Shown here piece after piece: positions 1 through 64,000 of a stretch of DNA of 64,000 nt (positions are counted from its first letter, which is position 1; each line of letters begins with the position of its first letter). Under the pieces are notes generated by a model. It worked only from the letters and a program-made list of their open reading frames with translations, was not told where the DNA came from and did not search any database. The stretch comes from Cyanobium usitatum str. Tous (GTDB lineage Bacteria; Cyanobacteriota; Cyanobacteriia; PCC-6307; Cyanobiaceae). The position numbers and the translations under genes are program-made. The DNA is taken from NCBI RefSeq assembly GCF_963920485.1, contig NZ_OY986431.1, forward strand, positions 620,001 through 684,000, given 5' to 3'.

Positions 1-135
1 TTCGTTGACCAGCACGGCGGTTTTGACCCCCTGCTGATTGCTGAGAATGTGGTTGAGCAGGGTGGTCTTACCAGCCCCCAGAAAGCCGGTGAGGATTGTC
101 ACGGGCAGGCCCGTGGTGGTGGCACTGGCGGTCAT
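1..135 (-). CDS. COG0523-family GTPase (CobW/ZigA-type metallochaperone), N-terminal part only
   Basis: This is the first 45 codons of a P-loop GTPase of the G3E/COG0523 family; the rest lies left of the window. The Walker A motif [15 protein letters not shown] is visible at residues 18-32, followed by VLVNE, both typical of this family. Members use GTP to deliver metal ions to target enzymes, and several subgroups act under zinc limitation. It lies directly downstream of the porin on the same strand (77-base gap) and beside znuA, zur, znuC and znuB, so a zinc-starvation role is inferred. The ATG at 135 is used; another in-frame ATG at 147 adds four residues. The C-terminal CobW domain cannot be checked here. 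Confidence 0.88.
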
Positions 136-211
136 GGAATGGGGCATGGCTTGGCTGTGAAGACCCTAGGAACCCTTTGCAGCAATCCATTGGGGCAGGG
201 GTTAGCTCGAC

Positions 212-1765
212 TCAAAACTGGAAGCTGGTTTTGATCAGGGCACCGAATTGGTTGGCCCCATCCCCATTCCCCCCAGGATTGTTGAGCACGAAGATCGCCG
301 GGGTCACGGAGATGGCATCGCTGACCTGCCACTGATACCACCACTCCCAAGCCCACACGCCGGATTCGCTGGCCGCCCCATTGCGGGTGGCGGTGGCAAA
401 GGCGGGTTGGCCCACTCCCATGCCAAAGCTGTTGCCCTCCGCCAGCACATCGCTCCATTGCAGGCCCACCATCCACGACTGGCTGGTGCGCAGGTCTGAG
501 CCGGAGCTGCCGTTGACGCCGTAACCAGCGCTGATCGAGGGGATCCAGCCGCTCTCGGCCGGCTGCCAGAAGCCGCTGATGCCAAAGGCATTGGTTTTGA
601 CGCCGTTCTCCTCGATCTCGGTGGTGATGAAGGGGGTGGCGCCGGGCACACCCACACCGGCCTCGACATAGGAATAGAGCGCGGCGATGCCCCAGTTCTC
701 CTGGCCGTAGCCCAGCTGCACGGTGCTGGTGCCGGCTGAGCTGCTGCTGAATAGGCCCTGGGAGGAATCGGCACCATTGCCTGCCACGTAGTTAGCGCTC
801 ACGCTCCAGCCGTTCTGTTGCCACCAGAGGCCCAGGCCTGGGCCGAGGTTTTTGTTGTAGGCCAGCGGTGCACCATTGAGGGTGAGCGCGTTGAGGATGG
901 TGTCGCCTGGATAGGCGCTGGGCCAGAGGGCGAGCATGTCTTCCTGGCCCACGCGGCCGCCGAGGGTGGCCGTGAACTGGCCACCGATCGGAGACTGCCC
1001 AAGCGGGAACTGATAAAAGATCTTGTCGATACCCACCACATCGGGGCCACCCTCTTCCTGGAAGGCGATCTCCAGGGTGGAGAGGCCGCCGCCGAAGGCA
1101 TTGCGATCGCCATCGAAGTTGCCGGCCCTCAGCACGGTGCGCAGCAGATCCTTGCCGCTGAAGCTGGTATCGAGGTTGAGCTGCAGGTCGTAGTTGAACG
1201 TGACCTGCTCACCGGCGGGATTGTTGCTCACCCCACCCACCACGAAGCTGGCCAGGCCGGAGAGCTTGGTGGTGGTGGAGAACTGCTGGGCTTCCAGCTT
1301 GCCCACCTTGTTCTCCAGGCCAGTGACGCGGCCGGTGAGGGCTGCGAGCTCAGTCTTGAACTCATCCATCAGGCGCTGCAGTTCGTCGGTCACTTCGGTG
1401 ACACGGTCGAGACAGGTGTTGAGCAGGGCAGCCGCCTCAAAGCGGGTCATGGCCTGGCCGCCTTTGTAGCTGCCGTTGGGGTAGCCGGCGACGCAGCCGT
1501 ATTTCTCCACCAGGTTGGTCAGCGCTTGATAAGCCCAGTCGGTGGGCTGAACGTCGGAAAACTGGGAGACGCTGGTGACTTGGTTCTTGGCTTCCCAAGC
1601 ACGGAAGCGATCAACGTCTTGCTGTTGCATGTAGTCGTTGATGGCGGCAGCGCCATTCAGCGACGAGATTTCATTGGCAGCTGCGGTGACCGGTGCCAGT
1701 ACTCCAGCAGCAGTTGCTGCAAGCAGCAGGGTTGGGCGAATTTTCAAGGCTGCGAAGCGTGGCAC
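212..1765 (-). CDS. SLH-domain OprB-type outer-membrane porin, probably zinc-regulated
   Basis: A 517-residue outer-membrane porin of the cyanobacterial SLH/OprB (SomA-like) family. It starts at a GTG with a signal peptide (residues 1-30, ending near TAAANE). An SLH domain spans about 65-120 (FSDVQPTDWAYQAL and MTRFEAAALLN are visible). A short coiled coil follows at about 125-165, then an OprB-like beta-barrel ending in the aromatic terminus TSFQF. SLH domains of this family bind the periplasmic cell-wall layer while the barrel forms the pore. A Zur-box-like palindrome lies 20 bases upstream of the start, and zinc-uptake genes flank it, so it probably admits zinc or a zinc complex. The substrate is inferred from context only; such porins are often labelled iron-uptake porins. 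Confidence 0.9.
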   Translation of the reverse strand: MPRFAALKIRPTLLLAATAAGVLAPVTAAANEISSLNGAAAINDYMQQQDVDRFRAWEAKNQVTSVSQFSDVQPTDWAYQALTNLVEKYGCVAGYPNGSYKGGQAMTRFEAAALLNTCLDRVTEVTDELQRLMDEFKTELAALTGRVTGLENKVGKLEAQQFSTTTKLSGLASFVVGGVSNNPAGEQVTFNYDLQLNLDTSFSGKDLLRTVLRAGNFDGDRNAFGGGLSTLEIAFQEEGGPDVVGIDKIFYQFPLGQSPIGGQFTATLGGRVGQEDMLALWPSAYPGDTILNALTLNGAPLAYNKNLGPGLGLWWQQNGWSVSANYVAGNGADSSQGLFSSSSAGTSTVQLGYGQENWGIAALYSYVEAGVGVPGATPFITTEIEENGVKTNAFGISGFWQPAESGWIPSISAGYGVNGSSGSDLRTSQSWMVGLQWSDVLAEGNSFGMGVGQPAFATATRNGAASESGVWAWEWWYQWQVSDAISVTPAIFVLNNPGGNGDGANQFGALIKTSFQF

Positions 1766-1784
1766 GGAGCCAGTCTATAGCAAG

Positions 1785-1803
1785 AATGAGAACGATTCTC
1801 GTT
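1785..1803. promoter_or_regulatory. Zur/Fur-type operator upstream of the porin
   Basis: The palindrome AATGAGAACGATTCTCGTT has a perfect GAGAA-N3-TTCTC core. It lies between the end of znuA and the start of the minus-strand porin. A zur gene is about 2 kb away. Assignment to Zur rather than Fur is an inference from neighbourhood. Confidence 0.7.
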
Positions 1804-1821
1804 GCTTTTACTGACTGGGCG

Positions 1822-2865
1822 TCAGCGGATGGCCTGCCAGCGCTGGCTCAGGGCCTGCTGGCCGGATGGGTCGCAGCGACCGCCCAGGCCGTTGACGATC
1901 AGGCAGGTGTTGGCGGCGAGGGTGGCCACCAGGTTGCCGTTGCCATCGGGTTCCGCTGCCAGACCGTCGGCCACCAGTGGTGCGGCGGCGATGGGCACAC
2001 CGCTGAGGCTGCTGACCCGCTGCAGCGCTTTGCCTGCCGGCAGCTGTTCGGCGAACAGCATCGGCACCTGCTCGCGCCGCAATTGCTCCAGCACGGCCTG
2101 GAAGGCCTGGGGGCGCAGGTTGTCGCTGCTGCTGCTGGCATCCACCACCGCCAGTTCCTGCAGTCCGTAGGCCCGGGCCAGGCTGGCAAAAGCCCGGTGT
2201 CCGGTGGCCAGGGGCCTGGCGGTGGGAATGGTGGCAAGTTGCCGGCGGTTCCAGGCGTCCAGCTGCTGCAGAGTCGCCGTCATCGCCTGGGCCCGGGCGG
2301 CAATGGGGGCTTGGGCGGCAGGCTTTAGCTGCTGAAGTTGCTGGGCCACCAGCAGCACCAGAGCGGCCGCCTGGGTTGGGTCGTGCCACACGTGGGGATC
2401 CCGGTCGCCATGGGCATGCTCGTCCTCGTCATGGTTTTCCTCGCCATGGCCATCCTCGTCGTGGTGCTGGTGGGAATCGGCGGTCTTGGGCGGCCCGGCT
2501 TTTAGGACCGGGCTGTTTGGTACGGCCAGCTCGGCTACGGCCACGGTTTTGGTCTGGCTTGATCCCGGCTTGGTCAGTGCGGCTAGGGCTGGGGTGAGGC
2601 CGAAGCCGTTGATCAGAACTAGCTGGGCCTGGCTGAGCTCCCGGCTCTGCTGGGGCGTTAGCCGGAATTGATGGGGGTCGTCGCCCGGCTGCAAAAGGCA
2701 GCTCACCCGTAGGTCGCTGGCGGCTAGGCGTTGGGTGATGTCGCAAAGGACCCCGTCGGCGGCGATCACGTCGGCCGGTGGGGGAGTGCGGCAAGCCTGC
2801 AGTCCTACGGCTGCCGCTAATGCCAGGGCGAGAGAGGCAGCTGCGGGAGCGGGGATATGGGTCAT
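1822..2865 (-). CDS. znuA: Zinc ABC transporter substrate-binding lipoprotein ZnuA
   Basis: Periplasmic zinc-binding component of the ZnuABC importer (cluster A-I binding protein). The N-terminus is a lipoprotein signal with lipobox LQAC. A loop rich in His, Asp and Glu lies at about residues 115-147 (DSHQHHDEDGHGEENHDEDE, then DPHVWHDP), which is diagnostic of the zinc rather than the manganese branch. The conserved GHRAFASLARAYGL segment carries another metal-ligand histidine. I use the ATG at 2865; a GTG at 2874 is also possible. The gene is divergent from znuC, with a Zur-box-like palindrome 25 bases upstream. Length (347 aa) is normal for the family. Confidence 0.94.
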   Translation of the reverse strand: MTHIPAPAAASLALALAAAVGLQACRTPPPADVIAADGVLCDITQRLAASDLRVSCLLQPGDDPHQFRLTPQQSRELSQAQLVLINGFGLTPALAALTKPGSSQTKTVAVAELAVPNSPVLKAGPPKTADSHQHHDEDGHGEENHDEDEHAHGDRDPHVWHDPTQAAALVLLVAQQLQQLKPAAQAPIAARAQAMTATLQQLDAWNRRQLATIPTARPLATGHRAFASLARAYGLQELAVVDASSSSDNLRPQAFQAVLEQLRREQVPMLFAEQLPAGKALQRVSSLSGVPIAAAPLVADGLAAEPDGNGNLVATLAANTCLIVNGLGGRCDPSGQQALSQRWQAIR

Positions 2866-2889
2866 AACTGGCACGCCTGGTTCCGCGAA

Positions 2890-2904
2890 TGATAATGGTT
2901 CTCA
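2890..2904. promoter_or_regulatory. Zur/Fur-type operator between znuA and znuC
   Basis: TGATAATGGTTCTCA is an imperfect palindrome (TGA.AA and TT.TCA half-sites) close to the consensus of cyanobacterial Zur and Fur boxes. It sits in the divergent region between znuA (minus) and znuC (plus) and could repress both promoters. Confidence 0.72.
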
Positions 2905-3068
2905 AATTGTCGCCTGGAGGCTGGCTGGGGCTCGTTCTGCTTTGACTAGGCCCCACGCCCTGCTGATGGCGGGTGTGTCGGTGTTTTCTATCTCGATGAC
3001 TTCGTGCTGGGAGCGCGGGTGCTGGTGCTCGACCATCGTTAGGTTTGCGGTTGCACTGATGGTGTTGC

Positions 3069-3764
3069 GTGTCGCTTGAGGTGAGTGAGCTGCGGGTGCG
3101 CCGCGGCGGCGAGCTGGCTCTCGACGGCGTGGCTTTTGCGCTCGAGCCCGGCACGCTCACCGCCTTGGTGGGCCCCAACGGTGCCGGCAAAAGCACCCTG
3201 CTGCAGGCCATTGAGGGTCAGCTGCCGATCGAGAGCGGTTCGATCCGGCTCGATGGGGTGCCCCTCACCTTGGCCTTGGCGCGACAGCAGTTGGCCCTGA
3301 TGCCCCAGCGGGGGGAGATCGCCTGGCACTTCCCTATCAGTGTGCGGGAGTTGGTGGCCCTGGGGCGGATGGCCGCCAAGCGTCCTGGCTGCTGCGATGT
3401 GGAAGCCGCCCTGCAGCGGGTTGGCCTGGCCGGGTTGGCGGGCCGGCGCCTGGATCAGTTGTCCGGTGGCCAGCAGCAGCGAGCCCTGCTGGCTCGCACC
3501 TTGGTGCAGCCAGCCAGGCTGCTGCTGCTGGATGAGCCCTGCGCTGCCATCGACCCCCCTTCACGCACCCAGCTGCTCAAGGTGATGGGCCAGCTGCGCG
3601 ATGCCGGTCTCACCCTGCTGGTGAGCAGCCACGACTGGGGCCGCGATCTCGACGCCTACGACCGGGTGCTGGTGCTCGATCGCTCCCTGCTCGCTGACGG
3701 CAGCCCCCAGCAGGTGCGCCAGGCCCTCGGCGACCTGCGGGTAGGCAATCACTGCTGCGGTTGA
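3069..3764 (+). CDS. znuC: Zinc ABC transporter ATP-binding protein ZnuC
   Basis: ATPase subunit of the ZnuABC zinc importer, 231 residues. Walker A GPNGAGKST is at 35-43. The signature LSGGQQQRALLAR, Walker B LLLLDEP and H-loop SSHD follow in the expected order. The start is a GTG at 3069, with no good ATG nearby. The gene is divergent from znuA and separated from its permease znuB by the zur gene on the opposite strand, so the three transporter subunits are not in one operon. Regulation from the shared znuA-znuC operator is likely. Confidence 0.93.
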   Translation: MSLEVSELRVRRGGELALDGVAFALEPGTLTALVGPNGAGKSTLLQAIEGQLPIESGSIRLDGVPLTLALARQQLALMPQRGEIAWHFPISVRELVALGRMAAKRPGCCDVEAALQRVGLAGLAGRRLDQLSGGQQQRALLARTLVQPARLLLLDEPCAAIDPPSRTQLLKVMGQLRDAGLTLLVSSHDWGRDLDAYDRVLVLDRSLLADGSPQQVRQALGDLRVGNHCCG

Positions 3765-3789
3765 TGGCCTGCTGCTAGCTGGGCTGCTG

Positions 3790-4191
3790 CTAGCTGGCTT
3801 GGCGCTGTTGACAGCTTCCGCAGAGCCCGAAAAATTCCAGGGTGTGAAATAGCAGCTGGAAACCTGCACTCTGGTCGCCGTCTAGGTGCACGTCGTGCAT
3901 GGGGCAGTTATTAAGAACCACCGTGGCGCCGCAGTCGACACAGGTGAGATGGTGTTCGTCCCGCTCTGTGGGGGCGAACAGGGCTTCGCCGCTGGGCAGG
4001 TGGCGGCAACGGATCCAGCCCCGCTGCTGCAGCTGGCGCAGGTGGCGATAAACCGTGGCCAGCCCCATGGGCTGGGAGCCTTGGCGCAGCAGGGCGTGCA
4101 GGTCCTGGCCGGAGAGTTCCCGGTCGGCTTGGCGCAACGCCGTAAGCAGCAGCTGCTGGCGGTCGCTTGACGCGGCAACCTGGGAGGGCAT
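3790..4191 (-). CDS. zur: Fur-family zinc uptake regulator Zur
   Basis: A 133-residue Fur-family repressor. The winged-helix DNA-binding part covers about residues 10-65 (GLATVYRHLRQLQQRGWI is the recognition region). The dimerisation part carries HH at 80-81 and two structural zinc pairs, CVDC (84-87) and CGSC (124-127). The frame continues upstream over znuB, but the ATG at 4191 gives the normal Fur length and leaves a 34-base divergent gap to znuB. Its position inside a znuA/znuC/znuB cluster identifies it as Zur rather than Fur or PerR; with zinc bound it should repress the importer and porin through the two palindromes nearby. Confidence 0.9.
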   Translation of the reverse strand: MPSQVAASSDRQQLLLTALRQADRELSGQDLHALLRQGSQPMGLATVYRHLRQLQQRGWIRCRHLPSGEALFAPTERDEHHLTCVDCGATVVLNNCPMHDVHLDGDQSAGFQLLFHTLEFFGLCGSCQQRQAS

Positions 4192-4225
4192 GGTCAGAGT
4201 GGCTGGGGCGTAGTGCGCTGATCCT

Positions 4226-5038
4226 ATGGAGACTCTTTGGTGGCTGCTGCCCCTGGTGCTGGCGCTGGTGATCGGCGGCCTCTGCCCATTGGCCGGCACC
4301 TTGCTGCTGGTGCAGCGGCGCCTGTTCCTGGCCAATCTGGTGTCGCACGCGGTGTTGCCGGGGTTGGCGCTGGCGCTGGCCCTGCGGCTTGATCCGGGCC
4401 TCGGTGGGGTGATCAGTGGCCTGGCTGGCGCCCTGTTGGCGGAGCGGCTCAGCCGCGGTGATCGTTCTGGTGAAGGGGGCGATGAGGCGGTGCTCAACAC
4501 CGTGCTGGCTGGCTTTCTCGGTTTAGGGGTGCTGTTGATCCCCCTGCTGCACATCCGGGTCGATCTGGAGGCGGTGCTGTTTGGCGATCTGCTGGCCGCC
4601 GCTCCTGCCGACCTGCTGCGCAGCCTGCTGGCCCTGGTGGCGGTGCTGCTGCTGCTCGCCTGGCGCTATCACCACTACGTGTATCTGGGGGTGGATCCCC
4701 TCGGCGCCGCCAGTGCTGGTTTGCCGGTGCAGCGGCTGCGGCTGCTGCTCACCCTGGTGACGGCCTTCACGGTGGTGAGCGCCATGACCGCCGTGGGGGT
4801 GGTACTGGTGATTGCCTTGATGGGTGCTCCGGCCCTAGTGGCCTTGGCTGGAGCCTCCAGCCTGCGCCAGGCCCTGGGGCGCTCGGCTCTGGTGGGTATG
4901 GGGATCAGCGGTGGCGGCTTTCTGCTGGCGATCCAGCCAGCTGTGAACCTGCCGCCCGGTCCCCTGATCGGGGTGCTGTGCATGGGCCTGCTGCCCCTGG
5001 CCTCCCTGCAGCACCGGCGCCTTTCAGCCGGCGGGTAG
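4226..5038 (+). CDS. znuB: Zinc ABC transporter permease ZnuB
   Basis: Inner-membrane permease of the ZnuABC system (ABC-3 family), 270 residues with about eight hydrophobic segments. The segment LCPLAGTLLLVQRRLFLANLVSHAVLPG and the VVLVIALMGAPAL stretch are typical of metal-type ABC-3 permeases. The gene starts 34 bases from the divergent zur gene, and its last 15 bases overlap the convergent gene on the minus strand. It pairs with ZnuC (cytoplasmic ATPase) and ZnuA (periplasmic receptor). Confidence 0.92.
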   Translation: METLWWLLPLVLALVIGGLCPLAGTLLLVQRRLFLANLVSHAVLPGLALALALRLDPGLGGVISGLAGALLAERLSRGDRSGEGGDEAVLNTVLAGFLGLGVLLIPLLHIRVDLEAVLFGDLLAAAPADLLRSLLALVAVLLLLAWRYHHYVYLGVDPLGAASAGLPVQRLRLLLTLVTAFTVVSAMTAVGVVLVIALMGAPALVALAGASSLRQALGRSALVGMGISGGGFLLAIQPAVNLPPGPLIGVLCMGLLPLASLQHRRLSAGG

Positions 5039-6343
5039 CCACAGGGCCAGGCGCACCGGCTTGGCCAGGGGTTGCAGGTTCAAGCTGCTGCCATCCACCA
5101 GCACCGGCTTGGCGTGGCTGCCTGAGCGCAGGGTGAGCAGCAGCTGCTGGCGGGTGGGATCAAACAACATCGGCGCTCCCGGCTCCACCTCCCAGCCCTT
5201 CAAGGAGCGTTGCTTGAGCAATTTGCCGCGGCGGTCGAGGGCCAGCATCAGGGGCTGGGATCCCTGGGACCAGTTGCTCACCACCAGCCAGACCCGATCC
5301 CCACCCCGGTCGCAGGCGCTGGCCAGGACGGCTTCGCTGCCGATCCAAAGCTGACGTGGCGGTTGGCCCGGCTCCACCAGCTCTAGGGAGCGCCGGTAGT
5401 CGGGCCAGTGACGCACCAGCAGGGCGCGGCCGCTCACGGGGCAGAAACTGCTGAGCTCCCGGCTGCCGGGCAGCAGCTGGCGCCGCTGGGGCTGGCCCGG
5501 CAGGTTGTGCAGGGTGAGGCCTTCCAGTTCAGGCACCACCACCCCGCCTCCCTCGGGGAGCAGCTGCATGGGGCCAGAAGCAGAGTGGGTCAGGGGCCAT
5601 TGGCGCCCCTGGGCGGAACGCACGCTGGTGCTGCCCGGATCCAGGGCGGTGGTGGACGATTGCACCAGCAGGTCGCCGCGTCGGTTGCTGCTCAGGTGGG
5701 CAAACAGCAGCGCTGCGTCGTCTAGGGGTTGAAGCCCACCCGCCACGGGTTCGGAGAGGCGCCGCGGTTCGCGCACCAGGTTGTGTTGCTGCAGCGGCAG
5801 CAGCCAGAGACGGTGGCTGCCCATGCCATCACCACTGAGCACGGCTACACCGGCACCGTTGCCGAGGGGCTGCACTTGGGCCAGCTGCGGCCACACCGGG
5901 GTCAGCGCCTGCCAGCTGCCATCACGCCGTTGCAGCTGCAGCTGTTCGCCGCCGGCTACGGGCACCACCGCCAGCAAGCGCGGCCGGGGGTCCCAGAGCC
6001 ACTGCTGGCGGCCCAGCGGCAGGTTGCGGCGGTCGACCCCTGCCAGCAGCAATCGCAATGGTCCGGGGATGGTTTGGCCGGGAAGCAGCAGCAGGCGCAG
6101 GGGGTTGTTTTCCCCCAGCCACGTCCAGGCCAGCTGGGGTTGCAGGCTGCTGGAGCCCACCAGGCTGGATCTGCGCATTGGTCGGCTGAAGCGCAGGTCC
6201 AGGGCCGCTGGACCGGAGCTGGCGCTGCTGGATTCCAGCTCCAGTAGCCGGGGTGGGCGCCGTAGCAGTAGTTGTTGCTGCAGTAAGGCCAGGGCCAGTC
6301 CTGCTGCCAGCACCAACGTGATCCGTTGCCCCGTGGCCTTCAT
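5024..6343 (-). CDS. Anchored or secreted protein with Ig-like and propeller-like regions, unknown function
   Basis: A 439-residue protein I cannot assign to a named family. An N-terminal hydrophobic segment (about 8-27) is a signal or membrane anchor. It is followed by an Ig-like region at about 45-115 with LDLRFSRPM, resembling bacterial BIG/SbsA-type domains. The rest has repeated short blades with W and L residues (for example RVWLVVSNWSQGSQPLMLALD), suggesting a TolB-like propeller. It is the last gene of a compact minus-strand operon; its ATG overlaps the stop of the TIGR03943 gene by 4 bases. Its 3' end overlaps znuB by 15 bases. A periplasmic partner role for the operon's permease is plausible but inferred. 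Confidence 0.72.
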   Translation of the reverse strand: MKATGQRITLVLAAGLALALLQQQLLLRRPPRLLELESSSASSGPAALDLRFSRPMRRSSLVGSSSLQPQLAWTWLGENNPLRLLLLPGQTIPGPLRLLLAGVDRRNLPLGRQQWLWDPRPRLLAVVPVAGGEQLQLQRRDGSWQALTPVWPQLAQVQPLGNGAGVAVLSGDGMGSHRLWLLPLQQHNLVREPRRLSEPVAGGLQPLDDAALLFAHLSSNRRGDLLVQSSTTALDPGSTSVRSAQGRQWPLTHSASGPMQLLPEGGGVVVPELEGLTLHNLPGQPQRRQLLPGSRELSSFCPVSGRALLVRHWPDYRRSLELVEPGQPPRQLWIGSEAVLASACDRGGDRVWLVVSNWSQGSQPLMLALDRRGKLLKQRSLKGWEVEPGAPMLFDPTRQQLLLTLRSGSHAKPVLVDGSSLNLQPLAKPVRLALWLPAG

Positions 6344-7041
6344 GGTTCCAGGGGCCGCTTGGGCCGGGCAATCGGTGTGATTCGCTGCGCTAACACCACG
6401 CTGCGGCTCTGGCCGTTGCGTTCCTCAATAGCCATGGTGCCCTCCACCGCCAGCCATTGATCCGCCCGGGGCGTCTGGCCGGCCGGCCAGCGCACAGGCA
6501 GGCCCACCGGGGTGGCATCGGCAAGGCAACAGCGCACCAGCAGCCTGGCTAGCTGGGGGGGCTCACCCGGCTGGGGCAAGACAAAGCCGCTGATCCGCAC
6601 AGGATCACCCGCGTAGAGGCTGGGGTCGGGTTGGCTGCGCAGCAAGCGCACCCAATCGGTGAGGCTGCGCTGGGCTGGCGGCAGCACGAAGCTCAGCTCA
6701 GTCTCATCGCCCAGCTCGGCAGGCCGGTTGGCGGCCAGGGTGCTGAAGGAGGGGTTGGGGGGAATAGCCAACACCAGCAAAGCCACTGCGGCGCTCAGCC
6801 ACCAGATTTTTGGGATGGCTTGGCGTCGGGCTGGGGCAGGGCTTTCCTGACCCCTTAGCGCTAGTTCAGCCAGCAGCAGGCCAGCCAGCAGCAGCAAGGC
6901 CACACCGCTCAGCGCCACCAGCGGGTGAAAAACGCCGCTGAGCAAGAGATCCAGTCTGCCGCTGAGGCTGCTTTGCAGCAGCACGGCTCCCCACAGTCCC
7001 AGGGCGAAGGCGCGCATCACAGCAGCAGCAAATTGACCCAT
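6340..7041 (-). CDS. TIGR03943/UPF0703 (YcgQ-like) membrane protein, permease partner
   Basis: A 233-residue protein with N-terminal transmembrane helices (about 10-55 and 78-97) and a soluble C-terminal domain containing PVRISGFVLP and VRCCLADATPVGLPV. This matches the two-part plan of the TIGR03943 family (YcgQ of Bacillus), which is encoded beside DUF318-type permeases. Here it overlaps the upstream permease by 25 bases and the downstream gene by 4 bases, so the three are probably translated as one unit. The paired cysteines CC at about residue 168 could bind metal. The biochemical role of this family is not settled; a metal-related role is inferred from the partner permease and the adjacent zinc genes. 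Confidence 0.85.
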   Translation of the reverse strand: MGQFAAAVMRAFALGLWGAVLLQSSLSGRLDLLLSGVFHPLVALSGVALLLLAGLLLAELALRGQESPAPARRQAIPKIWWLSAAVALLVLAIPPNPSFSTLAANRPAELGDETELSFVLPPAQRSLTDWVRLLRSQPDPSLYAGDPVRISGFVLPQPGEPPQLARLLVRCCLADATPVGLPVRWPAGQTPRADQWLAVEGTMAIEERNGQSRSVVLAQRITPIARPKRPLEP

Positions 7042-7979
7042 TGCCCCAGCACCAGCACGGCCACCGCTGCGGCGGCACTGGTGAGGGCGATGGCCTTGGG
7101 CTTAAACAGCACCCGGAACAGTCCCAGCAGCTTCAGGTCGACCACCGGGCCCAGCACCAAGAAGGCCAGCAGCGCTCCCGGGGTGACCTGGGCAGCGAAG
7201 CCCAGGGCTAGGAAGGCATCGACGCTGGAGCAAACCGAAACCACTACCGCCAGCAGCATCAGGCTCAGTACAGAGATGGTTGGTGCTCCCCCCACCGCCA
7301 GCAGCCAGCTGCGCGGCAGCAAGGTTTGCACCGTGGCGGCGATGGCACAACCCAGCACCAGCAGGGCGGCCAGATCGAGAAATTCGCGGCTGCCGTGTTG
7401 GAGCACCTCCTGCAAGGGCGGCCGCGCCACCTTGAGGGGCTGCGCCTTGGCGTCGATGGCACCGACAAGCCCGCTGCGACGCTCCAGCAGCCCCACCTGG
7501 GCCAAGGGCTGGCTCAGCCGCCGTTCTTCGAGCAGCACCGGATCTAGTAATTCGGCCTCGGGCAGCAGGCGCAGCACCGTGGCCAGCAGCACCGACAGCA
7601 GCAGGGCTGCTCCGGGGCGGGCCGCCAGTAGCCAGGGCTGGTTGGGGAAGGCGGCCCAGGTGCTGGCCAGCACGATTGGATTCAGCACCGGCGCGGCAAA
7701 CAAAAAACCCAGGGCCGTGCCAACTGGGGCGCCACCGGCTAGCAGCCGCCGCGCCACCGGCACATTGCCGCATTCACAAGCGGGCAGGGCAAAGCCAAGG
7801 GCGGCACCGGTGAGGGGCCCCAGCAGGGGGTGGCCGGGCAGCTGCCGCAGCCAGGCACCTCCAGGCGCCAGCCAGCGGGCCAGGCTGGCGATACCGACGC
7901 CAATCAGCAGGAAGGGCAGGGCTTCGAGCAGCAGACCCTGAAAAATCGCCCAGGCGGTGGCCAGCTGTGCCAAGAGCAA
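7017..7979 (-). CDS. DUF318/SO_0444-type permease, putative metal or oxyanion efflux
   Basis: A 320-residue integral membrane protein with two homologous helical halves. The first half holds the conserved loop LPACECGNVPVARRLLAGG (about 65-83) and the motif FAAPVLNPIVL. The second holds VVVSVCSSVDAFLALGFA and LVLGPVVDLK. These are hallmarks of the permease family that includes ArsP (arsenic) and the SO_0444 copper/zinc exporter; the CEC and CSS cysteines are candidate metal contacts. The start is a TTG at 7979 with no nearby ATG, 30 bases after the upstream small gene. It overlaps its TIGR03943 partner by 25 bases. The substrate is unknown; zinc or copper is suggested by context. Confidence 0.87.
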   Translation of the reverse strand: MLLAQLATAWAIFQGLLLEALPFLLIGVGIASLARWLAPGGAWLRQLPGHPLLGPLTGAALGFALPACECGNVPVARRLLAGGAPVGTALGFLFAAPVLNPIVLASTWAAFPNQPWLLAARPGAALLLSVLLATVLRLLPEAELLDPVLLEERRLSQPLAQVGLLERRSGLVGAIDAKAQPLKVARPPLQEVLQHGSREFLDLAALLVLGCAIAATVQTLLPRSWLLAVGGAPTISVLSLMLLAVVVSVCSSVDAFLALGFAAQVTPGALLAFLVLGPVVDLKLLGLFRVLFKPKAIALTSAAAAVAVLVLGQWVNLLLL

Positions 7980-8009
7980 CCCGCAGGGATGGCCATCATG
8001 GACGCTGAT

Positions 8010-8435
8010 TCAGGGCCTTTGGCTTTGAGCAGCCGGGGGTGGCTCGAGCTCGGGATGGGTGGCGCAGGGCATCCACAGGGAACCCATCGCATGGACGCCG
8101 TTGCAGCCCAGCTGTTTGGCTTTGATCAGGGCTTCCTGCTTGCTTGGGTAGGCGTAGAGGTTTGGGGTATGGGTCCCGCTGGCCGCATGGGGGTGCTGGT
8201 GGGGGGAGCTGGCTCCAGCGTTCCAGATGCCCATCACGTTGACGCCAGCCACCACGATGCCCATGCCCACCACGCAGATATTGATCACCCCCATGCCCAC
8301 GGCACCGAGGCTCAGCACGCCCATCGGCACCACCCCAATGCTCACGACCCCCATTGGCACGATGCCGATCGAGATGATGCCCAAGGGGGCGATGCCGATG
8401 GCCAGCAGCTTGGGTTTGTCGCCGCACTTGGCCAT
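8010..8435 (-). CDS. Glycine-pentapeptide repeat protein with C-terminal DUF3721-like Cys/His/Met motif
   Basis: A 141-residue protein with two distinct parts. Residues 13-72 are about twelve pentapeptides with small or hydrophobic residues and Gly at position 2 (IGIAP, LGIIS, IGIVP, MGVVS, and so on). This is a very regular hydrophobic repeat that could form a beta-solenoid or insert in a membrane. After a His-rich linker (HQHPH), residues 94-128 hold a DUF3721-like domain with the spacing C-x3-H-x-M-x4-M-x-C-x2-H, identical to the upstream protein. The ATG overlaps the upstream gene's stop in TAATG, so translation is coupled. Metal binding is inferred from residue content. Confidence 0.75.
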   Translation of the reverse strand: MAKCGDKPKLLAIGIAPLGIISIGIVPMGVVSIGVVPMGVLSLGAVGMGVINICVVGMGIVVAGVNVMGIWNAGASSPHQHPHAASGTHTPNLYAYPSKQEALIKAKQLGCNGVHAMGSLWMPCATHPELEPPPAAQSQRP

Positions 8436-8680
8436 TAGTGGGCCGGCGTATGGCTGCCATGGCCATCGCCATGCTGGAAGCAGGGCATCCATTTATCGCC
8501 CATCTGGTGCGCTCCGGTGCAGTGGAAGTGCTTGGCGGCTTTTTCGGCCGCGGCCTTGCTGGGATATAGCGCCTGAACCGCACCTCCACCTGGGCTGGTC
8601 TGGGCCAGGGCGGCAGCGGGCAGCATCAGGGCAGTAGTCAGTAGTTGGAGCAAGCGGCCCATCGGGCGGTGGCGGTTCAT
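8435..8680 (-). CDS. Small exported DUF3721-like protein with Cys/His/Met motif
   Basis: An 81-residue exported protein. The signal peptide ends near ALAQTS (residue 27). The mature part begins with ALYPSKAAAEKAAKHF and carries C54, H58, M60, M65, C67 and H70, then GDGHGSHTPAH with three more histidines. The motif C-x3-H-x-M-x4-M-x-C-x2-H recurs unchanged in the next gene. It appears to be a short DUF3721-type protein, a family I associate with picocyanobacteria. It is the first gene of the minus-strand operon reaching the permease and TIGR03943 genes. A periplasmic metal-binding role is an inference. Confidence 0.75.
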   Translation of the reverse strand: MNRHRPMGRLLQLLTTALMLPAAALAQTSPGGGAVQALYPSKAAAEKAAKHFHCTGAHQMGDKWMPCFQHGDGHGSHTPAH

Positions 8681-8734
8681 TGAGGCGCAAGTTAGGAGCC
8701 TCGCTCCCCTGGCCCAGTCATTGCTGGCTTGATG

Positions 8735-9199
8735 TCAGGGTTTGAACCACGCCGGCAGGGCTTCAAAACAGGCGGCATTTTTCTCGTTTTCCCTCGCCTC
8801 CACCTTCCAGCAGCAGCTGCGGCCGCTTTCGCGGCCGTGCAGCAGTTCGTTGGCCCAGCCCCACACCAGCTCGGCGCTGGCCTCCATGCCCACATTGGCC
8901 ATCACCCTCAGGTCGAGGGCGCCCTGATCGTGCAGTTGGCGCCAGGTCGAGAGGAGGGGGTCATCGGCATTGGCCAGAAAGGTGTGGTCGAATTGGTCTG
9001 CCAGCCGGGCTTCGAGCTGTTTCAGGCTGGAAAAATCCACCACAAAGCCACAGTCGTCGAGTTCATGGGCCCGAAACCAGAAACTAAAACTGCGGCTATA
9101 TCCATGCACGAAGCGGCAGTGGCCCTGGTGGCGCCATTGGCGATGGCAGCAGGGATAACCGCTGAAGGTTTTACTGCAGCTGTAGGCCGGAGTGGGCAT
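8735..9199 (-). CDS. 6-pyruvoyl-tetrahydropterin synthase / QueD-family protein
   Basis: A 154-residue PTPS-family enzyme. It contains the fold's metal-site region [20 protein letters not shown], the strand motif [10 protein letters not shown] and a C-terminal [14 protein letters not shown]. Family members convert dihydroneopterin triphosphate to 6-carboxy- or 6-pyruvoyl-tetrahydropterin, in queuosine or pterin synthesis. The usual HGH is HGY here, as in the variant subgroup with the ARENEKN ending, so the exact product is uncertain. The gene is divergent from hisIE and their start codons share one CATG at 9197-9200. Confidence 0.82.
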
Positions 9200-9914
9200 G
9201 GGTGAGGATCGGGACAGCAGCAGCGCAAGGGCCTTGTCAGCAGTATTTCAGCCCCTAGACCCTCAATTCATAGGGGCCTTGCGTTTCAACGAAGCTGGTT
9301 TGATCCCCGCGGTCGCCCAGGACTGGCTCGATGGCGCCGTGTTGATGGTGGCCTGGATGAACCAGCAGGCGATCGAGCGCACTCTCGCCAGCGGCGAGGT
9401 GCACTACTGGAGCCGCTCGCGCCAGGAGCTATGGCATAAGGGGGCCACCAGCGGCCATATCCAGCAGCTCAAGGGCCTGCGCTACGACTGCGACGCCGAC
9501 GTGCTGCTGCTCAGCATTGAGCAGAGCGGCGATGTGGCCTGCCACACCGGCGCCCGCAGCTGCTTCTACGACAACGGTCCCGAGCCCACGGCCGGGGGGC
9601 CATCGGCCGCTCAGCCGCCGGCAGATGTCTGCACCGAACTGATGCGGGTGATCGAAGGGCGCCGCGACCTGCCCGAGCCCGGCAGCTACACCAACAAACT
9701 GTTTGAGGGGGGCGACAACCGCATCCTCAAGAAGATCGGAGAGGAGAGCGCCGAATTCGTGATGGCCTGCAAGGACGACAACAGCGAGGAGATCGCCGCT
9801 GAAGCGGCCGATATCGTCTTCCACCTGCAGGTGGCGCTTGCTCACCACGGCGTCAGTTGGCGCCAGGTGCAGCAGGTGCTGGCCGCCCGCCGCGGCGCGC
9901 CCCGGCGGGACTGA
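9198..9914 (+). CDS. hisIE: Bifunctional phosphoribosyl-AMP cyclohydrolase / phosphoribosyl-ATP diphosphatase
   Basis: Catalyses steps 2 and 3 of histidine biosynthesis in one cytoplasmic polypeptide. The N-terminal HisI part shows [18 protein letters not shown] and the zinc-site cysteines in YDCDADVLL and [11 protein letters not shown]. The C-terminal HisE part begins near residue 140 and shows [15 protein letters not shown] and [14 protein letters not shown] take the ATG at 9198; a GTG at 9192 and a TTG further in are alternatives. The ATG shares its CATG with the divergent QueD-like gene, so both 5' ends overlap by a few bases. Length of about 238 aa fits HisIE. Confidence 0.93.
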
Positions 9915-9922
9915 GGGCCGCC

Positions 9923-10681
9923 TCAGCCTGTGCTGAGCATGGCCGCAGCAATCCAGATCACCAGGCCGGTGAGCACAAAGCCCCCAGTTGCCACGGTGTA
10001 TTGCCAGATAGCTTGAACCCTTGGTGTGGGCTGACCTTCCAGCCAGGCTGGGCGCTCCCAGCCGCCACCGTCTGACCAGGGGTTTGATCCTCCAGCGGGT
10101 GCGCGCCTGTTCATCGCCTCACGCCAGTAGGAGTTGTAGCGGGGGGCTTGCTGGTTGAAGGGCATGGTGCCTACCGCCTGGCCGGGAAGTACCCGCGAGC
10201 GCTGAAAAGGCACCAGGTTGTCGCCGAAGTTGTCGCGGTATTCGTCGGAATTCAGTAGCGCGTCAACAAACTTGGGTAGCCCCTGCTCGGCGATCACGAT
10301 CGACCAGGCGATCTGTTCAGCTTGGCCATGCACCGGCCGGCCAAATACCCGACCCACCACCTGTTCCACCACCCTGTAATTGCTATTGCAGCGATAAAAA
10401 TCCCTCTGAAACTTCTCGGAGAGCAGGAGTTGGCGGATGAAGTCGCGGGTGCTGATCTGACCGGAGCGCAGCTGGGATTCCAGCACCGCATCACGGTCCA
10501 CTTTGAAAGCGTGAAAGTAGATCTGACGGTATGCCTGCTCAATCACGGCATCGGTGGCTGCCGGATCCCGCACCAGGCAAGTGGTGTCGCTCTGGCGGGG
10601 GCTTTCCTCACCGGCGGCCAGAAAGCTGCTGACGCGAGCGCTGTTGGTGAGTGGCTTGGTGGCCAGAACGGGCAAGGGCAC
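9923..10681 (-). CDS. cpcL: Membrane-anchored phycobilisome rod linker CpcL (CpcG2-type)
   Basis: A 252-residue phycobilisome linker. Residues about 20-170 form a Pfam PBS_linker domain (AYRQIYFHAFKVDRDAVLES, TRDFIRQLLLSEKF, FGRPVHGQAEQ). The C-terminus (about 224-252) is a hydrophobic segment containing FVLTGLVIWIAAAM. Classical CpcG rod-core linkers lack this segment; the CpcL form uses it to hold rod-only phycobilisomes at the thylakoid membrane near photosystem I. The start is a GTG at 10681. It is the only phycobilisome gene in the window. Confidence 0.86.
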   Translation of the reverse strand: MPLPVLATKPLTNSARVSSFLAAGEESPRQSDTTCLVRDPAATDAVIEQAYRQIYFHAFKVDRDAVLESQLRSGQISTRDFIRQLLLSEKFQRDFYRCNSNYRVVEQVVGRVFGRPVHGQAEQIAWSIVIAEQGLPKFVDALLNSDEYRDNFGDNLVPFQRSRVLPGQAVGTMPFNQQAPRYNSYWREAMNRRAPAGGSNPWSDGGGWERPAWLEGQPTPRVQAIWQYTVATGGFVLTGLVIWIAAAMLSTG

Positions 10682-10786
10682 AGGGGTGAAAAATCCTCAA
10701 GGCGAGCAACGTATAAGTTTTTTCAAGCGCTCTTTAAAAGATTCGCTTGATTATCAGACAACTTGACAATCCGCAACATCGCGCAA

Positions 10787-11431
10787 TTAATGGCAGCCGG
10801 CCTGGCCCCCTGCTGCAGTTGGCTCATTGCCTGGTAGGCCGGGCTGCTGTTGTAGCCACATGAAAGTGGCCCGATCCCGGGCAGTGAGCTGCAGCACTGG
10901 GTTCGCTCCAGGCACGGCCGCCATGGCGTCTTGGGGCCGATCACTGTGCCCCCACATCCCGAAGGCGTGGCCGAGCTCGTGTAGGGCCGTGGCCTGGATG
11001 GCGTCCGGTCGCTGCCCAGGGCTGATGCTCACCACAACCCGCGGCTCGATTTTTGGCGGGTCGCCGGGCTTATTCGTCGCCAGAGCTAGCTCGGCGCGGC
11101 CATGGCTGGCCCGGCCCCGCTGCAGAGGTGGCCGGCGCCTCAATATCTGTACTTGGGCCGATTCCCTGCTTTCGCTGCGGTGAATCGTGACCAATTCAGC
11201 CCAACTTGCCAGCGCCGCCTCCACGGCTTGCAGCCAAAGCTGATCCCAGCGGGCGGCAGGCCCGGACGCTGCGGTGGGATCAATCCACACGCACCAACTT
11301 TGACGCTTGGGCCAGCCGTGGGGTGTGGGCACCAGCCTCTGGCGGTAATCACCAGCAGCTGCTTCAGCGGCCAAGCCCCTGGCGGGGAAAAGACCCAGAG
11401 CAAGCACCAGGCCGCATATCATCCGGAGCAT
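10787..11431 (-). CDS. Exported matrixin-like zinc metalloprotease
   Basis: A 214-residue protein with a signal peptide (to about residue 22) and a metzincin active site HELGHAFGMWGH at 151-162. The three histidines bind zinc, the glutamate is catalytic, and DAM at about 168-170 may include the Met-turn. This places it with the matrixin/M10A-like peptidases (ZnMc domain). It follows the DUF2214 gene on the same strand; its ATG shares one base with that gene's stop (TGATG), so they form a coupled pair. The substrate is unknown. Between this gene and cpcL lie 105 bases with no feature I recognise. Confidence 0.84.
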   Translation of the reverse strand: MLRMICGLVLALGLFPARGLAAEAAAGDYRQRLVPTPHGWPKRQSWCVWIDPTAASGPAARWDQLWLQAVEAALASWAELVTIHRSESRESAQVQILRRRPPLQRGRASHGRAELALATNKPGDPPKIEPRVVVSISPGQRPDAIQATALHELGHAFGMWGHSDRPQDAMAAVPGANPVLQLTARDRATFMWLQQQPGLPGNEPTAAGGQAGCH

Positions 11432-11919
11432 CAGGCAGGCAGGCCGACGCCGCGGGCCATCAAGGTGGCTAGCAAGGGCACCAGGGCAAAGCCTACCAAC
11501 TCAACATTGAGAATCCAGCCCAGACGGGTGGCTAGGGCCTCGCTCACCTGGGGCAGCTCGCCCTTGCGCAGCGGGATAGCCCAGAGGATGTAGGTGATGG
11601 TGGGATAGAGGGACAGGCCGCCCACCCCTAGATAGAGGCCAACCTTCCACCAGAACAGGGGGTTCTCCGTATAAAACTCGCTTCCCTGGCCGAAGTAAAG
11701 AACCCGCAGAATCCCGCTCACCAGCAGGGCAAGGGCTGCCAGGCCATACACCACATCGGTGATCACCATCAAGGTGGCATCGGCCTTGTTTGGATTTGGC
11801 TTGATCAAGCGCCGCTCCAGCACTAAGGCCCCGAAACAGAGCATGAAGCTCACGTAGTGCACGTAGGCCACCCCAGCGCGGGAGAGCACTTCAGGGGGGA
11901 TGGCAGCCAAGCCAGGCAT
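11431..11919 (-). CDS. DUF2214 family membrane protein
   Basis: A 162-residue integral membrane protein with four hydrophobic segments (around 15-32, 47-68, 88-110 and 133-155). YVHYVSFMLCFGALVLERRL at the N-terminus and GILRVLYFGQG in the middle match the DUF2214 family found widely in cyanobacteria. Function is unknown; the paired histidine in VHY and the helix layout could suit a redox or transport role, but nothing in the sequence proves it. It is transcribed before the matrixin-like gene and overlaps it by one base. No clear promoter is visible in the 278-base gap upstream. Confidence 0.8.
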   Translation of the reverse strand: MPGLAAIPPEVLSRAGVAYVHYVSFMLCFGALVLERRLIKPNPNKADATLMVITDVVYGLAALALLVSGILRVLYFGQGSEFYTENPLFWWKVGLYLGVGGLSLYPTITYILWAIPLRKGELPQVSEALATRLGWILNVELVGFALVPLLATLMARGVGLPA

Positions 11920-12197
11920 TTGTAGTAGGCAGATGCTGGCAACCGTAACCGGCGGATCAGCTGGCCTGCTGCTTGCTCAAAAGTGAGCTGGAATCAGCAG
12001 CCATTTTGAAAGTCGCAAGCTTTTCGGGGAGACCGTTTGCGCTTGCCCAGATGTTGCTGTTGCATCTGCCCCCAGGCGGAAGTGGATGATTTGGTGGGCT
12101 GCGAACAACGCAGCCTCACCGTGAGCTGGGCAAACTGCGGAAAACCGGCATCGATAGCGGCTTGGTGGCAGCCGATTAGCTGTCGCTTGCTCCTTGA
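11920..12197. other. 278-base intergenic region between divergent genes
   Basis: Separates the minus-strand DUF2214 gene from the plus-strand DUF1232 gene. A minus-strand frame stays open for about 60 codons (roughly 12175 to 11999) but has no ATG near its beginning and no recognisable motif, so I do not call a gene. No repeat, terminator or operator stands out. Confidence 0.5.
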
Positions 12198-12605
12198 ATG
12201 AGCAGGTTGGCTGCCGTGCTGCCCGTGACCGAGTTCGTAGACCCGACCTCAGGGGATGCTCCCGTAGTTGATGCCCAGGTGCTGGAGAGCACCGAGGTGA
12301 ATGAGGTGGTGTTGCTCAAGTTGTTGCGCCGGGCAGGCCGCACCCTGGCCAGACCGGCCCTGGAATGTCTGGAGCTGCTGCTAGACCCCCAGACGCCTGC
12401 ACCAGCCAAACTCACTGTGCTGGCTGCGCTCACCTACCTGCTGGTGCCCCTAGATCTGATTCCAGATTTCATTCCGGCGGCGGGCTTCAGCGACGATCTT
12501 GTGGCCGTTACGGCCTTGCTTGGTTTGTGCAGCCGCCATCGCACCCCGGCGGTGCAGTTGCGGGCCCAGCGCAGACTGGATCAATGGTTTCCCCTGAACC
12601 GCTGA
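12198..12605 (+). CDS. YkvA-like DUF1232 protein
   Basis: A 135-residue protein with the DUF1232 signature in its second half: hydrophobic ALTYLLVPLDLIPDFIPAAGFSDDLVAVTAL at about 80-110. That motif (DLIPD, then GF.DD) defines the YkvA family of small membrane-associated proteins. Function is unknown. It is the first of four closely spaced plus-strand genes (12198-13725), all small and poorly characterised. Confidence 0.83.
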   Translation: MSRLAAVLPVTEFVDPTSGDAPVVDAQVLESTEVNEVVLLKLLRRAGRTLARPALECLELLLDPQTPAPAKLTVLAALTYLLVPLDLIPDFIPAAGFSDDLVAVTALLGLCSRHRTPAVQLRAQRRLDQWFPLNR

Positions 12606-12610
12606 TAGCG

Positions 12611-12937
12611 ATGGCCAGCCTCACAGCTGCAGAGCTCGATGATCTGCAGAGCTTTCTTAAAGACTGGCTGCGCCACACCGGACGCACCCAGGCGGATCTC
12701 AGGCGCGCCCTGCAAGCAGCATCGATTCGGATGCCCGTCCTGCTTGAGGTGCTGCAACGCACTCACAACCGCGACGGCTTGCCTGGCCTCGCCCAGCAGC
12801 TGTGTGGCGTTGAGGAGCTCTGGCAAAACGAAGATGGAGCCGGCCAAAGTGAGGGCTCTGGTCGGCCGGGGTTGGAGGCTTCGCTGGGGCAGCTAGATCT
12901 GCTGTTGCAGGAAATTCGCCAAGACCAGCAAAGCTGA
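12611..12937 (+). CDS. Hypothetical protein with helix-turn-helix-like N-terminal half
   Basis: A 108-residue protein I do not recognise. Residues 10-65 look like a compact all-helical domain (FLKDWLRHTGRTQADLRRAL, then MPVLLEVLQ) with a spacing that could be an Xre-like helix-turn-helix. The C-terminus is acidic and Gln-rich (LLLQEIRQDQQS). The ATG at 12611 leaves five bases after the preceding stop; earlier in-frame ATGs would overlap that gene. The DNA-binding idea is weak. It is probably cotranscribed with its neighbours. Confidence 0.6.
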   Translation: MASLTAAELDDLQSFLKDWLRHTGRTQADLRRALQAASIRMPVLLEVLQRTHNRDGLPGLAQQLCGVEELWQNEDGAGQSEGSGRPGLEASLGQLDLLLQEIRQDQQS

Positions 12938-12939
12938 GC

Positions 12940-13221
12940 ATGGCCGTTCAGAGTGGAGAAATAACAGCTATCGCCTCGATGCAGCTCCCAGGCCTCTCTT
13001 TGGCAACCCTTGCCGCCAGCTCCTTGCTTGCCATGGCTCCGGCCTTGGCCCAGGTTGAAAGTTTTCTTGTGGGCCCCGGCAGTTCCGTGGGGCCGTCCAC
13101 CAAGGTCAAGCCCAAAAATTGCGTCACAGCGGCGGATGGAGCCATTACTTGTGACACCCAGCTGGAAAACTCCCCCAGCGACACCCAAGCTCGACCTATC
13201 TATGAACAGTTCAAGAATTAA
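12940..13221 (+). CDS. Small exported hypothetical protein
   Basis: A 93-residue protein with a signal peptide best read from the internal ATG at 12979 (MQLPGLSLATLAASSLLAM, cleavage near ALAQ). The mature part is short and hydrophilic with two cysteines (NCVTAADGAITCDTQ) that could form a disulfide. It begins two bases after the previous stop and ends directly before the PsiE-like gene. No family recognised. Confidence 0.6.
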   Translation: MAVQSGEITAIASMQLPGLSLATLAASSLLAMAPALAQVESFLVGPGSSVGPSTKVKPKNCVTAADGAITCDTQLENSPSDTQARPIYEQFKN

Positions 13222-13725
13222 TTGGCGACCGTGATCAAAAATCTGCGCCGGCTCTGGCAAGACGTCAACTATCTCCAGCTAGTTGATCGCAGTGAGCAAT
13301 CCCTGGCCAAGCTGCTCGGCATCGTGCTGCTGGTGGTGTTGGTGGCTGGCACCGTGCAGTTGATGAGTGTTGTAGTCGTGGCGGTGCTGCAGCCCGATAC
13401 GCCCTGGCTCGGCAGCAAGATGAACGCGGTTTTGGGCGATCTGCTCACCCTGCTAATTGCGGTGGAGGTGCTCCAAAACGTGACCTCCTATCTGCGCCGT
13501 CAAGTGGTGCAGATCGAGCTGGTGTTGCTCACAGCCATGACCGCGGTAGCTCGAAAGGTGATCGTGCTGCCCCCCGGGGCTGAAAACAAGCCCCAGCTCC
13601 TCGGCGGGCTAGGTATTGCGGTGCTCGCCCTAGCGGCGGCGTTCTGGCTGGTTCGCAGCGTCAACATTCGCCAGCCTCCCGCCAGAACAGGGCCAGCCAT
13701 ACGGTCCCCGGAGCAGGATCCGTAG
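13222..13725 (+). CDS. PsiE-like membrane protein
   Basis: A 167-residue protein with four predicted membrane segments (around 30-52, 68-85, 99-113 and 128-145). LAKLLGIVLLVVLVAGTVQL, LIAVEVLQNVTSYL and VVQIELVLLTAMTAVARKVIV match the phosphate-starvation-inducible PsiE family. Its function is unknown. The start may be the TTG at 13222 or the GTG at 13231. The last 65 bases overlap the convergent Nif11-cupin gene, an unusually long convergent overlap. Confidence 0.8.
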   Translation: MATVIKNLRRLWQDVNYLQLVDRSEQSLAKLLGIVLLVVLVAGTVQLMSVVVVAVLQPDTPWLGSKMNAVLGDLLTLLIAVEVLQNVTSYLRRQVVQIELVLLTAMTAVARKVIVLPPGAENKPQLLGGLGIAVLALAAAFWLVRSVNIRQPPARTGPAIRSPEQDP

Positions 13726-14191
13726 CGAGGAGCCGGTGCCGCCGGTGGGCTGGAAGCAGCAGGCTGTCACCTCGGCAGAGCTCTAAAGGCACCTCCTCAC
13801 CGTCTAGCTCAAGCAGGGCGCTTCCTTGGAGCAGGGTTAGCCACTCGTGCTCCTCTTGGTCGTACCAAAAACCCTCAGGACTGGTTGCAAGGCAGGAGTG
13901 GATCCGCTCAAGTCGCCAGTTTTTTTGTTCCACTAATACGACGCTGGTCTCCTGCCCCGTAGCCGGGCAAGGCGGAGCTAAGAGATTGGCTTCAGCTTGG
14001 CGGGGGGGATCGGTTTCACCCCAACGCCGGCCGATCTCGAAGCCCCGGCTGCGGGCTAGTTCCACCACCGCGTGGTGATTACTGCAGTCCCGCAGGGCCT
14101 GAAGTAAGGCAGGTTCGGCCTCGCTTAGCGCCACGAAGGCATTTAGCTGGCGTACCTTCTCGAGAAATTGCTGCAATTGGGCTTCAGCCAT
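13661..14191 (-). CDS. Nif11-domain / cupin fusion protein
   Basis: A 176-residue protein. Residues 1-55 resemble the Nif11-like leader family: LQQFLEKVRQLNAFVALSEA, then HHAVVELARSRGFEIGRRWGE. Residues about 85-170 look like a cupin (HEWLTLLQGSALLELDGEEV, then GDSLLLPAHRRHRL), of the kind that protects or binds small ligands. Nif11 domains usually occur as leaders of ribosomal natural-product precursors or as short stand-alone peptides; joining one to a cupin is uncommon. The ATG at 14191 is used. The gene overlaps the upstream acetyltransferase by 8 bases and the convergent PsiE-like gene by 65. Confidence 0.72.
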   Translation of the reverse strand: MAEAQLQQFLEKVRQLNAFVALSEAEPALLQALRDCSNHHAVVELARSRGFEIGRRWGETDPPRQAEANLLAPPCPATGQETSVVLVEQKNWRLERIHSCLATSPEGFWYDQEEHEWLTLLQGSALLELDGEEVPLELCRGDSLLLPAHRRHRLLATDPAPGTVWLALFWREAGEC

Positions 14192-14735
14192 CACGCCCCA
14201 TTTCGTTTTGCTCGCTCAGATCTTTGATCATCCGCCAGCGCTGGAAGGATTCCCCAGCAAATATCACCTGCTCCTCGGCATCGATCTGCCAGCCGAGATG
14301 GAGCAAAAGCGGCTTGGAAAGCTGGCTCGCCTCGGTGTGCAACTGGCGGCAACCCTGTTGCCAGGCATGGCTTTCAAGGGCCTGGAGGATTAGGCGACCC
14401 CTTCCCTGCCGGGAGGCCCTGCCGCGGCAATAGAGAAGCGATAGCCGTTGCGGCGGATCCAGCACCCCAAAAGCTTCAATAATGTTTTGGTTGTTGGCTG
14501 CGCAGCTGGCCAGGCCATAGCCCCTATGCAGGGCTTCGCGAACAGCATTGCTGCTCTGGGCATGGTTGGCCCAGGCCGCAATTTGAGCTTGGCTATAGAG
14601 GCCTTTGGCCTGGCTGATCACGGCGTCGTGATACACCGCTGCTACTTGATCGAGATCGACTGGATGCAGCACCCGCAGGTTTTCCATCCCGTTGCTGGGT
14701 TCAGCCTGCTTTCTATCACCGCTGCCAGCCAGCAT
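14184..14735 (-). CDS. GNAT-family N-acetyltransferase
   Basis: A 183-residue protein with GNAT features: an N-terminal strand VLHPVDLDQVAAVYHDAV, a central LSLLYCRGRASRQGRGRLILQALESHA region carrying the acetyl-CoA-binding pattern (RxxGxGRxL), and LLLHLGW near residue 150. Such enzymes move an acetyl group from acetyl-CoA to an amine or protein N-terminus; the substrate here is unknown. Start at 14735; the internal ATG of MENLRVLHPV is a credible alternative. It precedes and overlaps the Nif11-cupin gene, suggesting joint expression. Confidence 0.75.
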   Translation of the reverse strand: MLAGSGDRKQAEPSNGMENLRVLHPVDLDQVAAVYHDAVISQAKGLYSQAQIAAWANHAQSSNAVREALHRGYGLASCAANNQNIIEAFGVLDPPQRLSLLYCRGRASRQGRGRLILQALESHAWQQGCRQLHTEASQLSKPLLLHLGWQIDAEEQVIFAGESFQRWRMIKDLSEQNEMGRDG

Positions 14736-14872
14736 CGAAATGGGCTGAATGTTTAGGCATTTATTTGCCTGGCAAAGCTTGGCAGCTGCATTTTATGGTG
14801 TAAATTCTGAATGTAATTCCTAGGGGCAAACCTCATAAGCCCCGCCAATTCACCCACCAATCCCCTAAATCG

Positions 14873-15238
14873 ATGCTCACTGGATCGGAACTGCTTGCCA
14901 AGGTCAAAGAGCTTGGCGATGTGGGCAAGTCGGAGATCGTCCGGGCCTGCGGCTATGTCTCTAATAAGAAGGATGGCGGCGAGCGCCTTAATTTCACTGC
15001 CTTCTATGAAGCCCTGCTTGAAGCCAAGGGCGTTGAGCTTGGCGGTGCTGGCAAGGTTGGCAAGGGCGGCCGCAAACTCAGCTACATCGCTACCGTGCAG
15101 GGCAATGGCAACCTGCTGATCGGCAAGGCCTACACGGCACTGCTTGATCTCAAGCCCGGCGATGAATTCGAGATCAAGCTCGGCCGCAAGCAGATCCGCC
15201 TGATTCCGGCCGGTGCCACCGACGAAGACGAAGAGTGA
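14873..15238 (+). CDS. Cyanobacterial AbrB-family transcriptional regulator (cyAbrB)
   Basis: A 121-residue cyAbrB protein. The N-terminus (LTGSELLAKVKELGDVGKSE, IVRACGYVSNKKDGGERLNF) and the C-terminal AbrB-like DNA-binding part (GDEFEIKLGRKQIRLIPAG) match cyanobacterial AbrB regulators, which tune carbon and nitrogen responses. The order is reversed relative to Bacillus AbrB, with DNA binding at the C-terminus. It stands alone between a 137-base upstream gap and a strong terminator. Which cyAbrB paralogue it is cannot be decided here. Confidence 0.9.
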   Translation: MLTGSELLAKVKELGDVGKSEIVRACGYVSNKKDGGERLNFTAFYEALLEAKGVELGGAGKVGKGGRKLSYIATVQGNGNLLIGKAYTALLDLKPGDEFEIKLGRKQIRLIPAGATDEDEE

Positions 15239-15284
15239 TTGCGGCGTCCCCATTTGACGCTGCTTAAGCAGCTGTTGATCATTT

Positions 15285-15311
15285 ACCCCGGCTGGTCCGG
15301 GGTTTTTTCTT
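15285..15311 (+). terminator. Rho-independent terminator after cyAbrB
   Basis: CCCCGG-N5-CCGGGG stem (15286-15302) followed by a T-rich run, 47 bases after the cyAbrB stop. A canonical intrinsic terminator. Confidence 0.9.
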
Positions 15312-15330
15312 GCTGCCCAAGACTCTTTGG

Positions 15331-18012
15331 TTAGGCGGCTAAAGCGATTTCACTGCCAAGCTCGGCAGCCAGCGACCGATAGTCATTCGGGTTGCAGGAC
15401 AGCAGGATCAGTTGCATGCCGTGGTTGGCCCCTCGGCGCAGCATCTGCTGCAGCGCTTGCAGGCGCTGTTGATCGCTGTTGGTAAAGGCGTCGTCGAATA
15501 TCAACGGCAGGCAATCGTCGTAAGCGGGTTGGAGTACCTCCGCTATGGCCAAGCGCAGGGCGGCGGCTAATTGTTCGCGCATGCCTCCACTTAGCTGCTC
15601 GAAGCCAAAACGGTGTGGGCCCTGCTGAAGTTCGAAATTGCCAAACCCACTTTTGGGGTCAAAGTCCAGGCTTGCCTGGTGCCTGCCGTTTTGCAGGTAG
15701 TGGAGGTAGGGCCCAATGGCCTGCTCCAGCGGTTCGCTGTAGCGCTGGGAGAAATCCTGGCGGCTCTGGTGAAACAGGTTCTGCAACATTTGCAATGCCT
15801 GGGTTTGGAGCTCCAGCGCCTCCAGATCTGCCTGGGCCGACTCCCAGGCGGCCTGGCGATGTTGCACCAATGCCGTTGGATCATCCGAGCTAAGAGTGAG
15901 GCAGCGCTGCTCGTTTTGGCCGCGGCTGGTGAGCAGGGCGTCTTTCTCGCCATCGAGCAGGCGTAGATGCTGCTCGATGGCGCCGCCAGCTGGCAGCTTG
16001 TCGAGTATTTCCTTATCCAGGGCGGTCAACTCCGCCTCCTGGATGAGCAGGGCCTGGCGGCTGCTGTTCACCGCATCTGTTAGTTGCTGCCCATCACCGT
16101 GACTGGCTTTTAGGGCTAGTTGGCGTTCCGCCAAGGTGCTCAGGGAGCCCGTGAGTTGCTCGAGGTTTCGCTCCAGCTCCTGGCTGGATCGGTGCTGCTG
16201 CTCCAGCTGCTGGCGCCAGCTTGTGCGCTCGGCCTCGGCCTGCTGCTGCCTTTGACTGAGCTCATTGGCTTGCCGCCGCAGCTCCTCGATCCAGGCCTCG
16301 AGCTCCGCGCGCCCCTGGGGCAGCTCGCCGCGTTCGGCCAGGCTCTGGCGCTGCAGTTGATGCTGTGCCAGCCGGCTGAGCAGGCGCTGACGCCTGGGCT
16401 CGAGGGCGGCGATCTGCTCTTCCAGGCGACTCCAGGGGATGGCGCTGGCCGCTTGGCGCAGGTTGGCCAGCTCGAGCTCCAGGACCTGGCGCTGCTGGGC
16501 AATCACTTCTGCCGCTTCGCTATTGGCCACGCCAATGGAGATTTGCAGCTCGCGCAGGGCCGCGCCGCTGTGCTGCAGGTCCGCTGCAGCTTGGGCGGTC
16601 GCCTCCCCTCCTCCAGGGCTGATGCGCAGCCGAACCCCGCAGCCCACCGCCAGCTCGGCGCTGCCATTGAGCTGAACCGTTTCCCCAGGGGATAGGGGCT
16701 GGCCGGCGAGGCTCACGGGCTGATCTGACTCAATCAAGCTGATTGCTGTTGCCATGGCCTGGCTACGGGCTTCGGCCTGGGCCCATTGCTGTTCGGCCTG
16801 TCGCAGGGCCTTCACGGCGGCGGCATCGATCGGGGCCAGCTGGGCAAGGCTCTTCTTGCACTGTTCCGCCTGGAGCTGGAGCCGCTGGAATTGTTGTTGA
16901 TGCTCTAGGAGCTGCTGAGCCTCCCGCTCGAGGTTGGCTAGATCGAGCAGTTGCTGGGCTAGCTCGAGACGCTCGACCTGTTGCTGCTGCTGGTTTTTCA
17001 GCTCCTGACAGGCCTGGTCTGAGCTTTGGCAATTGGCTTCCAAGCTGCGGAATTGCTGTTGCCGGCTGCTGCGTTGCAGCTGCCAGTCCTGCTGCTGCGC
17101 CCCTAGTTCGCCCAGCTGCCGCTGCACCGCTTGCAGCTGCGCCTGGGCCTGCTCAAGATTGCTCAGTTCCTGGCGCAGGGGTTCGATCTGGGCTCGCCGC
17201 AGCCGCAATTGGGCCTCCAGCTGGAGAGCCCGCTGCAGCTGCGGCCGCTCCTGGGCTTCGATCAATTGCAACCGTTCACCTATTTGGCGCAGCTGCTCCA
17301 TGGCCGCTTCCAGCTCAGCTTGGAGGGCTTGGGCCTGCTCCAGGTTCAGTAGGGCGCTTGAGCAGCGCTGGCGGGCCGCGGCCAGGGGGGAGCCGGCTTT
17401 GAGCTTGCCTGTGGCCGTGAACTGCTGGTCGAGCCGGATCTGCAGCTGCTCGCTGACCAGGCGATCGAGGGGAGATTCCAGGGCTGCGGCCGCCGCGCCC
17501 CGCTGCTGCAGTTGCTGTACGAGCTGTTCAACGTCGTAGGCCTCGCTGGGGCTGGCCAGCAGGTTGGTGCCCGCCTCCCCCTGGCGCACCCAGAGGTGGG
17601 CCCAGCGCAGCGGCAACTGACTGTGGCGCCTGCCCTCGATCGGTCCATCCACCCCCAGTAGACGGGCCAGCTGCTCCTCCGCCGCCGCCCCCCGCAGGGC
17701 CAGGCCAGCATCGCTGCTGAGCTGGCAGGTGCCACTTGCCCCGGAAAAGCGCTTGCGTAGCTCCCAACGGGCGCCGGCCGCCTCAAAGCCCAGCTCCACC
17801 TCGGGCAGGCCGCTGTGCAGGCGGGAGCGCATTTCGTCTACCGCCCGGCCCGTGGCACTGGCCTTCAGGAACAGCACCTTGTGCAGGGCCTCCACCACCG
17901 TGCTTTTGCCCGCCTCGTTGGGGCCGCCTAGCAGGGTGAAGCGAGGATCAAACTGAAGCTCGAGCTGCTGGTGCAAGCGCACCTGGCGCAGGGTGGCGTG
18001 GAGCAGGCGCAC
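15331..18012 (-). CDS. SbcC/YhaN-like coiled-coil ATPase
   Basis: An 893-residue SMC-like ATPase. Walker A GGPNEAGKST lies at 29-38. A very long Gln/Leu/Ala-rich coiled coil covers about 175-730, interrupted near 440-490 by a globular insert. The C-terminal half-site has the ABC signature FEQLSGGMREQLAAAL and Walker B LPLIFDDAF. The GGPNEAGKST wording matches the YhaN/AAA_27 branch rather than E. coli SbcC. It is encoded two bases after a SbcD-like nuclease, and the pair should form a Mre11-Rad50-type complex acting on DNA ends. Start is a GTG at 18012. Confidence 0.87.
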   Translation of the reverse strand: MRLLHATLRQVRLHQQLELQFDPRFTLLGGPNEAGKSTVVEALHKVLFLKASATGRAVDEMRSRLHSGLPEVELGFEAAGARWELRKRFSGASGTCQLSSDAGLALRGAAAEEQLARLLGVDGPIEGRRHSQLPLRWAHLWVRQGEAGTNLLASPSEAYDVEQLVQQLQQRGAAAAALESPLDRLVSEQLQIRLDQQFTATGKLKAGSPLAAARQRCSSALLNLEQAQALQAELEAAMEQLRQIGERLQLIEAQERPQLQRALQLEAQLRLRRAQIEPLRQELSNLEQAQAQLQAVQRQLGELGAQQQDWQLQRSSRQQQFRSLEANCQSSDQACQELKNQQQQQVERLELAQQLLDLANLEREAQQLLEHQQQFQRLQLQAEQCKKSLAQLAPIDAAAVKALRQAEQQWAQAEARSQAMATAISLIESDQPVSLAGQPLSPGETVQLNGSAELAVGCGVRLRISPGGGEATAQAAADLQHSGAALRELQISIGVANSEAAEVIAQQRQVLELELANLRQAASAIPWSRLEEQIAALEPRRQRLLSRLAQHQLQRQSLAERGELPQGRAELEAWIEELRRQANELSQRQQQAEAERTSWRQQLEQQHRSSQELERNLEQLTGSLSTLAERQLALKASHGDGQQLTDAVNSSRQALLIQEAELTALDKEILDKLPAGGAIEQHLRLLDGEKDALLTSRGQNEQRCLTLSSDDPTALVQHRQAAWESAQADLEALELQTQALQMLQNLFHQSRQDFSQRYSEPLEQAIGPYLHYLQNGRHQASLDFDPKSGFGNFELQQGPHRFGFEQLSGGMREQLAAALRLAIAEVLQPAYDDCLPLIFDDAFTNSDQQRLQALQQMLRRGANHGMQLILLSCNPNDYRSLAAELGSEIALAA

Positions 18013-18014
18013 AT

Positions 18015-19214
18015 CTAGCCCTGCAACTGGGCCACGGTCTGGTGCAGCTCGCTGAGGGCTAGACGCACCACCGTGGGGTCGGCGTCACCAGGGGTCTTCA
18101 GGCAGCGATGCAGCTCTTGAGCAACCCGGGCAACCAGGGGATCGCCGGGGCGCTGGGTGAGCTCGGCTAGTTCGGCATCTCCGGGCGCCGCTTCACAGCG
18201 ACCCCGCAGCTTCAGGCGCAACAGCTGGGCATCCAGGCGCTCCAGCAGCTCCGCGTAGCGGCGATGGCCAGCCAGGCTGAGGCTGCCGCCCACCTCCAGC
18301 AGCAGCAGGTCGCTGCCGATGCGCCCGCCAAGCAGGCTTTCCAGCTGAGCTTCGAGTCGCTCAAGATCGCTGTCTTGCTGCAGTTGGATGCGCATCGGAT
18401 GCCAGCTCAGCGCTCCGGTGGCCAAGGGGCTCACCTTGGGCAGCACGCCCCGCCCAATCTGCACCTGCAACACCTGGCCGCAGCGGTAGTCGGCGCTGCG
18501 GGGAAAGCGATCTGCTTCGGGGGTGCCGCTGTACCAAACCTTCTCCGATACCCGTTTGAGGCCGTGCCAGTCGCCTAAGGCCACATAGTCAACATGCTCC
18601 AACCAGGCCCCCTCCAGCCGCAGACGATTACTGGCATCGCCGGGGTTGTCGTCGTCTGTCTCGCCAGCGGCATCAAGGTCGGTGGCACTAAAACCGTGAA
18701 CAGAGCCATGGGCGAGCACCAACCGGGGCTTGTTATTAGGCAGCTCAGACCAGTTGAGGCCGTTGAGCCAGCCGCAGGGATCGCTTGCATCAGTGCGACG
18801 CAGAAGCGGGCAGGGCAGCACCACCACGCTCTTCAGTTCGATGGGTGTGGCCTGCAGCAGCACCTGCAGGTTGGCGGCGCGGCGCCCCTGCTCCGCCTGG
18901 AAATAGGGCGTATGCCACACACTGCCTGGGGCACCGTGGTCGTGGTTGCCGGGGATCACCAGCACGGCACAAGGGATCGCGCCGATGGCGGCACACACGG
19001 CACTCACATCCGCTGCCCCAGGCGTGGGTGAGTCGAACAGATCCCCAGCCACCACGACCAACTCGGCTGCTGTGGCGGCGGCGTGGGTTGCGATCCGGCC
19101 GATTGCCTGGAGCCGCACCTGGCGCAGCAGGGCGCGTTTGTCTGGATCGCTGACCCGGGCGTAGGGCTTGCCGATCTGCCAGTCGGCGCTGTGCAGCAGG
19201 GTGACGGGTGGCAA
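18015..19214 (-). CDS. SbcD/YhaO-like DNA exonuclease
   Basis: A 399-residue Mre11-type metallophosphoesterase. The phosphodiesterase motifs are clear: LLHSADWQIGKP at 6-17, VVVAGDLFDSP at about 52-62, VIPGNHDHGAPGS at about 86-98, and VLAHGSVHGF and ALGDWHGLKRV further on. These hold the two catalytic metal ions. It is followed two bases later by its ATPase partner, the SbcC/YhaN-like gene. Together they should process DNA ends and hairpins. Start is a TTG at 19214. Confidence 0.88.
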   Translation of the reverse strand: MPPVTLLHSADWQIGKPYARVSDPDKRALLRQVRLQAIGRIATHAAATAAELVVVAGDLFDSPTPGAADVSAVCAAIGAIPCAVLVIPGNHDHGAPGSVWHTPYFQAEQGRRAANLQVLLQATPIELKSVVVLPCPLLRRTDASDPCGWLNGLNWSELPNNKPRLVLAHGSVHGFSATDLDAAGETDDDNPGDASNRLRLEGAWLEHVDYVALGDWHGLKRVSEKVWYSGTPEADRFPRSADYRCGQVLQVQIGRGVLPKVSPLATGALSWHPMRIQLQQDSDLERLEAQLESLLGGRIGSDLLLLEVGGSLSLAGHRRYAELLERLDAQLLRLKLRGRCEAAPGDAELAELTQRPGDPLVARVAQELHRCLKTPGDADPTVVRLALSELHQTVAQLQG

Positions 19215-19302
19215 GGGTCTAGCCAGGGCCCAGGTGGCGGCGTAAGACCCTGTTTAGCGCCTGCAGGCGCACACTGGAATCATCGATAGCAAGATTGCCA
19301 AG

Positions 19303-19668
19303 GTGCTGCAGACGCTGTTGCGGGGATTGGGGTTGGCCAGATTGGCCTTGTTAGCCGTGGTGATGGCGGCGCTGGTGATCAGCGCAGGCCCGGCCTGGGC
19401 TGACCCTGGGGCAGATGGGGCAGAGCTGTTCGCCAACCATTGCGCTGGTTGCCACGTCAATGGCGGCAACATCATTCGCCGCGGCAAAAACCTGCACCTG
19501 GCGGCCCTGGAGCGCAATGGCATAGACGGTCCGGAGCGCATCGCCGTAATAGCCGCCGCTGGCCAGGGTCAGATGTCTGGCTATGCCGCCGTGCTTGGGG
19601 ACGGCGGAGCAGAGGCGGTGGCTGCCTACGTGTGGCAGCAGGCCCAGCTGGATTGGCCCAAGGGTTGA
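19303..19668 (+). CDS. Cytochrome c6-like monohaem cytochrome
   Basis: A 121-residue exported class I cytochrome c. A signal peptide ends near PAWADP (residue 34). The haem attachment site CAGCH is at 47-51, and M91 in GQMSGY is the likely sixth ligand. ELFANHCAGCHVNGGN and the C-terminal AYVWQQAQLDWPKG match cytochrome c6, the lumenal electron carrier from cytochrome b6f to photosystem I. It could also be a c6B/c6C-type paralogue, since MSGY replaces the usual MPAF. Start is a GTG at 19303 with no ATG upstream. Confidence 0.84.
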   Translation: MLQTLLRGLGLARLALLAVVMAALVISAGPAWADPGADGAELFANHCAGCHVNGGNIIRRGKNLHLAALERNGIDGPERIAVIAAAGQGQMSGYAAVLGDGGAEAVAAYVWQQAQLDWPKG

Positions 19669-19675
19669 ACTTGCT

Positions 19676-19942
19676 TCAGAAGGCCTGGATCCAGGGATAC
19701 ACCTGCACCTCAGTCCAGATGCCATTGCGCCAGTAGACATCTGCCTTGACAAGGGCTTCAACCTGCTCCTTGCTGCCCGCCTCGTAGATACCGAACACGT
19801 GGGTGCTGCCTTCGGTGGGGCCCAGGGTGATCAGGGTGCCGGCGTCCTTAAGGCCCTGCAGTCCGGCCAGGTGCTCCTCCCGATAGGGGCTGCGCTTTTC
19901 GAGGGCGTTATCGCAGTAGGTGCCCCAGAGCACAAAGCGCAT
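19676..19942 (-). CDS. YCII-family protein
   Basis: An 88-residue YciI-like protein (LEKRSPYREEHLAGLQGLKD, GPTEGSTHVFGIYEAGSKEQ, ALVKADVYWRNGIW). The His and Asp in REEHL and KADVY occupy positions conserved in the YCII fold, related to ferredoxin-like dimeric domains and often listed as possible enzymes. Function unknown. It converges on the cytochrome gene with a 7-base gap. Confidence 0.83.
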   Translation of the reverse strand: MRFVLWGTYCDNALEKRSPYREEHLAGLQGLKDAGTLITLGPTEGSTHVFGIYEAGSKEQVEALVKADVYWRNGIWTEVQVYPWIQAF

Positions 19943-20040
19943 GGTGATGGGAGTGATCGGGGCCTGACATTACGGGGTTACCGGCTTACTGACTGCCGAT
20001 CAATGGTGTTAAGACAGGGGTTACAAGCATCCTTATTCTC

Positions 20041-20301
20041 GTGTTGCGATCCTTTCTCGTTCTTGCGGGTGCTGCCTTTTTCGCGGCTCCTGCCCACGCC
20101 AACATGGTGAAGCAGATCATCGTCGGTAAATGCTCCAGCGCCATGCAGGATGACTTCAAAAAGGCAGGCAAAACACCACCTGCTGGGATGGTCGACGAGA
20201 CCTGCGGTTGCATTGCCGACGGCATGCTCAACAGACGGCAGAGCTTGGATCAGGCCAAGGACGTTTGCGTCAAGCAGACGACGGCCAAATACAACCCTTG
20301 A
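20041..20301 (+). CDS. Small exported cysteine-containing hypothetical protein
   Basis: An 86-residue protein with a clear signal peptide (LVLAGAAFFAAPAHA, cleavage near residue 20). The mature part has four cysteines, one in GKCSSAMQ, two in TCGCIADGM and one in KDVCVKQ, a pattern suited to two disulfides in a small helical fold. No family recognised. It starts with GTG at 20041 and ends 11 bases before the aminotransferase start. Confidence 0.65.
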   Translation: MLRSFLVLAGAAFFAAPAHANMVKQIIVGKCSSAMQDDFKKAGKTPPAGMVDETCGCIADGMLNRRQSLDQAKDVCVKQTTAKYNP

Positions 20302-20312
20302 GTCTTAGGGCC

Positions 20313-21557
20313 GTGAGCGATCCCGCTTACCCCCTACCAAACCCAAGCCAGCGGTTGGCGAAGGTGCTCAGCCCAGTCATTCCTGAGCTGGCTGCCCTGA
20401 TGCACCAGACCCCCGGCACCCTGTCGCTTGCCCAGGGCATGGTGGGCTGGGATCCGCCACCAGGCGTAGCTCTTGCCGTGGCCGAGGCTCTGGCGGCCGG
20501 GGGGCCAGCCCTGCACCGTTATGGCCCACTCCAAGGTGATCCAGAGCTGCTGGAGGCGATCACCGCCAAGCTCACCAACCAAAACGGCCTCGATCTCATA
20601 GGGGCTGAGCTGCTGGTCACAGCCGGCAGCAACATGGCCTTCAACGCAGTGGCTCAAGTGATCGCAGCGGGTCCCCCCGGGGAACCCAGCGAGGTGATCC
20701 TGCCTGTGCCCTTTTATTTCAACCACGTGATGGCGGTGCAGCTGGCCGGTGCGGTGCCGGTACCGGTGCAGGCCGGCCTGATACCCGATCCCGTGCGGTT
20801 GGCGGCGGCAATCACCCCGCGCACCCGGGCCATCGTCACCGTGTCGCCAAATAACCCCAGCGGCGTGGTGATTCCGGCCCAGGTGCTGGCGGCGATCAAC
20901 CAGCTCTGTGCGTTGCACGGCCTGTTTCACATCAGCGATGAGGCCTATGAGCAGTTCGTTTACGGCGAGGAGCCCCACTGGAGCGCCGCTTCCCGGCCCG
21001 GCAGCGCCGCCCACACCCTTTCGCTGCATTCGCTTTCTAAGGCCTACGGCCTGGCGGGCTGGCGCTTGGGCTACATGGCCGTACCCCAGGCGCTGCTGCC
21101 TCCCTTGTTAAAGGTGCAGGACACGGTGCTGATTTGTCCGCCCCGACTCACCCAGCACGCCGCTCGGGCCGCCCTAGCTGCCGGGCCGGCCTGGTGCGCG
21201 CCCCGGATCGCAGCCCTGGCGGAGCTGCGCCTGCAGCTGCTGGCTGCAGTGGCAGCGCAGCAGGCTCAAGGTTTGCCGGTGCGTTTGCTGGCTCAGCCCG
21301 ATGGGGCCTTCTACGCCCTGCTGCAAGTTGCAGCGCCGTTTCCCTTCTCTGCGGACACGCTGATGCGGCGGCTGGTGCTCGAGCACCGGGTAGCGACCCT
21401 GAGTGGCGGCAGCTTCGGCCTGGATTCCAGCGACGCTGGGCCGGTGTTGCGGCTCAGCTACGGCCTGCTCGACGCTGCGGATCTGGCTGAGGCCCTCGAT
21501 CGGCTGTTCAGCGGCCTGCGCCGCCTGCTGGCTACAGCTGGCCCCAGCGACCCATGA
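20313..21557 (+). CDS. Fold-type I (class I/II) aminotransferase
   Basis: A 414-residue PLP-dependent aminotransferase. HRYGPLQGDPELLEAI, VTAGSNMAFNAV, VSPNNPSGVVIP and SDEAYEQFVYG contact the cofactor; the PLP lysine is in SLHSLSKAYGLAGWRLGY, and the substrate-arginine region is near LRLSYGL. It resembles the aspartate/aromatic transaminase group, but the substrate cannot be named. The frame extends further upstream over the preceding small gene; the GTG at 20313 gives a normal N-terminus. Its last 26 bases overlap the convergent methyltransferase gene. Confidence 0.87.
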   Translation: MSDPAYPLPNPSQRLAKVLSPVIPELAALMHQTPGTLSLAQGMVGWDPPPGVALAVAEALAAGGPALHRYGPLQGDPELLEAITAKLTNQNGLDLIGAELLVTAGSNMAFNAVAQVIAAGPPGEPSEVILPVPFYFNHVMAVQLAGAVPVPVQAGLIPDPVRLAAAITPRTRAIVTVSPNNPSGVVIPAQVLAAINQLCALHGLFHISDEAYEQFVYGEEPHWSAASRPGSAAHTLSLHSLSKAYGLAGWRLGYMAVPQALLPPLLKVQDTVLICPPRLTQHAARAALAAGPAWCAPRIAALAELRLQLLAAVAAQQAQGLPVRLLAQPDGAFYALLQVAAPFPFSADTLMRRLVLEHRVATLSGGSFGLDSSDAGPVLRLSYGLLDAADLAEALDRLFSGLRRLLATAGPSDP

Positions 21558-22296
21558 AGGGCCAGCGCACCAGCAGCGCGGCTTGCCCCATCTCGGGCCA
21601 TAGGGACTCCAGCTCAGCCTGAAGGTTGGGGAGCGGATCACTGCCGGCCTCGCGGCTGCGCTGCACCGCTGACCAGGTGCCGATATGGGCGATCAGTTCG
21701 TCCAGGGTCCAGTGGCGTTCGATCCATAGCCCCGCCGGAAACTGCCACTCCTCAGCTGGGAAGGCCAAACCGGCGAAGCTCTGCTCCACCCAGCGGCGCT
21801 CGGCGGGCCACCAGGGGGCCAGGGTGACGCTGTGGAACGCATCTAGTGATGACTGGAGCCGTTGATCCGCCAAGCGCAACGGCAGGTAGCCAATCCATGC
21901 CACCACAGCCCCCGATTTGCACACTCGCCGCACTTCGGTGTTGAAAGCATCGCCGGCAAACCAGTGCACTGCGGCTGCCACCAGCACCCCGTCGACGCTG
22001 GCGCTGTCCAGGCCACTGCTGCATGCATCAGCTAGCTGATAGCTGATCTGGGGGTGGGGCCGGGCGGCTGCGAGCTGGGCCGCACTGGCGTCTGTGGCAA
22101 TCACCCGGGCACCGGCGGTGGCTAGGTCGATTGCGGCCTGGCCGCTGCCACAGCCGCAGTCCCACACCAGGGGGTTGCTGATCAGGCGGCCCAGGAAGAG
22201 ATCGAAGAAGGCAGCGGGGTAGGTGATTCGGTGGCGGGCGTAGGCCGCGGCCACCGCGCTGAATAGCTTGGTCGCCTCGTTGCTTGCCTCGTTCAT
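21532..22296 (-). CDS. Class I SAM-dependent methyltransferase
   Basis: A 254-residue methyltransferase with the SAM-binding motif VWDCGCGSGQAAIDLA (about 44-59), an acidic loop IATDASAAQL and a post-motif SVDGVLVAAAVHWF. HWF is common in the Methyltransf_11 group resembling trans-aconitate and UbiE-like enzymes. The substrate is not evident. It overlaps the upstream DUF938 gene by 4 bases, so two methyltransferases are coupled. Confidence 0.84.
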   Translation of the reverse strand: MNEASNEATKLFSAVAAAYARHRITYPAAFFDLFLGRLISNPLVWDCGCGSGQAAIDLATAGARVIATDASAAQLAAARPHPQISYQLADACSSGLDSASVDGVLVAAAVHWFAGDAFNTEVRRVCKSGAVVAWIGYLPLRLADQRLQSSLDAFHSVTLAPWWPAERRWVEQSFAGLAFPAEEWQFPAGLWIERHWTLDELIAHIGTWSAVQRSREAGSDPLPNLQAELESLWPEMGQAALLVRWPFMGRWGQL

Positions 22297-22880
22297 CGAC
22301 GCTCGAGCACCAGCATTCGATTGTTGGCCGGCAGGGGCAGATCGGCTATGCGCTCGAGGCCGAGGTTTTGGGCTTGCTGCACCAGCTCACTGGCATCACG
22401 CACCCCCATGGTTGGATCGATGCTGCGCATGTGCTGGTCGAAGGCGGCGTTGCTGGCGGCAGTGTGTACGCCGCCGTCGTGGAAGGGGCCGTAGAGCAGC
22501 AGCAGCCCACTCGGCCGCAACACCCGCGAGGCTCCGGCTAGTAGATGCGGTACGGCCGCCGCCGACATGATGTGGCAGGTGTTGGCGCTGAAAACAGCAT
22601 CGAAGCCCTGGCGTGGCCACTGCCCAGCGTCCGTGACATCCAGGGCGATGGCGGGTGGCAGCGTGGGGCTCTGGGCCTCCAGCTGGGCTTGCAGATCCAT
22701 GAGGCTCTCTTGGCGCTCACTGGTCTGCCAGGTAATGCCTGCTATCTGCTGGCAGAAGAAAGCTGCGTGCTGGCCGCTGCCTGAGCCGATCTCCAGTACT
22801 TGGGCGTGGGCAGGCAGCCACTCTTTAAGCACAGCCAAGATCGGCCCTTTGTTGCGCTCGCAGGCGGGGGAAAACAGCAT
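22293..22880 (-). CDS. DUF938-family SAM methyltransferase
   Basis: A 195-residue protein of the DUF938 group. SPACERNKGPIL at the N-terminus and VLEIGSGSGQHAAFF (SAM site) are characteristic; SANTCHIMS and LLYGPFHDGG follow. Function unknown, though the fold is that of a Rossmann methyltransferase. The start codon lies in a 17-base tandem duplication (22874-22907) that creates a second, out-of-frame ATG upstream. It overlaps the next gene by an ATGA. Confidence 0.85.
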   Translation of the reverse strand: MLFSPACERNKGPILAVLKEWLPAHAQVLEIGSGSGQHAAFFCQQIAGITWQTSERQESLMDLQAQLEAQSPTLPPAIALDVTDAGQWPRQGFDAVFSANTCHIMSAAAVPHLLAGASRVLRPSGLLLLYGPFHDGGVHTAASNAAFDQHMRSIDPTMGVRDASELVQQAQNLGLERIADLPLPANNRMLVLERR

Positions 22881-22907
22881 GAGGGGAAAAACAGCATGAG
22901 GGGAAAT
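22874..22907. repeat. 17-base tandem duplication spanning a start codon
   Basis: The unit ACAGCATGAGGGGAAAA is present twice in succession (the last base differs). On the minus strand each copy contains TCATGCTGTTTT; only the downstream copy's ATG (22880) is in frame with the DUF938 gene. Confidence 0.85.
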
Positions 22908-22927
22908 CCCTGCAGCCTGATCGGGGC

Positions 22928-23743
22928 TTAAGCGTCGAGCCCGGCCCGCAGCTCGGCGCAGAAGCGCCCGGCCGCGGCGGCAACGTCGCCCTGCTGGCCA
23001 TGGGCGGCCGCCATCACTTTCACTAGGGCACTGCCCACAATTGCCCCATCGGCGCCCCAGTCGCGCACCTGGCGGGCTTGCTCGGGGTCGGAAATGCCAA
23101 AGCCCACGGCGATTGGCGTATCTCCCAGGGTCTTGAGCTGGCCCACCAGATCGCCCACCCGGGATTCAAGGTTTGTGCGCACCCCGGTCACGCCGGTGAC
23201 GCTCACCAGGTAGGTGAAGCCGCGGCTTGCCTGATGGATTCTTCCCATGCGCTCGGCTGGCGTGGTGGGCGCCACTAGCAGCACCAGATCGAGGCCGGCA
23301 GCTGCTGCGATTGCTGAGAGTTTCTCGGCCTCTTCAAGGGGTAGGTCGGGCACCACCAAGCCGGCGGCTCCGGCGGTGGCGGCGGCGGCACAGAAGGCCT
23401 CCATGCCGCGGTTGAGCAAGGGGTTGCTGTAGGTGAACAGCACCACCGGCATGGTCAGTTCACCCTTGAGGGAGCTGAGCATCTCCAGCACCCCGGCTGG
23501 AGTGGTGCGAGCCTTCAGTGCTCGGCTGGCAGCGGCCTGGATCACCGGTCCATCGGCCAAGGGATCGCTGTAGGGGATGCCTAGCTCCACCAGGTCGGCG
23601 CCATTGGCCTGCAGGGCCAGCAGGCTGGCCCGGGTGTGGGCCAGATCCGGATCGCCCGCCATCAAAAACGGCATCAGGGCGCAGCGTCCCCTTTGGCGAA
23701 GGGAGCTGAAACGCTGCTGGATTTGGGTAGGGGCGGCAGACAC
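22928..23743 (-). CDS. trpA: Tryptophan synthase alpha subunit
   Basis: A 271-residue TIM-barrel enzyme that cleaves indole-3-glycerol phosphate to indole and glyceraldehyde 3-phosphate; indole is passed to TrpB. Catalytic Glu and Asp lie in [19 protein letters not shown], and the phosphate-binding region in [11 protein letters not shown] and [11 protein letters not shown]. Length is standard. The start is a GTG at 23743. No other trp genes are nearby; it is followed in cyanobacterial fashion by the DUF3007-like and ndhL genes. Confidence 0.95.
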
Positions 23744-23772
23744 AGCAGCAAGAAGGGCTTCGGCCAGTGAGC

Positions 23773-24114
23773 CTATGCCTCGCCCTGGGGAGCTTCCGGC
23801 AGCTGGCCCGTTTCGCGCAGCAGGCGCTCCTGCTCTTCAGGGCTGAGGGCGTCAAACTTGCGCTGCAGGGTTTCCGTGGTGAAAGCGTCGTAGGCCTCGC
23901 GGTATTGGCGCCGCTGCTGGATAAAGGTCATTTTGCCTGTGACCACCCGAAATAGGTAGCTGCCCGTCCAGGCAAGTACCAGCACCATCAGCAGGGCAGA
24001 GGCGGCGATACCAGCAGAAAAGCCCTCAAAGCCCCCGGCCTGAAAAAGCCAATAACCGCCGCCGCCCAAGCCAAATACCCCTAGGGCCAGCAGCAGGGCC
24101 CGTCCGTTGGTCAT
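23773..24114 (-). CDS. DUF3007-like two-helix membrane protein
   Basis: A 113-residue protein with two transmembrane helices (about 5-27 and 33-57) followed by a charged cytoplasmic tail, [20 protein letters not shown] and [12 protein letters not shown]. This pattern matches the cyanobacterial DUF3007 family. It overlaps the ndhL stop by 4 bases (ATGA) and precedes trpA on the same strand. Function unknown; the neighbour suggests a link to the NDH-1 complex but this is only positional. Confidence 0.78.
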
Positions 24115-24368
24115 GAGAGCACGTTGCCCTGGCCTGCCATGCGCAGGTTGATGAAGGGAGCAAACAAAATCAGACCAGGGAAAAACAGAAACACCAGTCC
24201 GTAGACCCCTAAGCGCTCGAGCTTGCCCATCACCGTCCAACGCTTGATCATCCAGGCGTAGAGCAGCAGGGGCACAGCTACTAGATAGGCGCCTGCGATC
24301 AGGGCGTAAGCCACCAGAACCAGCAGCAGATCAGGCGAAACGGATTGAAGAAACCCGGGCAGCTGCAC
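24111..24368 (-). CDS. ndhL: NAD(P)H-quinone oxidoreductase subunit L (NdhL)
   Basis: An 85-residue NDH-1 subunit. [20 protein letters not shown] and [14 protein letters not shown] are characteristic, followed by a second pair of hydrophobic segments, [20 protein letters not shown]. NdhL is a small membrane subunit specific to cyanobacterial and plastid NDH-1, used in cyclic electron flow and CO2 uptake. The frame continues upstream across the tRNA gene; the GTG at 24368 gives the family length. It overlaps the DUF3007-like start. Confidence 0.85.
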
Positions 24369-24409
24369 GGCAAACCTTCGTGTTGCCACCAATTTAGGAT
24401 GGCCGAGTA

Positions 24410-24493
24410 GGGGGCATGGCGGAATTGGTAGACGCAGCGGACTTAAAATCCGCAGACGGCAACGTTGTGGGGGTTCAAGTCCCCCTGCCCCCA
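24410..24493 (+). tRNA. tRNA-Leu (UAA), no intron
   Basis: A complete 84-base cloverleaf. The acceptor stem GGGGGCA (24410-24416) pairs with TGCCCCC (24486-24492), discriminator A. The D-arm contains TGGTAGACGC. The anticodon stem GCGGA/TCCGC encloses the loop CTTAAAA, giving anticodon TAA (24444-24446). A variable arm and the T-arm GGGGGTTCAAGTCCCCC follow. No CCA is encoded. Many cyanobacteria interrupt this gene with a group I intron in the anticodon loop; here it is continuous. Confidence 0.95.
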
Positions 24494-24631
24494 TTGGCTT
24501 TTTACTTATTTGTTGCTCAAACCCATCATTTGACTTGCTCGGGCTGAGGGGTGGCTGCTCTTGGGCTATGGTTAGGGGGTCTGGCAGAAGCCGGCTAGCT
24601 CTAAGAGCTTGCGCACGCCAGAACAAGCACC

Positions 24632-24760
24632 ATGCATCCCCTGCGCTTCCTGGGGACGGCCGATCAGTCTGCCAAGTCAGATAAGCCTGCCAAGTCAGAT
24701 TTTTCGGCCAAGTCAGCTCAGTCCAGTTTGATTGTTCTGCTTAGCGATTGCTTCGTGTGA
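24632..24760 (+). CDS. Possible small protein with an 18-base repeat
   Basis: A 42-codon frame starting [12 protein letters not shown]. It encodes three copies of a six-residue unit ([18 protein letters not shown]) from an 18-base tandem repeat at 24671-24724, then a hydrophobic end, [10 protein letters not shown]. The repeat length is a multiple of three and keeps frame, which slightly favours coding. No family recognised. It lies in the 426-base stretch between tRNA-Leu and the next minus-strand gene, which also has a hairpin, ATTCCC-N5-GGGAAT (24761-24777). Confidence 0.35.
24671..24724. repeat. Three 18-base imperfect tandem repeats
   Basis: GCCAAGTCAG recurs at 24671, 24689 and 24707, each followed by eight variable bases. 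The period is exactly 18 with no spacers, so this is not a CRISPR array. Confidence 0.8.
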
Positions 24761-24819
24761 ATTCCCTTTGCGGGAATGGCAATCCTTCGGTGCGAGATCC
24801 ATATCGATTCAATTTTTCC

Positions 24820-24951
24820 ATGTTTCTTGTTTCCCCGTCCCCATCGCGCTCCAGCCGCACCAGCTATCCCAGCTGCCCGCTTCACTCCCGTCCCCAAGGA
24901 CGGCCCACCTCCCAACCGCTCACTTGGGAGGAGTTACTAGGCCAGCGCTGA
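24820..24951 (+). CDS. Possible small Pro/Ser-rich protein
   Basis: A 43-codon frame starting MFLVSPSPSRSS and ending LTWEELLGQR. It is rich in Pro, Ser and Arg with no recognisable domain, and its last 32 bases overlap the convergent minus-strand gene. I list it because it would otherwise leave the region undescribed; chance openness in GC-rich DNA is equally likely. Confidence 0.25.
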   Translation: MFLVSPSPSRSSRTSYPSCPLHSRPQGRPTSQPLTWEELLGQR

Positions 24952-25342
24952 GCAGGGCCGCAAAGTGGCTGCCCTCGTCTCCAGGGGTGTCTGAGATGTT
25001 TAACAGCGTGTCTAGATGCTCGCCCCAGCGCACCGTCAACTCATGTAAAACGGCGTCTTGGTCAGAACCAGCCAGCCAGCTGGAGTTGAGAAATACCGTT
25101 TGGCTGCTGTCTGAAAAATGGCTGCGGGCCCCTGGCAATTCGTCGTCTGCCATCAACTCCACCGTTGGCAGTCCACTGAAATCGCCCTGGGCTAGGGCCT
25201 TAGCCAAAGCTGTCAGAGCCACAGGCTCCTGACCTAACCCCAGGGCATGCACAGCGGCGCTCAAAAGTGCGCCGCTCTGGGCCCAGGCCCTGATCTGCTG
25301 ATGCCAGAGATTAAGCAGGGCTTGGAGTTTGGTTGCGGTCAT
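24920..25342 (-). CDS. Stand-alone domain related to the N-terminal region of large cyanobacterial adhesins
   Basis: A 140-residue protein. Its second half, LPTVELMADDELPGARSHF, TVFLNSSWLA, VLHELTVRWGEHLD and LLNISDTPGDEGSHFAALL, resembles a domain I know from the N-terminal part of large haemolysin- or cadherin-type cyanobacterial proteins, where the pattern reads EEIGH..D..LN..DTPGDEGA.FAAL. Here it stands alone, without a calcium-binding repeat or an obvious signal peptide. HEL...EH may be a degenerate metalloprotease-like site. It overlaps the upstream Nif11-like gene by 4 bases. The adhesin relation is from memory of the motif. Confidence 0.6.
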   Translation of the reverse strand: MTATKLQALLNLWHQQIRAWAQSGALLSAAVHALGLGQEPVALTALAKALAQGDFSGLPTVELMADDELPGARSHFSDSSQTVFLNSSWLAGSDQDAVLHELTVRWGEHLDTLLNISDTPGDEGSHFAALLSAGLVTPPK

Positions 25343-25611
25343 GGGGCCTGCAGTCGCTCCCGCTGGAGGTAGACCCGAATCAATTTCTCGTCCATCAGCC
25401 CCTGGCGGGCCAGGGACGCTTCGTTGCAGCGCTCAAACAGGTCCAGCAGGGTGCTGGTCTGGAAGCAGAAGCCTCCGGCAGCGGCAATCGCCACCACATC
25501 GGGGGCTGTGATCACCTCATTGAGCTGGTCTCGGAGGGACTGGTCCTGTTGAATCCGGCCCAGGAATGTGAACAGGATATTGAGTTCGCTGGCATTAGGG
25601 TCCAGTTCCAT
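25339..25611 (-). CDS. Nif11-like domain protein
   Basis: A 90-residue protein. Residues 9-55 (LNILFTFLGRIQQDQSLRDQ, LNEVITAPDVVAIAAAGGF) follow the Nif11 pattern F...V..D..L...L.....DVVAIA...GF. A C-terminal helical extension (LLDLFERCNEASLARQGL, EKLIRVYLQRERLQ) lacks the double-glycine leader cleavage site and the Cys-rich core of natural-product precursors. It overlaps the downstream adhesin-like domain gene in an ATGA, so the two are probably made together. Function unknown. Confidence 0.68.
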   Translation of the reverse strand: MELDPNASELNILFTFLGRIQQDQSLRDQLNEVITAPDVVAIAAAGGFCFQTSTLLDLFERCNEASLARQGLMDEKLIRVYLQRERLQAP

Positions 25612-25731
25612 CCAGGGTGCCTCGGGCTGGGCAGGGTTATGGCTTCAGGCTAGGGCTCAGGCCTCCGGAAAAATCCACGTTCACGTAACCCTTCAGAATC
25701 AACCCACTCCGCGCCCGATCGGCGTCAACTG

Positions 25732-26796
25732 ATGAATTTCCTGCCCAGTGCCCTGGAAATCCTTCTGGGCATCGTGCTCCTGTTTGGTGGCGGAGAGCTT
25801 TTTGTGGCTGGGTCCTCGGCCCTGGCCCTGTTGCTGGGAATCCCCCAGATCGTGATCGGCCTCACGGTGGTTTCCCTGGGCACCAGTGCGCCGGAGTTGT
25901 TCGTGAGCCTGATCTCCACTTTTCAAGATGGCGATGCGATTGCCGTCAGCAACGTGGTGGGCAGCAACATCTTCAATCTGATGGTGGTGCTTGGCCTCAG
26001 CGCCCTTGTGGTGCCACTGCGGGTAAAAAGTCGCCTGGTGCGAAGGGATGTGCCCCTGCTGCTGGGCGTTTCGCTGGCGGTGTGGGGCATGGCCTCCGGT
26101 GGCCGCCTCACCTGGCAGGCAGGCCTGGCCCTGCTGGTGGGCACCGCGATCAACCTGATCTGGGAGATGCGCACCGCCTCCGAATATTCAGATGAGGAGG
26201 GCGATTTCAATGAGGACGACCGGGCCACCCCTGCCGTGGCCGCCGCCAAGCTGGCTGGCGGTCTCGTGCTGTTGGTGCTGGGATCCCAGGTGCTGGTCAA
26301 GGGTGCCACTGCGGCGGCCATCGGCCTGGGCGTCACCCAGACCGTGATTGGCCTGACAATCGTTTCAGCCGGCACCTCCATGCCGGAGCTGGTGACCTCG
26401 CTGGTGGCGGCATACCGCGGCAAGGCCGATCTGGCCATCGGCAACGTGGTGGGCAGCAACCTGCTCAACCAGCTGCTGATACTGGGGGTATGCGGCGTCT
26501 TCTCCGGCGAGGGGCTTCTGGTGGATCCGGTAGTGATCAGCCGTGATCTGCCGGTGATGGTGCTCACCACCCTGGCCCTGCTGCCCATCCTCTGGACCAG
26601 GGGGGTGGTTACTCGACTGGAGGGGGGCATCCTGGTAAGTCTCTACGTGCTCTATCTGGCTGAGCAGGTGCTCTCAGAGACTTTGACCACGGCCCAGGAT
26701 GAATTCCGGTTTGTGGTTCTGGTGGTTGTGCTGCCCCTGGTGCTGGTGTTTTTGGTTTGGCAGATGCTGCGCTGGCGCCGCGATCGCTTCGCTTGA
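25732..26796 (+). CDS. CaCA-family Ca2+(Na+)/H+ antiporter, YrbG-like
   Basis: A 354-residue antiporter with two homologous halves. Each carries the alpha-repeat: SLGTSAPELFVSLIST with NVVGSNIFN in the first half, and SAGTSMPELVTSLVAA with NVVGSNLLN in the second. The acidic residues in these repeats bind the cation. The central acidic loop (about 145-165, EYSDEEGDFNEDD) is cytoplasmic and could sense calcium. The family exchanges Ca2+ for Na+ or H+; which is used here is open. Single gene, preceded by a 120-base gap. Confidence 0.9.
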   Translation: MNFLPSALEILLGIVLLFGGGELFVAGSSALALLLGIPQIVIGLTVVSLGTSAPELFVSLISTFQDGDAIAVSNVVGSNIFNLMVVLGLSALVVPLRVKSRLVRRDVPLLLGVSLAVWGMASGGRLTWQAGLALLVGTAINLIWEMRTASEYSDEEGDFNEDDRATPAVAAAKLAGGLVLLVLGSQVLVKGATAAAIGLGVTQTVIGLTIVSAGTSMPELVTSLVAAYRGKADLAIGNVVGSNLLNQLLILGVCGVFSGEGLLVDPVVISRDLPVMVLTTLALLPILWTRGVVTRLEGGILVSLYVLYLAEQVLSETLTTAQDEFRFVVLVVVLPLVLVFLVWQMLRWRRDRFA

Positions 26797-26878
26797 GTTT
26801 GGCGTTAGTGAAGGATCCCTTCTAGATTGAATCTCGAGTTTTTGTTGGCACATTTAGCCAAATATCAGTTTGAAATAC

Positions 26879-27940
26879 ATGGCTTGGTTGCGCCGGTTGG
26901 TTACTGCATTTTCTCTGCTGGGAGCTTTGGGCCTGGTGGGCTGTGCTGGTGAAGGCGGTGGTGTTCAAAGCCAGAAGATGGCCACTATCAAGGCCCGGGG
27001 CAGCCTGCTCTGTGGCACAGATGGAAAGTTGCCAGGCTTTAGCTACTTGGACTCAGACGGCCGCTACGCCGGGCTTGACGTGGATACTTGCCGGGCTGTT
27101 GCCGCTGCGATGTTGGGCGATGGCGAGAAGGTGCAGTTCCGAGATCTAAATCCCAGCGAGCGCTTTGCCGCCCTCTCCAGCGGTGAGGTGGATTTGCTTG
27201 CCCGTAACACCACCATGACCCTCAGCAGGGATGCGCCCGGGGGCAATGGGCTGAGCTTTGCCCCAACTACCTTTTACGACGGCCAAGGTGTGATGGCGCC
27301 CTCGGCTAGTGGTATCCGCGAGCTCAAGGATCTGGCCGGCAAGCCTGTTTGTGTTCCAAGCGGCACCACCAGCGAGCTCAACCTGGCCGACCGGATGCGG
27401 GAAGAGGGCATTGCCTATACCCCGCTGAAGTTCCAGACCCTCGACCAGATGTGGACGGCCTATTTCAGCGGCCGATGTGCGGCAGTGAGCACCGATCGCT
27501 CCCAGATGGCGGCCTACCGCAGCATCCTTCCCCAGCCGGCGCTCCATAGCTTGTTGCCGGTGGTAATGAGCAAGGAGCCTCTCACGCCCTCCACCATCAA
27601 TGCCGATCCGGCTTGGGCTGATGCAGTGCGATGGATCGTTTATGGCCTGATGCAAGCGGAGGAGCTGGGGATTACTCAGGCCAATCTTGAGGCGAAGCTT
27701 GCTGAAGCTAAGGCAAATCCAAATCAGGCTGAGCTGCGCAGATTCCTCGGGGTGGAGGGAGAGTTTGGTCGTCAACTTGGATTGCCAGCTGATTTTGTAG
27801 TTCAGGCCATAAGAGCTGTTGGTAATTATGGTGAGATATTTGAACGTAATCTTGGTCGAGATTCTAAACTCAAATTAGATCGAGGCATGAATCGTCTCTG
27901 GACTCAAGGCGGGCTGATTTACTCACCCCCGTTCCGTTGA
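26879..27940 (+). CDS. Amino-acid ABC transporter substrate-binding lipoprotein (AapJ-like)
   Basis: A 353-residue periplasmic receptor of the general L-amino-acid transporter type. Lipobox LVGCAG gives a lipid-anchored N-terminus. The SBP_bac_3 fold is visible in LLCGTDGKLPGFSYLDSDGR, YAGLDVDTCRAVAAAMLGDG, ERFAALSSGEVDLLARNTT and the C-terminal AIRAVGNYGEIFERNLG. The first gene of an aapJQMP-like operon. ATG at 26879; an in-frame TTG at 26870 is an alternative. Substrates are probably several amino acids. Confidence 0.9.
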   Translation: MAWLRRLVTAFSLLGALGLVGCAGEGGGVQSQKMATIKARGSLLCGTDGKLPGFSYLDSDGRYAGLDVDTCRAVAAAMLGDGEKVQFRDLNPSERFAALSSGEVDLLARNTTMTLSRDAPGGNGLSFAPTTFYDGQGVMAPSASGIRELKDLAGKPVCVPSGTTSELNLADRMREEGIAYTPLKFQTLDQMWTAYFSGRCAAVSTDRSQMAAYRSILPQPALHSLLPVVMSKEPLTPSTINADPAWADAVRWIVYGLMQAEELGITQANLEAKLAEAKANPNQAELRRFLGVEGEFGRQLGLPADFVVQAIRAVGNYGEIFERNLGRDSKLKLDRGMNRLWTQGGLIYSPPFR

Positions 27941-27951
27941 ACCGGTCTGCG

Positions 27952-28935
27952 ATGAGTTCTGCAGTCACGCCTTGGTGGCGCAACCGCCGACTGATTCCTT
28001 GGCTGCTCCAGGCGGTTGTTGGGCTTGTTGTGCTGGTGTTGGTAGCTTTTTTGCTCGGTAATTTGGTGCGTAACCTCACCAATGCCGGATTGCTACTTAC
28101 CTGGAGTTGGCTTGGTAATCCCTCTGGATTTGAAATCTCCGAAACGGTGATTCCATTCGATGCATCAATGCCCTATTGGCGTGCATTGATGGCTGGCTTG
28201 ATGAACACCTTAAGGGTGGTGTTATTTGGCTTGTTTGGTGCCACCTTGCTAGGGGTTGCAGTTGGCACTGCTTCTTTCAGTTCCAACGGACTGCTGCGTC
28301 TCCTGTCCCGCATATACGTTGAGCTGATTCGCAACATCCCCCTGTTGTTGCTATTGGTGTTTTGGTATTTCGTGGTTTTCCTGTCTCTCCCTAACGGCGC
28401 AGCAGCCCTGCAGATGCCTGGGGTGGTGCTGGCTAAATCTGGCCTCTATCTCAGTTGGTTTGATTCGGCTTTGCAATGGCAGTTGCCCCTGCTTGAGAAC
28501 GGGGTGTGGCAGGCGCCATTGAGGATTTCAGTGGAATTTGCAGCCTTGCTAAGTGGTCTAGTGATCTATTCGGGAGCCTTTATCGCCGAGGTGGTGCGCG
28601 GTGGTATTGCCTCGGTGCCTAAGGGGCAGTGGGAGGCAGCCACCTCGCTGGGCTTTTCGCCCCTGCTGACCCTGCGGCGGATCGTTTTGCCCCAAGCCTT
28701 GCGCGTGATTGTGCCGGGGCTGAACAGCCAATACATTTCGCTTGCCAAGAGTTCATCGCTGGCAGTGGCCTGCGGCTTCACCGACCTTTATTCGGTGGCT
28801 GAAACCACGCTCAATCAAACCGGCCGTGCCATTGAGGTGATGTTGATTTTATTGGGTTCTTATTTAGTGATCGACCTGGTGATCTCAGCCCTGATGAATG
28901 GGCTAAATGGCCTTGTGCAGCTGAGAGAACGCTAA
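27952..28935 (+). CDS. Amino-acid ABC transporter permease (AapQ-like)
   Basis: A 327-residue HisM-type permease. The family's long periplasmic loop is present, and the ABC-binding EAA loop reads GQWEAATSLGFSPLLTLRRI. ELIRNIPLLLLLVFWYFVVF marks the membrane core. The ATG at 27952 is used; a TTG at 27937 would overlap the aapJ stop. Second gene of the operon, two bases before aapM. With AapM it should form the membrane channel. Confidence 0.9.
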   Translation: MSSAVTPWWRNRRLIPWLLQAVVGLVVLVLVAFLLGNLVRNLTNAGLLLTWSWLGNPSGFEISETVIPFDASMPYWRALMAGLMNTLRVVLFGLFGATLLGVAVGTASFSSNGLLRLLSRIYVELIRNIPLLLLLVFWYFVVFLSLPNGAAALQMPGVVLAKSGLYLSWFDSALQWQLPLLENGVWQAPLRISVEFAALLSGLVIYSGAFIAEVVRGGIASVPKGQWEAATSLGFSPLLTLRRIVLPQALRVIVPGLNSQYISLAKSSSLAVACGFTDLYSVAETTLNQTGRAIEVMLILLGSYLVIDLVISALMNGLNGLVQLRER

Positions 28936-28936
28936 A

Positions 28937-30178
28937 ATGGCAAGTACAGCTCCTCTGGTGGTGCGAGCCAATTCCTTGCGCAGATTGCAAAAGGAGCTCT
29001 TTGGCAGTCGACTCGATGGCTTGATTTCCATCGCCCTGCTGGCAGCCCTGCTGGCAGCGGGCTTGGGCTTTTTCCGCTGGGCACTATTTCAGGCCCAATG
29101 GGTTGTGCTCAGTGCCAACAGCACCCTGTTTGCCGTAGGTCGCTATCCAGTGGATCAGCAGTGGCGCCTATGGCTGCTCACTAGCTTGCTGGCCCTGGCA
29201 ACTGGGCTGAGTTGGGGTCTGTTGAGGGCTTTCCCAGGTTCCGGGGCTGTTCAGCCTCTTTGGCCCCGCAATGACCGCTGGGCCGCCGCAATCTTGGCTG
29301 CCCTCGCCCTGTGGCGGCCCATGGCCCTCCAGCTAACCCTTGCCATCCAACTGCGTTGGTGGGGGATCGCTGCCCTACTGCTGTTCGCCCGCTGGGCCTC
29401 CGGGCGCTACGGCCCAGCAATTCCCCATGCTTGCCGCCGGCTGATTCCCCTGCTTTGGCCCTTGCTTTACCTGGTGGGCATGGTGCTGATTAGTGGTGGC
29501 CTGGGGCTGGTGCAGGTGCCGACTTCCGAATGGGGTGGCTTGCTGCTCACGGTGTTGATGGCGACCTTTGCCATCCTGCTCTGCTTTCCCCTGGGGGTGC
29601 TTCTCGCCCTTGGTCGCCGTAGCGAGCTGCCGCTGCTGCGCTGGGGCTCGGTGATCTACATCGAGTTCATCCGCGGGGCACCGCTGATTACATTGTTGTT
29701 TCTGGGGCAAAACATCCTCGGCTTCCTGCTGCCAGGGGGGCTGGCTCCCGATCGGGTTTGGCGGGCTGCCTGGGTGCTCACCTTTTTTGCTGCTGCCTAT
29801 GTGGCTGAGGCGGTGCGATCAGGTTTGGTAGCGGTGCCTGCGGGTCAGATGGAGGCGGCTCGCTCCCTGGGCCTGCCGGTGCCTCTGGCTCTGGTGCATG
29901 TGGTGCTTCCCCAGGCCATTCGAGTTGCCCTGCCAGCCACGGTGGGCCAATTCATCTCCCTGCTGCAAGACACCACCTTGCTCTCGTTGATCGGCCTGCT
30001 TGACCTACTCGGCACCGCCCGTACGGTGATGGCAAACCCAATGTTTCTTGGTAAGAACGCGGAGGTGTATGTAGTGCTTGCCATTTTGTTTTGGAGTTGT
30101 TGCGCGGCTCTCGGGCTGGGCAGTCGCGCCTTAGAAACTCGCCTTAATCCCCATTTCCCCTCCGCGCCCCAGGCATGA
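28937..30178 (+). CDS. Amino-acid ABC transporter permease (AapM-like)
   Basis: A 413-residue HisM-type permease with an N-terminal extension of extra helices, as is usual for AapM. FIRGAPLITLLFLGQNIL and the EAA loop GQMEAARSLGLPVPLALVHV are present, and the C-terminal half follows the common permease core. It forms the second half of the membrane channel with the AapQ-like protein. Its last 4 bases overlap the aapP start. Confidence 0.9.
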   Translation: MASTAPLVVRANSLRRLQKELFGSRLDGLISIALLAALLAAGLGFFRWALFQAQWVVLSANSTLFAVGRYPVDQQWRLWLLTSLLALATGLSWGLLRAFPGSGAVQPLWPRNDRWAAAILAALALWRPMALQLTLAIQLRWWGIAALLLFARWASGRYGPAIPHACRRLIPLLWPLLYLVGMVLISGGLGLVQVPTSEWGGLLLTVLMATFAILLCFPLGVLLALGRRSELPLLRWGSVIYIEFIRGAPLITLLFLGQNILGFLLPGGLAPDRVWRAAWVLTFFAAAYVAEAVRSGLVAVPAGQMEAARSLGLPVPLALVHVVLPQAIRVALPATVGQFISLLQDTTLLSLIGLLDLLGTARTVMANPMFLGKNAEVYVVLAILFWSCCAALGLGSRALETRLNPHFPSAPQA

Positions 30179-30921
30179 CCAGCTCACCCACCCTGATGAT
30201 CGAAGCCCGTGGGGTCGAGAAGTGGTATCCCAACGGCTTCCATGCCCTACGTGGTATTGATCTAAACGTTCACCAAGGCGAGGTGGTGGTGATCATGGGA
30301 CCTTCGGGCTCGGGTAAGAGCACTTTTCTGCGCACCTTCAACGCCATGGAGGATTTTCAGAAGGGCTCAATCGTGGTGGATGGCATTGAGATCAGCGACG
30401 ATTTGCGCCGCATCGATGCGATCCGCCGGGAGGTGGGCATGGTGTTTCAGCAGTTCAATTTGTTTCCCCACCTCTCGGTGCTCGACAACCTGACCCTGGC
30501 GCCGGTGAAAGTGCGCAAACGCCCTAAAGCGGTGGTGGAGCGCCAGGCCCTGGAGTTGTTGGAGCGGGTTGGGATCGCCGAGCAGGCCCACAAGTTTCCA
30601 GGTCAGCTCTCTGGCGGCCAGCAGCAGCGGGTGGCGATTGCTCGCTCGCTTTGCATGGAGCCCCGCATCATGTTGTTTGACGAGCCCACCAGTGCCCTGG
30701 ATCCCGAGATGGTGCAGGAGGTGCTGGCGGTGATGCAGGAGCTGGCCCGCGAAGGTATGACCATGGTGGTGTGTAGCCATGAGGTGCGCTTTGCACGCCA
30801 GGTGGCCAGCCGGGTCGTGCTTATGGCTGATGGTGAGGTGGTGGAGGAGGCGCCGCCGCAGCAGTTTTTCTCTAACCCGCAGCATGAGCGCAGCAAGCAA
30901 TTCCTTAGTCAGATCAGCTGA
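30175..30921 (+). CDS. Amino-acid ABC transporter ATP-binding protein (AapP-like)
   Basis: A 248-residue GlnQ-type ATPase that powers the operon's transporter. Walker A GPSGSGKST, the Q-loop in FQQFNLFPHL, signature LSGGQQQRVAIAR, Walker B MLFDEPTSALDPE and H-loop VCSHEV are all present. ATG overlaps the aapM stop by 4 bases. Last gene of the four-gene operon; no clear terminator follows in the 98-base gap. Confidence 0.93.
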   Translation: MTSSPTLMIEARGVEKWYPNGFHALRGIDLNVHQGEVVVIMGPSGSGKSTFLRTFNAMEDFQKGSIVVDGIEISDDLRRIDAIRREVGMVFQQFNLFPHLSVLDNLTLAPVKVRKRPKAVVERQALELLERVGIAEQAHKFPGQLSGGQQQRVAIARSLCMEPRIMLFDEPTSALDPEMVQEVLAVMQELAREGMTMVVCSHEVRFARQVASRVVLMADGEVVEEAPPQQFFSNPQHERSKQFLSQIS

Positions 30922-31019
30922 ATTCTCCCCAAGTACTAAACCCCAACTGCTCCTGCTTTTATGACAACTCCGATGCTCCAGCTCGTAATTGCTGAAATAA
31001 GTGTTTGATTAATTTGCGC

Positions 31020-32819
31020 TTAGATCCCAAATTGGCGGCAGATCAGCAGGGGAACCAGCAGGGTCATCACTACGGTGAGGGGGAAGCCGTAGCGGGCCAC
31101 ATCTAAAAAGCGATAGCGGCCAGGGCCAAACACCATCAGGTTGGTTTGATAGCCAACCGGGCTTAAAAAGCTCTGGCTGGCACCAAACAGCACGGTGAAG
31201 ATCAGCGCCATCGGTGCAATGTTAAGGCCTATGGCTAGCTTGCCGGCGATCGGTATCAGCATGGCTACTGTGGCGGCATTGCTCATCACCTCGGTTAGCA
31301 GGGTGGTGAACAAGAACACGGCCGTGATGGCCCAGTAGATCGGCCAGTCATTTAGGCCGCTGAGCAGTCCCTTGGCCAAGGCTTCGGCCAGGCCTGTTTT
31401 CTCAAGGGCCACGCTGAAACTGCCCAGGGACCCCAGCAGCAGGATTACATCTAGCCGGATTGAGCGCTGCAGTTCACCGCTGCGCAGGCAGCCTGTAGCA
31501 ACCATCGCCACGGTGCCAAGCAGAACTGAGGCCACAAGCGGAATTAGCCCCAAACTCGGCAGCAGGATTGCCAGCACGGCAATAACCAGGGCCAGGCGCT
31601 TGCGGCTCACCGTGGGCAGGTCGTCTTCTAGCTGTTCCAGTACCACCAGATCGTTGTTGGCTTGAAGGCCGCGAATGGCGTCCTTGGGCCCCTGCAGCAG
31701 CAGCACATCGCCCTCGCGCAGCACCGCCTTGCCAAGGCGCTCCCTAAGCACGGAGTTTCCGCGGCGCAGGGCTAGCACTGTGGCGTTGTATCGCTGGCGG
31801 AAACGCAGGTCGCGTAGGCAGCCACCAGCCAGGCTTGATCCGGAAGGCAGCAACACCTCCACCATGCGCTGGCTGCCTGAAAGGGTATCTGCGGTTTCGG
31901 GGGTGGGGGCAAGCACCACCATTTGCTCCTGCTGCAGGCGCAGTAGATCGGCCCGGGTGCAGCGCAGCAGCAGCCGGTCGCCCTGCTGCAGGGGGCGGTC
32001 GGCTAGGGGTGGGGTGAAACGTTCTGGGCCCCGATGCAGTTCGAGCACATCGACATCGAAGCGTCGTTGCAGCCGGCTGCCATGTAAAGACTGGCCGATT
32101 AATTCCGAGCTGGCTGGAATCATCACCTCGGTGAGATAGCCACTGCTGGTTATATCGCTGGCAAGGTCGTCGTCGTTGCTGCCGCGATCTGGCAGCAAGC
32201 GATCTGAAAGCAGGGCCATCACCAGGCTGCCCACGAGCCAGACGCCGATGCCGATTTTCGTGAAGCTGAACAGGCCGAAGGCGCCGTAGCCGAGCTTTTC
32301 GCTCACTTCGCTGGCAAGCAGATTCACCGAGCTGCCCAGCAGGGTGAGGGTGCCGCCCAGCAGCGTGGCAAAGGAAAGGGGCAGAAGCACCTTGGAGGGA
32401 GATATGCGGCGGCGGTGGCACCAGCCCTCCACTACCGGCAGCAGCGAGGCCACGATTGGGGTGTTGGGCACAAAGGCCGATACGGGCCCCATCACAGCCG
32501 ACAACAACAAGATCATGCGCTTGGGACTGCGCACCGCATCGGAGCCGATCAAGCCGCGCAGGCGATCGAGGGCACCCGAACGAAACAGCCCCGCTGACAA
32601 GGCGAACAGGGCCATCACCGTGATCAGGGCCGGGCTGCCAAAGCCCTCGAGTGCTTCCCCAGGCTTGAGCACCCCAGTGGCCATTAGCAGCCCTGCCGCC
32701 AGCAGGCCCGTGACCTCTGGCGCGATCACGCCCCACACGAACAGCACAATGGAGAGGACCAGCACCATCAGGGTGATCAGGGCACCGGGCTGGAGTGAGG
32801 CCTGCAGTAGCTCGGTCAC
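31020..32819 (-). CDS. SLC13-type anion permease with two TrkA-C (RCK_C) domains
   Basis: A 599-residue transporter. Two helical blocks (about 10-200 and 415-599) carry the SLC13 features SAFVPNTPIVASLLPVVE and TEVMSNAATVAMLIPIA. Between them lie two RCK_C/TrkA-C domains (about 222-305 and 320-400; LTEVMIPASSELIGQSLHG, VEVLLPSGSSLAGGCLRD). This architecture is that of bacterial and algal Na+/sulfate symporters (SLT-type), so sulfate is the likeliest substrate, not proven. It follows trkA and trkH on the same strand. Start is a GTG. Confidence 0.84.
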   Translation of the reverse strand: MTELLQASLQPGALITLMVLVLSIVLFVWGVIAPEVTGLLAAGLLMATGVLKPGEALEGFGSPALITVMALFALSAGLFRSGALDRLRGLIGSDAVRSPKRMILLLSAVMGPVSAFVPNTPIVASLLPVVEGWCHRRRISPSKVLLPLSFATLLGGTLTLLGSSVNLLASEVSEKLGYGAFGLFSFTKIGIGVWLVGSLVMALLSDRLLPDRGSNDDDLASDITSSGYLTEVMIPASSELIGQSLHGSRLQRRFDVDVLELHRGPERFTPPLADRPLQQGDRLLLRCTRADLLRLQQEQMVVLAPTPETADTLSGSQRMVEVLLPSGSSLAGGCLRDLRFRQRYNATVLALRRGNSVLRERLGKAVLREGDVLLLQGPKDAIRGLQANNDLVVLEQLEDDLPTVSRKRLALVIAVLAILLPSLGLIPLVASVLLGTVAMVATGCLRSGELQRSIRLDVILLLGSLGSFSVALEKTGLAEALAKGLLSGLNDWPIYWAITAVFLFTTLLTEVMSNAATVAMLIPIAGKLAIGLNIAPMALIFTVLFGASQSFLSPVGYQTNLMVFGPGRYRFLDVARYGFPLTVVMTLLVPLLICRQFGI

Positions 32820-32876
32820 AACTGTTCCTGGGGCATCTAGATCTTAAACCACGGTTTTTTGATCGGGATAGGAGAT

Positions 32877-33581
32877 TTAGCTGCCAGGCAGTTTGGCCAG
32901 GTCTTCACTGGCGCCCATCACCACTAGCAGCTCGCCCGACTCGAGCACGTGGGAGGCGGGGGGGTTGACCGTGAGCTGATTGTCAGGGCCGGCGGCCAGC
33001 ACGCTCACGTTGAAGTTTTTGCGCAAATTGATTTCCCGCAGCGACTGGCCGATGAAGGCCTGCGGCACCCGGATCTCCTCGATGCTGTTGCGGTCGTCGA
33101 GGCGCAGCTTCTCCAGCAGGTTGGGCCGCACCAGCTCCATGCCTAGGCGGTGGCCCTGCATCTTTGAAGGAAAAACCACCCGATCGGCGCCTACCCGCTG
33201 CAGCATTTTCATGTGCAGATCACTGGTGGCCCGGGCGATCACCTGCGTCACCTTGCTGCCGGGGCTGTCTTTAACAATCAAAGTGGCCGTCACACTGGCC
33301 TCGATCGGCTCGCTCATCGCCACCACCACGGTGGTCATGTCGAGGACGCCAGCGGCCCGCAGGGCTTCTTCGTCGGTGCAGTCCACCACCCGAGCTTCGA
33401 TGGCGGGGTCGATTTGACGCAGCTCATCTATGGCCCTCTGGCTGGCGTCGATGGCCAATACCTCTGCCCCCGCCTTGACCAATTCGCTACACACGGCGGA
33501 GCCAAATCGCCCCACCCCGATCACAGCGAAGCCACCTTTAATGGCGCCTTCAGAGGGATTCCAGTGCCACCAGTTCGTCAT
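32877..33581 (-). CDS. TrkA/KtrA-type K+ uptake regulatory subunit
   Basis: A 234-residue RCK protein. The N-terminal NAD(H)-binding fold shows FAVIGVGRFGSAVCSEL, AEVLAIDASQRAI and ARVVDCTDEEAL. The C-terminal TrkA-C domain shows QAFIGQSLREINLRKNFNVS and GELLVVMGASEDLAKL. It gates a TrkH/KtrB channel by ligand binding on the cytoplasmic face. The TrkH partner is immediately upstream (22-base gap). ATG at 33581 matches the usual KtrA length (about 220-235 aa). Confidence 0.9.
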   Translation of the reverse strand: MTNWWHWNPSEGAIKGGFAVIGVGRFGSAVCSELVKAGAEVLAIDASQRAIDELRQIDPAIEARVVDCTDEEALRAAGVLDMTTVVVAMSEPIEASVTATLIVKDSPGSKVTQVIARATSDLHMKMLQRVGADRVVFPSKMQGHRLGMELVRPNLLEKLRLDDRNSIEEIRVPQAFIGQSLREINLRKNFNVSVLAAGPDNQLTVNPPASHVLESGELLVVMGASEDLAKLPGS

Positions 33582-33603
33582 GGAGTCAACCTGTTCAGGG
33601 GAT

Positions 33604-34947
33604 TCAGATGTAGATCTCTTCGCGGGGGTAGCCCACGCGGGGTTGGGGCCGGCTGCCGTAGATCGCCGAGAGCAGTAGCAGGATGCCCAGTCTGCCGACA
33701 AACATCCCCACCATCAGCACCAGCTGGCCCCAGCGGTTGAGTTGGGCGGTCACGCCCAGATCCAGGCCCACGGTGCCGAAGGCAGACATGCAGGTAAAGA
33801 GCCTTTCGAGGAAGTTGAAGCTGGTGCGGGTGGTTTCTCCGGAGGCCGTGGGTCCCAGGCCCAGCAGCATGGTCATCAAAATCACAAAAATTGCTGAAGC
33901 TAGGGTTACCCCCACTGCCCGAAGCACCACGGTGGCGGGGATCTGGCGCCGGTGGATCACCACCTCCTCGCGCCCCTGCAGGGTGGAGCGGGTGGCGCCC
34001 ATCAAGGTGGCGAAGGTGGTGGTTTTGATGCCGCCGCCGGTGCCGCCGGGGCTGGCACCGATAAACATCAGCACGATCAGCAGCAGCAGCCCGGCGTCTG
34101 AAAAGGTCTGAATCGATAGCGGCACGGTGTTGAAGCCTGCCGTGCGCGCCGTGATTGATTGAAACAGGGTCACCTGGATCCGCTGCCACCACTGCAGATT
34201 CTCGATTACGCCACCGGCGGCGAATTGTTCTGTGAACAGCAGGCCCAGGGACCCAAACACGATTAACAAGGCCGTGCTGCGCAGCACCAGCCGGGTGTGG
34301 AGGCTGAGCCGGCGCAGCCGTTGCAGCCGGGAGCGGTTGCTCCACAGATCGTTGATTACCCGCCAGCCGATGCCGCCCACCACGATCATCGAGGCGATCA
34401 CCCCATTCACCACCGGGTTGTCCCTGTAGCGCACCAGGCTGTCGCCCCAGAGGCCGAAGCCGGCGTTGTTGTATGCGCTGATGCAGTGAAAAAGGGAAGC
34501 CCAGAAGCGCTCAAGCGGGTTGGCGATGTCGGTGAAGCCGAAGCCGTAAAGCACCACCGTGCCGAGCCCCATCACACAGAAGCCCGTGATCAGGATGCTG
34601 TTGAAGGTGGGGCCGATGCCCCCCACGCCAAACTCGTCGAGGGCGCGGCCCCTATCAAGCCTGTGGCGCAGACCCGAATGTCCCTGCACGAAGCCCTGCA
34701 AAAAGGTGGTGATCGCCATTAGGCCAAGGCCGCCGGTGATGATCAGTCCCGCCAGCGTTAGCTGGCCGAAGGTCGTGAGATCGCGGCTCACATCGATGAT
34801 CGAAAGACCAGTCACCGTGATTGCTGAGGTCACGGTGAATAGGGCTTGCCAAAGCCCCACGTCGTCGCTGGAGCAGAGCGGGCTGGCCAGCACCAATGTG
34901 CCGATGGCGATCACCAGGGCGCCGGTGACCAGCGTGAATTGGGGCAC
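33604..34947 (-). CDS. TrkH/KtrB-type K+ transporter membrane subunit
   Basis: A 447-residue potassium (possibly Na+-coupled) transporter with four membrane-pore-membrane repeats. Filter-like segments include FTVTSAITVTGLSIID, HCISAYNNAGFGLWGD, QSITARTAGFNTVPL and TCMSAFGTVGLDLGV. The glycine in each is the ion-coordinating residue of the superfamily. It forms a complex with the TrkA/KtrA protein encoded next. The start is a GTG at 34947; no ATG lies upstream before the in-frame stop. Confidence 0.9.
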   Translation of the reverse strand: MPQFTLVTGALVIAIGTLVLASPLCSSDDVGLWQALFTVTSAITVTGLSIIDVSRDLTTFGQLTLAGLIITGGLGLMAITTFLQGFVQGHSGLRHRLDRGRALDEFGVGGIGPTFNSILITGFCVMGLGTVVLYGFGFTDIANPLERFWASLFHCISAYNNAGFGLWGDSLVRYRDNPVVNGVIASMIVVGGIGWRVINDLWSNRSRLQRLRRLSLHTRLVLRSTALLIVFGSLGLLFTEQFAAGGVIENLQWWQRIQVTLFQSITARTAGFNTVPLSIQTFSDAGLLLLIVLMFIGASPGGTGGGIKTTTFATLMGATRSTLQGREEVVIHRRQIPATVVLRAVGVTLASAIFVILMTMLLGLGPTASGETTRTSFNFLERLFTCMSAFGTVGLDLGVTAQLNRWGQLVLMVGMFVGRLGILLLLSAIYGSRPQPRVGYPREEIYI

Positions 34948-35056
34948 CGTGAGGCGTTGGCGCCACGTTTTAAGAGCGGTCCAGGGTGTGCTGGTCAGGC
35001 TGTTGTTGTGTTTGTGATGCCTACCCTAATCACAGTTCAATGCCTGGATTTTCCCT

Positions 35057-35743
35057 TTGATTCAGCAGTTGATCGACGGGCTGCCAGACCTGATCAGCGC
35101 CGCGGTGGAGACCAATCCTCTGCTCGGTTACGGAGCGGTTGCTTTGGTGATGCTGCTGGAAAATCTCATCCCGCCCATTCCCTCAGAAGTTTTGATGCCC
35201 TACGCGGGCTATCTGGTGCATGCGGGCCGGCTGCAATTACTCCCCACGGTGGCGGCCGGACTGGTGGGCACCGTGCTGGGTGCCTGGTTTTGGTACGGCA
35301 TTGGCCGCTGGATAAATGAGGAGCGAATAGCTGGCTGGCTGGCTTACCGGGGCCGCTGGCTGGGCATCCAGCCAGATGACCTAGCCAAAAGCCGCCGTTG
35401 GTTCAACCGCCATGGCTCGGCGGTGGTGTTCTGGGGACGACTGATCCCCGGGGTGCGGACCCTGGTTTCCGTGCCGGCCGGCATTGAAATGATGCCCCAG
35501 GCGAAGTTTCTCGCCTGGACCACCGCGGGCAGCCTGATCTGGACCACCTTGCTCACCCTGGCGGGCAGGGAGATGGGCCAGGCCTACGGCCAGTTGGAGG
35601 GTCTACTGGCCCCCTGGGCCGGAGGGATCAAGCTGGTGTTGGAGCTTGCCCTCGTCTGCGCAGTGCTGACTCTGCTGAGGCTATGGCAGCTACGCAGCCG
35701 GGCAGCTGACCCTGAAGACAAAGATTCGGGCGGCCCCGTTTAG
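35057..35743 (+). CDS. DedA-family membrane protein
   Basis: A 228-residue DedA (SNARE-associated/VTT domain) protein. LENLIPPIPSEVLMPYAGYL near residue 35-55 and the loop GRLIPGVRTLVSVPAGIEMM are diagnostic. DedA proteins move lipids across the membrane or support proton-driven homeostasis; the role in this organism is open. It starts with TTG at 35057 and is divergent from trkH. Confidence 0.9.
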   Translation: MIQQLIDGLPDLISAAVETNPLLGYGAVALVMLLENLIPPIPSEVLMPYAGYLVHAGRLQLLPTVAAGLVGTVLGAWFWYGIGRWINEERIAGWLAYRGRWLGIQPDDLAKSRRWFNRHGSAVVFWGRLIPGVRTLVSVPAGIEMMPQAKFLAWTTAGSLIWTTLLTLAGREMGQAYGQLEGLLAPWAGGIKLVLELALVCAVLTLLRLWQLRSRAADPEDKDSGGPV

Positions 35744-35859
35744 TTCGCTCCTGTATTTGGCAGCACATTTAGTGATTGATCAGCACCCCCGCTCCTTTGG
35801 CAGCCTGAGTTTCTTTGAGGCGGGGCGGGAGCACATCAGCAAGCCCAGACCTGGGGTAG

Positions 35860-36006
35860 AGCGAGTGCCCGTCTCTGGCGGGGGCGCCGATCCCAATCCG
35901 CCGCAGCGAGCCCTTTGAGGTGAAGAACGCCACGGTGGTCAATGCCGATATCGTTTGCGATAACGGCTCGGTGCATCTGATCGATCGCGTCATCTTGCCG
36001 GGCTGA
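35860..36006 (+). pseudogene. C-terminal remnant of a fasciclin (FAS1) domain protein
   Basis: The frame ending at the TGA 36004-36006 reads IRRSEPFEVKNATVV, then NADIVCDNGSVHLIDRVILPG. This is the conserved C-terminal part of a FAS1 domain (the NG.IH.ID.VL motif). The frame is closed by TAG at 35857-35859, and no start or N-terminal part lies upstream, so I read this as a decayed gene fragment. It occupies most of the 301-base gap between dedA and the CPA2 antiporter. Confidence 0.7.
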
Positions 36007-36044
36007 TTGGCGCCCTAATCGCGACACTCCCATACCGCACATAA

Positions 36045-37214
36045 ATGGGTTCTTCCCTGCTCAGCACCCTGCTGTTGCTCCTGGTGGGGGCCCTGTTGGC
36101 CAGGCTCACCGCCACTCGCTTGGCGCGTTGGGCCGTGCCGGCGATCGTGCTGGAGCTGCTGGTGGGTTTCCTGCTGGGCAACAGCGTGCTGCCTTTCAGC
36201 AGCATCGCCCCCCTCGCCGGACTCACCGAACTAGGGGTGCTAACTCTCTTTTTCATGGTGGGCCTGGAAGTGCGCGGGGGCTTGCTGGGATCCAGGCCGG
36301 CGGCAGTGCTGCGCACCGTGCTGCTCTCTGCGCTCACGCCACTGCTGGCCTGGTGGCCGCTGCAGCAGGGCTTTGGTCTTTCCACCGCCTCCACCGTTTT
36401 GTGCGTGGCCGTGCTCAGTGCAACCGGCACCGGAGTGACCCTGCGCGCCCTTGGCCAGGCCTCCGCCCTAAACACCCCTTCGGGCCGTCTTTTGGTGGGG
36501 GTTTCGGTGCTCGACGACCTGCCGGCCATAGCCCTGCTCACCCTTGCGGTGGCACTGGGGGCGGCGCCGGGAGCCTCCAGTCCATACCCCGCCCTGCTGC
36601 TGCCGGCGCTGGCATTGGGGCTGGTGCTGTTGAGCCTGCCGGCTAGTAGCTGGTGGTTGCGGCGCTACGGCCCCTGGCGGCCGGGCTTGCTTGGGGTGCT
36701 GCTGCTGTTGATCGGCTGCAGCTGGATCGGTGAGATGGGCCGGCTCACGAGCCTGCTTGGGGCCCTATGGGGCGGTGTGCTGCTGAGCCGCCTGGCGCCG
36801 ATGCCGGAGGGCAGCGCTGAGGCTTTAGAGCTGCGCAGCAACCTGGCCTTGCTTTCGGAGGTGTTTTTGCCTCTTTATTTCATCAGCGTGGGCATGCGCA
36901 TCCAGGCCGGCACCCTGCTGCAGCCCGCTGCCTGGGCCCTGGCCCTGAGCCTGCGGCTGCTGGCGATTGGTTGCAAGTTGATCTGTGCCCTGGGCATCAG
37001 CCGCCAGGATCAAGCCGCTGGCATCGATCGCTGGGTGGTGGTGTTTGGCTTGATTCCGCGGGGCCTGCCGGGTTTGGTGTTTGCCTCAACGGCCCTGGCC
37101 AGCGGCGTGATCACCCCGGCGCAGTTTTCGGCCCTGGTGCTGATGGTGAGCTGCACCACGGTGCTTGGCCTGCTGCTGCTGGGCCGCCGTTTGGCTGCCC
37201 TGGCGTCGCCTTAG
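36045..37214 (+). CDS. CPA2-family cation:proton antiporter
   Basis: A 389-residue Kef/NapA-type antiporter with about twelve helices. LTELGVLTLFFMVGLEV, VLSATGTGVTL and LLVGVSVLDDLPAIALLT carry the paired acidic residues (the DD motif) at the ion-binding site. IPRGLPGLVFA near the end is also typical. Na+/H+ or K+/H+ exchange is likely; the ion is not evident. Its last 4 bases overlap bioA, which converges. Confidence 0.87.
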   Translation: MGSSLLSTLLLLLVGALLARLTATRLARWAVPAIVLELLVGFLLGNSVLPFSSIAPLAGLTELGVLTLFFMVGLEVRGGLLGSRPAAVLRTVLLSALTPLLAWWPLQQGFGLSTASTVLCVAVLSATGTGVTLRALGQASALNTPSGRLLVGVSVLDDLPAIALLTLAVALGAAPGASSPYPALLLPALALGLVLLSLPASSWWLRRYGPWRPGLLGVLLLLIGCSWIGEMGRLTSLLGALWGGVLLSRLAPMPEGSAEALELRSNLALLSEVFLPLYFISVGMRIQAGTLLQPAAWALALSLRLLAIGCKLICALGISRQDQAAGIDRWVVVFGLIPRGLPGLVFASTALASGVITPAQFSALVLMVSCTTVLGLLLLGRRLAALASP

Positions 37215-38479
37215 CCCAATGCAGCTATCGCCTGCTCCAGGGCTTGATAGCACTGCTGCAGCTGCTCATCGCTGCTGCCTAGGGGCGGCAGCAGATACAC
37301 CACGTTGCCGAGGGGGCGCAGGTAGACCCCGTGTTCCAGGCACTGACGCTGGATCAGTTTGCCGATCGGATTGAGGTAGCTGTTTTCGCCGGCGTCGAGC
37401 TCGAAGGCGGCCATGGTGCCCAGGCAGCGGGGGCGCAGCACCCGGGGCTGGCGGCTGAGCTGCTCCAGCAGGGGGGTGTGCCGTTGCTCAAAGCCCTCAA
37501 AGCGCCCAGGGTTTTGCTGCAGTAAATCCAGGCTGGCCAGGGCGGCGGCACAGCCCAAGGGGTTGGCCGTGAAGCTGTGGCCATGGAAAAAGGTATCGCT
37601 GGGCTTCTCGCTGATGAAGCCCTGGTAGAGCCGTTCGCTGGCCATCGTTGCGCCCATGGGCAGAAAACCACCGGTGAGCCCTTTGGAGAGGGCCATCAGG
37701 TCGGGCTGGATACCGGCTTTCTGGCAGGCGAACAGGGCTCCGGTGCGGCCGAAACCGGTGAAGACCTCATCGGCGATCAGCAGCGCGCCAGCAGCCTGGA
37801 CCCTTGCCGCCACAGCCCGCAGGAACGCTGGACGCACGACGCGCATACCACTGGCCCCCTGGATCAGGGGCTCAAAAATCACCGCTGCTGTGGGTGTCTC
37901 CAGGGCCAGCTCAAGCTGGCCAAGGGCCTGCTGTTCCCGCGGCTCAACGCTGTCGTCGCCCCAGTGGCTGTGGGGCCAGCCGACCCTGGCCACGTCAAAA
38001 AGCAGGGGCTCGTAGGCGGCGGTGAATAGGGAGCGATCGCCTAGGGCCATGGTGCCCACGGTGTCGCCGTGATAAGCCCCCTCAAAGGCGATTAGCTGGC
38101 GGCGCTCGCTGTTCTGGTTGCGCCACCACTGCCAGGCGATCTTGAGGGCCACCTCTACGGCGGTGGAGCCGTTGTCGGAGAAAAACAGGCGCTGCAGCCC
38201 GGTGAGGGCGCTGAGCCGGGTGGCCAGCTGCTCGGCGGGTTCGTGGCTGAAGTTGGCGAAGATCACCTGTTCCAGCTGCTGGGCCTGGCGCGCAACCGCC
38301 GCCGCAATGGCCGGTTCGGCGTGACCGTGCAGCGTCACCCACCAGCTGCTGATGGCGTCGATCAGTCTTCTGCCATCTTCTAGCTCCAGCTCACTGCCGC
38401 GTGCAGACCGCACCCTCAGGGGCGCCGGGCTGGTGGCCACCTGGGTGGTGGGATGCCAGAGATGGGGGTGCCAGGTCAT
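37211..38479 (-). CDS. bioA: Adenosylmethionine-8-amino-7-oxononanoate aminotransferase
   Basis: A 422-residue PLP enzyme of biotin synthesis; converts KAPA to DAPA using S-adenosylmethionine as amino donor. Typical BioA segments are visible: LHGHAEPAIAAAVARQAQQL, ANFSHEPAEQL, FEGAYHGDTVGTMALGDRSL, ADEVFTGFGRTGALFACQKA, and the PLP lysine in LMALSKGLTGGFLPMG. No other bio gene is adjacent, so the pathway is dispersed. The 251-base region before bicA contains bicA's terminator. Confidence 0.93.
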   Translation of the reverse strand: MTWHPHLWHPTTQVATSPAPLRVRSARGSELELEDGRRLIDAISSWWVTLHGHAEPAIAAAVARQAQQLEQVIFANFSHEPAEQLATRLSALTGLQRLFFSDNGSTAVEVALKIAWQWWRNQNSERRQLIAFEGAYHGDTVGTMALGDRSLFTAAYEPLLFDVARVGWPHSHWGDDSVEPREQQALGQLELALETPTAAVIFEPLIQGASGMRVVRPAFLRAVAARVQAAGALLIADEVFTGFGRTGALFACQKAGIQPDLMALSKGLTGGFLPMGATMASERLYQGFISEKPSDTFFHGHSFTANPLGCAAALASLDLLQQNPGRFEGFEQRHTPLLEQLSRQPRVLRPRCLGTMAAFELDAGENSYLNPIGKLIQRQCLEHGVYLRPLGNVVYLLPPLGSSDEQLQQCYQALEQAIAALG

Positions 38480-38685
38480 GGGCTCATCAGGCTCAAAGGT
38501 TCCCCACTCGGCATCTTGTTCGGGGACTTTATCGAGCTACGGCAGTCATGGCGGTGAGTAAAACCAGTTCAATTTGAACCACCTGATCACGCAGGTAGGC
38601 AGTCAGGTTCTGTTGCACTTCTAAGGCGATAAAAGTCGGCATTAGCCGATTGGCTTTGAACTGTTTTATGGCCATCATCAAAGAC

Positions 38686-38711
38686 AAAAAAAGCCCGGTT
38701 TACCGAGCCCT
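38686..38711 (-). terminator. Rho-independent terminator after bicA
   Basis: On the minus strand an AGGGCTCGG stem, TAAA loop and CCGGGCT arm (with two or three G-T pairs) is followed by a run of seven T, about 20 bases after the bicA stop. Confidence 0.85.
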
Positions 38712-38730
38712 GGGGGTTTGGATTGGCGCG

Positions 38731-40488
38731 TCAGCCGATGGCTGCGACCGAGCGCTGCAGGGCGTCGCGACGGCTCAGGTTTGTGCGATCAGGTGTCAGC
38801 TTCTTGTAGAGGCCGAGCTTCTCCAAGCGGCGCTGAGTGGTGCCGCTGGCTCCCACCACGAATACCTCACGCCCTTTCTCGATCGCTTCCTCAACTGCGT
38901 TCTCCACAGCCAGCGCAGCAGTCACCCCCAGGTGTGACACCTCGGTGAGGTCAAAAACCACAGCCTTCACGTCGCCGATGGCGTTGTGTTCACGGCCAAT
39001 GGCCTTGGCCACACCAAAGATCATGGCGCCGTTTAGCTGGATCAACAACACCTTTCCTTTGCCCTGGTCGAGCAGGGCCTTCTCGTCGTCGGGAATCAGC
39101 AGGTCGCCGTCGCCGGTGCTGATCGACTTGACGCTCTTGCTTTGCAGGGAGCTCATCTTGTCGATGGTGAGGATGTTGGCGATGAATACGCCAATGCCCA
39201 CAGCAGCGATTAGATCGACCAGCACGGTGAGGGCGATCACCAGATACATGATCAGGGCGCCGCTGATCGAGATGCGGTGGGCTCGCTTGAGGAAGCCCCA
39301 GTCGACGATGTCGACACCAACCTTGAGGGCGATGCCGGCAAGCACCGCCTGGGGAATCTGGGCGGCGACGCCAGTGAAGGCCAGGATCACCACCATCAAG
39401 ATCACGGCCCGGCTGATGCCCGAGAGGGCGCTGCGGCCGCCGGCTTGGATGTTCACCACCGTGCCCATGGTGGCTCCGGCCCCGGGCAGGCCGCCGAACA
39501 GGCCAGACACCAGATTTCCTAGGCCCTGGCCAATCAATTCCTTGTTGGAGTTGTGTTCGGTGCGGGTGATGCTGTCGGCGATCACTGCGGTAAGTAGGGC
39601 ATCGATGCAGCCGAGCATGCCGAGCACGGCGGCATCAATGAGCATCTTGCTCGCCAGACCCAGCTCGAAATAGGGCATGCGGAGCTGGGGAAATCCTGAG
39701 GCGATTTCACCGATGCGACGCACTCCTTCCCCGGCCTCGGCCCCAGCGCCCCCGTTGAGCAGGGTGAGGGAGAGCACCGTGCCGGCCACCAGGGCGATCA
39801 GCTGGGGGGGGGCGATTTTCTTGATCGCCGCCGGGGTGAACCAGAGGATGGCCAGGGTGATCAGAGCCAGAACCACTTCCGGCTGGCGGGCGTTCTGAAG
39901 CAGCTGGGGCAGGGCGCTGAGGGTGCCGATCACGCCGCCCTTGGGGATGGCCTGGCCGAGGAAGGGGCCAAGCTGCAGGATGATCAAAATGAGCCCGATG
40001 CCGCTCATGAAGCCCGAGATCACCGTGTAGGGCATCTGGGTGACGTAACGCCCCAGCTTCAGGAAGCCGAAGACGATCTGGAACACACCGGCCAGCATCA
40101 CCACGGTGAAGGCCATGGCCAGGCCGTTTTCCGGATCGCTGGCGCTCAAGCTGGCGATGACGGCGGTCATCACCACCGTCATCGGCCCGGTGGGCTCAGA
40201 AATTAGGGAAGGGGTGCCACCGAACAGGGCGGCAAACAGGCCCACCAGCACAGCCCCCCAGAGGCCGGCGGCGGCACCTGCACCGGAGGCCACTCCGAAG
40301 GCAAGGGACATGGGCAGGGCGATCACCGCTGCCGTGACGCCGCCAAATAGATCGCCTTTGATGTTGTTGGTGCTGATGTGATTCAGCAGGGCCGGGCGCC
40401 GGGGGGGCTCCGAAGCGGTTGTCATCGCTACAGGCGTGGGTTGGCGCAGAACCATAGGGAGTACTGCTGGAATTTGGGTGACTGTCAT
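38731..40488 (-). CDS. bicA: SulP-family sodium-dependent bicarbonate transporter BicA
   Basis: Plasma-membrane Na+-dependent HCO3- importer of the carbon-concentrating mechanism, SulP family. IKGDLFGGVTAAVIALPMSL, GTPSLISEPTGPMTVVMTAV, RTEHNSNKELIGQGLGN and PGAGATMGTVVNIQAGGRSA match the BicA clade. A C-terminal STAS domain covers about residues 450-560. Start choice is uncertain: ATGs at 40488 and 40425 and a GTG at 40533 are all in frame; 40425 gives about 564 residues, near the PCC 7002 BicA length. It is divergent from a Na+/H+ antiporter that could supply the sodium gradient. Confidence 0.88.
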   Translation of the reverse strand: MTVTQIPAVLPMVLRQPTPVAMTTASEPPRRPALLNHISTNNIKGDLFGGVTAAVIALPMSLAFGVASGAGAAAGLWGAVLVGLFAALFGGTPSLISEPTGPMTVVMTAVIASLSASDPENGLAMAFTVVMLAGVFQIVFGFLKLGRYVTQMPYTVISGFMSGIGLILIILQLGPFLGQAIPKGGVIGTLSALPQLLQNARQPEVVLALITLAILWFTPAAIKKIAPPQLIALVAGTVLSLTLLNGGAGAEAGEGVRRIGEIASGFPQLRMPYFELGLASKMLIDAAVLGMLGCIDALLTAVIADSITRTEHNSNKELIGQGLGNLVSGLFGGLPGAGATMGTVVNIQAGGRSALSGISRAVILMVVILAFTGVAAQIPQAVLAGIALKVGVDIVDWGFLKRAHRISISGALIMYLVIALTVLVDLIAAVGIGVFIANILTIDKMSSLQSKSVKSISTGDGDLLIPDDEKALLDQGKGKVLLIQLNGAMIFGVAKAIGREHNAIGDVKAVVFDLTEVSHLGVTAALAVENAVEEAIEKGREVFVVGASGTTQRRLEKLGLYKKLTPDRTNLSRRDALQRSVAAIG

Positions 40489-40645
40489 CCCACCCAGCTG
40501 CTTTCTGTTGTGCCCAGGATTGCTTGGGTCCACGGTTTGCCTTCATGCCCCTGCTGACCACTAGAAAGATCACGGGTCTCGTTGGCTTTGCCAACCCAAA
40601 CGCAATGTCACCGTCCCTATAAATCCACAACCTTGTTCATTGCCG

Positions 40646-41986
40646 ATGCTGCCGATCTCTCCGCTGTTGCTGGAGTTCAGTTCCCACCAGCTTGAGGTGG
40701 CGGAAACCCTGATTCAGGTGGGCCGCTTTGTGGTGATCTTCCTAGCTGCAAGGGCCATCGCTGAAGTGATGGTGCGCTTGCAGTTGCCCACGATCCTTGG
40801 TGAGCTAGTGGCTGGGGTGCTGATCGGTGTTTCGGGACTGCATCTGATTGTGCCGCCAGAAACCCAGGCCCAGCTAAGTGCCGGAGTCGCCGCTCTGCTT
40901 GCCTCCTTGGCCCAGATCAGCCCCGACGCAGCACGAGAGGTCTACAGCGAAACCTTCCCGAACCTGCAGGCGGTTTCACAGCTGGGGCTGTTTGCTCTGT
41001 TGTTTCTCACCGGTCTGGAGAGTGAGCTCGATGAGCTGGTGGCTGTGGGCGTCCAGGCCACCACGGTGGCTGTGGCCGGCGTCGTGCTGCCCTTTGCCCT
41101 AGGCACTGCTGGCCTCTACTTCATCTTTCATGTGCCGTTGATTCCCGCTGTTTTTGCCGGGGCCGCCATGACGGCCACATCCATCGGTATCACCGCCAGT
41201 GTTTTCGGCGAGCTGAAATGGCTGAAGCGCCGCGAGGGCCAGATCGTCATCGGTGCCGCCGTGCTCGACGACATCATCGGCATTGTGATCTTGGCGGTTG
41301 TGGTGGCGATTGTTGGTGGTGGCGCCTTCAGTCTTGGCCCGGTGCTGAAGCTGTGTCTGGCGGCGGTGGCGTTTGTGGCGGTGGCCCTGGTGCTGAGCCG
41401 CAAGGCCGCACCCGCCTTCGACTGGGTGGTGGATCAGCTCAAGGCCCCCGGCGATGTGGCCGTGGCCAGCTTTCTGGTGCTCACCATTTGTTGCTTTGCC
41501 GCCCAGGCGATTGGGTTAGAGGCGGCCCTAGGTGCCTTCGCCGCTGGCTTGATCCTCAGCGCCTCGAAGCACACCCACGACATCGACGCGGCGGTCAAGC
41601 CCCTAGTGGCCCTGTTTGCCACGGTGTTTTTTGTGCTGATCGGCACCGGCCTGGATCTTTCAGTGCTCAACCCTTTCGATCCGGCCAATCGAGAGGGCCT
41701 GATCGTGGCCGCTTTCCTGCTGGTGGTAGCCATGGCTGGCAAGGTGGCTGCCGGCTGGAGCTACTTCAGCAAGGAACCCACCAACCGCCTGGTGGTTGGG
41801 CTGGGGATGATGCCCCGCGGCGAGGTGGGCCTGATTTTCCTGGGGCTCGGCAGCCAGGCCGGCATCCTCACGCCGGCGCTGGAAGCAGCAATTTTGTTGA
41901 TGGTGATTGGCACCACCTTCCTGGCCCCGATCCTGCTGCGGCTGGTAATTCCTCCCACTTTGGAGGAGGCCCAGCCGACCAGCTAA
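40646..41986 (+). CDS. CPA2-type Na+/H+ antiporter
   Basis: A 446-residue antiporter of the Kef/NhaS3-like branch. LGLFALLFLTGLESEL, GAAMTATSIGITASVF and IVIGAAVLDDIIGIVILAVV carry the TM core with acidic residues (the DD pair). The conserved GMMPRGEVGLIFLGLG lies near the C-terminus. ATG at 40646 (a TTG at 40640 is possible). It is divergent from bicA across about 157 bases, which fits a role in keeping the Na+ gradient that drives bicarbonate uptake; that link is inferred from position. Confidence 0.88.
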   Translation: MLPISPLLLEFSSHQLEVAETLIQVGRFVVIFLAARAIAEVMVRLQLPTILGELVAGVLIGVSGLHLIVPPETQAQLSAGVAALLASLAQISPDAAREVYSETFPNLQAVSQLGLFALLFLTGLESELDELVAVGVQATTVAVAGVVLPFALGTAGLYFIFHVPLIPAVFAGAAMTATSIGITASVFGELKWLKRREGQIVIGAAVLDDIIGIVILAVVVAIVGGGAFSLGPVLKLCLAAVAFVAVALVLSRKAAPAFDWVVDQLKAPGDVAVASFLVLTICCFAAQAIGLEAALGAFAAGLILSASKHTHDIDAAVKPLVALFATVFFVLIGTGLDLSVLNPFDPANREGLIVAAFLLVVAMAGKVAAGWSYFSKEPTNRLVVGLGMMPRGEVGLIFLGLGSQAGILTPALEAAILLMVIGTTFLAPILLRLVIPPTLEEAQPTS

Positions 41987-41992
41987 TCGAGT

Positions 41993-42151
41993 TCAGCCGT
42001 TGCTGGAGCGACCCGGTGCCCACTGGTGGATCAGCTGTTCGAGGCGCACTAGCTGGTAGCGGGTCTGCTCGTTGGGCTGTTGGATGTAGGCGCTGCGCAG
42101 CTGGTCCAGTTCGGCGTCAAGCGAGAGCAGCACGGGGTGGTTCTCGTTCAC
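41993..42151 (-). CDS. Small hypothetical protein
   Basis: A 52-codon frame (VNENHPVLLSLDAELDQL, then QQPNEQTRYQLVRLEQLIHQ) that reads like a short helical hairpin, rich in Glu, Gln and Leu. It begins with a GTG at 42151 and ends 7 bases after the convergent antiporter. The helix-friendly composition suggests real coding, but I recognise no family. The upstream frame runs on without ATG. Confidence 0.42.
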   Translation of the reverse strand: MNENHPVLLSLDAELDQLRSAYIQQPNEQTRYQLVRLEQLIHQWAPGRSSNG

Positions 42152-42209
42152 GAAGCAAATCCAGGGCTTACTGGCAAATCCTAAGCCTTTATTAAATTTC
42201 GGCCCTGGT

Positions 42210-42241
42210 GGCTCAGGCTCCGATTGGCTCAGGTTCCGATT
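42210..42241. repeat. 16-base imperfect tandem duplication at a gene end
   Basis: GGCTCAGGCTCCGATT is followed directly by GGCTCAGGTTCCGATT (one mismatch). The second copy overlaps the last codons and stop of the minus-strand gene 42229-42594. Confidence 0.75.
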
Positions 42242-42594
42242 GGCAGTGGGCCGTCCCGGTCGGAGCGGAAGGTGAGAGGCATGGAGGGCACATGCCGCTG
42301 AATCAACTCCAGCAGCTGCTTGAAAACCTCGCGGGTGTGGGGTGCGGTAGTGCCCATGGCTTCGCGGCTCAGCAGCACCAGCTCCAGCACCTTGCCATCT
42401 GCTTTTGATTGCACATCGGCAAACAGCTGCATGCGCTGACTTTCGCCGCCACCGCGGATCATGGCGCTGAGGTGGGCTGGGGTGCGGTGCTCGATCTCAG
42501 CTCTGAGACCCTTTAGTACGGGCTGGAGGGCCTCCAGCATGGCAGCAGCCTCCAGCGGCACGCCGGGTTTGAGCACCACTAAAAACCGCGCCAC
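42229..42594 (-). CDS. Conserved-looking hypothetical protein
   Basis: A 121-residue protein I do not recognise. It starts MARFLVVLKPGVPLEAAAML and has an alternating strand-helix pattern with AHLSAMIRGGGESQRMQLFA and LVLLSREAMGTTAPHTREVF, suggesting a small alpha/beta fold. The start is a GTG at 42594, 13 bases after the DCC-family gene on the same strand. No catalytic motif is obvious. Confidence 0.62.
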   Translation of the reverse strand: MARFLVVLKPGVPLEAAAMLEALQPVLKGLRAEIEHRTPAHLSAMIRGGGESQRMQLFADVQSKADGKVLELVLLSREAMGTTAPHTREVFKQLLELIQRHVPSMPLTFRSDRDGPLPIGT

Positions 42595-42607
42595 AACCGC
42601 TCCCTTA

Positions 42608-43036
42608 TCAATTCACGCTACCTGTTGCAGCCTGCCCAGCTGGTTGGTCTGGATCCAGGGGTAACCCCCGCACGGCCAGGGCGAGGCGCCGGGCCAGCAG
42701 CAGCATTGGATAGAGCCGCCGCGCTCTCTCTGGTGTGGCGAGCAGCGGGCCAAGCAGCTGCAGCAGGGTGGCGCTGGGCTCCAGCCGGCTGCAGATCCAC
42801 TGAATCGCCTCGGCTCCATGCAGCACCCTGCCCTCTGCCAAAACCACGGCACCCCGGCTCAGGTCCCAGCCCTGCTGCCGCAGCTGCCGCCGCAGTTCGT
42901 GATCGCTGCGGCCATCGCGGATCGCCAAGTTCGCGATGCCACTGCGCAGTTCCGCCAGCTCAGCGAAATGGCGGCAGAAGGGACAACCGCCGTCAAACAC
43001 CAGTACCGGATGGTCAAGTGCCGGGAGGCCAATCAT
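42608..43036 (-). CDS. DCC-family thiol-disulfide oxidoreductase-like protein (DUF393)
   Basis: A 142-residue DCC protein. VLVFDGGCPFCRHFAELAE contains the family's DxxCxxC motif, with C18 and C21 as the likely redox pair. A downstream helix LYPMLLLARRLALAV is typical. Such proteins are predicted redox proteins; the partner is unknown. It lies upstream of the 121-residue gene and is divergent from the FAD oxidoreductase gene, which starts 58 bases away. Confidence 0.86.
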   Translation of the reverse strand: MIGLPALDHPVLVFDGGCPFCRHFAELAELRSGIANLAIRDGRSDHELRRQLRQQGWDLSRGAVVLAEGRVLHGAEAIQWICSRLEPSATLLQLLGPLLATPERARRLYPMLLLARRLALAVRGLPLDPDQPAGQAATGSVN

Positions 43037-43094
43037 CGGCGGCAGCCTTGGAGATCGCTGTCATCCTGAAGGCTTAGCGCTCTAGTTGTTGTGT

Positions 43095-44294
43095 ATGCCC
43101 AGTTCGGGCCCTGAATCCATCGCCGTGATCGGGGCCGGGGTATCGGGCTGCGCTTTCGTTGCCCAGCTGCGCCGCTTGGGTTACACCGGAACCCTCAGCC
43201 TTTGGGAGACAGGGCGAGGCCCGGGCGGACGGGCGAGCACCCGGCGCTCCCGCCAGGATCATGGGCTGCGCATCGATCACGGGGCGCCCCTGCTCAACAT
43301 CACCGGCGCAACGGAGCCGCTGTTGTTGCAGCCCCTGCTGGCGGGAGGCTGGATTGAGCCGTGGCCTGGTTTGATCGCCCAGCTCCAGGGGGAGGCGACC
43401 CTGCGGCCAGGCCAGGCTGATGCCCTGGGGCTTGGCCAGCTCTACCGGGGTAGGGGTGGCATGGATCATCTCTGCAAAGGACTGTTAAGCCTGGCCGGCG
43501 AAGCTGGCGAAGCATGGCAGCCCCACTACGGCACCCTGGTGCGCCACCTCGATTGCAAGGATGGTGTCTGGCAGCTGCTGGGTCGGGAGGGGGAGTTGCT
43601 GGGGCAGGCCCATTGGCTTGTGCTGAGCAGCACCCTGCTGGCCCATCCGCGCAGCCGCCAGATCTTTGGCTGGCAGGAGGTGCCCCTCAAGCAGGCCGCA
43701 GAACGGCTGGGCGACCTCCGGCTGGAGCATGCACTCACTGTGATCGCCGGCATCCGCACCGAGGCCCGCAGCAATTTGCTGGTGCTGCTTGAGGCAACCG
43801 CGGCAGGACCTTGGTCCAGTCTTCCTTTCAGCTTGCTCCATTTCGATGCTGCTGCCCAGCAGCGCTGGGGGCTGCAGCGGATCACCGTCCAGCCCTTGGC
43901 TGACGGTCGCTGCGCCGTGGTGGCCCATTCCAGCCACTCCTTTGCCGCCGATCACCTTGATGTCTATGGCACCCATTCCGCCGTGGCCCGCATGCTTCAG
44001 CTGCCCCCCGATGAGGGCCGGGAAGATACGGTGATCGCCGCTCTCACCACCGCGCTTGAGCAGGTGATGGCCCCCTGGTTGCCTGGCCTTGATCTGGCTG
44101 CGGCTGATCGCCAGTTGATGCGCTGGGGTGCCGCTTTTCCCCTGGCGCCTGGACTGCCCTCCGAACTCAGTTGCTGCCCAAGCAGCCGGGTGGGGTTTTG
44201 CGGTGACTTCATCGCTGGGGTGGGATTTGGGCGGATTGAGGGTGCCCTGCGCAGCGGCGAACAGCTGGCCCACGAGCTTTGTGCACTTGCCTAA
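43095..44294 (+). CDS. FAD/NAD(P)-binding oxidoreductase (renalase/amine-oxidase-like)
   Basis: A 399-residue flavoprotein. SIAVIGAGVSGCAFVAQLRR is the dinucleotide-binding fold at the N-terminus, followed by LWETGRGPGGRASTRRS; the C-terminal SSRVGFCGDFIAGVGFGRIE closes the FAD site and adds the GAL(RS)G helix. This pattern matches the renalase/amine-oxidase-like group (FAD-dependent NAD(P)-binding Rossmann). The substrate is unknown. ATG at 43095; an upstream TTG at 43086 is possible. Confidence 0.83.
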   Translation: MPSSGPESIAVIGAGVSGCAFVAQLRRLGYTGTLSLWETGRGPGGRASTRRSRQDHGLRIDHGAPLLNITGATEPLLLQPLLAGGWIEPWPGLIAQLQGEATLRPGQADALGLGQLYRGRGGMDHLCKGLLSLAGEAGEAWQPHYGTLVRHLDCKDGVWQLLGREGELLGQAHWLVLSSTLLAHPRSRQIFGWQEVPLKQAAERLGDLRLEHALTVIAGIRTEARSNLLVLLEATAAGPWSSLPFSLLHFDAAAQQRWGLQRITVQPLADGRCAVVAHSSHSFAADHLDVYGTHSAVARMLQLPPDEGREDTVIAALTTALEQVMAPWLPGLDLAAADRQLMRWGAAFPLAPGLPSELSCCPSSRVGFCGDFIAGVGFGRIEGALRSGEQLAHELCALA

Positions 44295-44448
44295 AGCTGC
44301 GTGCTGTCAATCATTGCGATAGGTGCAGCCTTGCAACAGATCGCCCAAACGGTGTTTATTGAGATTGCAGCCATCGCTGCGGTGGGGCTATCAGTTGGGA
44401 GATAAGACGTTTTTGAATGTCTTGCAGGCGATCACCTCCTGGAGTGCG

Positions 44449-44901
44449 ATGCGGCCCCTTTCTCCACAAGCGGCACTCAGCAGTGTTGTTCACGGCCCGC
44501 CGCGCCGTTGCCCCAGCCTTCCCGTGGTTCCTGCCCAGCAACTCGAAGTAGTTAACCGCGCTGCCCGTTACTTCGCCCATCACTTTTCCGAGCAGATCGA
44601 GCTGGAGGTGGTGGCCGATTCGATCGGGGTGAGTGCTGAGTGGCTCGATCTCTGCTTTGACCACTGCCGCGGTAAGACACCGTTCCAGACGCTCCAGCAC
44701 ATTCGGCTTAGCCGGCTGTTTGAGGGCATTGCAGCCCAACCGCAAACCACCCTTGAGCAGCAGGTGCATCGCTGTGGCCTGGCTTCGGTGATGACCGCCA
44801 ATCGGTTGTTTGAGGAGTTGTTCGGCATTGGCCTTGCACCCTTTCGTCGGGTGTGCCGGCGGGCCGAAGCTGATCGTTTGCTGCGCCAGCGGAGCGGCTG
44901 A
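44449..44901 (+). CDS. AraC-type helix-turn-helix regulator
   Basis: A 150-residue protein. The second half (AARYFAHHFSEQIELEVVAD, SIGVSAEWLDLCFDHCRGKT, PFQTLQHIRLSRLFEGIAAQ) follows the AraC C-terminal HTH arrangement of two helix-turn-helix units, with SVMTANRLFEELFGIGLAPF as the second. The ATG at 44449 is preceded by GGAG four bases away, better than the GTG at 44323 which would add an unlikely leader. No sensor domain is attached. The target is unknown. Its stop lies in frame with the next gene's apparent N-terminal segment. Confidence 0.75.
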   Translation: MRPLSPQAALSSVVHGPPRRCPSLPVVPAQQLEVVNRAARYFAHHFSEQIELEVVADSIGVSAEWLDLCFDHCRGKTPFQTLQHIRLSRLFEGIAAQPQTTLEQQVHRCGLASVMTANRLFEELFGIGLAPFRRVCRRAEADRLLRQRSG

Positions 44902-44976
44902 ATCCTGGGACTCTCCGCATCTATCTGGATCGCCCTGGCCAGTGGCTGGGGGCTGATTTCCTGCCTTGGTCTTGCG

Positions 44977-46101
44977 GTGATGCTGGCCCTATTGGAGCGC
45001 AGCTTCAGTGCGGCGCCATCTCTACAACCAGCTCCATCAGGAAACTCCCTAGCCCCTACCTCCTGCACCGTGGTGGTGCCGGCATACAACGAAGCTGACA
45101 ACATCAGCGACTGCGTGCGGGCAATCCTTGCCAGCGAGGCGCCATGTGAGCACTGGGCGCTGCTGGTGGTCGACGACGACTCATGCGACGCCACTGCCGC
45201 CTTAGCTCTTCAGGCGGGCGCAGGCGATCCACGCTTTGGCCTGCTGTCGGCGGGTGCCCGTCCCCCGGCAGAGCGCTGGGTGGGTAAAAACTGGGCCTGT
45301 TTTCGAGCCAGCAGCGAGCTCGAAAGCGACTGGTTGATCTTCATCGATGCGGATGTGCGCGTCGCTCCGGGAGCGCTGCGGGCCGCCTTGACAGACGCCA
45401 TTGCCCACGGGGCAGATTTGCTCACCCTGGCGCCGCGCCTCACCTGTGGCTGCCTGGCCGAATGGCTGGTGCAGCCGATCATCGCCAGCTTGCTGGGCCT
45501 GGGTTTTCCCATTGAGCGCGCTAATGATCCCGCCGATTCCCTGGCCTTTGCAGCGGGTCCGTTTCTGCTGTTCCGCAGCCAGGCCTACAGAGCTATTGGT
45601 GGCCACGCTGCCGTGGCTGGCGAGGTGGTGGAGGATCTCGCCCTGGCTCGGGCGATCAAGGGCCAGGGCTTCCGCCTGCGCTATCTGCTCGGCCTCGACT
45701 GGTTGACCCTGCGCATGTACCGAGACTTCGCTTCGCTCTGGGAAGGCTGGACCAAAAACTGGCTGCTGGGCCTCGATGGTGATGTGGCGAAGGCTTTGGC
45801 AGCAGGTGCGGTGGTGGTGCAGCTCTACGCCATTCCCTGGTTGTTGCTGCCCCCAGCCCTTCTGCTGGCCTGGAGATCACCCCTGCCCCTGTCCTGGTTG
45901 CCGGCCCTGGTGGACCTGCTGGCCATTGCTCTGCAATTGGCGATCCGGCTCTGGAGTCGTCGCCATTTCGGCACTCCCCTCAACTGGTGGTGGTTGGCGG
46001 GTCTGGGCGGGCTGGTGATTGGCGCCATGGCCCCGGTGTCGGTGATCAAGACCCTCAGCGGCCGGGGCTGGACCTGGCGGGGTCGCTCCTTGCACATGTA
46101 G
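44977..46101 (+). CDS. Family-2 glycosyltransferase (HpnB/CruC-like)
   Basis: A 374-residue GT2 enzyme. VVVPAYNEADNISDCVRAIL, LLVVDDDSCDATAALAL, GKNWACFRASSELESDWLIF and DADVR form the nucleotide-sugar site, and AFAAGPFLLFRSQAYRAIGG with DLALARAIKGQG forms the acceptor side. Three C-terminal membrane segments follow. It resembles glycosyltransferases acting on carotenoids or lipids. The GTG at 44977 is used, but the frame is open upstream back to the AraC stop and encodes a hydrophobic stretch there without an ATG, GTG or TTG. Confidence 0.82.
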   Translation: MMLALLERSFSAAPSLQPAPSGNSLAPTSCTVVVPAYNEADNISDCVRAILASEAPCEHWALLVVDDDSCDATAALALQAGAGDPRFGLLSAGARPPAERWVGKNWACFRASSELESDWLIFIDADVRVAPGALRAALTDAIAHGADLLTLAPRLTCGCLAEWLVQPIIASLLGLGFPIERANDPADSLAFAAGPFLLFRSQAYRAIGGHAAVAGEVVEDLALARAIKGQGFRLRYLLGLDWLTLRMYRDFASLWEGWTKNWLLGLDGDVAKALAAGAVVVQLYAIPWLLLPPALLLAWRSPLPLSWLPALVDLLAIALQLAIRLWSRRHFGTPLNWWWLAGLGGLVIGAMAPVSVIKTLSGRGWTWRGRSLHM

Positions 46102-46150
46102 CAATAGCCCCATACGTTGAGGGCCCACCGCCAGCGGGGTTTCCCCAGGC

Positions 46151-46423
46151 ATGCCCAGCCCATTCAACGAATGGATGCCCGAAGTGGTGGTGTTTCACCC
46201 CACCCGCTTCGAGGAGGCGCAGTGGATCGTGCATCACCTGCGCGAGCGCAAGACCGTGCTGGTCCACGCCGGGGCGATGGAGCGCAGCGAGGCCCAGCGG
46301 TTGATCGATTTTGTGGCTGGTGGTGTCAGCGCTATCGACGGACAGGCCGAATGCCTCGACGAGCTCACCTTTGTTTTCGTCCCGGAGATGGTGGCCTTGC
46401 GGCGGGATCCCGCACCGCTGTAA
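46151..46423 (+). CDS. SepF-like protein (DUF552)
   Basis: A 90-residue protein matching the C-terminal SepF fold: VVVFHPTRFEEAQWIVHHLR, TVLVHAGAMERSEAQRLIDF, and VAGGVSAIDGQAECLDELTF with FVFVP. SepF helps tether FtsZ rings. The usual N-terminal membrane-binding helix and linker are missing, so this is a single-domain form. No other division gene is nearby. ATG at 46151. Confidence 0.75.
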   Translation: MPSPFNEWMPEVVVFHPTRFEEAQWIVHHLRERKTVLVHAGAMERSEAQRLIDFVAGGVSAIDGQAECLDELTFVFVPEMVALRRDPAPL

Positions 46424-46478
46424 CTCAGGCTGCAGCGCCCTGCCTCCTAAGCTCATTTCCTTTATGGGAGTGGGCTGA

Positions 46479-47330
46479 GTGCCCCGTCTACGTCGCTTTC
46501 TGTACTCCCTCGGGCCCGTCCTGACCATTGCCGCCCACCTTGGCTGCCTGCTGCTTTTTTGGACCGGTCTCAGCCTCGGTGCGGCCCTTTGGGCTTTGGG
46601 GCTCTACCTGGTGCGCATGCTGGCCACCACGGCCATCTATCACCGCCTGATCACCCACTCCAGCTACAAGGCGCCCCGTCCCGTTGCCTGGATCGGTGCC
46701 TTTGTGGGCGCTTCGGCAGGTCAGATGGGCCCTAGCTGGTGGAAGGCCCACCACCAAGCCCATCACCGCCACGTCGACACTTGCGCCGATCCCCATACCC
46801 CCCTTGCTCCTTCAGCGGGATGGCGAGGCCTGTGGCGCTCCCAGGTTGGTTGGTTGTTGTCCTCGAGTTTTTTCCCCGCAACCCTGCCGGCCGATGTGGA
46901 GGCCGATCCCGTATTGCGCCTGATCGACCGGCTCCATTTTGTGCCCGTGCTGCTGCTGGCCGGCCTGTCTTGGCAGCTGGGCGGCCTGCCTTGGCTGGCG
47001 GCCTTCTGCCTAAGCACAACAGTGCTTTATCACTGCGTGGCCAGCGTTAATTCCCTGGCCCACCTGCAAGGCGACCAACCCTTTGCCACCGGAGATGCCA
47101 GCCGCAACAACCTATTTGTGGCCGTGATCACCCTGGGCGAGGGCTGGCACAACCTCCATCATGCATTCCAAGCTTCGGTGCGTCAGGGCATCACCTTGCG
47201 GCAAGGGAGAGTGCGGTTGTTGCCCGATCCCACCTATCGCTTTATTCGCCTGCTGGAGCGTTGCGGCTGGGCCTGGGATCTAAGGATCCCCAGCAATCAC
47301 GCCCTGCTTGCTCGCGGCGCTGATAGCTAA
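46479..47330 (+). CDS. Membrane fatty-acid (delta-9 type) desaturase
   Basis: A 283-residue di-iron desaturase. The three histidine boxes are clear: HRLITH at 55-60, HHQAHHRHVD at 91-100 and EGWHNLHH near residue 225. Four or so membrane segments surround them. It resembles the DesC/acyl-lipid delta-9 branch, which introduces the first double bond into membrane lipids using ferredoxin. The start is a GTG at 46479. The gene ends 4 bases inside the convergent small gene. Confidence 0.9.
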   Translation: MPRLRRFLYSLGPVLTIAAHLGCLLLFWTGLSLGAALWALGLYLVRMLATTAIYHRLITHSSYKAPRPVAWIGAFVGASAGQMGPSWWKAHHQAHHRHVDTCADPHTPLAPSAGWRGLWRSQVGWLLSSSFFPATLPADVEADPVLRLIDRLHFVPVLLLAGLSWQLGGLPWLAAFCLSTTVLYHCVASVNSLAHLQGDQPFATGDASRNNLFVAVITLGEGWHNLHHAFQASVRQGITLRQGRVRLLPDPTYRFIRLLERCGWAWDLRIPSNHALLARGADS

Positions 47331-47548
47331 AAAGCGCAGGCCACGAGGCTCAACTGCAGCCAGCAACCTCCTGGAGCCAGCTTTTCCACCACCACATTCT
47401 GGAGCCGATCGTGGGCTACCAGTTGGGCGAAGGTCTCTGCGTCGTCTCTGGTGTTGAAGCGAGCTGCTTGCACTTGCAGCGGCACGCTTTGTTCGCGCTC
47501 TACGGCAGCGCGTACGCGATAACGACCCGAAGCGATGGGATCAGCCAT
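47327..47548 (-). CDS. Small hypothetical protein
   Basis: A 73-residue protein (ASGRYRVRAAVEREQSVPLQ, NTRDDAETFAQLVAHDRLQN) with an alternating strand-helix pattern, loosely like a SPOR- or ACT-sized fold, but with no definite match. It overlaps the desaturase by 4 bases. Function unknown. Confidence 0.55.
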   Translation of the reverse strand: MADPIASGRYRVRAAVEREQSVPLQVQAARFNTRDDAETFAQLVAHDRLQNVVVEKLAPGGCWLQLSLVACAF

Positions 47549-47634
47549 GGCCAGATTCTGGATCCAATTGTCGAAAATCGCGCCAGCCTTCAGAGTTTCA
47601 GAGGGATTGATGGCTAGGGCCTGTCTGCGGCGGG

Positions 47635-48732
47635 CTAACGGGTGGGGAATTGGCGGCCTTTCCAGCTAATCGATCCCCGCTCCAGGTTGAGGATCGCCAG
47701 CAGGAACACCCCCAGAAAAAACAGCACCGGAATCGGAAACACCAAATTGATCCAGCCAAAGCTGCCAATGCGGCGGGTGATCAGCAGTAGTTGCAGGGCG
47801 TAACCGCCGTAGAGCACCAGGTTGGGCGCGAGGGAGTGGTCGCCCACCATCGGCCAATTGAGCAGGGCGGCGGGCAGGCACCAAGCGGCCCAGAACAGGC
47901 CCGAGAGCCACAGCAGCACTGCAAGCATCCAGGGCCAGTGCACCTCACCGGCAGCGGTGGCGAAGTTTTTGTCAAACCCAATCACCATGTCGCCAAGACC
48001 GCCGGGATACATGCGGTAGGCCAGGCTGCCGTGGCCTAAAAAAGCGCTTACCGGCAGTCCTGCTGCTTCATAGCGGTGAGCCAAAAACCAGTCTTCGACC
48101 ACCTTGTCTGTCACCGAGGCGTGGCCGCCGATGCGGTCGTAGTCGCAGCGGCTAGTCACCATCGCTGGGCCAAAGGCCACCCCACCGTTTGCCCCCAGGG
48201 GAACCGCCATCAACCCCACCAGGTTGAACAGCACAGAGAGTTGTTCGTAGGGCTTTTCGGTGCGGTGGAAGGGCTGAACCGACACCAGACCGCCCTGGCG
48301 CTGCTGGTTGGCGATCAGGCGGGCCAGGAAGCTGGGATTGGGTTCGGTGTCGGCATCTAGGAAAACAAGTAGCTCCCCAGAACTTGCCGCGACGCCTTGA
48401 TGAAGCGCCCAGGTTTTGCCGCACCATCCCGCTGGCAGCGGTTCTGATGCCAGCACTGTGACGCCGGCGGCGGCTGCAAGGGCTGCGGTGGCGTCGCTGG
48501 AGTGGTCGTCGATCACGATCACCTCTAGGGGCTGCAGGCTCTGCAGGGCCAGGGCCTGCAATAGCCGGGGCAGGGTGAGGGCCTCGTTGCGGGCGGGAAT
48601 TAATACCGACACTCGCGGCTCACCGCTCGGCGCCAACCCAGGCAGGGCAGGCATGGGCTGGCACAGCAACCAGCCCAGCAACCAGCGCACCAGCAGGGAA
48701 ATAGCCAGGGGGTCTGGTGTCACTAGGGCCAT
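47635..48732 (-). CDS. Family-2 glycosyltransferase, likely carotenoid or lipid type
   Basis: A 365-residue GT2 enzyme. VSVLIPARNEALTLPRLLQA, VIVIDDHSSDATAALAAAAG, CGKTWALHQGVAASSGELLV and FLDADTEPNPSF are the sugar-nucleotide region; GPAMVTSRCDYDRIGGHASV and DKVVEDWFLAHRYEAAGLPV follow. Three C-terminal membrane segments resemble the other GT2 gene at 44977. Similar enzymes (CrtQ-like) glycosylate carotenoid acids. ATG at 48732, 14 bases after a hydrolase gene on the same strand. Confidence 0.83.
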   Translation of the reverse strand: MALVTPDPLAISLLVRWLLGWLLCQPMPALPGLAPSGEPRVSVLIPARNEALTLPRLLQALALQSLQPLEVIVIDDHSSDATAALAAAAGVTVLASEPLPAGWCGKTWALHQGVAASSGELLVFLDADTEPNPSFLARLIANQQRQGGLVSVQPFHRTEKPYEQLSVLFNLVGLMAVPLGANGGVAFGPAMVTSRCDYDRIGGHASVTDKVVEDWFLAHRYEAAGLPVSAFLGHGSLAYRMYPGGLGDMVIGFDKNFATAAGEVHWPWMLAVLLWLSGLFWAAWCLPAALLNWPMVGDHSLAPNLVLYGGYALQLLLITRRIGSFGWINLVFPIPVLFFLGVFLLAILNLERGSISWKGRQFPTR

Positions 48733-48746
48733 GGTCGGGGTCCAGT

Positions 48747-49343
48747 TCAGGGGCGCAGCAATTCGGCAACCAGTGGCTCCAGCGCTGCGGGATGTTGCAG
48801 CAGCTGCTGGTGGGTGCGCACGGGCAAGGGCTGCCGCGGACCCAGCGGCAATACGGCGCGCCAACCAGGCAGCACCATCAGGTCGGCAGCGCAGAAGAAG
48901 CTGCAGCAATCCACGCCGTCTAGCCCCTCGAGATTGGTGTTGAGCTGGCGCAGCAGCGGGCTGCCCCACTTCATGTCGGCGATGCCAGCCAGCAGCCAGC
49001 TGGGCCAGGGCTGAGCCGTGAGAGTGCCCTGCTGGGGGCTACCGACGCTGATGAAGCGGCGGGTGCGGAATCGGCCGCCCTGAAGTTGGATCCAGGTACG
49101 GCCGATCACGCCGCCCATTGAGAAGCCCAGCAGGTCGATTTGGGTGTGGGGACCAAAGGTTGCTTCGATTTGGCTGCCCAGCCGGTGAGCTAGCTCCAGG
49201 ATCGGAGTGGCACCAAGGCGATTAGGTAGATAGGGAATCAGCAGTGGAGATCGCCGCCCATCCAGCTGGATTTTGAGGCGATCAAACAGGCGTGGCGTGT
49301 CCCACAGACCATGCACCAGCACCAAGGGGGGAGCGCTTGCCAT
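48747..49343 (-). CDS. Alpha/beta-hydrolase, lipase-like
   Basis: A 198-residue hydrolase. PPLVLVHGLWDTPRLFDRL has the oxyanion-hole HG, and QIDLLGFSMGGVIGRTWIQL has the nucleophile serine in GFSMGG. A catalytic Asp or Glu and a terminal His (VRTHQQLLQH) complete a plausible triad. It resembles the PGAP1/lecithin-acyltransferase-like lipase group. Followed 14 bases later by the GT2 gene, likely one transcript. Substrate unknown. Confidence 0.82.
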   Translation of the reverse strand: MASAPPLVLVHGLWDTPRLFDRLKIQLDGRRSPLLIPYLPNRLGATPILELAHRLGSQIEATFGPHTQIDLLGFSMGGVIGRTWIQLQGGRFRTRRFISVGSPQQGTLTAQPWPSWLLAGIADMKWGSPLLRQLNTNLEGLDGVDCCSFFCAADLMVLPGWRAVLPLGPRQPLPVRTHQQLLQHPAALEPLVAELLRP

Positions 49344-49376
49344 GGGCTCAGGCTAGGAAGCCGGTTGGTTCCCATC

Positions 49377-49423
49377 AAAAAGCCGCCCCCGTAGGGGCGG
49401 CCTGTGGGTCACCGGAGTGACCC
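49377..49423 (-). terminator. Twin hairpins with terminator after the RNA-binding protein gene
   Basis: Reading on the minus strand, GGGTCA-N6-TGACCC (49406-49423) is followed by a second hairpin, GCCGCCCC-N4-GGGGCGGC (49382-49401) and then a run of five T. They lie just after the 49449-49799 gene. Confidence 0.88.
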
Positions 49424-49448
49424 AGAAATCAACCTTTGCGAGCGGGGC

Positions 49449-49799
49449 TCAGTAGCGGCTGCCGCCACCGCCGTAGCCACCACCGTTGTAGCCACCGCCA
49501 CCGCCGAAGTCGCGGCGACCGCCGCCACCGCCGCCGCCACCGCCGCCACCACCGCTGCCGCGGGGCTCAGCTTTGTTGACGCGGATGGCGCGACCCATCC
49601 ACTCAACGTCTTGGAGGTCTTCAATTGCCTTGGTCTCTTCGGCCTCATTGGCCATTTCGACGAAGGCGAAACCGCGCTTGCGGCCGGTGTCGCGGTCAAG
49701 GGGAAGGCTGCACTTGCTCACCTGTCCGTACTGGCTGAACAGATGCTGGACATCTTCCGCTTCTGCATCGAAGGAAAGATTGCCGACGTAAATGGTCAT
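49449..49799 (-). CDS. Glycine-rich RNA-binding protein with one RRM (Rbp type)
   Basis: A 116-residue cyanobacterial RNA-binding protein. The RRM carries RNP2 IYVGNL (3-8) and RNP1 KRGFAFV (41-47). The tail from about residue 86 is Gly-rich with Arg and Tyr ([10 protein letters not shown], then GYNGGGYGGGGSRY). Such Rbp proteins bind RNA, often rise in the cold, and some help mRNA localisation at thylakoid membranes. Single gene with its own terminator. A GGN low-complexity run at 49455-49565 encodes the tail. Confidence 0.93.
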   Translation of the reverse strand: MTIYVGNLSFDAEAEDVQHLFSQYGQVSKCSLPLDRDTGRKRGFAFVEMANEAEETKAIEDLQDVEWMGRAIRVNKAEPRGSGGGGGGGGGGGGRRDFGGGGGYNGGGYGGGGSRY

Positions 49800-50006
49800 G
49801 AACTCAGAAACTATGAATTGATCCTTCGACGGCCCAACAGAAAGTGGTCAGCTCGCTAGAGAGAAATCTTTGAATCACTTTTCACAATACAGGGTTGCCT
49901 AACCCGGTTGTCGAAACCGCCCCAACGACGTGTGCTTTGACCAGCGGTGTGATGCCAGATGCCCAAAGCCTGGCTAGGGATGGGGTGTTCCAAGCCATGC
50001 ATCGCC

Positions 50007-50171
50007 ATGTCGAAAGCCCAGCTCACAGCCTTCATGGTCAAGGTTGATGCTGATACGGCCCTAAGGGCCCGTGTCGATGCCGCCGGCAGTGTCGATGCGG
50101 TAGTGGCGATTGCCCTGGAGCAGGGCCATGCCTTTTCTCCGGCTTCCTGGTCCCGCGCCCAGCGCCTCTGA
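50007..50171 (+). CDS. Minimal Nif11-like peptide
   Basis: A 54-residue protein beginning MSKAQLTAFMVKVDADTALR. VVAIALEQGHAFS follows the Nif11 core pattern (SVDAVVAIA...G..F). It ends soon after with WSRAQRL, so there is no core peptide or double-glycine site. The ATG at 50007 gives the best family start; earlier in-frame starts exist. No lantibiotic synthetase or exporter is nearby. Function unknown. Confidence 0.7.
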   Translation: MSKAQLTAFMVKVDADTALRARVDAAGSVDAVVAIALEQGHAFSPASWSRAQRL

Positions 50172-50187
50172 GCGCAGTCGGGCCTGC

Positions 50188-50682
50188 TTAGGGCCAGGGC
50201 GTGAAGGTGGCGGGCTGGTATTTGACAATGCCGATCCGCCAGCGCTGCTGGGCCAGTTGCTTCAGGCTGGCTAGCAATTCTTCAGTTGTGCCGCCGGCGA
50301 TCCAGTCGGCCTTGATCAATGGCAACCGCTCGCTCATCACCTCGAGCGGCATCTCCAAGAGCAACAGGCTGTCTTCAGCAGCAGCCCGCCGCAGGGCCCC
50401 CTCGTCACTGCGCTGCCACAGCCTCAGCAGCAGTTCCAGGGCCAGGGTGCGGCCTGCTTCGCCGGGTTCGCCATCACTGTCTTGCCGCTGGGACTTGCCA
50501 GTTAGGGGCAGGGCCCGCTTGCCATCTAGTTCCACCAGGGCCAGGGCCACCAGGTAGGGAGCGTCAGCCATGGAAATCTCTGTGATTCGCCACACCATGG
50601 CGAGGAGCGCGGCTTCGGTGTGGAAACTGACACTTATCAGCTCTTCTGTTGCCGTTGGCGGATCGGACAGCCCTACCGGCAT
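50188..50682 (-). CDS. Hypothetical protein
   Basis: A 164-residue protein with no family I recognise. The central part contains YLVALALVELDGKRALPLTG and LALELLLRLWQRSDEGALRR, a mixed alpha/beta pattern; the end has TTEELLASLKQLAQQRWRIG. It may be a small regulatory or binding protein. It begins at ATG 50682, 58 bases from the divergent CP12-like gene, and ends 16 bases from the Nif11 peptide. Confidence 0.6.
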   Translation of the reverse strand: MPVGLSDPPTATEELISVSFHTEAALLAMVWRITEISMADAPYLVALALVELDGKRALPLTGKSQRQDSDGEPGEAGRTLALELLLRLWQRSDEGALRRAAAEDSLLLLEMPLEVMSERLPLIKADWIAGGTTEELLASLKQLAQQRWRIGIVKYQPATFTPWP

Positions 50683-50740
50683 TTGCCGGGACTAAGTTTT
50701 CAGCCGTTCGTTTTCAACTCCTTTCCAGGGAGCCAGCGCC

Positions 50741-50959
50741 ATGTCGAGCATTGCTGACCAGTTGGTGACCTATCGCTCAGCTCTGGCGGAGGCCACGGAG
50801 CGGGGAGATCAGGCCGTTGCCCGCAAGCTTGAGCAGCAGATCAAGGAGCTGCAGGATTTTCAGGTGCGCCATCCGGAGGAAACCGAGGCTCCAACACCGT
50901 TTGAGGTGTTCTGTGATCTCAACCCATCGGATGTCAATTGCCTCGTCTACGACGATTGA
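50741..50959 (+). CDS. CP12-like protein with only the C-terminal cysteine pair
   Basis: A 72-residue protein. The C-terminus PFEVFCDLNPSDVNCLVYDD matches CP12, with C58 and C67 in the usual C-x8-C spacing and the closing YDD that binds GAPDH. The N-terminal cysteine pair and the central AWD..EEL core are absent; the N-terminal part is a simple charged helix. Full CP12 links GAPDH and phosphoribulokinase to switch the Calvin cycle off in the dark; this form probably binds GAPDH alone, or has another partner. Its stop codon sits in a perfect 18-bp inverted repeat. Confidence 0.78.
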   Translation: MSSIADQLVTYRSALAEATERGDQAVARKLEQQIKELQDFQVRHPEETEAPTPFEVFCDLNPSDVNCLVYDD

Positions 50960-50982
50960 GCCCTGGCTCAATCGTCGTAGAC
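50945..50982. repeat. Perfect 18-bp inverted repeat with 2-base loop
   Basis: The left arm 50945-50962 (GTCTACGACGATTGAGCC) is exactly complementary to the right arm 50965-50982, separated by CT. It contains the last four codons and the stop of the CP12-like gene and lies 7 bases before the end of the convergent channel gene. No T-run follows on either strand, so it is not a standard terminator. Confidence 0.92.
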
Positions 50983-50989
50983 ATAAGGG

Positions 50990-52123
50990 TTATGTGGACA
51001 TCACGTCCACACTTTTAAGGGCGGTGCCAAGCAGCCGGGTGAATCGGTCCAGCTGCTTCTGACTGCCCATGACAACAAGCATCTGGCCCGGGGCCAGGCG
51101 AGTGTCGCTACCGGGATTTGCCAGCAGCTCCGGCCGCTGTGGGGAGTACTGGGAGCCCCGGTACTGCTTCGGCATATCGTTTACTTCTGGCTGGGGCGGC
51201 ACGATCGCCAGCACTAGGGCCCCAGAGCGCGAGCCGAGCTGGAGCTCCGCCAGGGATGCGCCATTGAGGCTGCCAAGGTCAGCTGGGTCGCTGCTGAGCA
51301 GAAATTCCTCCACCTCGCAGCCAGAGCCAGCCAAAAGATCCATGAAGGTCACTGCCAGGGGCCGTAGGGCGGTGGCGGCCATGGTGCGCCCCCCACTGAC
51401 ATACGGGCTCACCACTTGATCGGCGCCGGCTAGGCGCAGCTTGCGTTCCGCTTCCTCACTGTCGGAACGGGCTATGAGCCGGCAGTTGGGCGCCATACCC
51501 CGGGCGCTCAGCACCACGTAGAGGTTGGATGCGTTGTTGGGTAGGGCCGCCACCAGGGCACGGCAGCGGTGGATGCCGGCATCCAGAAGGGTTTCGTCGA
51601 GGGTGGCGTCGGCCATCAGCACGGCCAGCCCCCGCTCTTCGGCTGCCTCGCGGCGCTCCGCGTCCATCTCCACCACCAGCAGGGGAACGTTTTCCCTGGC
51701 AAGTTGTTCGGCGATCTCGCGGCCGATGCGGCCATAGCCGCAAAGGATCACATGGTTATGCATGGTGGATAGCCAACTGCGGAATCGGCGCTCGCGCAGG
51801 CGCCGGAAGTACCCGGATTCAGACAGACCCAGCACCCCTTGGATACTGATCTGCACCACCACCAAGCCGCCGAGGATCAGCAGGGTGGTGACCACCCGCC
51901 CACCGGCGCTCAGGATTTGGGTGTGCCCGTCGCTGAATCCCAGGGTGCTGAGCGTGATCAGCACCATCCAGTAGGAATCCCCCCAATCCCACCCCTCACT
52001 GAGGTGGTAGCCGATGGCGCCGGCATTCACCAGCATGGCCAGCGACAGGGGAGCCCGCCAGGGTTTGCGCGCTCGCCGAGAGGGTGGTCGTCTTGGGACG
52101 ATTGACCAGAAGTGCTTGGGCAT
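50990..52123 (-). CDS. Ligand-gated K+ channel with two RCK/TrkA-type domains
   Basis: A 377-residue channel. An N-terminal pore unit (about 25-95) has a pore helix and a filter-like TLGFSDG at 60-66, followed by an inner helix VVTTLLILGGLVVVQ. Then an RCK domain shows VILCGYGRIGREIAEQL, VVEMDAERREAAEERG and ADATLDETLL, and a TrkA-C-like end. K+ channels usually read TVGYGD in the filter; here the second Gly is Ser. It probably still gates cations by ligand binding. The end is near the inverted repeat after CP12. Confidence 0.82.
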   Translation of the reverse strand: MPKHFWSIVPRRPPSRRARKPWRAPLSLAMLVNAGAIGYHLSEGWDWGDSYWMVLITLSTLGFSDGHTQILSAGGRVVTTLLILGGLVVVQISIQGVLGLSESGYFRRLRERRFRSWLSTMHNHVILCGYGRIGREIAEQLARENVPLLVVEMDAERREAAEERGLAVLMADATLDETLLDAGIHRCRALVAALPNNASNLYVVLSARGMAPNCRLIARSDSEEAERKLRLAGADQVVSPYVSGGRTMAATALRPLAVTFMDLLAGSGCEVEEFLLSSDPADLGSLNGASLAELQLGSRSGALVLAIVPPQPEVNDMPKQYRGSQYSPQRPELLANPGSDTRLAPGQMLVVMGSQKQLDRFTRLLGTALKSVDVMST

Positions 52124-52246
52124 GGGACCTGGACCCGGTGCTCCAGATCACGAATCCCAGATTATCGGCTGCAATTAGTTACGGCCTGTGGGCTGATCCC
52201 GAACATTTGTAGTCGTTGTCGACAGTTGGCCTGCCAGCTCCGTTAA

Positions 52247-53569
<1,323 letters not shown>

Positions 53570-53591
53570 CCACCCGTCCCATTAATCAGTC

Positions 53592-55208
53592 ATGGAACTC
53601 ACCCTCTGGACCTACGAAGGCCCCCCCCACGTGGGTGCCATGCGCATAGCCGCCTCGATGGAAGGGGTGCACTACGTGCTGCACGCCCCCCAGGGCGACA
53701 CCTATGCCGATCTGCTGTTCACGATGATTGAACGGCGCGACCGGCGCCCGCCCGTTACCTACACCACCTTCCAGGCCCGCGACCTGGGTGGCGACACCGC
53801 CGAGCTGGTGAAGCGTTCGATCGCTGCAGCCGTGGAGCGCTTCCAGCCCGAGGCGCTGCTGGTGGGCGAGAGCTGCACGGCCGAACTTATCCAGGACCAG
53901 CCTGGCTCCCTGGCGGCGACCATGGACCTGGGCGGCATCCCGGTGGTGAGCCTGGACCTGCCGGCCTACTCCAAAAAGGAGAACTGGGGCGGCGCTGAAA
54001 CCCTCTATCAACTGGTGCGAGGCCTGCTCAAGGCCCAGGTGCCGCCGCCCGGCGAGCCCAAGCCCGATCCGACTCGCTGGCGTGCCGAGGGCCGGCGGCC
54101 CCGGGTGAATCTGCTGGGACCAAGCCTGCTTGGTTTCCGCTGCCGCGACGATGTGGGCGAGATCAGCCAGTTGCTGGCTGGCTACGGCATTGATGTGGCG
54201 GTGGTGGCGCCCCTGGGGGCCCGTCCGGCCGACCTGATGCGGATCCCAACCGCCGACGCCAATGTGAGCCTCTATCCCGAGCTGGCGGGCCCGGTATGCA
54301 GCTGGCTGGAGCGCAGCTTCGGCATGCAGACGGTGAAGACGGTGCCGATCGGTATCGGCGCTACGGCAGCCTTTTTGCGCGAGCTGCACGGGGTGCTGGG
54401 TTTGGATCTGCCCGCTGAGCTTGAAAGCGCAGCCGACGGCACCTGCGCCGCTGAACAGCGCTCGCGGCTGCCTTGGTATTCGCGCTCGGTGGACTCCACC
54501 TACCTCACCGGTAAGCGGGTGTTCATTTTTGGTGATGCCACCCACGCCATCGCTGCAGCCCGCATCGCTAGCCGCGAGCTGGGCTTCAAGGTGGTCGGCC
54601 TGGGGAGCTACAGCCGCGAGCAGGCCCGGGAGGTGCGGGCGGCCGCGCAGGAGCTGGGGCTGGAGGCGTTGATCTCAGACGACTACCTAGCAGTGGAGGC
54701 GGCGATGGCGGAGGCGGCACCGGAGCTGGTGCTGGGCACCCAGATGGAGCGCCACAGCGCCAAGCGCCTCGGCATCCCCTGCGCAGTGATCAGCTCACCG
54801 CTGCACGTTCAGGATGTGCCAGCGCGCACCTCGCCCCAGATGGGCTGGGAGGGGGCAAACGTGATCTTCGATAGCTGGGTGCACCCGCTGATGATGGGTC
54901 TGGAGGAGCACCTGATCGGCATGTTCCGCCACGATTTTGAATTCGTGGATGGGCACCTCAGCCACCTAGAGGGTGCCAGTGCCCCAGCCAAGCACCCCGA
55001 GACACCAGCTAATGACACTGCGCCAGCCAGCATTCCCGGCGATGGGGTGATCGTTTGGAGCCCGGATGGTGAAGCTGAGCTGGCCAAGATCCCCTTCTTT
55101 GTGCGGGGCAAGGTGCGAAAAAATACGGAGGCCTACGCCCGCGAGCAGGGCCTAGCTCTGATCGACAGCGAAGCCCTTTATGAGGCCAAGGCCCATTTCG
55201 CTCCATGA
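53592..55208 (+). CDS. chlB: Light-independent protochlorophyllide reductase subunit B
   Basis: A 538-residue NifK-like subunit. [18 protein letters not shown] at the N-terminus, [19 protein letters not shown] and the C-terminal subdomain ([32 protein letters not shown]) match ChlB/BchB. Together with ChlN it binds protochlorophyllide. It begins 22 bases after chlN. The 146-base gap to chlL may hold a separate promoter. Confidence 0.95.
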
Positions 55209-55312
55209 TGGCTGGGATGGCAACAGCAGGCCCGCGCTGCGGGGGTGACCCTGACGCTCCTTGCCTGATTCCAAGAGCCCAGGGCTAAGCCTTACGGTCC
55301 AAAATTATTTAG

Positions 55313-56253
<941 letters not shown>

Positions 56254-56254
<1 letters not shown>

Positions 56255-56964
56255 TGGATGGGGTATCTACCCCGCGCCAGCAGAGCTACGGCCAGCTGCT
56301 GATCGTCTGTCTGTTGGTGCTGATCACCTTCACCCTGCCCCAACCCTGGAATCGTCTTTCCTCCTTGGGCTATCTGCTCATGGCTCTTGTGATGATCCGA
56401 GGCTTGGGTAATCCCACCGGCAGCCTGCAGTTCGGCACGCTGCCGCGGCGCTTGTTTAAGGGTCTGGGAGTTGCGGCCATTGCCGTTGGTTTGCTCTGGT
56501 ATTTCACCCCGCTGGAGCTGCGCAGCACCGGCATCCCGGTGATCGCCCTCTGGGCCTTATTTAGCGGTTGGAGTGCTATCCGCCTAATCAGGGGCCTGGC
56601 CCTGGAGCGGCGGGTGTCGGATGTGGTGTTGCGAGGGGCGCTGGCGGGCTATCTGATGCTCGGCCTGGCAGCCGGCTTGCTTTGTTGTGCCCTGGAGACG
56701 ATTGATCCGGCCAGCTTCAGCAACGTGAACTTGTCGGCGCAGGATCTGGGCCAGAGCAGCCCGGTGTGGGGCCTCAATTTTGTGCGACTCAACTACTTCG
56801 CCTTTGTGAGTCTCACCACGATGGGCTACGGCGATGTGATTCCCGAGAGCCCCCAGGCCCAGATGGTGAGCGTGGCCATCGCCATAGCGGGCACGTTTTA
56901 TGTGGCCGCAGTGATGGGGGTGTTGATCAGTCGCCTTACGGTGCAGGAAAGCCAGCAGCCTTAG
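56254..56964 (+). CDS. Two-pore-helix type ion channel, potassium-like
   Basis: A 236-residue membrane protein. Six or so membrane segments are followed by a re-entrant pore with the filter TTMGYGDVIP near residue 195, typical of Ion_trans_2 potassium channels. There is no RCK domain. The ATG at 56254 overlaps chlL's stop in TGATG, so the two may be translationally coupled. The 3' end overlaps the convergent RND gene by 29 bases. Confidence 0.85.
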
Positions 56965-59900
56965 GGTTGCCTAGCTCCCAGCCCTTGACGATTCGGTAAA
57001 CCACCGGCACCGCGAACAGGCTGAGGACGGTGGCCACCAGTAGCCCCGAAAACACCACCGTGCCGATACTTACCCGGCTGCCTGAGCCGAAGCCGCTGGC
57101 CAGCAGCAGGGGCAGGAAGCCCGCCAGGGAGGAAATGGCCGTAAGCAGGATCGGCCTTAGGCGGGCGATGGCGGCCCCCCGGATCGCCGTGTCTAGATCC
57201 AGTCCTTCGGCCATGCGCTGGTTGGCAAACTCCACGATCAAGATGCCGTTCTTGGCAGCCAGGCTCACCAGCACCAGTAAGCCCATCTGGCCATAAACGT
57301 CTAGGGGCAGGCCCCGCAGCATCAGGCCGCCGATGGCCCCCAGCATGGCAAGGGGCACGGTCACCAGGATGATAAAGGGGTCGGCAAAGTTGTCGTAGAG
57401 GGCTGCCAGCACCAGCACCATCACCAGGATCGCCAGGGCAAACACCCTCACGTTGCCGCCACCGGCGCGCGACTCTTCCCGAGCCAGGCCAGCCCATTCC
57501 AATTCGGTGCTGTCGCCCAGCTGACGCTGCACTTCCATCAGGCTGGCCATGGCCTGGCCACTGCTCACGCCAGGGCGGGGCAGGGCCCGGATGCTGATCG
57601 AACGCACCAGCCGGGTGTGGTTGATCGAGGTAGGGCCCGTTTCTTGTTCGATCCGCACCAATTGGGCCAGGGGGATTAGCTGGCCGTCACGGGTTTTCAC
57701 CTGAAGGGCGAGCACGTCATCGGCGCTGCGGCGCGAGGCGCCGTCGAGTTGCACAATCACCTTGCGCACCTGGTCGCTCTCGAAGCTGTCATTGACGTAG
57801 TCACTGCCGAAGCTGGCTCCGAGGGTGTCGACCACGGTGCTGAGATCCACCCCAAGCGAGGCCATCTGCAGCCGATCTGGCACAAGCTGCACCAGGGGGG
57901 CACCGGCGCTGAAGCGGGTTGAAACCCGTTCAAAGCGATTGGTGGCTTGGGCGGCGCGGATGAAGGCCTGGGCTTGCTGCTCGAAGTCAGAGAGGCTGAG
58001 TTGACCGTTGCTGTTGTCCAGCAGTTCAAGCTCGAGCCCGCCCTCGGCACTAAAACCGCGCACTGAGGGGGCCTCGCTGATCTGCACCACTGCACCGGTG
58101 ATGCGGCGGCGCAAATCGCCATTGAGGCGCTGTCCCACGGCCCGAGTAGCTGCCTCGGCGCTGCGGCGCTGCTCGATCGGCGCCAAACGCAGATAAAAAA
58201 TGCCTTTATTGGGGCTGCTGTCCCCAAAGGAGCGGCCTGCATAGAAGGTTGCCCGTGTGATGAGCGGCTCGTCTGCCACCACCTGGCGCACCTGGTCCAG
58301 CACCCGTTGGGTCTGCTGCAATCCGAGGCCATCGGCCAGAATCACAACTCCCCGCAGCTGACCGTTGTCCTCCTGGGGGATGAAGGCTTTGGGCAGGGCT
58401 TGTAGGGCGAATCCCGTGATCATTAGGCCAGCCAGCAGCAGGGACATCACCAGCCGCCGCCGCTCCATAGTCCAGGCCAGCCAGCGGCCGTAGGGCACCT
58501 CCAACCCTTCGAGCCAGCGCCGTGGCGGGTCGATCCAACGCAGCAGCCAGGTCGGTTCTCGTCGCTCGGGATTGAGTAGGCGACTGCTGGCCACCGGCGT
58601 GAAGCTCAGGGCATTCAGGGTGGAGAAGGCGATGGCGCCGCTGATCGTTATCGCGATCGGCGCAAATAGCCGGCCCAAGCTGCCCCCCAGGCCCAGTACC
58701 GGGATAAACACCACCACCAGGGCTAGGGAGGTGGCTACCACGGCCCCGCCCAGCTCGGCCATGGCTTCGCGGGCGGCTTGTAGGGGTGGCTTGCCGTCCT
58801 CTAGGCGGCGGCCAATGTCCTCGCTCACCACGATGGCGTCGTCCACCACCAGCCCAGAGGCCAGCACCAAGCCAAACAGGGTGAGGGTGTTGAGCGATTG
58901 GCCGGCAAGCTTGAGCACGCTCAACGAGCCGATCAAGGCCACTGGCACTGCGGCAGCTGTGATCAGGGCCAGGCGGCTGTTGCCAAGGCCAAGAAGGAGC
59001 ACCAAGAACACCAGCAACACCGCATCGCGCAGGCTGTTGAGGGTGCCCTGGATGCTGCCGCGCACAAAGTCGGCCTCATCAACAATCAGCTGCTGATCCA
59101 CCCCGGGCGGAAATTGGGGTGCCAGCTCATCGAGGGCTGCATTCACCGCTTTGCTAACGGCGATGGCGTTGCTGCCGTCGCGCTGGTTGATCAGCACGGC
59201 TACCGCTGGTCTGCCTTGCAGGTTGGTGGCGATCGTGTCGTAGCTCTCGCTGCCCAGGCTCACCCGGCCCACATCCCGCAGCAGGGTGACGCCGCCATTA
59301 GTGCTGCGGGCCACCACTAGCTGCTCCAATTCCGCCGGACTGCGCAGGCGCCCCTCCATGCGCAGCGGCAGGGTGAGCTCTTGGCCGCTGGGGCTGGGGG
59401 CTTCACCCATTTGGCCCAAGGCAGCCAGCACGTTTTGCTGCTGCAGGGCCGTGCGCACATCGGTAATGGTGAGGCCGCGCTCCTCGAGTTGGGCCGGGTT
59501 GAGCCAGAGCCTGAAGGCCAGGCTGTTACCACCTGCAAGGGTGACGTTGCCCACCCCAGGCACCCGCTGCAGCTTCTCTTTAACCACCTGATCGAGCCAG
59601 CCGCTCAAAAAGGTTTCGCCATAGAGCTTGGGATCGGCACTGAAGCTCAGAATCATCAGCAGGTCGTCGGAGCTGCGCCGCACCTGCACCCCGAAGCGAG
59701 CCACCGGTGCTGGCAGCTGGCGAGTAACCACCGCCACTTCGTTCTGGGTGTTGATCTGGTTGAGCTCGGGGTCGCCGCCCTCGAATCCCAGGCTGATGGA
59801 GCTGCCGTTGGCAGAGCTGGTGGAGCGGATGCTGTCGAGCCGCTCGAGGCCGTTGAGCTGTTGCTCCAGCAAGGCGGTGACCCCCTGCTCCACCACCTCT

Positions 59901-60070
59901 GGGCCGGCGCCTGGGTAGGTGGCTCGCACCGTTACCCGGCTGGGAGCAATCGGCGGCAGGTTTTCCACCTGCAGTAGCGGTAAACACACCAGCCCTGTTA
60001 GCAGAACCAGCAGGCTCACCACCAGGGTGAACACGGGCCGGCGCAGAAAGGGATCGGAGATCGATTTCAT
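56936..60070 (-). CDS. RND-family multidrug or metabolite exporter (HAE1/AcrB type)
   Basis: A 1044-residue inner-membrane pump. SDPFLRRPVFTLVVSLLVLL opens it, GLVVDDAIVVSEDIGRRLED carries the paired acidic proton-relay residues of TM4, and EFANQRMAEGLDLDTAI matches the last membrane domain. The two periplasmic loops are complete, giving the normal AcrB length. No membrane-fusion or outer-membrane partner gene is adjacent. Its substrate is unknown. The start is ATG at 60070. Confidence 0.93.
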   Translation of the reverse strand: MKSISDPFLRRPVFTLVVSLLVLLTGLVCLPLLQVENLPPIAPSRVTVRATYPGAGPEVVEQGVTALLEQQLNGLERLDSIRSTSSANGSSISLGFEGGDPELNQINTQNEVAVVTRQLPAPVARFGVQVRRSSDDLLMILSFSADPKLYGETFLSGWLDQVVKEKLQRVPGVGNVTLAGGNSLAFRLWLNPAQLEERGLTITDVRTALQQQNVLAALGQMGEAPSPSGQELTLPLRMEGRLRSPAELEQLVVARSTNGGVTLLRDVGRVSLGSESYDTIATNLQGRPAVAVLINQRDGSNAIAVSKAVNAALDELAPQFPPGVDQQLIVDEADFVRGSIQGTLNSLRDAVLLVFLVLLLGLGNSRLALITAAAVPVALIGSLSVLKLAGQSLNTLTLFGLVLASGLVVDDAIVVSEDIGRRLEDGKPPLQAAREAMAELGGAVVATSLALVVVFIPVLGLGGSLGRLFAPIAITISGAIAFSTLNALSFTPVASSRLLNPERREPTWLLRWIDPPRRWLEGLEVPYGRWLAWTMERRRLVMSLLLAGLMITGFALQALPKAFIPQEDNGQLRGVVILADGLGLQQTQRVLDQVRQVVADEPLITRATFYAGRSFGDSSPNKGIFYLRLAPIEQRRSAEAATRAVGQRLNGDLRRRITGAVVQISEAPSVRGFSAEGGLELELLDNSNGQLSLSDFEQQAQAFIRAAQATNRFERVSTRFSAGAPLVQLVPDRLQMASLGVDLSTVVDTLGASFGSDYVNDSFESDQVRKVIVQLDGASRRSADDVLALQVKTRDGQLIPLAQLVRIEQETGPTSINHTRLVRSISIRALPRPGVSSGQAMASLMEVQRQLGDSTELEWAGLAREESRAGGGNVRVFALAILVMVLVLAALYDNFADPFIILVTVPLAMLGAIGGLMLRGLPLDVYGQMGLLVLVSLAAKNGILIVEFANQRMAEGLDLDTAIRGAAIARLRPILLTAISSLAGFLPLLLASGFGSGSRVSIGTVVFSGLLVATVLSLFAVPVVYRIVKGWELGNPKAAGFPAP

Positions 60071-60110
60071 GGGAGCCGTTGCGTTGCGCTGCTCGGGCCG
60101 GGATTAATGA

Positions 60111-60326
60111 TCAGCCGAGATCGCGCTTCAGCACAACGCAGAGATAGTCAGGCGCTTTATATCGACTAGGCAGGCAGATATGCAGTTGCTCCAAACGGCT
60201 CCAGCAGACGGTTCGCTGAATGGCGGCTACGGTTTTTCCTTCCTTTAGGAGCAGCCTCAAGGCCTTGCAATAGAGCGAATAATTGGCTTCGAGTTCCCCG
60301 ATGGTGAGTCCCTGACTGCTGCTCAT
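60111..60326 (-). CDS. Small hypothetical protein
   Basis: A 71-residue protein (LTIGELEANYSLYCKALRLL, LKEGKTVAAIQRTVCWSRLE, PDYLCVVLKRDLG) that is mostly helical. I recognise no family. It has an ATG at 60326; a longer frame from 60362 adds 12 residues. It lies between the split antiporter and the RND gene on the same strand. Confidence 0.58.
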   Translation of the reverse strand: MSSSQGLTIGELEANYSLYCKALRLLLKEGKTVAAIQRTVCWSRLEQLHICLPSRYKAPDYLCVVLKRDLG

Positions 60327-60362
60327 CGCACGAGTGGGCGTCCAGGAGTTGCAAAGACGCAA

Positions 60363-61753
60363 CTACAACCCTACGGCTTCAGGTGGCGCCGAGATCAGGT
60401 TGAGCTGGCGGCAGAGCCGCGGCAGGGTGAGGCCTTGGGCTAGCAGGTTGATCAGCACCACAATGAACACGATGCTTTGGGCGTTGTGGGCTAGGGCAAC
60501 GACGGAGTCTGGGTCGACACCGCGAAGGTGGCTGATCTGATTGACCGCGCTGTAAGAGAGGGCCAAAGGCACTGCCCCCCTCAGTCCACACCAAGACACC
60601 AGCACACTGTCTTGCCATCGGAAGGGGGAGAGGGGTTGGAACACCAAGACGCTGATTGGTCGTACCACCAGCATCAACACTGCCGCCGTTATCAGGCCAA
60701 CAGGCAGGGCGGGCAGCAGGCTGCTTGGATTTATCAGTAGACCGAAGATCAAAAAGATACAGATCTCAGCCATGGTGTTGAAAGGCAGCAGTACCTCCTG
60801 AATTGATTCGTGGTTTATATCGGCTTGACGATAGATCATGTTGCTCATCATCGCTCCAGTGATGTATACCGAGATAAAGCCGGATCCCCCTAGGAAATGG
60901 CTACAGCCATAATCCACTAGAGCAAGCGATATGGCGACAATAAGTAGCTGGGATTTGTCGTAAGCAAGCTCATTGATCACGAATCTGGCCACATAGCCAA
61001 ATAGGGCGCCCACGATTAATCCGCCGCCCACCTGTTGTATGAAATTGCGCAAGCCGTTGAGGATTACTGCAGCAGGGGCTGCTTGCTCGAGGCTGGCGCC
61101 GGCGCTGCTTGCTCGAGGCTGGCGCCGGCGCTGGAGGTGCTGAATAGCCCCACGATCAGGCCAAATATCAGCAGGGCCGTTGGGTCATTGACTGAAGATT
61201 CGAATTCGAGTAGGTGCCTGAGCCGCTCTGGCACCAGGTGCCGCACCGAACTCAGCACGTTGATGGTGGCTCCGGCATCGGTGGAGCCCAGGCAGGCGGC
61301 AATCAGCAGGGCAGCCCCCAGGGGCATCGTGTTGCTGAGTCCTGGTGCCAGTTGGTTTCCTCCAGCGGAGGAAAGCAGCCAGATCAGGGCGGCCAGCAGA
61401 CCGGTGGCAATCGCCACCCCCCCTACCGCTAGGGCCAGGCCATATTTCAAAAAGCCTCGGATAGTTTTGATATCTGTTTTCAGCCCCGCATAAAAAAGCA
61501 GCAGGGCTAGTGCGAATACATGCAGGCTTTCGGCCTGTTCATGGGTGACGTTGAGGCTTTGGATGTTGATCGCTAGGCCCAGTAGCAGCACCCCGAGAAT
61601 CGCCGGGATCCCGATCTGGACCGAGAACCGGCTGATCGCCAAGGTGCCTAGAAACAGCAGGCCGATGAACAGCAGCTGGCCCTCCAAGGGCACCCCATTA
61701 AGACCTGCTGGCTGAGCCAAGAGGGGTGCCTGGGCAAAGAGGGTCGCGATCAC
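60363..61753 (-). pseudogene. CPA1-type Na+/H+ antiporter gene split by a 26-base duplication
   Basis: The N-terminal half (61753-61064) encodes about 229 residues: LLFIGLLFLGTLAISRFSVQ, LLLFYAGLKTDIKTIRGFLK and ACLGSTDAGATINVL, ending at a TAA. The C-terminal half (61052-60363) runs from NFIQQVGGGLIVGALFGYVA through VSWCGLRGAVPLALSYSAVN to the end. Deleting one 26-base unit of the duplication 61079-61130 restores one frame (EQAAPAAVILNGLRNFIQQV) and a 454-residue protein of typical CPA1 length. In this sequence the intact protein is not made unless the repeat slips. Confidence 0.88.
61079..61130. repeat. Exact 26-base tandem duplication inside the CPA1 antiporter gene
   Basis: Bases 61079-61104 are repeated without change at 61105-61130. 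The length is not a multiple of three and it shifts the antiporter frame. One unit contains GAGGCTGGCGCCGGCG, which has the hairpin-prone GGCGCC palindrome. Confidence 0.97.
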
Positions 61754-63282
61754 GGCTGGGCTGAGTCGGCATGGGCCGAGCCGAGGCTCGCCGCCTGGGC
61801 ATCGCTGAGTCGGCCGGCCCGCTGCAGCACAGCGGTGATTTGGGCAATGTCCAGCACGGAATGGCAGTTGTAGCCGGCCGCCGCCAGCCGCTCCCGGGCG
61901 CGGCGGTCATGGTCGCCGCCATGGTCGATGAACACCACCACGTCCTGCACCTTCAGGCCCGAGCTCTCCAACTTGCCGATGCCCTCAAGGACGCTGCCGC
62001 CGGTGATCAAAATGTCGTCTACCACCACCACCCGGTCGCCCTCCTCGAAATCGCCCTCGATCAGGCGCCGGGCGCCGTGGGCCTTGACCTCCTTGCGGGG
62101 ATAGATCAGCGGCTTGTGCAGTTGCAGCGAAAGCCCAGTGGCGGTGGGCAGGGAGCCGTAGGGGATGCCGGCGATGCGGTCAAATTTGAGGCCCTGCAGC
62201 TTGCCGGCATAGGCGTGGAGGACTCGGTGGAACAGGTTTGGGTCGGAGATTATCTGGCGCAGATCGACGTAGTAGTTGAAGACCGCGCCCGAGGCTTGCA
62301 CGTAATCGCCGAATAGCAGGCAGCCGATGTCGAAGAGATCAACGATCAGGCTCTCGAGTGGGTCGGCGCTTGGTTGCTGCTCAGGGAGCCACAGGGCACA
62401 GGTTTCTGGGTTGCCCTTTTCGTGATTTTCCAGCCACTGGTGCCGCTTAGCCGTGATCTGCAGCTTGAGCGCCTCGGCTCGGCTGGCCATGTCGTCTTCT
62501 ACCAGCAGGTTTTGAGGTAGGGGCAGCAGCAGCCCATCGGCGGCGGCCCCCAGGCCGGCCTGCAGCATGGCGTCGAGCTTTTCCTCTTCTCCCCAAAGGC
62601 TGCGCAGGATCAAAAAGCGCTCGGGCGCTTCGGCCCGCACCCGCGCCAGGATTTGCGGATCACTGGTGCCCACCTCCAGCAGCAGCTGGTCGGGGGTGGC
62701 CCACAGCTGGGTCTCCCGCACAATCTGCAGGTAGAGCGGTGTCTCCTCATTCGGGTAGTGCTGGATCTGGCGCGCCGCCTGGTTCGAGCTGTGGCAGGTC
62801 ATCACCACGGCCTTGTCTGGATAGAGCAGGAAGGGGGCAGCGATGTCCTGGCCAGCCAGGGGTGAGAGGGTCACCGCATCGGCGCCCAGATCTTTAAACA
62901 GGTAGTGGGCCAGGGCCGAGGAGGAGTTGAGATCGCCGTGTTTGGCGTCGATGATCAGGGGAAGATCGCGGGGCACCAGGTCGCGCACCTCCAGCAGCAG
63001 CTCCAGTCCCACCGGTCCCAGGGCCTGATAAAAGCCAAGGCTGGGCTTGTAGGCGCACACATGGGGCCCTGTGGCCTCGATAACCGCCTTGATCCAGTGG
63101 CGGGCCTGGCTGAGGAAGGAGCGGCCCGCCAGGCCCCGCCGCGCTGCCCAGCTCTGCAGCATCTCCGGGTTGGGATCAAGCCCGGTCACCAGCAGCGACT
63201 GGCGGTCGGCGATGGCGTCGGTGAGTTTTACGAAGAAGCCCATCGCCCGCAGGCTGTTTGGGCTCGTTGCTAAGCCAGCCAT
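61750..63282 (-). CDS. pyrFE: Bifunctional orotidine-5'-phosphate decarboxylase / orotate phosphoribosyltransferase
   Basis: A 510-residue fusion for the last two steps of UMP synthesis. The N-terminal PyrF part (about 1-285) has LLVTGLDPNPEM and the catalytic lysines in VCAYKPSLGFYQ and IIDAKHGDLNSSSALAHYLF. The C-terminal PyrE part (about 310-510) has the PRPP motif VVVVDDILITGGSVLEGI and YPRKEVKAHGARRLIEGDFE. The order is the reverse of animal UMP synthase. It overlaps the CPA1 gene by an ATGA, and its start overlaps ackA's end by 13 bases. Confidence 0.92.
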   Translation of the reverse strand: MAGLATSPNSLRAMGFFVKLTDAIADRQSLLVTGLDPNPEMLQSWAARRGLAGRSFLSQARHWIKAVIEATGPHVCAYKPSLGFYQALGPVGLELLLEVRDLVPRDLPLIIDAKHGDLNSSSALAHYLFKDLGADAVTLSPLAGQDIAAPFLLYPDKAVVMTCHSSNQAARQIQHYPNEETPLYLQIVRETQLWATPDQLLLEVGTSDPQILARVRAEAPERFLILRSLWGEEEKLDAMLQAGLGAAADGLLLPLPQNLLVEDDMASRAEALKLQITAKRHQWLENHEKGNPETCALWLPEQQPSADPLESLIVDLFDIGCLLFGDYVQASGAVFNYYVDLRQIISDPNLFHRVLHAYAGKLQGLKFDRIAGIPYGSLPTATGLSLQLHKPLIYPRKEVKAHGARRLIEGDFEEGDRVVVVDDILITGGSVLEGIGKLESSGLKVQDVVVFIDHGGDHDRRARERLAAAGYNCHSVLDIAQITAVLQRAGRLSDAQAASLGSAHADSAQP

Positions 63283-64000
63283 TGGCCTGTCCGCCGGCTG
63301 GTGACACAGCTCTTTGCAATCAGCCGCACCATCAACCCTTCCTCATCGGCGGCCACCCGCAGCCAGCGCAGCCCCGGCAACCAGGCCAGGGCCTGCTCAA
63401 GTTCGGTGGCGAGGGCGTCGTCGTGTTCGCCGATGCCGCCGCTGAGGGCGATGGCCTGCACGCCTCCCAGGCTGGCTGCCATGGCCCCAATCCCTTGCAG
63501 CAGCCGGTGGCGGAACACCGCAATTGCCAGCTGGGCGCCGCGGTGGCCCTCGCCAGCCTGGAGGCGCAGCTCGCGCATGTCTCCGCTGAGCTCGGATAAC
63601 CCCAGCAGGCCGCTTTGGCGGTTTAGGGCCGTATCTAGTTCGGAGACGCCCACCCCCTGGCGCAGCAGGTGCAGCAGCAGCCCTGGATCCACGCTGCCGC
63701 TGCGGCTGGCCATCACCAGCCCCTCCAGCGGCGTGAAACCCATCGTGGTGTCGACGCTGCGCGGCTGGCCCTGGGGATCGATTTCGATCGCGCAGAGGGA
63801 GCAGCCGGCGCCGAGCTGGCAGCTGATCAGGCGGCGTATGTCTGGCTCACGGGCCGCCACCGTTTCGCCCACGTGCTGGTGGTTGAGGCCGTGGAAGCCA
63901 AAGCGGCGCAGGCCCTGCTGGCGCCAGGGTGCCGGTATGGCGTAGGTGGCGGCAGCTTCGCTGAGGCTGGCGTGGAAGGCGGTGTCGAAGCAGGCCCACT
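63270..64000 (-). CDS. ackA: Acetate kinase, N-terminus beyond the window
   Basis: C-terminal two-thirds of an acetate kinase. FDTAFHASLSEAAATYAIPA, RRFGFHGLNHQHVGE, CQLGAGCSLCAIEI, TTMGFTPLEGLVMASRSGSV and ALSGGIGEHDDAL follow the order of the family. The enzyme interconverts acetate/ATP and acetyl phosphate. The start lies to the right of position 64000. Its last 13 bases overlap the pyrFE start. CSLCAI is more cysteine-rich than usual at the adenosine site. Confidence 0.93.
   Translation of the reverse strand, partial: WACFDTAFHASLSEAAATYAIPAPWRQQGLRRFGFHGLNHQHVGETVAAREPDIRRLISCQLGAGCSLCAIEIDPQGQPRSVDTTMGFTPLEGLVMASRSGSVDPGLLLHLLRQGVGVSELDTALNRQSGLLGLSELSGDMRELRLQAGEGHRGAQLAIAVFRHRLLQGIGAMAASLGGVQAIALSGGIGEHDDALATELEQALAWLPGLRWLRVAADEEGLMVRLIAKSCVTSRRTGQWLA

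Follow-up and report, generated by a model that had tools for sequence, protein, structure and literature searches.

Two separately inherited modules beside the zinc-uptake genes of Cyanobium usitatum, one of them a candidate auxiliary route for zinc

Two-component permeases made of an ArsP_1 permease and an adjacent TIGR03943/DUF1980-type partner are encoded in several Bacillota: the BAS1632 operon of Bacillus anthracis, ScfAB of Streptococcus pyogenes, SMU_746/747 of Streptococcus mutans and YcgR/YcgQ of Bacillus subtilis. In Gram-positive pathogens the pair is conserved, is required for fitness during infection and has no known function, and the streptococcal and Bacillus homologs (ScfAB, YcgRQ) were tied to acid and envelope stress (PMC5584981). 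By using EMSA, B. anthracis Zur was demonstrated to bind the promoter of BAS1632, which encodes an ArsP_1 permease resembling the two-component permease of S. mutans, and the position of the Zur box was taken by the authors to indicate activation, not repression (PMC6336718). Among cyanobacteria, a zur mutant of marine Synechococcus WH8102 showed changes only in synw0968-0973, bmtA and synw0360 (PMC9337993). The same znuA/znuC Zur box and zinc-gene neighbourhood are found in marine Synechococcus relatives; however, neither the permease gene nor the TIGR03943 gene appears in the list of eight regulated genes (znuABC, synw0968, synw0972, synw0973, bmtA and synw0360), and the ZepA paper mentions no permease. 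Our literature search found no paper naming either TIGR03943 or DUF3721. The parts of the locus described here are known; for their combination with a propeller protein in a zinc neighbourhood, we found no description in the literature searched. An earlier note on this DNA had not recognised the combination as described, which is mostly right for cyanobacteria, but such an ArsP_1 operon was already a Zur-bound target in B. anthracis (PMC6336718).

The window that we analysed is a 64,000-nucleotide stretch of the Cyanobium usitatum str. Tous genome. Re-reading of its DNA confirmed five genes on the minus strand, running from 8680 to 5024, with the junctions that had been listed: TAATG at 8437-8433 between genes 1 and 2, a 30-base gap between genes 2 and 3, a 25-base overlap between genes 3 and 4, and ATGA between genes 4 and 5. 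Gene 5 and znuB (4226-5038, plus strand; PF00950) meet tail to tail and overlap by 15 bases at 5024-5038, so that the reported contact with znuB is real, but the two are convergent and the five-gene operon is therefore not co-transcribed with znuB. Beyond znuB lie the Fur-family gene zur (3790-4191, minus strand; PF01475), znuC (3069-3764, plus strand; assigned by profile searches) and znuA (1822-2874, minus strand; PF01297), and the consensus scan placed a Zur box, TGATAATGGTTCTCA, at 2890-2904 between znuA and znuC, in the same position as in WH8102 (PMC9337993). On the other side, a gene for 6-pyruvoyl tetrahydropterin synthase (PTPS; 8735-9199, minus strand; PF01242) lies 54 bases upstream of gene 1 and may be part of the same transcript; in 37 of 80 related loci, PTPS stands immediately before the permease in the same orientation. 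A sigma-70 scan found no promoter. The start codons of PTPS and of hisIE (9192-9914) overlap head to head.

Gene 3 (7017-7979, minus strand, 320 aa, TTG start) encodes an ArsP_1/COG0701 permease, which scored 194.9 bits against PF03773 (gathering cut-off 32.3). The earlier description of this protein as SO_0444-type holds only at the superfamily level; it can be aligned with that Cu/Zn efflux transporter over most of its length. SO_0444 equivalog identity was rejected, with 64.5 bits against a cut-off of 300 for NF033936; a canonical cyanobacterial homolog reached 97 bits on the same profile, and the score of gene 3 against SaoE was 50.3 bits (cut-off 325). Pfam membership is shared with the ArsP methylarsenite permease as well, from which gene 3 differs in having TIGR03943 and propeller partners. 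Across 69 cyanobacterial sequences, the invariant residues of the permease are C68-E-C70-G-N72, C250, E19, D254, D281 and K283.

Gene 4 (6340-7041, minus strand, 233 aa) belongs to TIGR03943, as had been claimed (169.2 bits; cut-off 88.8), and has with gene 3 the same-strand adjacency of the two-component permeases. Its structural model (pLDDT 90.0) has three membrane helices followed by a five-stranded barrel, which pairs weakly with OB-folds in Foldseek. The residues C171-C172 and D175 of the OB-fold are invariant in 82 cyanobacterial sequences, and the charge pattern, from which we read the topology by eye, suggests that this domain faces the periplasm. Gene 5 (5024-6343, minus strand, 439 aa) had no family match in Pfam and other profile searches, and its structure was modelled from 48 sequences of the window and related loci. 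The propeller-like fold proposed for its product was borne out by AlphaFold (pLDDT 94.7), with an N-terminal membrane helix at residues 2-28, an Ig-like (Big_5) domain at 33-117 and a beta-propeller at 122-439; counted by its strands, the propeller has about seven blades. Among solved structures, TolB and S9-peptidase propellers match best, and distant homologs match Big_5 and DPPIV_N in Pfam. A PDB sequence search with genes 3, 4 and 5 gave nothing useful.

Genes 1 and 2 encode the two small proteins for which a shared metal-type motif had been noted. Both belong to DUF3721 (PF12518, cut-off 27 bits), a family without known function, and both carry the motif C-x-G-A/V-H-x-M-G-x-x-W-M-P-C; metal binding by it is our reading. 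Gene 1 (8435-8680, minus strand, 81 aa, 54.7 bits) has a signal peptide and a His-containing tail; in many of its Prochlorococcus-type orthologs, the signal peptide is followed by a lipoprotein-like Cys and the tail is rich in His. In gene 2 (8010-8435, minus strand, 141 aa), GLTT-type hydrophobic repeats (PF01744, 50.7 bits) precede a C-terminal DUF3721 domain (60.7 bits). These two genes are the only DUF3721 matches in the whole Cyanobium genome. GLTT-repeat proteins without DUF3721 but with a His-rich tail were seen near the zinc loci of three relatives (L104:5148-5594, L109:8232-8588 and L116:9934-10350), and the two domains are thus separable. Most likely, the DUF3721 pair uses its Cys/His/Met motif and His-rich tail to bind metal in the periplasm or at the membrane.

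The five genes had been taken for one module. The co-occurrence check that the note had proposed, and by which it would be refuted, was run in 121 Cyanobiaceae genomes and led us to reject a single five-gene system: DUF3721 was found in 106 genomes, TIGR03943 in 60 and gene 5 in 60, the families being apart in most genomes, whereas genes 3 to 5 remain with one another. A set of 59 genomes has both TIGR03943 and the propeller protein, with a single exception on either side that is broken or weak (G049 and G068), and genes 4 and 5 are adjacent except in one genus, where gene 5 is on another contig. The five genes are therefore two separately inherited modules, the DUF3721 pair and the permease/TIGR03943/propeller trio. 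The pair is limited to Cyanobiaceae (all 23 genomes with DUF3721 in a class-wide sample of 195 belong to this family) and usually stands without the trio; one relative (L191) has the arrangement of the window with the trio absent. TIGR03943, on the other hand, was found in 170 of 195 cyanobacteria and is nearly universal outside the smallest genomes, and Prochlorococcus-type genomes manage zinc without the trio. Of 40 loci from other cyanobacterial families, 28 have ArsP_1 and TIGR03943 side by side and 17 have gene 5 after gene 4. Neither the propeller third gene nor the DUF3721 pair is present in the Bacillota two-component loci that we read.

The trio is closely associated with zinc genes within Cyanobiaceae. 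Zinc genes lie beside it in 36 of 40 neighbourhoods, and znuA, znuB, znuC or zur in 65 of the 69 long contigs among 80 named loci, two sets that share species. In other cyanobacterial families, zinc genes adjoin the trio in at most 1 of 40 loci. The trio is thus old in cyanobacteria, and its link to zinc is either specific to one family or has been lost in the others. This distribution bears on a rival view, in which the trio would have a general function in the envelope or in redox, unrelated to metals, its placement in Cyanobiaceae being conserved synteny only. Trios of other families that have neither metal neighbours nor a Zur box would fit such a role, as would the stress phenotypes of the ScfAB and YcgRQ homologs (PMC5584981). 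However, the junctions with zinc genes vary widely, which argues against simple frozen synteny: downstream, the trio meets zur on the same strand (25 loci), convergent znuB (27), convergent znuA (7) or znuC on the same strand (4), and upstream, divergent znuA (5) or divergent zur (5). Given these many different junctions with four different zinc genes, together with the matches to Zur boxes in both phyla and the Zur binding reported for B. anthracis (PMC6336718), we consider a role unrelated to metals improbable. In Synechococcus sp. CS-1331 (L266), two znuABC sets are present, one on either side of the trio.

The DUF3721 pair may be linked to zinc in its own right, on weaker evidence than the trio. 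It can itself adjoin znu/zur genes or a porin gene, and it was near znu in 4 of 20 sampled loci. In some genomes (L186, L187, L192 and L193), the pair converges on the gene of a Fur-family regulator that is not Zur.

Zur boxes were scanned for with a 7-1-7 consensus (scores out of 14), which recovered the known znuA/znuC box. No Zur box was found upstream of the window's own operon (8680), which the scan thus leaves outside the Zur regulon; the only Zur-type sites at promoters in the region are those at 2890 and 1787, and no box was found upstream of PTPS or DUF3721 genes in relatives. In four genomes of one genus, a single box (13/14) lies between divergent znuA and permease genes. In Cyanobium CH-040, Prado107 and C1_MAG_00004, the permease is preceded at a distance of 75-105 bases by a related site; these sites scored 11-12/14 and are only suggestive as Zur boxes. 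In C1_MAG_00004, znuA is 0.9 kb from the permease and holds its own box. Taken together, a predicted Zur box stands directly upstream of the permease in two or three cyanobacterial lineages and is absent in most Cyanobiaceae loci. Sites of at least 13/14 numbered 41 in 631 kb of Cyanobiaceae loci and 0 in 697 kb of other cyanobacterial families, and on this contrast we rejected a zinc linkage of the trio throughout the cyanobacteria.

A similar association was found in Bacillota, where the comparison comprised plasmid records. On Bacillaceae plasmids, the permease/TIGR03943 pair stands beside znuABC and zinT, cobW or copper-type genes. A Bacillus Zur-box match (11-13/14) precedes the permease in 5 of 5 long-type records tested, which are related and count as perhaps two or three independent cases, and in 0 of 3 short-type records. 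Upstream of a permease/TIGR03943 pair of Nocardia farcinica, the best Zur-like site of the region, palindrome-like, lies about 30 bases away (L306:5510-5524); as a single case, it was not counted.

The earlier note had suggested metal export or buffering. The link to a metal stands, specifically to zinc, but export had rested on the SO_0444 name, whose cut-off was missed, and the Zur boxes of relatives and Bacillaceae point to the low-zinc side. The boxes belong also to genes that zinc shortage induces, or lie near such genes, which we read as a sign of induction at low zinc, and hence of uptake or sparing. Export is nevertheless a serious rival, as efflux is the annotated function of the named members of the ArsP_1 superfamily, which counts against the low-zinc reading. 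Further points against the low-zinc reading are the window's operon with no Zur box, the trios with no zinc neighbours outside Cyanobiaceae, the activation that was read from the B. anthracis box, the set of genes changed in the WH8102 zur mutant and the Prochlorococcus-type genomes that do without the trio. The trio could instead pump out zinc, copper or a soft metal, as a safety valve during the induction of zinc-uptake genes or on the entry of other metals by way of their products. Some related pairs on Priestia plasmids adjoin P-type ATPase, CopC and HMA genes, in keeping with such a pump, and the B. anthracis boxes were interpreted as activating (PMC6336718). The missed cut-offs for SO_0444 and SaoE speak against it, as do boxes common to znuA or located beside znuABC, zinT and cobW, genes normally induced by zinc shortage, and we judge export unlikely. 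The evidence favours a candidate function in transport at low zinc within the Zur network over metal export.

Our preferred reading, held tentatively and at somewhat less than even confidence, is that the locus is a zinc-homeostasis neighbourhood with two independent modules, the trio being an auxiliary low-zinc route for zinc or a zinc complex. The trio would form a membrane complex of a secondary permease with a conserved Cys-x-Cys site, its TIGR03943 partner and the propeller protein, and would move zinc or a zinc complex, probably inward, across the inner membrane beside ZnuABC. The periplasmic OB-fold of gene 4 would offer a conserved Cys-Cys pair, which could pass metal to or from the Cys site of the permease, and the membrane-anchored periplasmic propeller might act as a scaffold or docking partner. 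Carriers of organic metal compounds are known in the permease family, and the trio might instead export or import a small metal-binding molecule, such as a zincophore or thiol, in place of the free ion. Likely low-zinc regulation in some genomes would suit this, and the propeller could dock a ligand; on the other side, the surroundings of the pair in distant cyanobacteria yielded no biosynthesis gene, the only families that recur there being the propeller and a promiscuous signalling family. We regard such a substrate as very doubtful.

If the auxiliary zinc route is correct, it would bring a further component into the zinc handling of picocyanobacteria, organisms in which zinc physiology is of importance in nutrient-poor waters. 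A more far-reaching proposal, which we think unlikely to hold as a whole, is that the ArsP_1 and TIGR03943 pair is an ancient Zur-controlled transporter of zinc or a zinc complex in cyanobacteria and Bacillota, with a propeller subunit in cyanobacteria and a thiol relay from the OB-fold Cys-Cys to the permease Cys-x-Cys. If true, bacteria would have another kind of route for zinc uptake in addition to ZnuABC and ZIP proteins. The zinc link in two phyla makes the function of ScfAB/YcgRQ-type permeases testable.

From synteny in relatives, we guess that synw0973 of the WH8102 regulon may be the propeller gene, the published study giving no result for the genes past it; its change in the zur mutant could be explained by read-through, the propeller gene being convergent with the znuA transcript. 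In marine Synechococcus, a secreted, extremely His/Asp-rich protein with no family match is encoded directly after znuA (L300:8824-9942, L095:4771-5913 and L298:4921-6024), and is possibly the equivalent of synw0972. Finally, a near-perfect Zur-type palindrome at 1787-1801 lies 21 bases upstream of a porin gene (212-1765, minus strand) next to znuA, and similar boxes precede the porin orthologs in most related loci that have one, which suggests a Zur-controlled outer-membrane porin.
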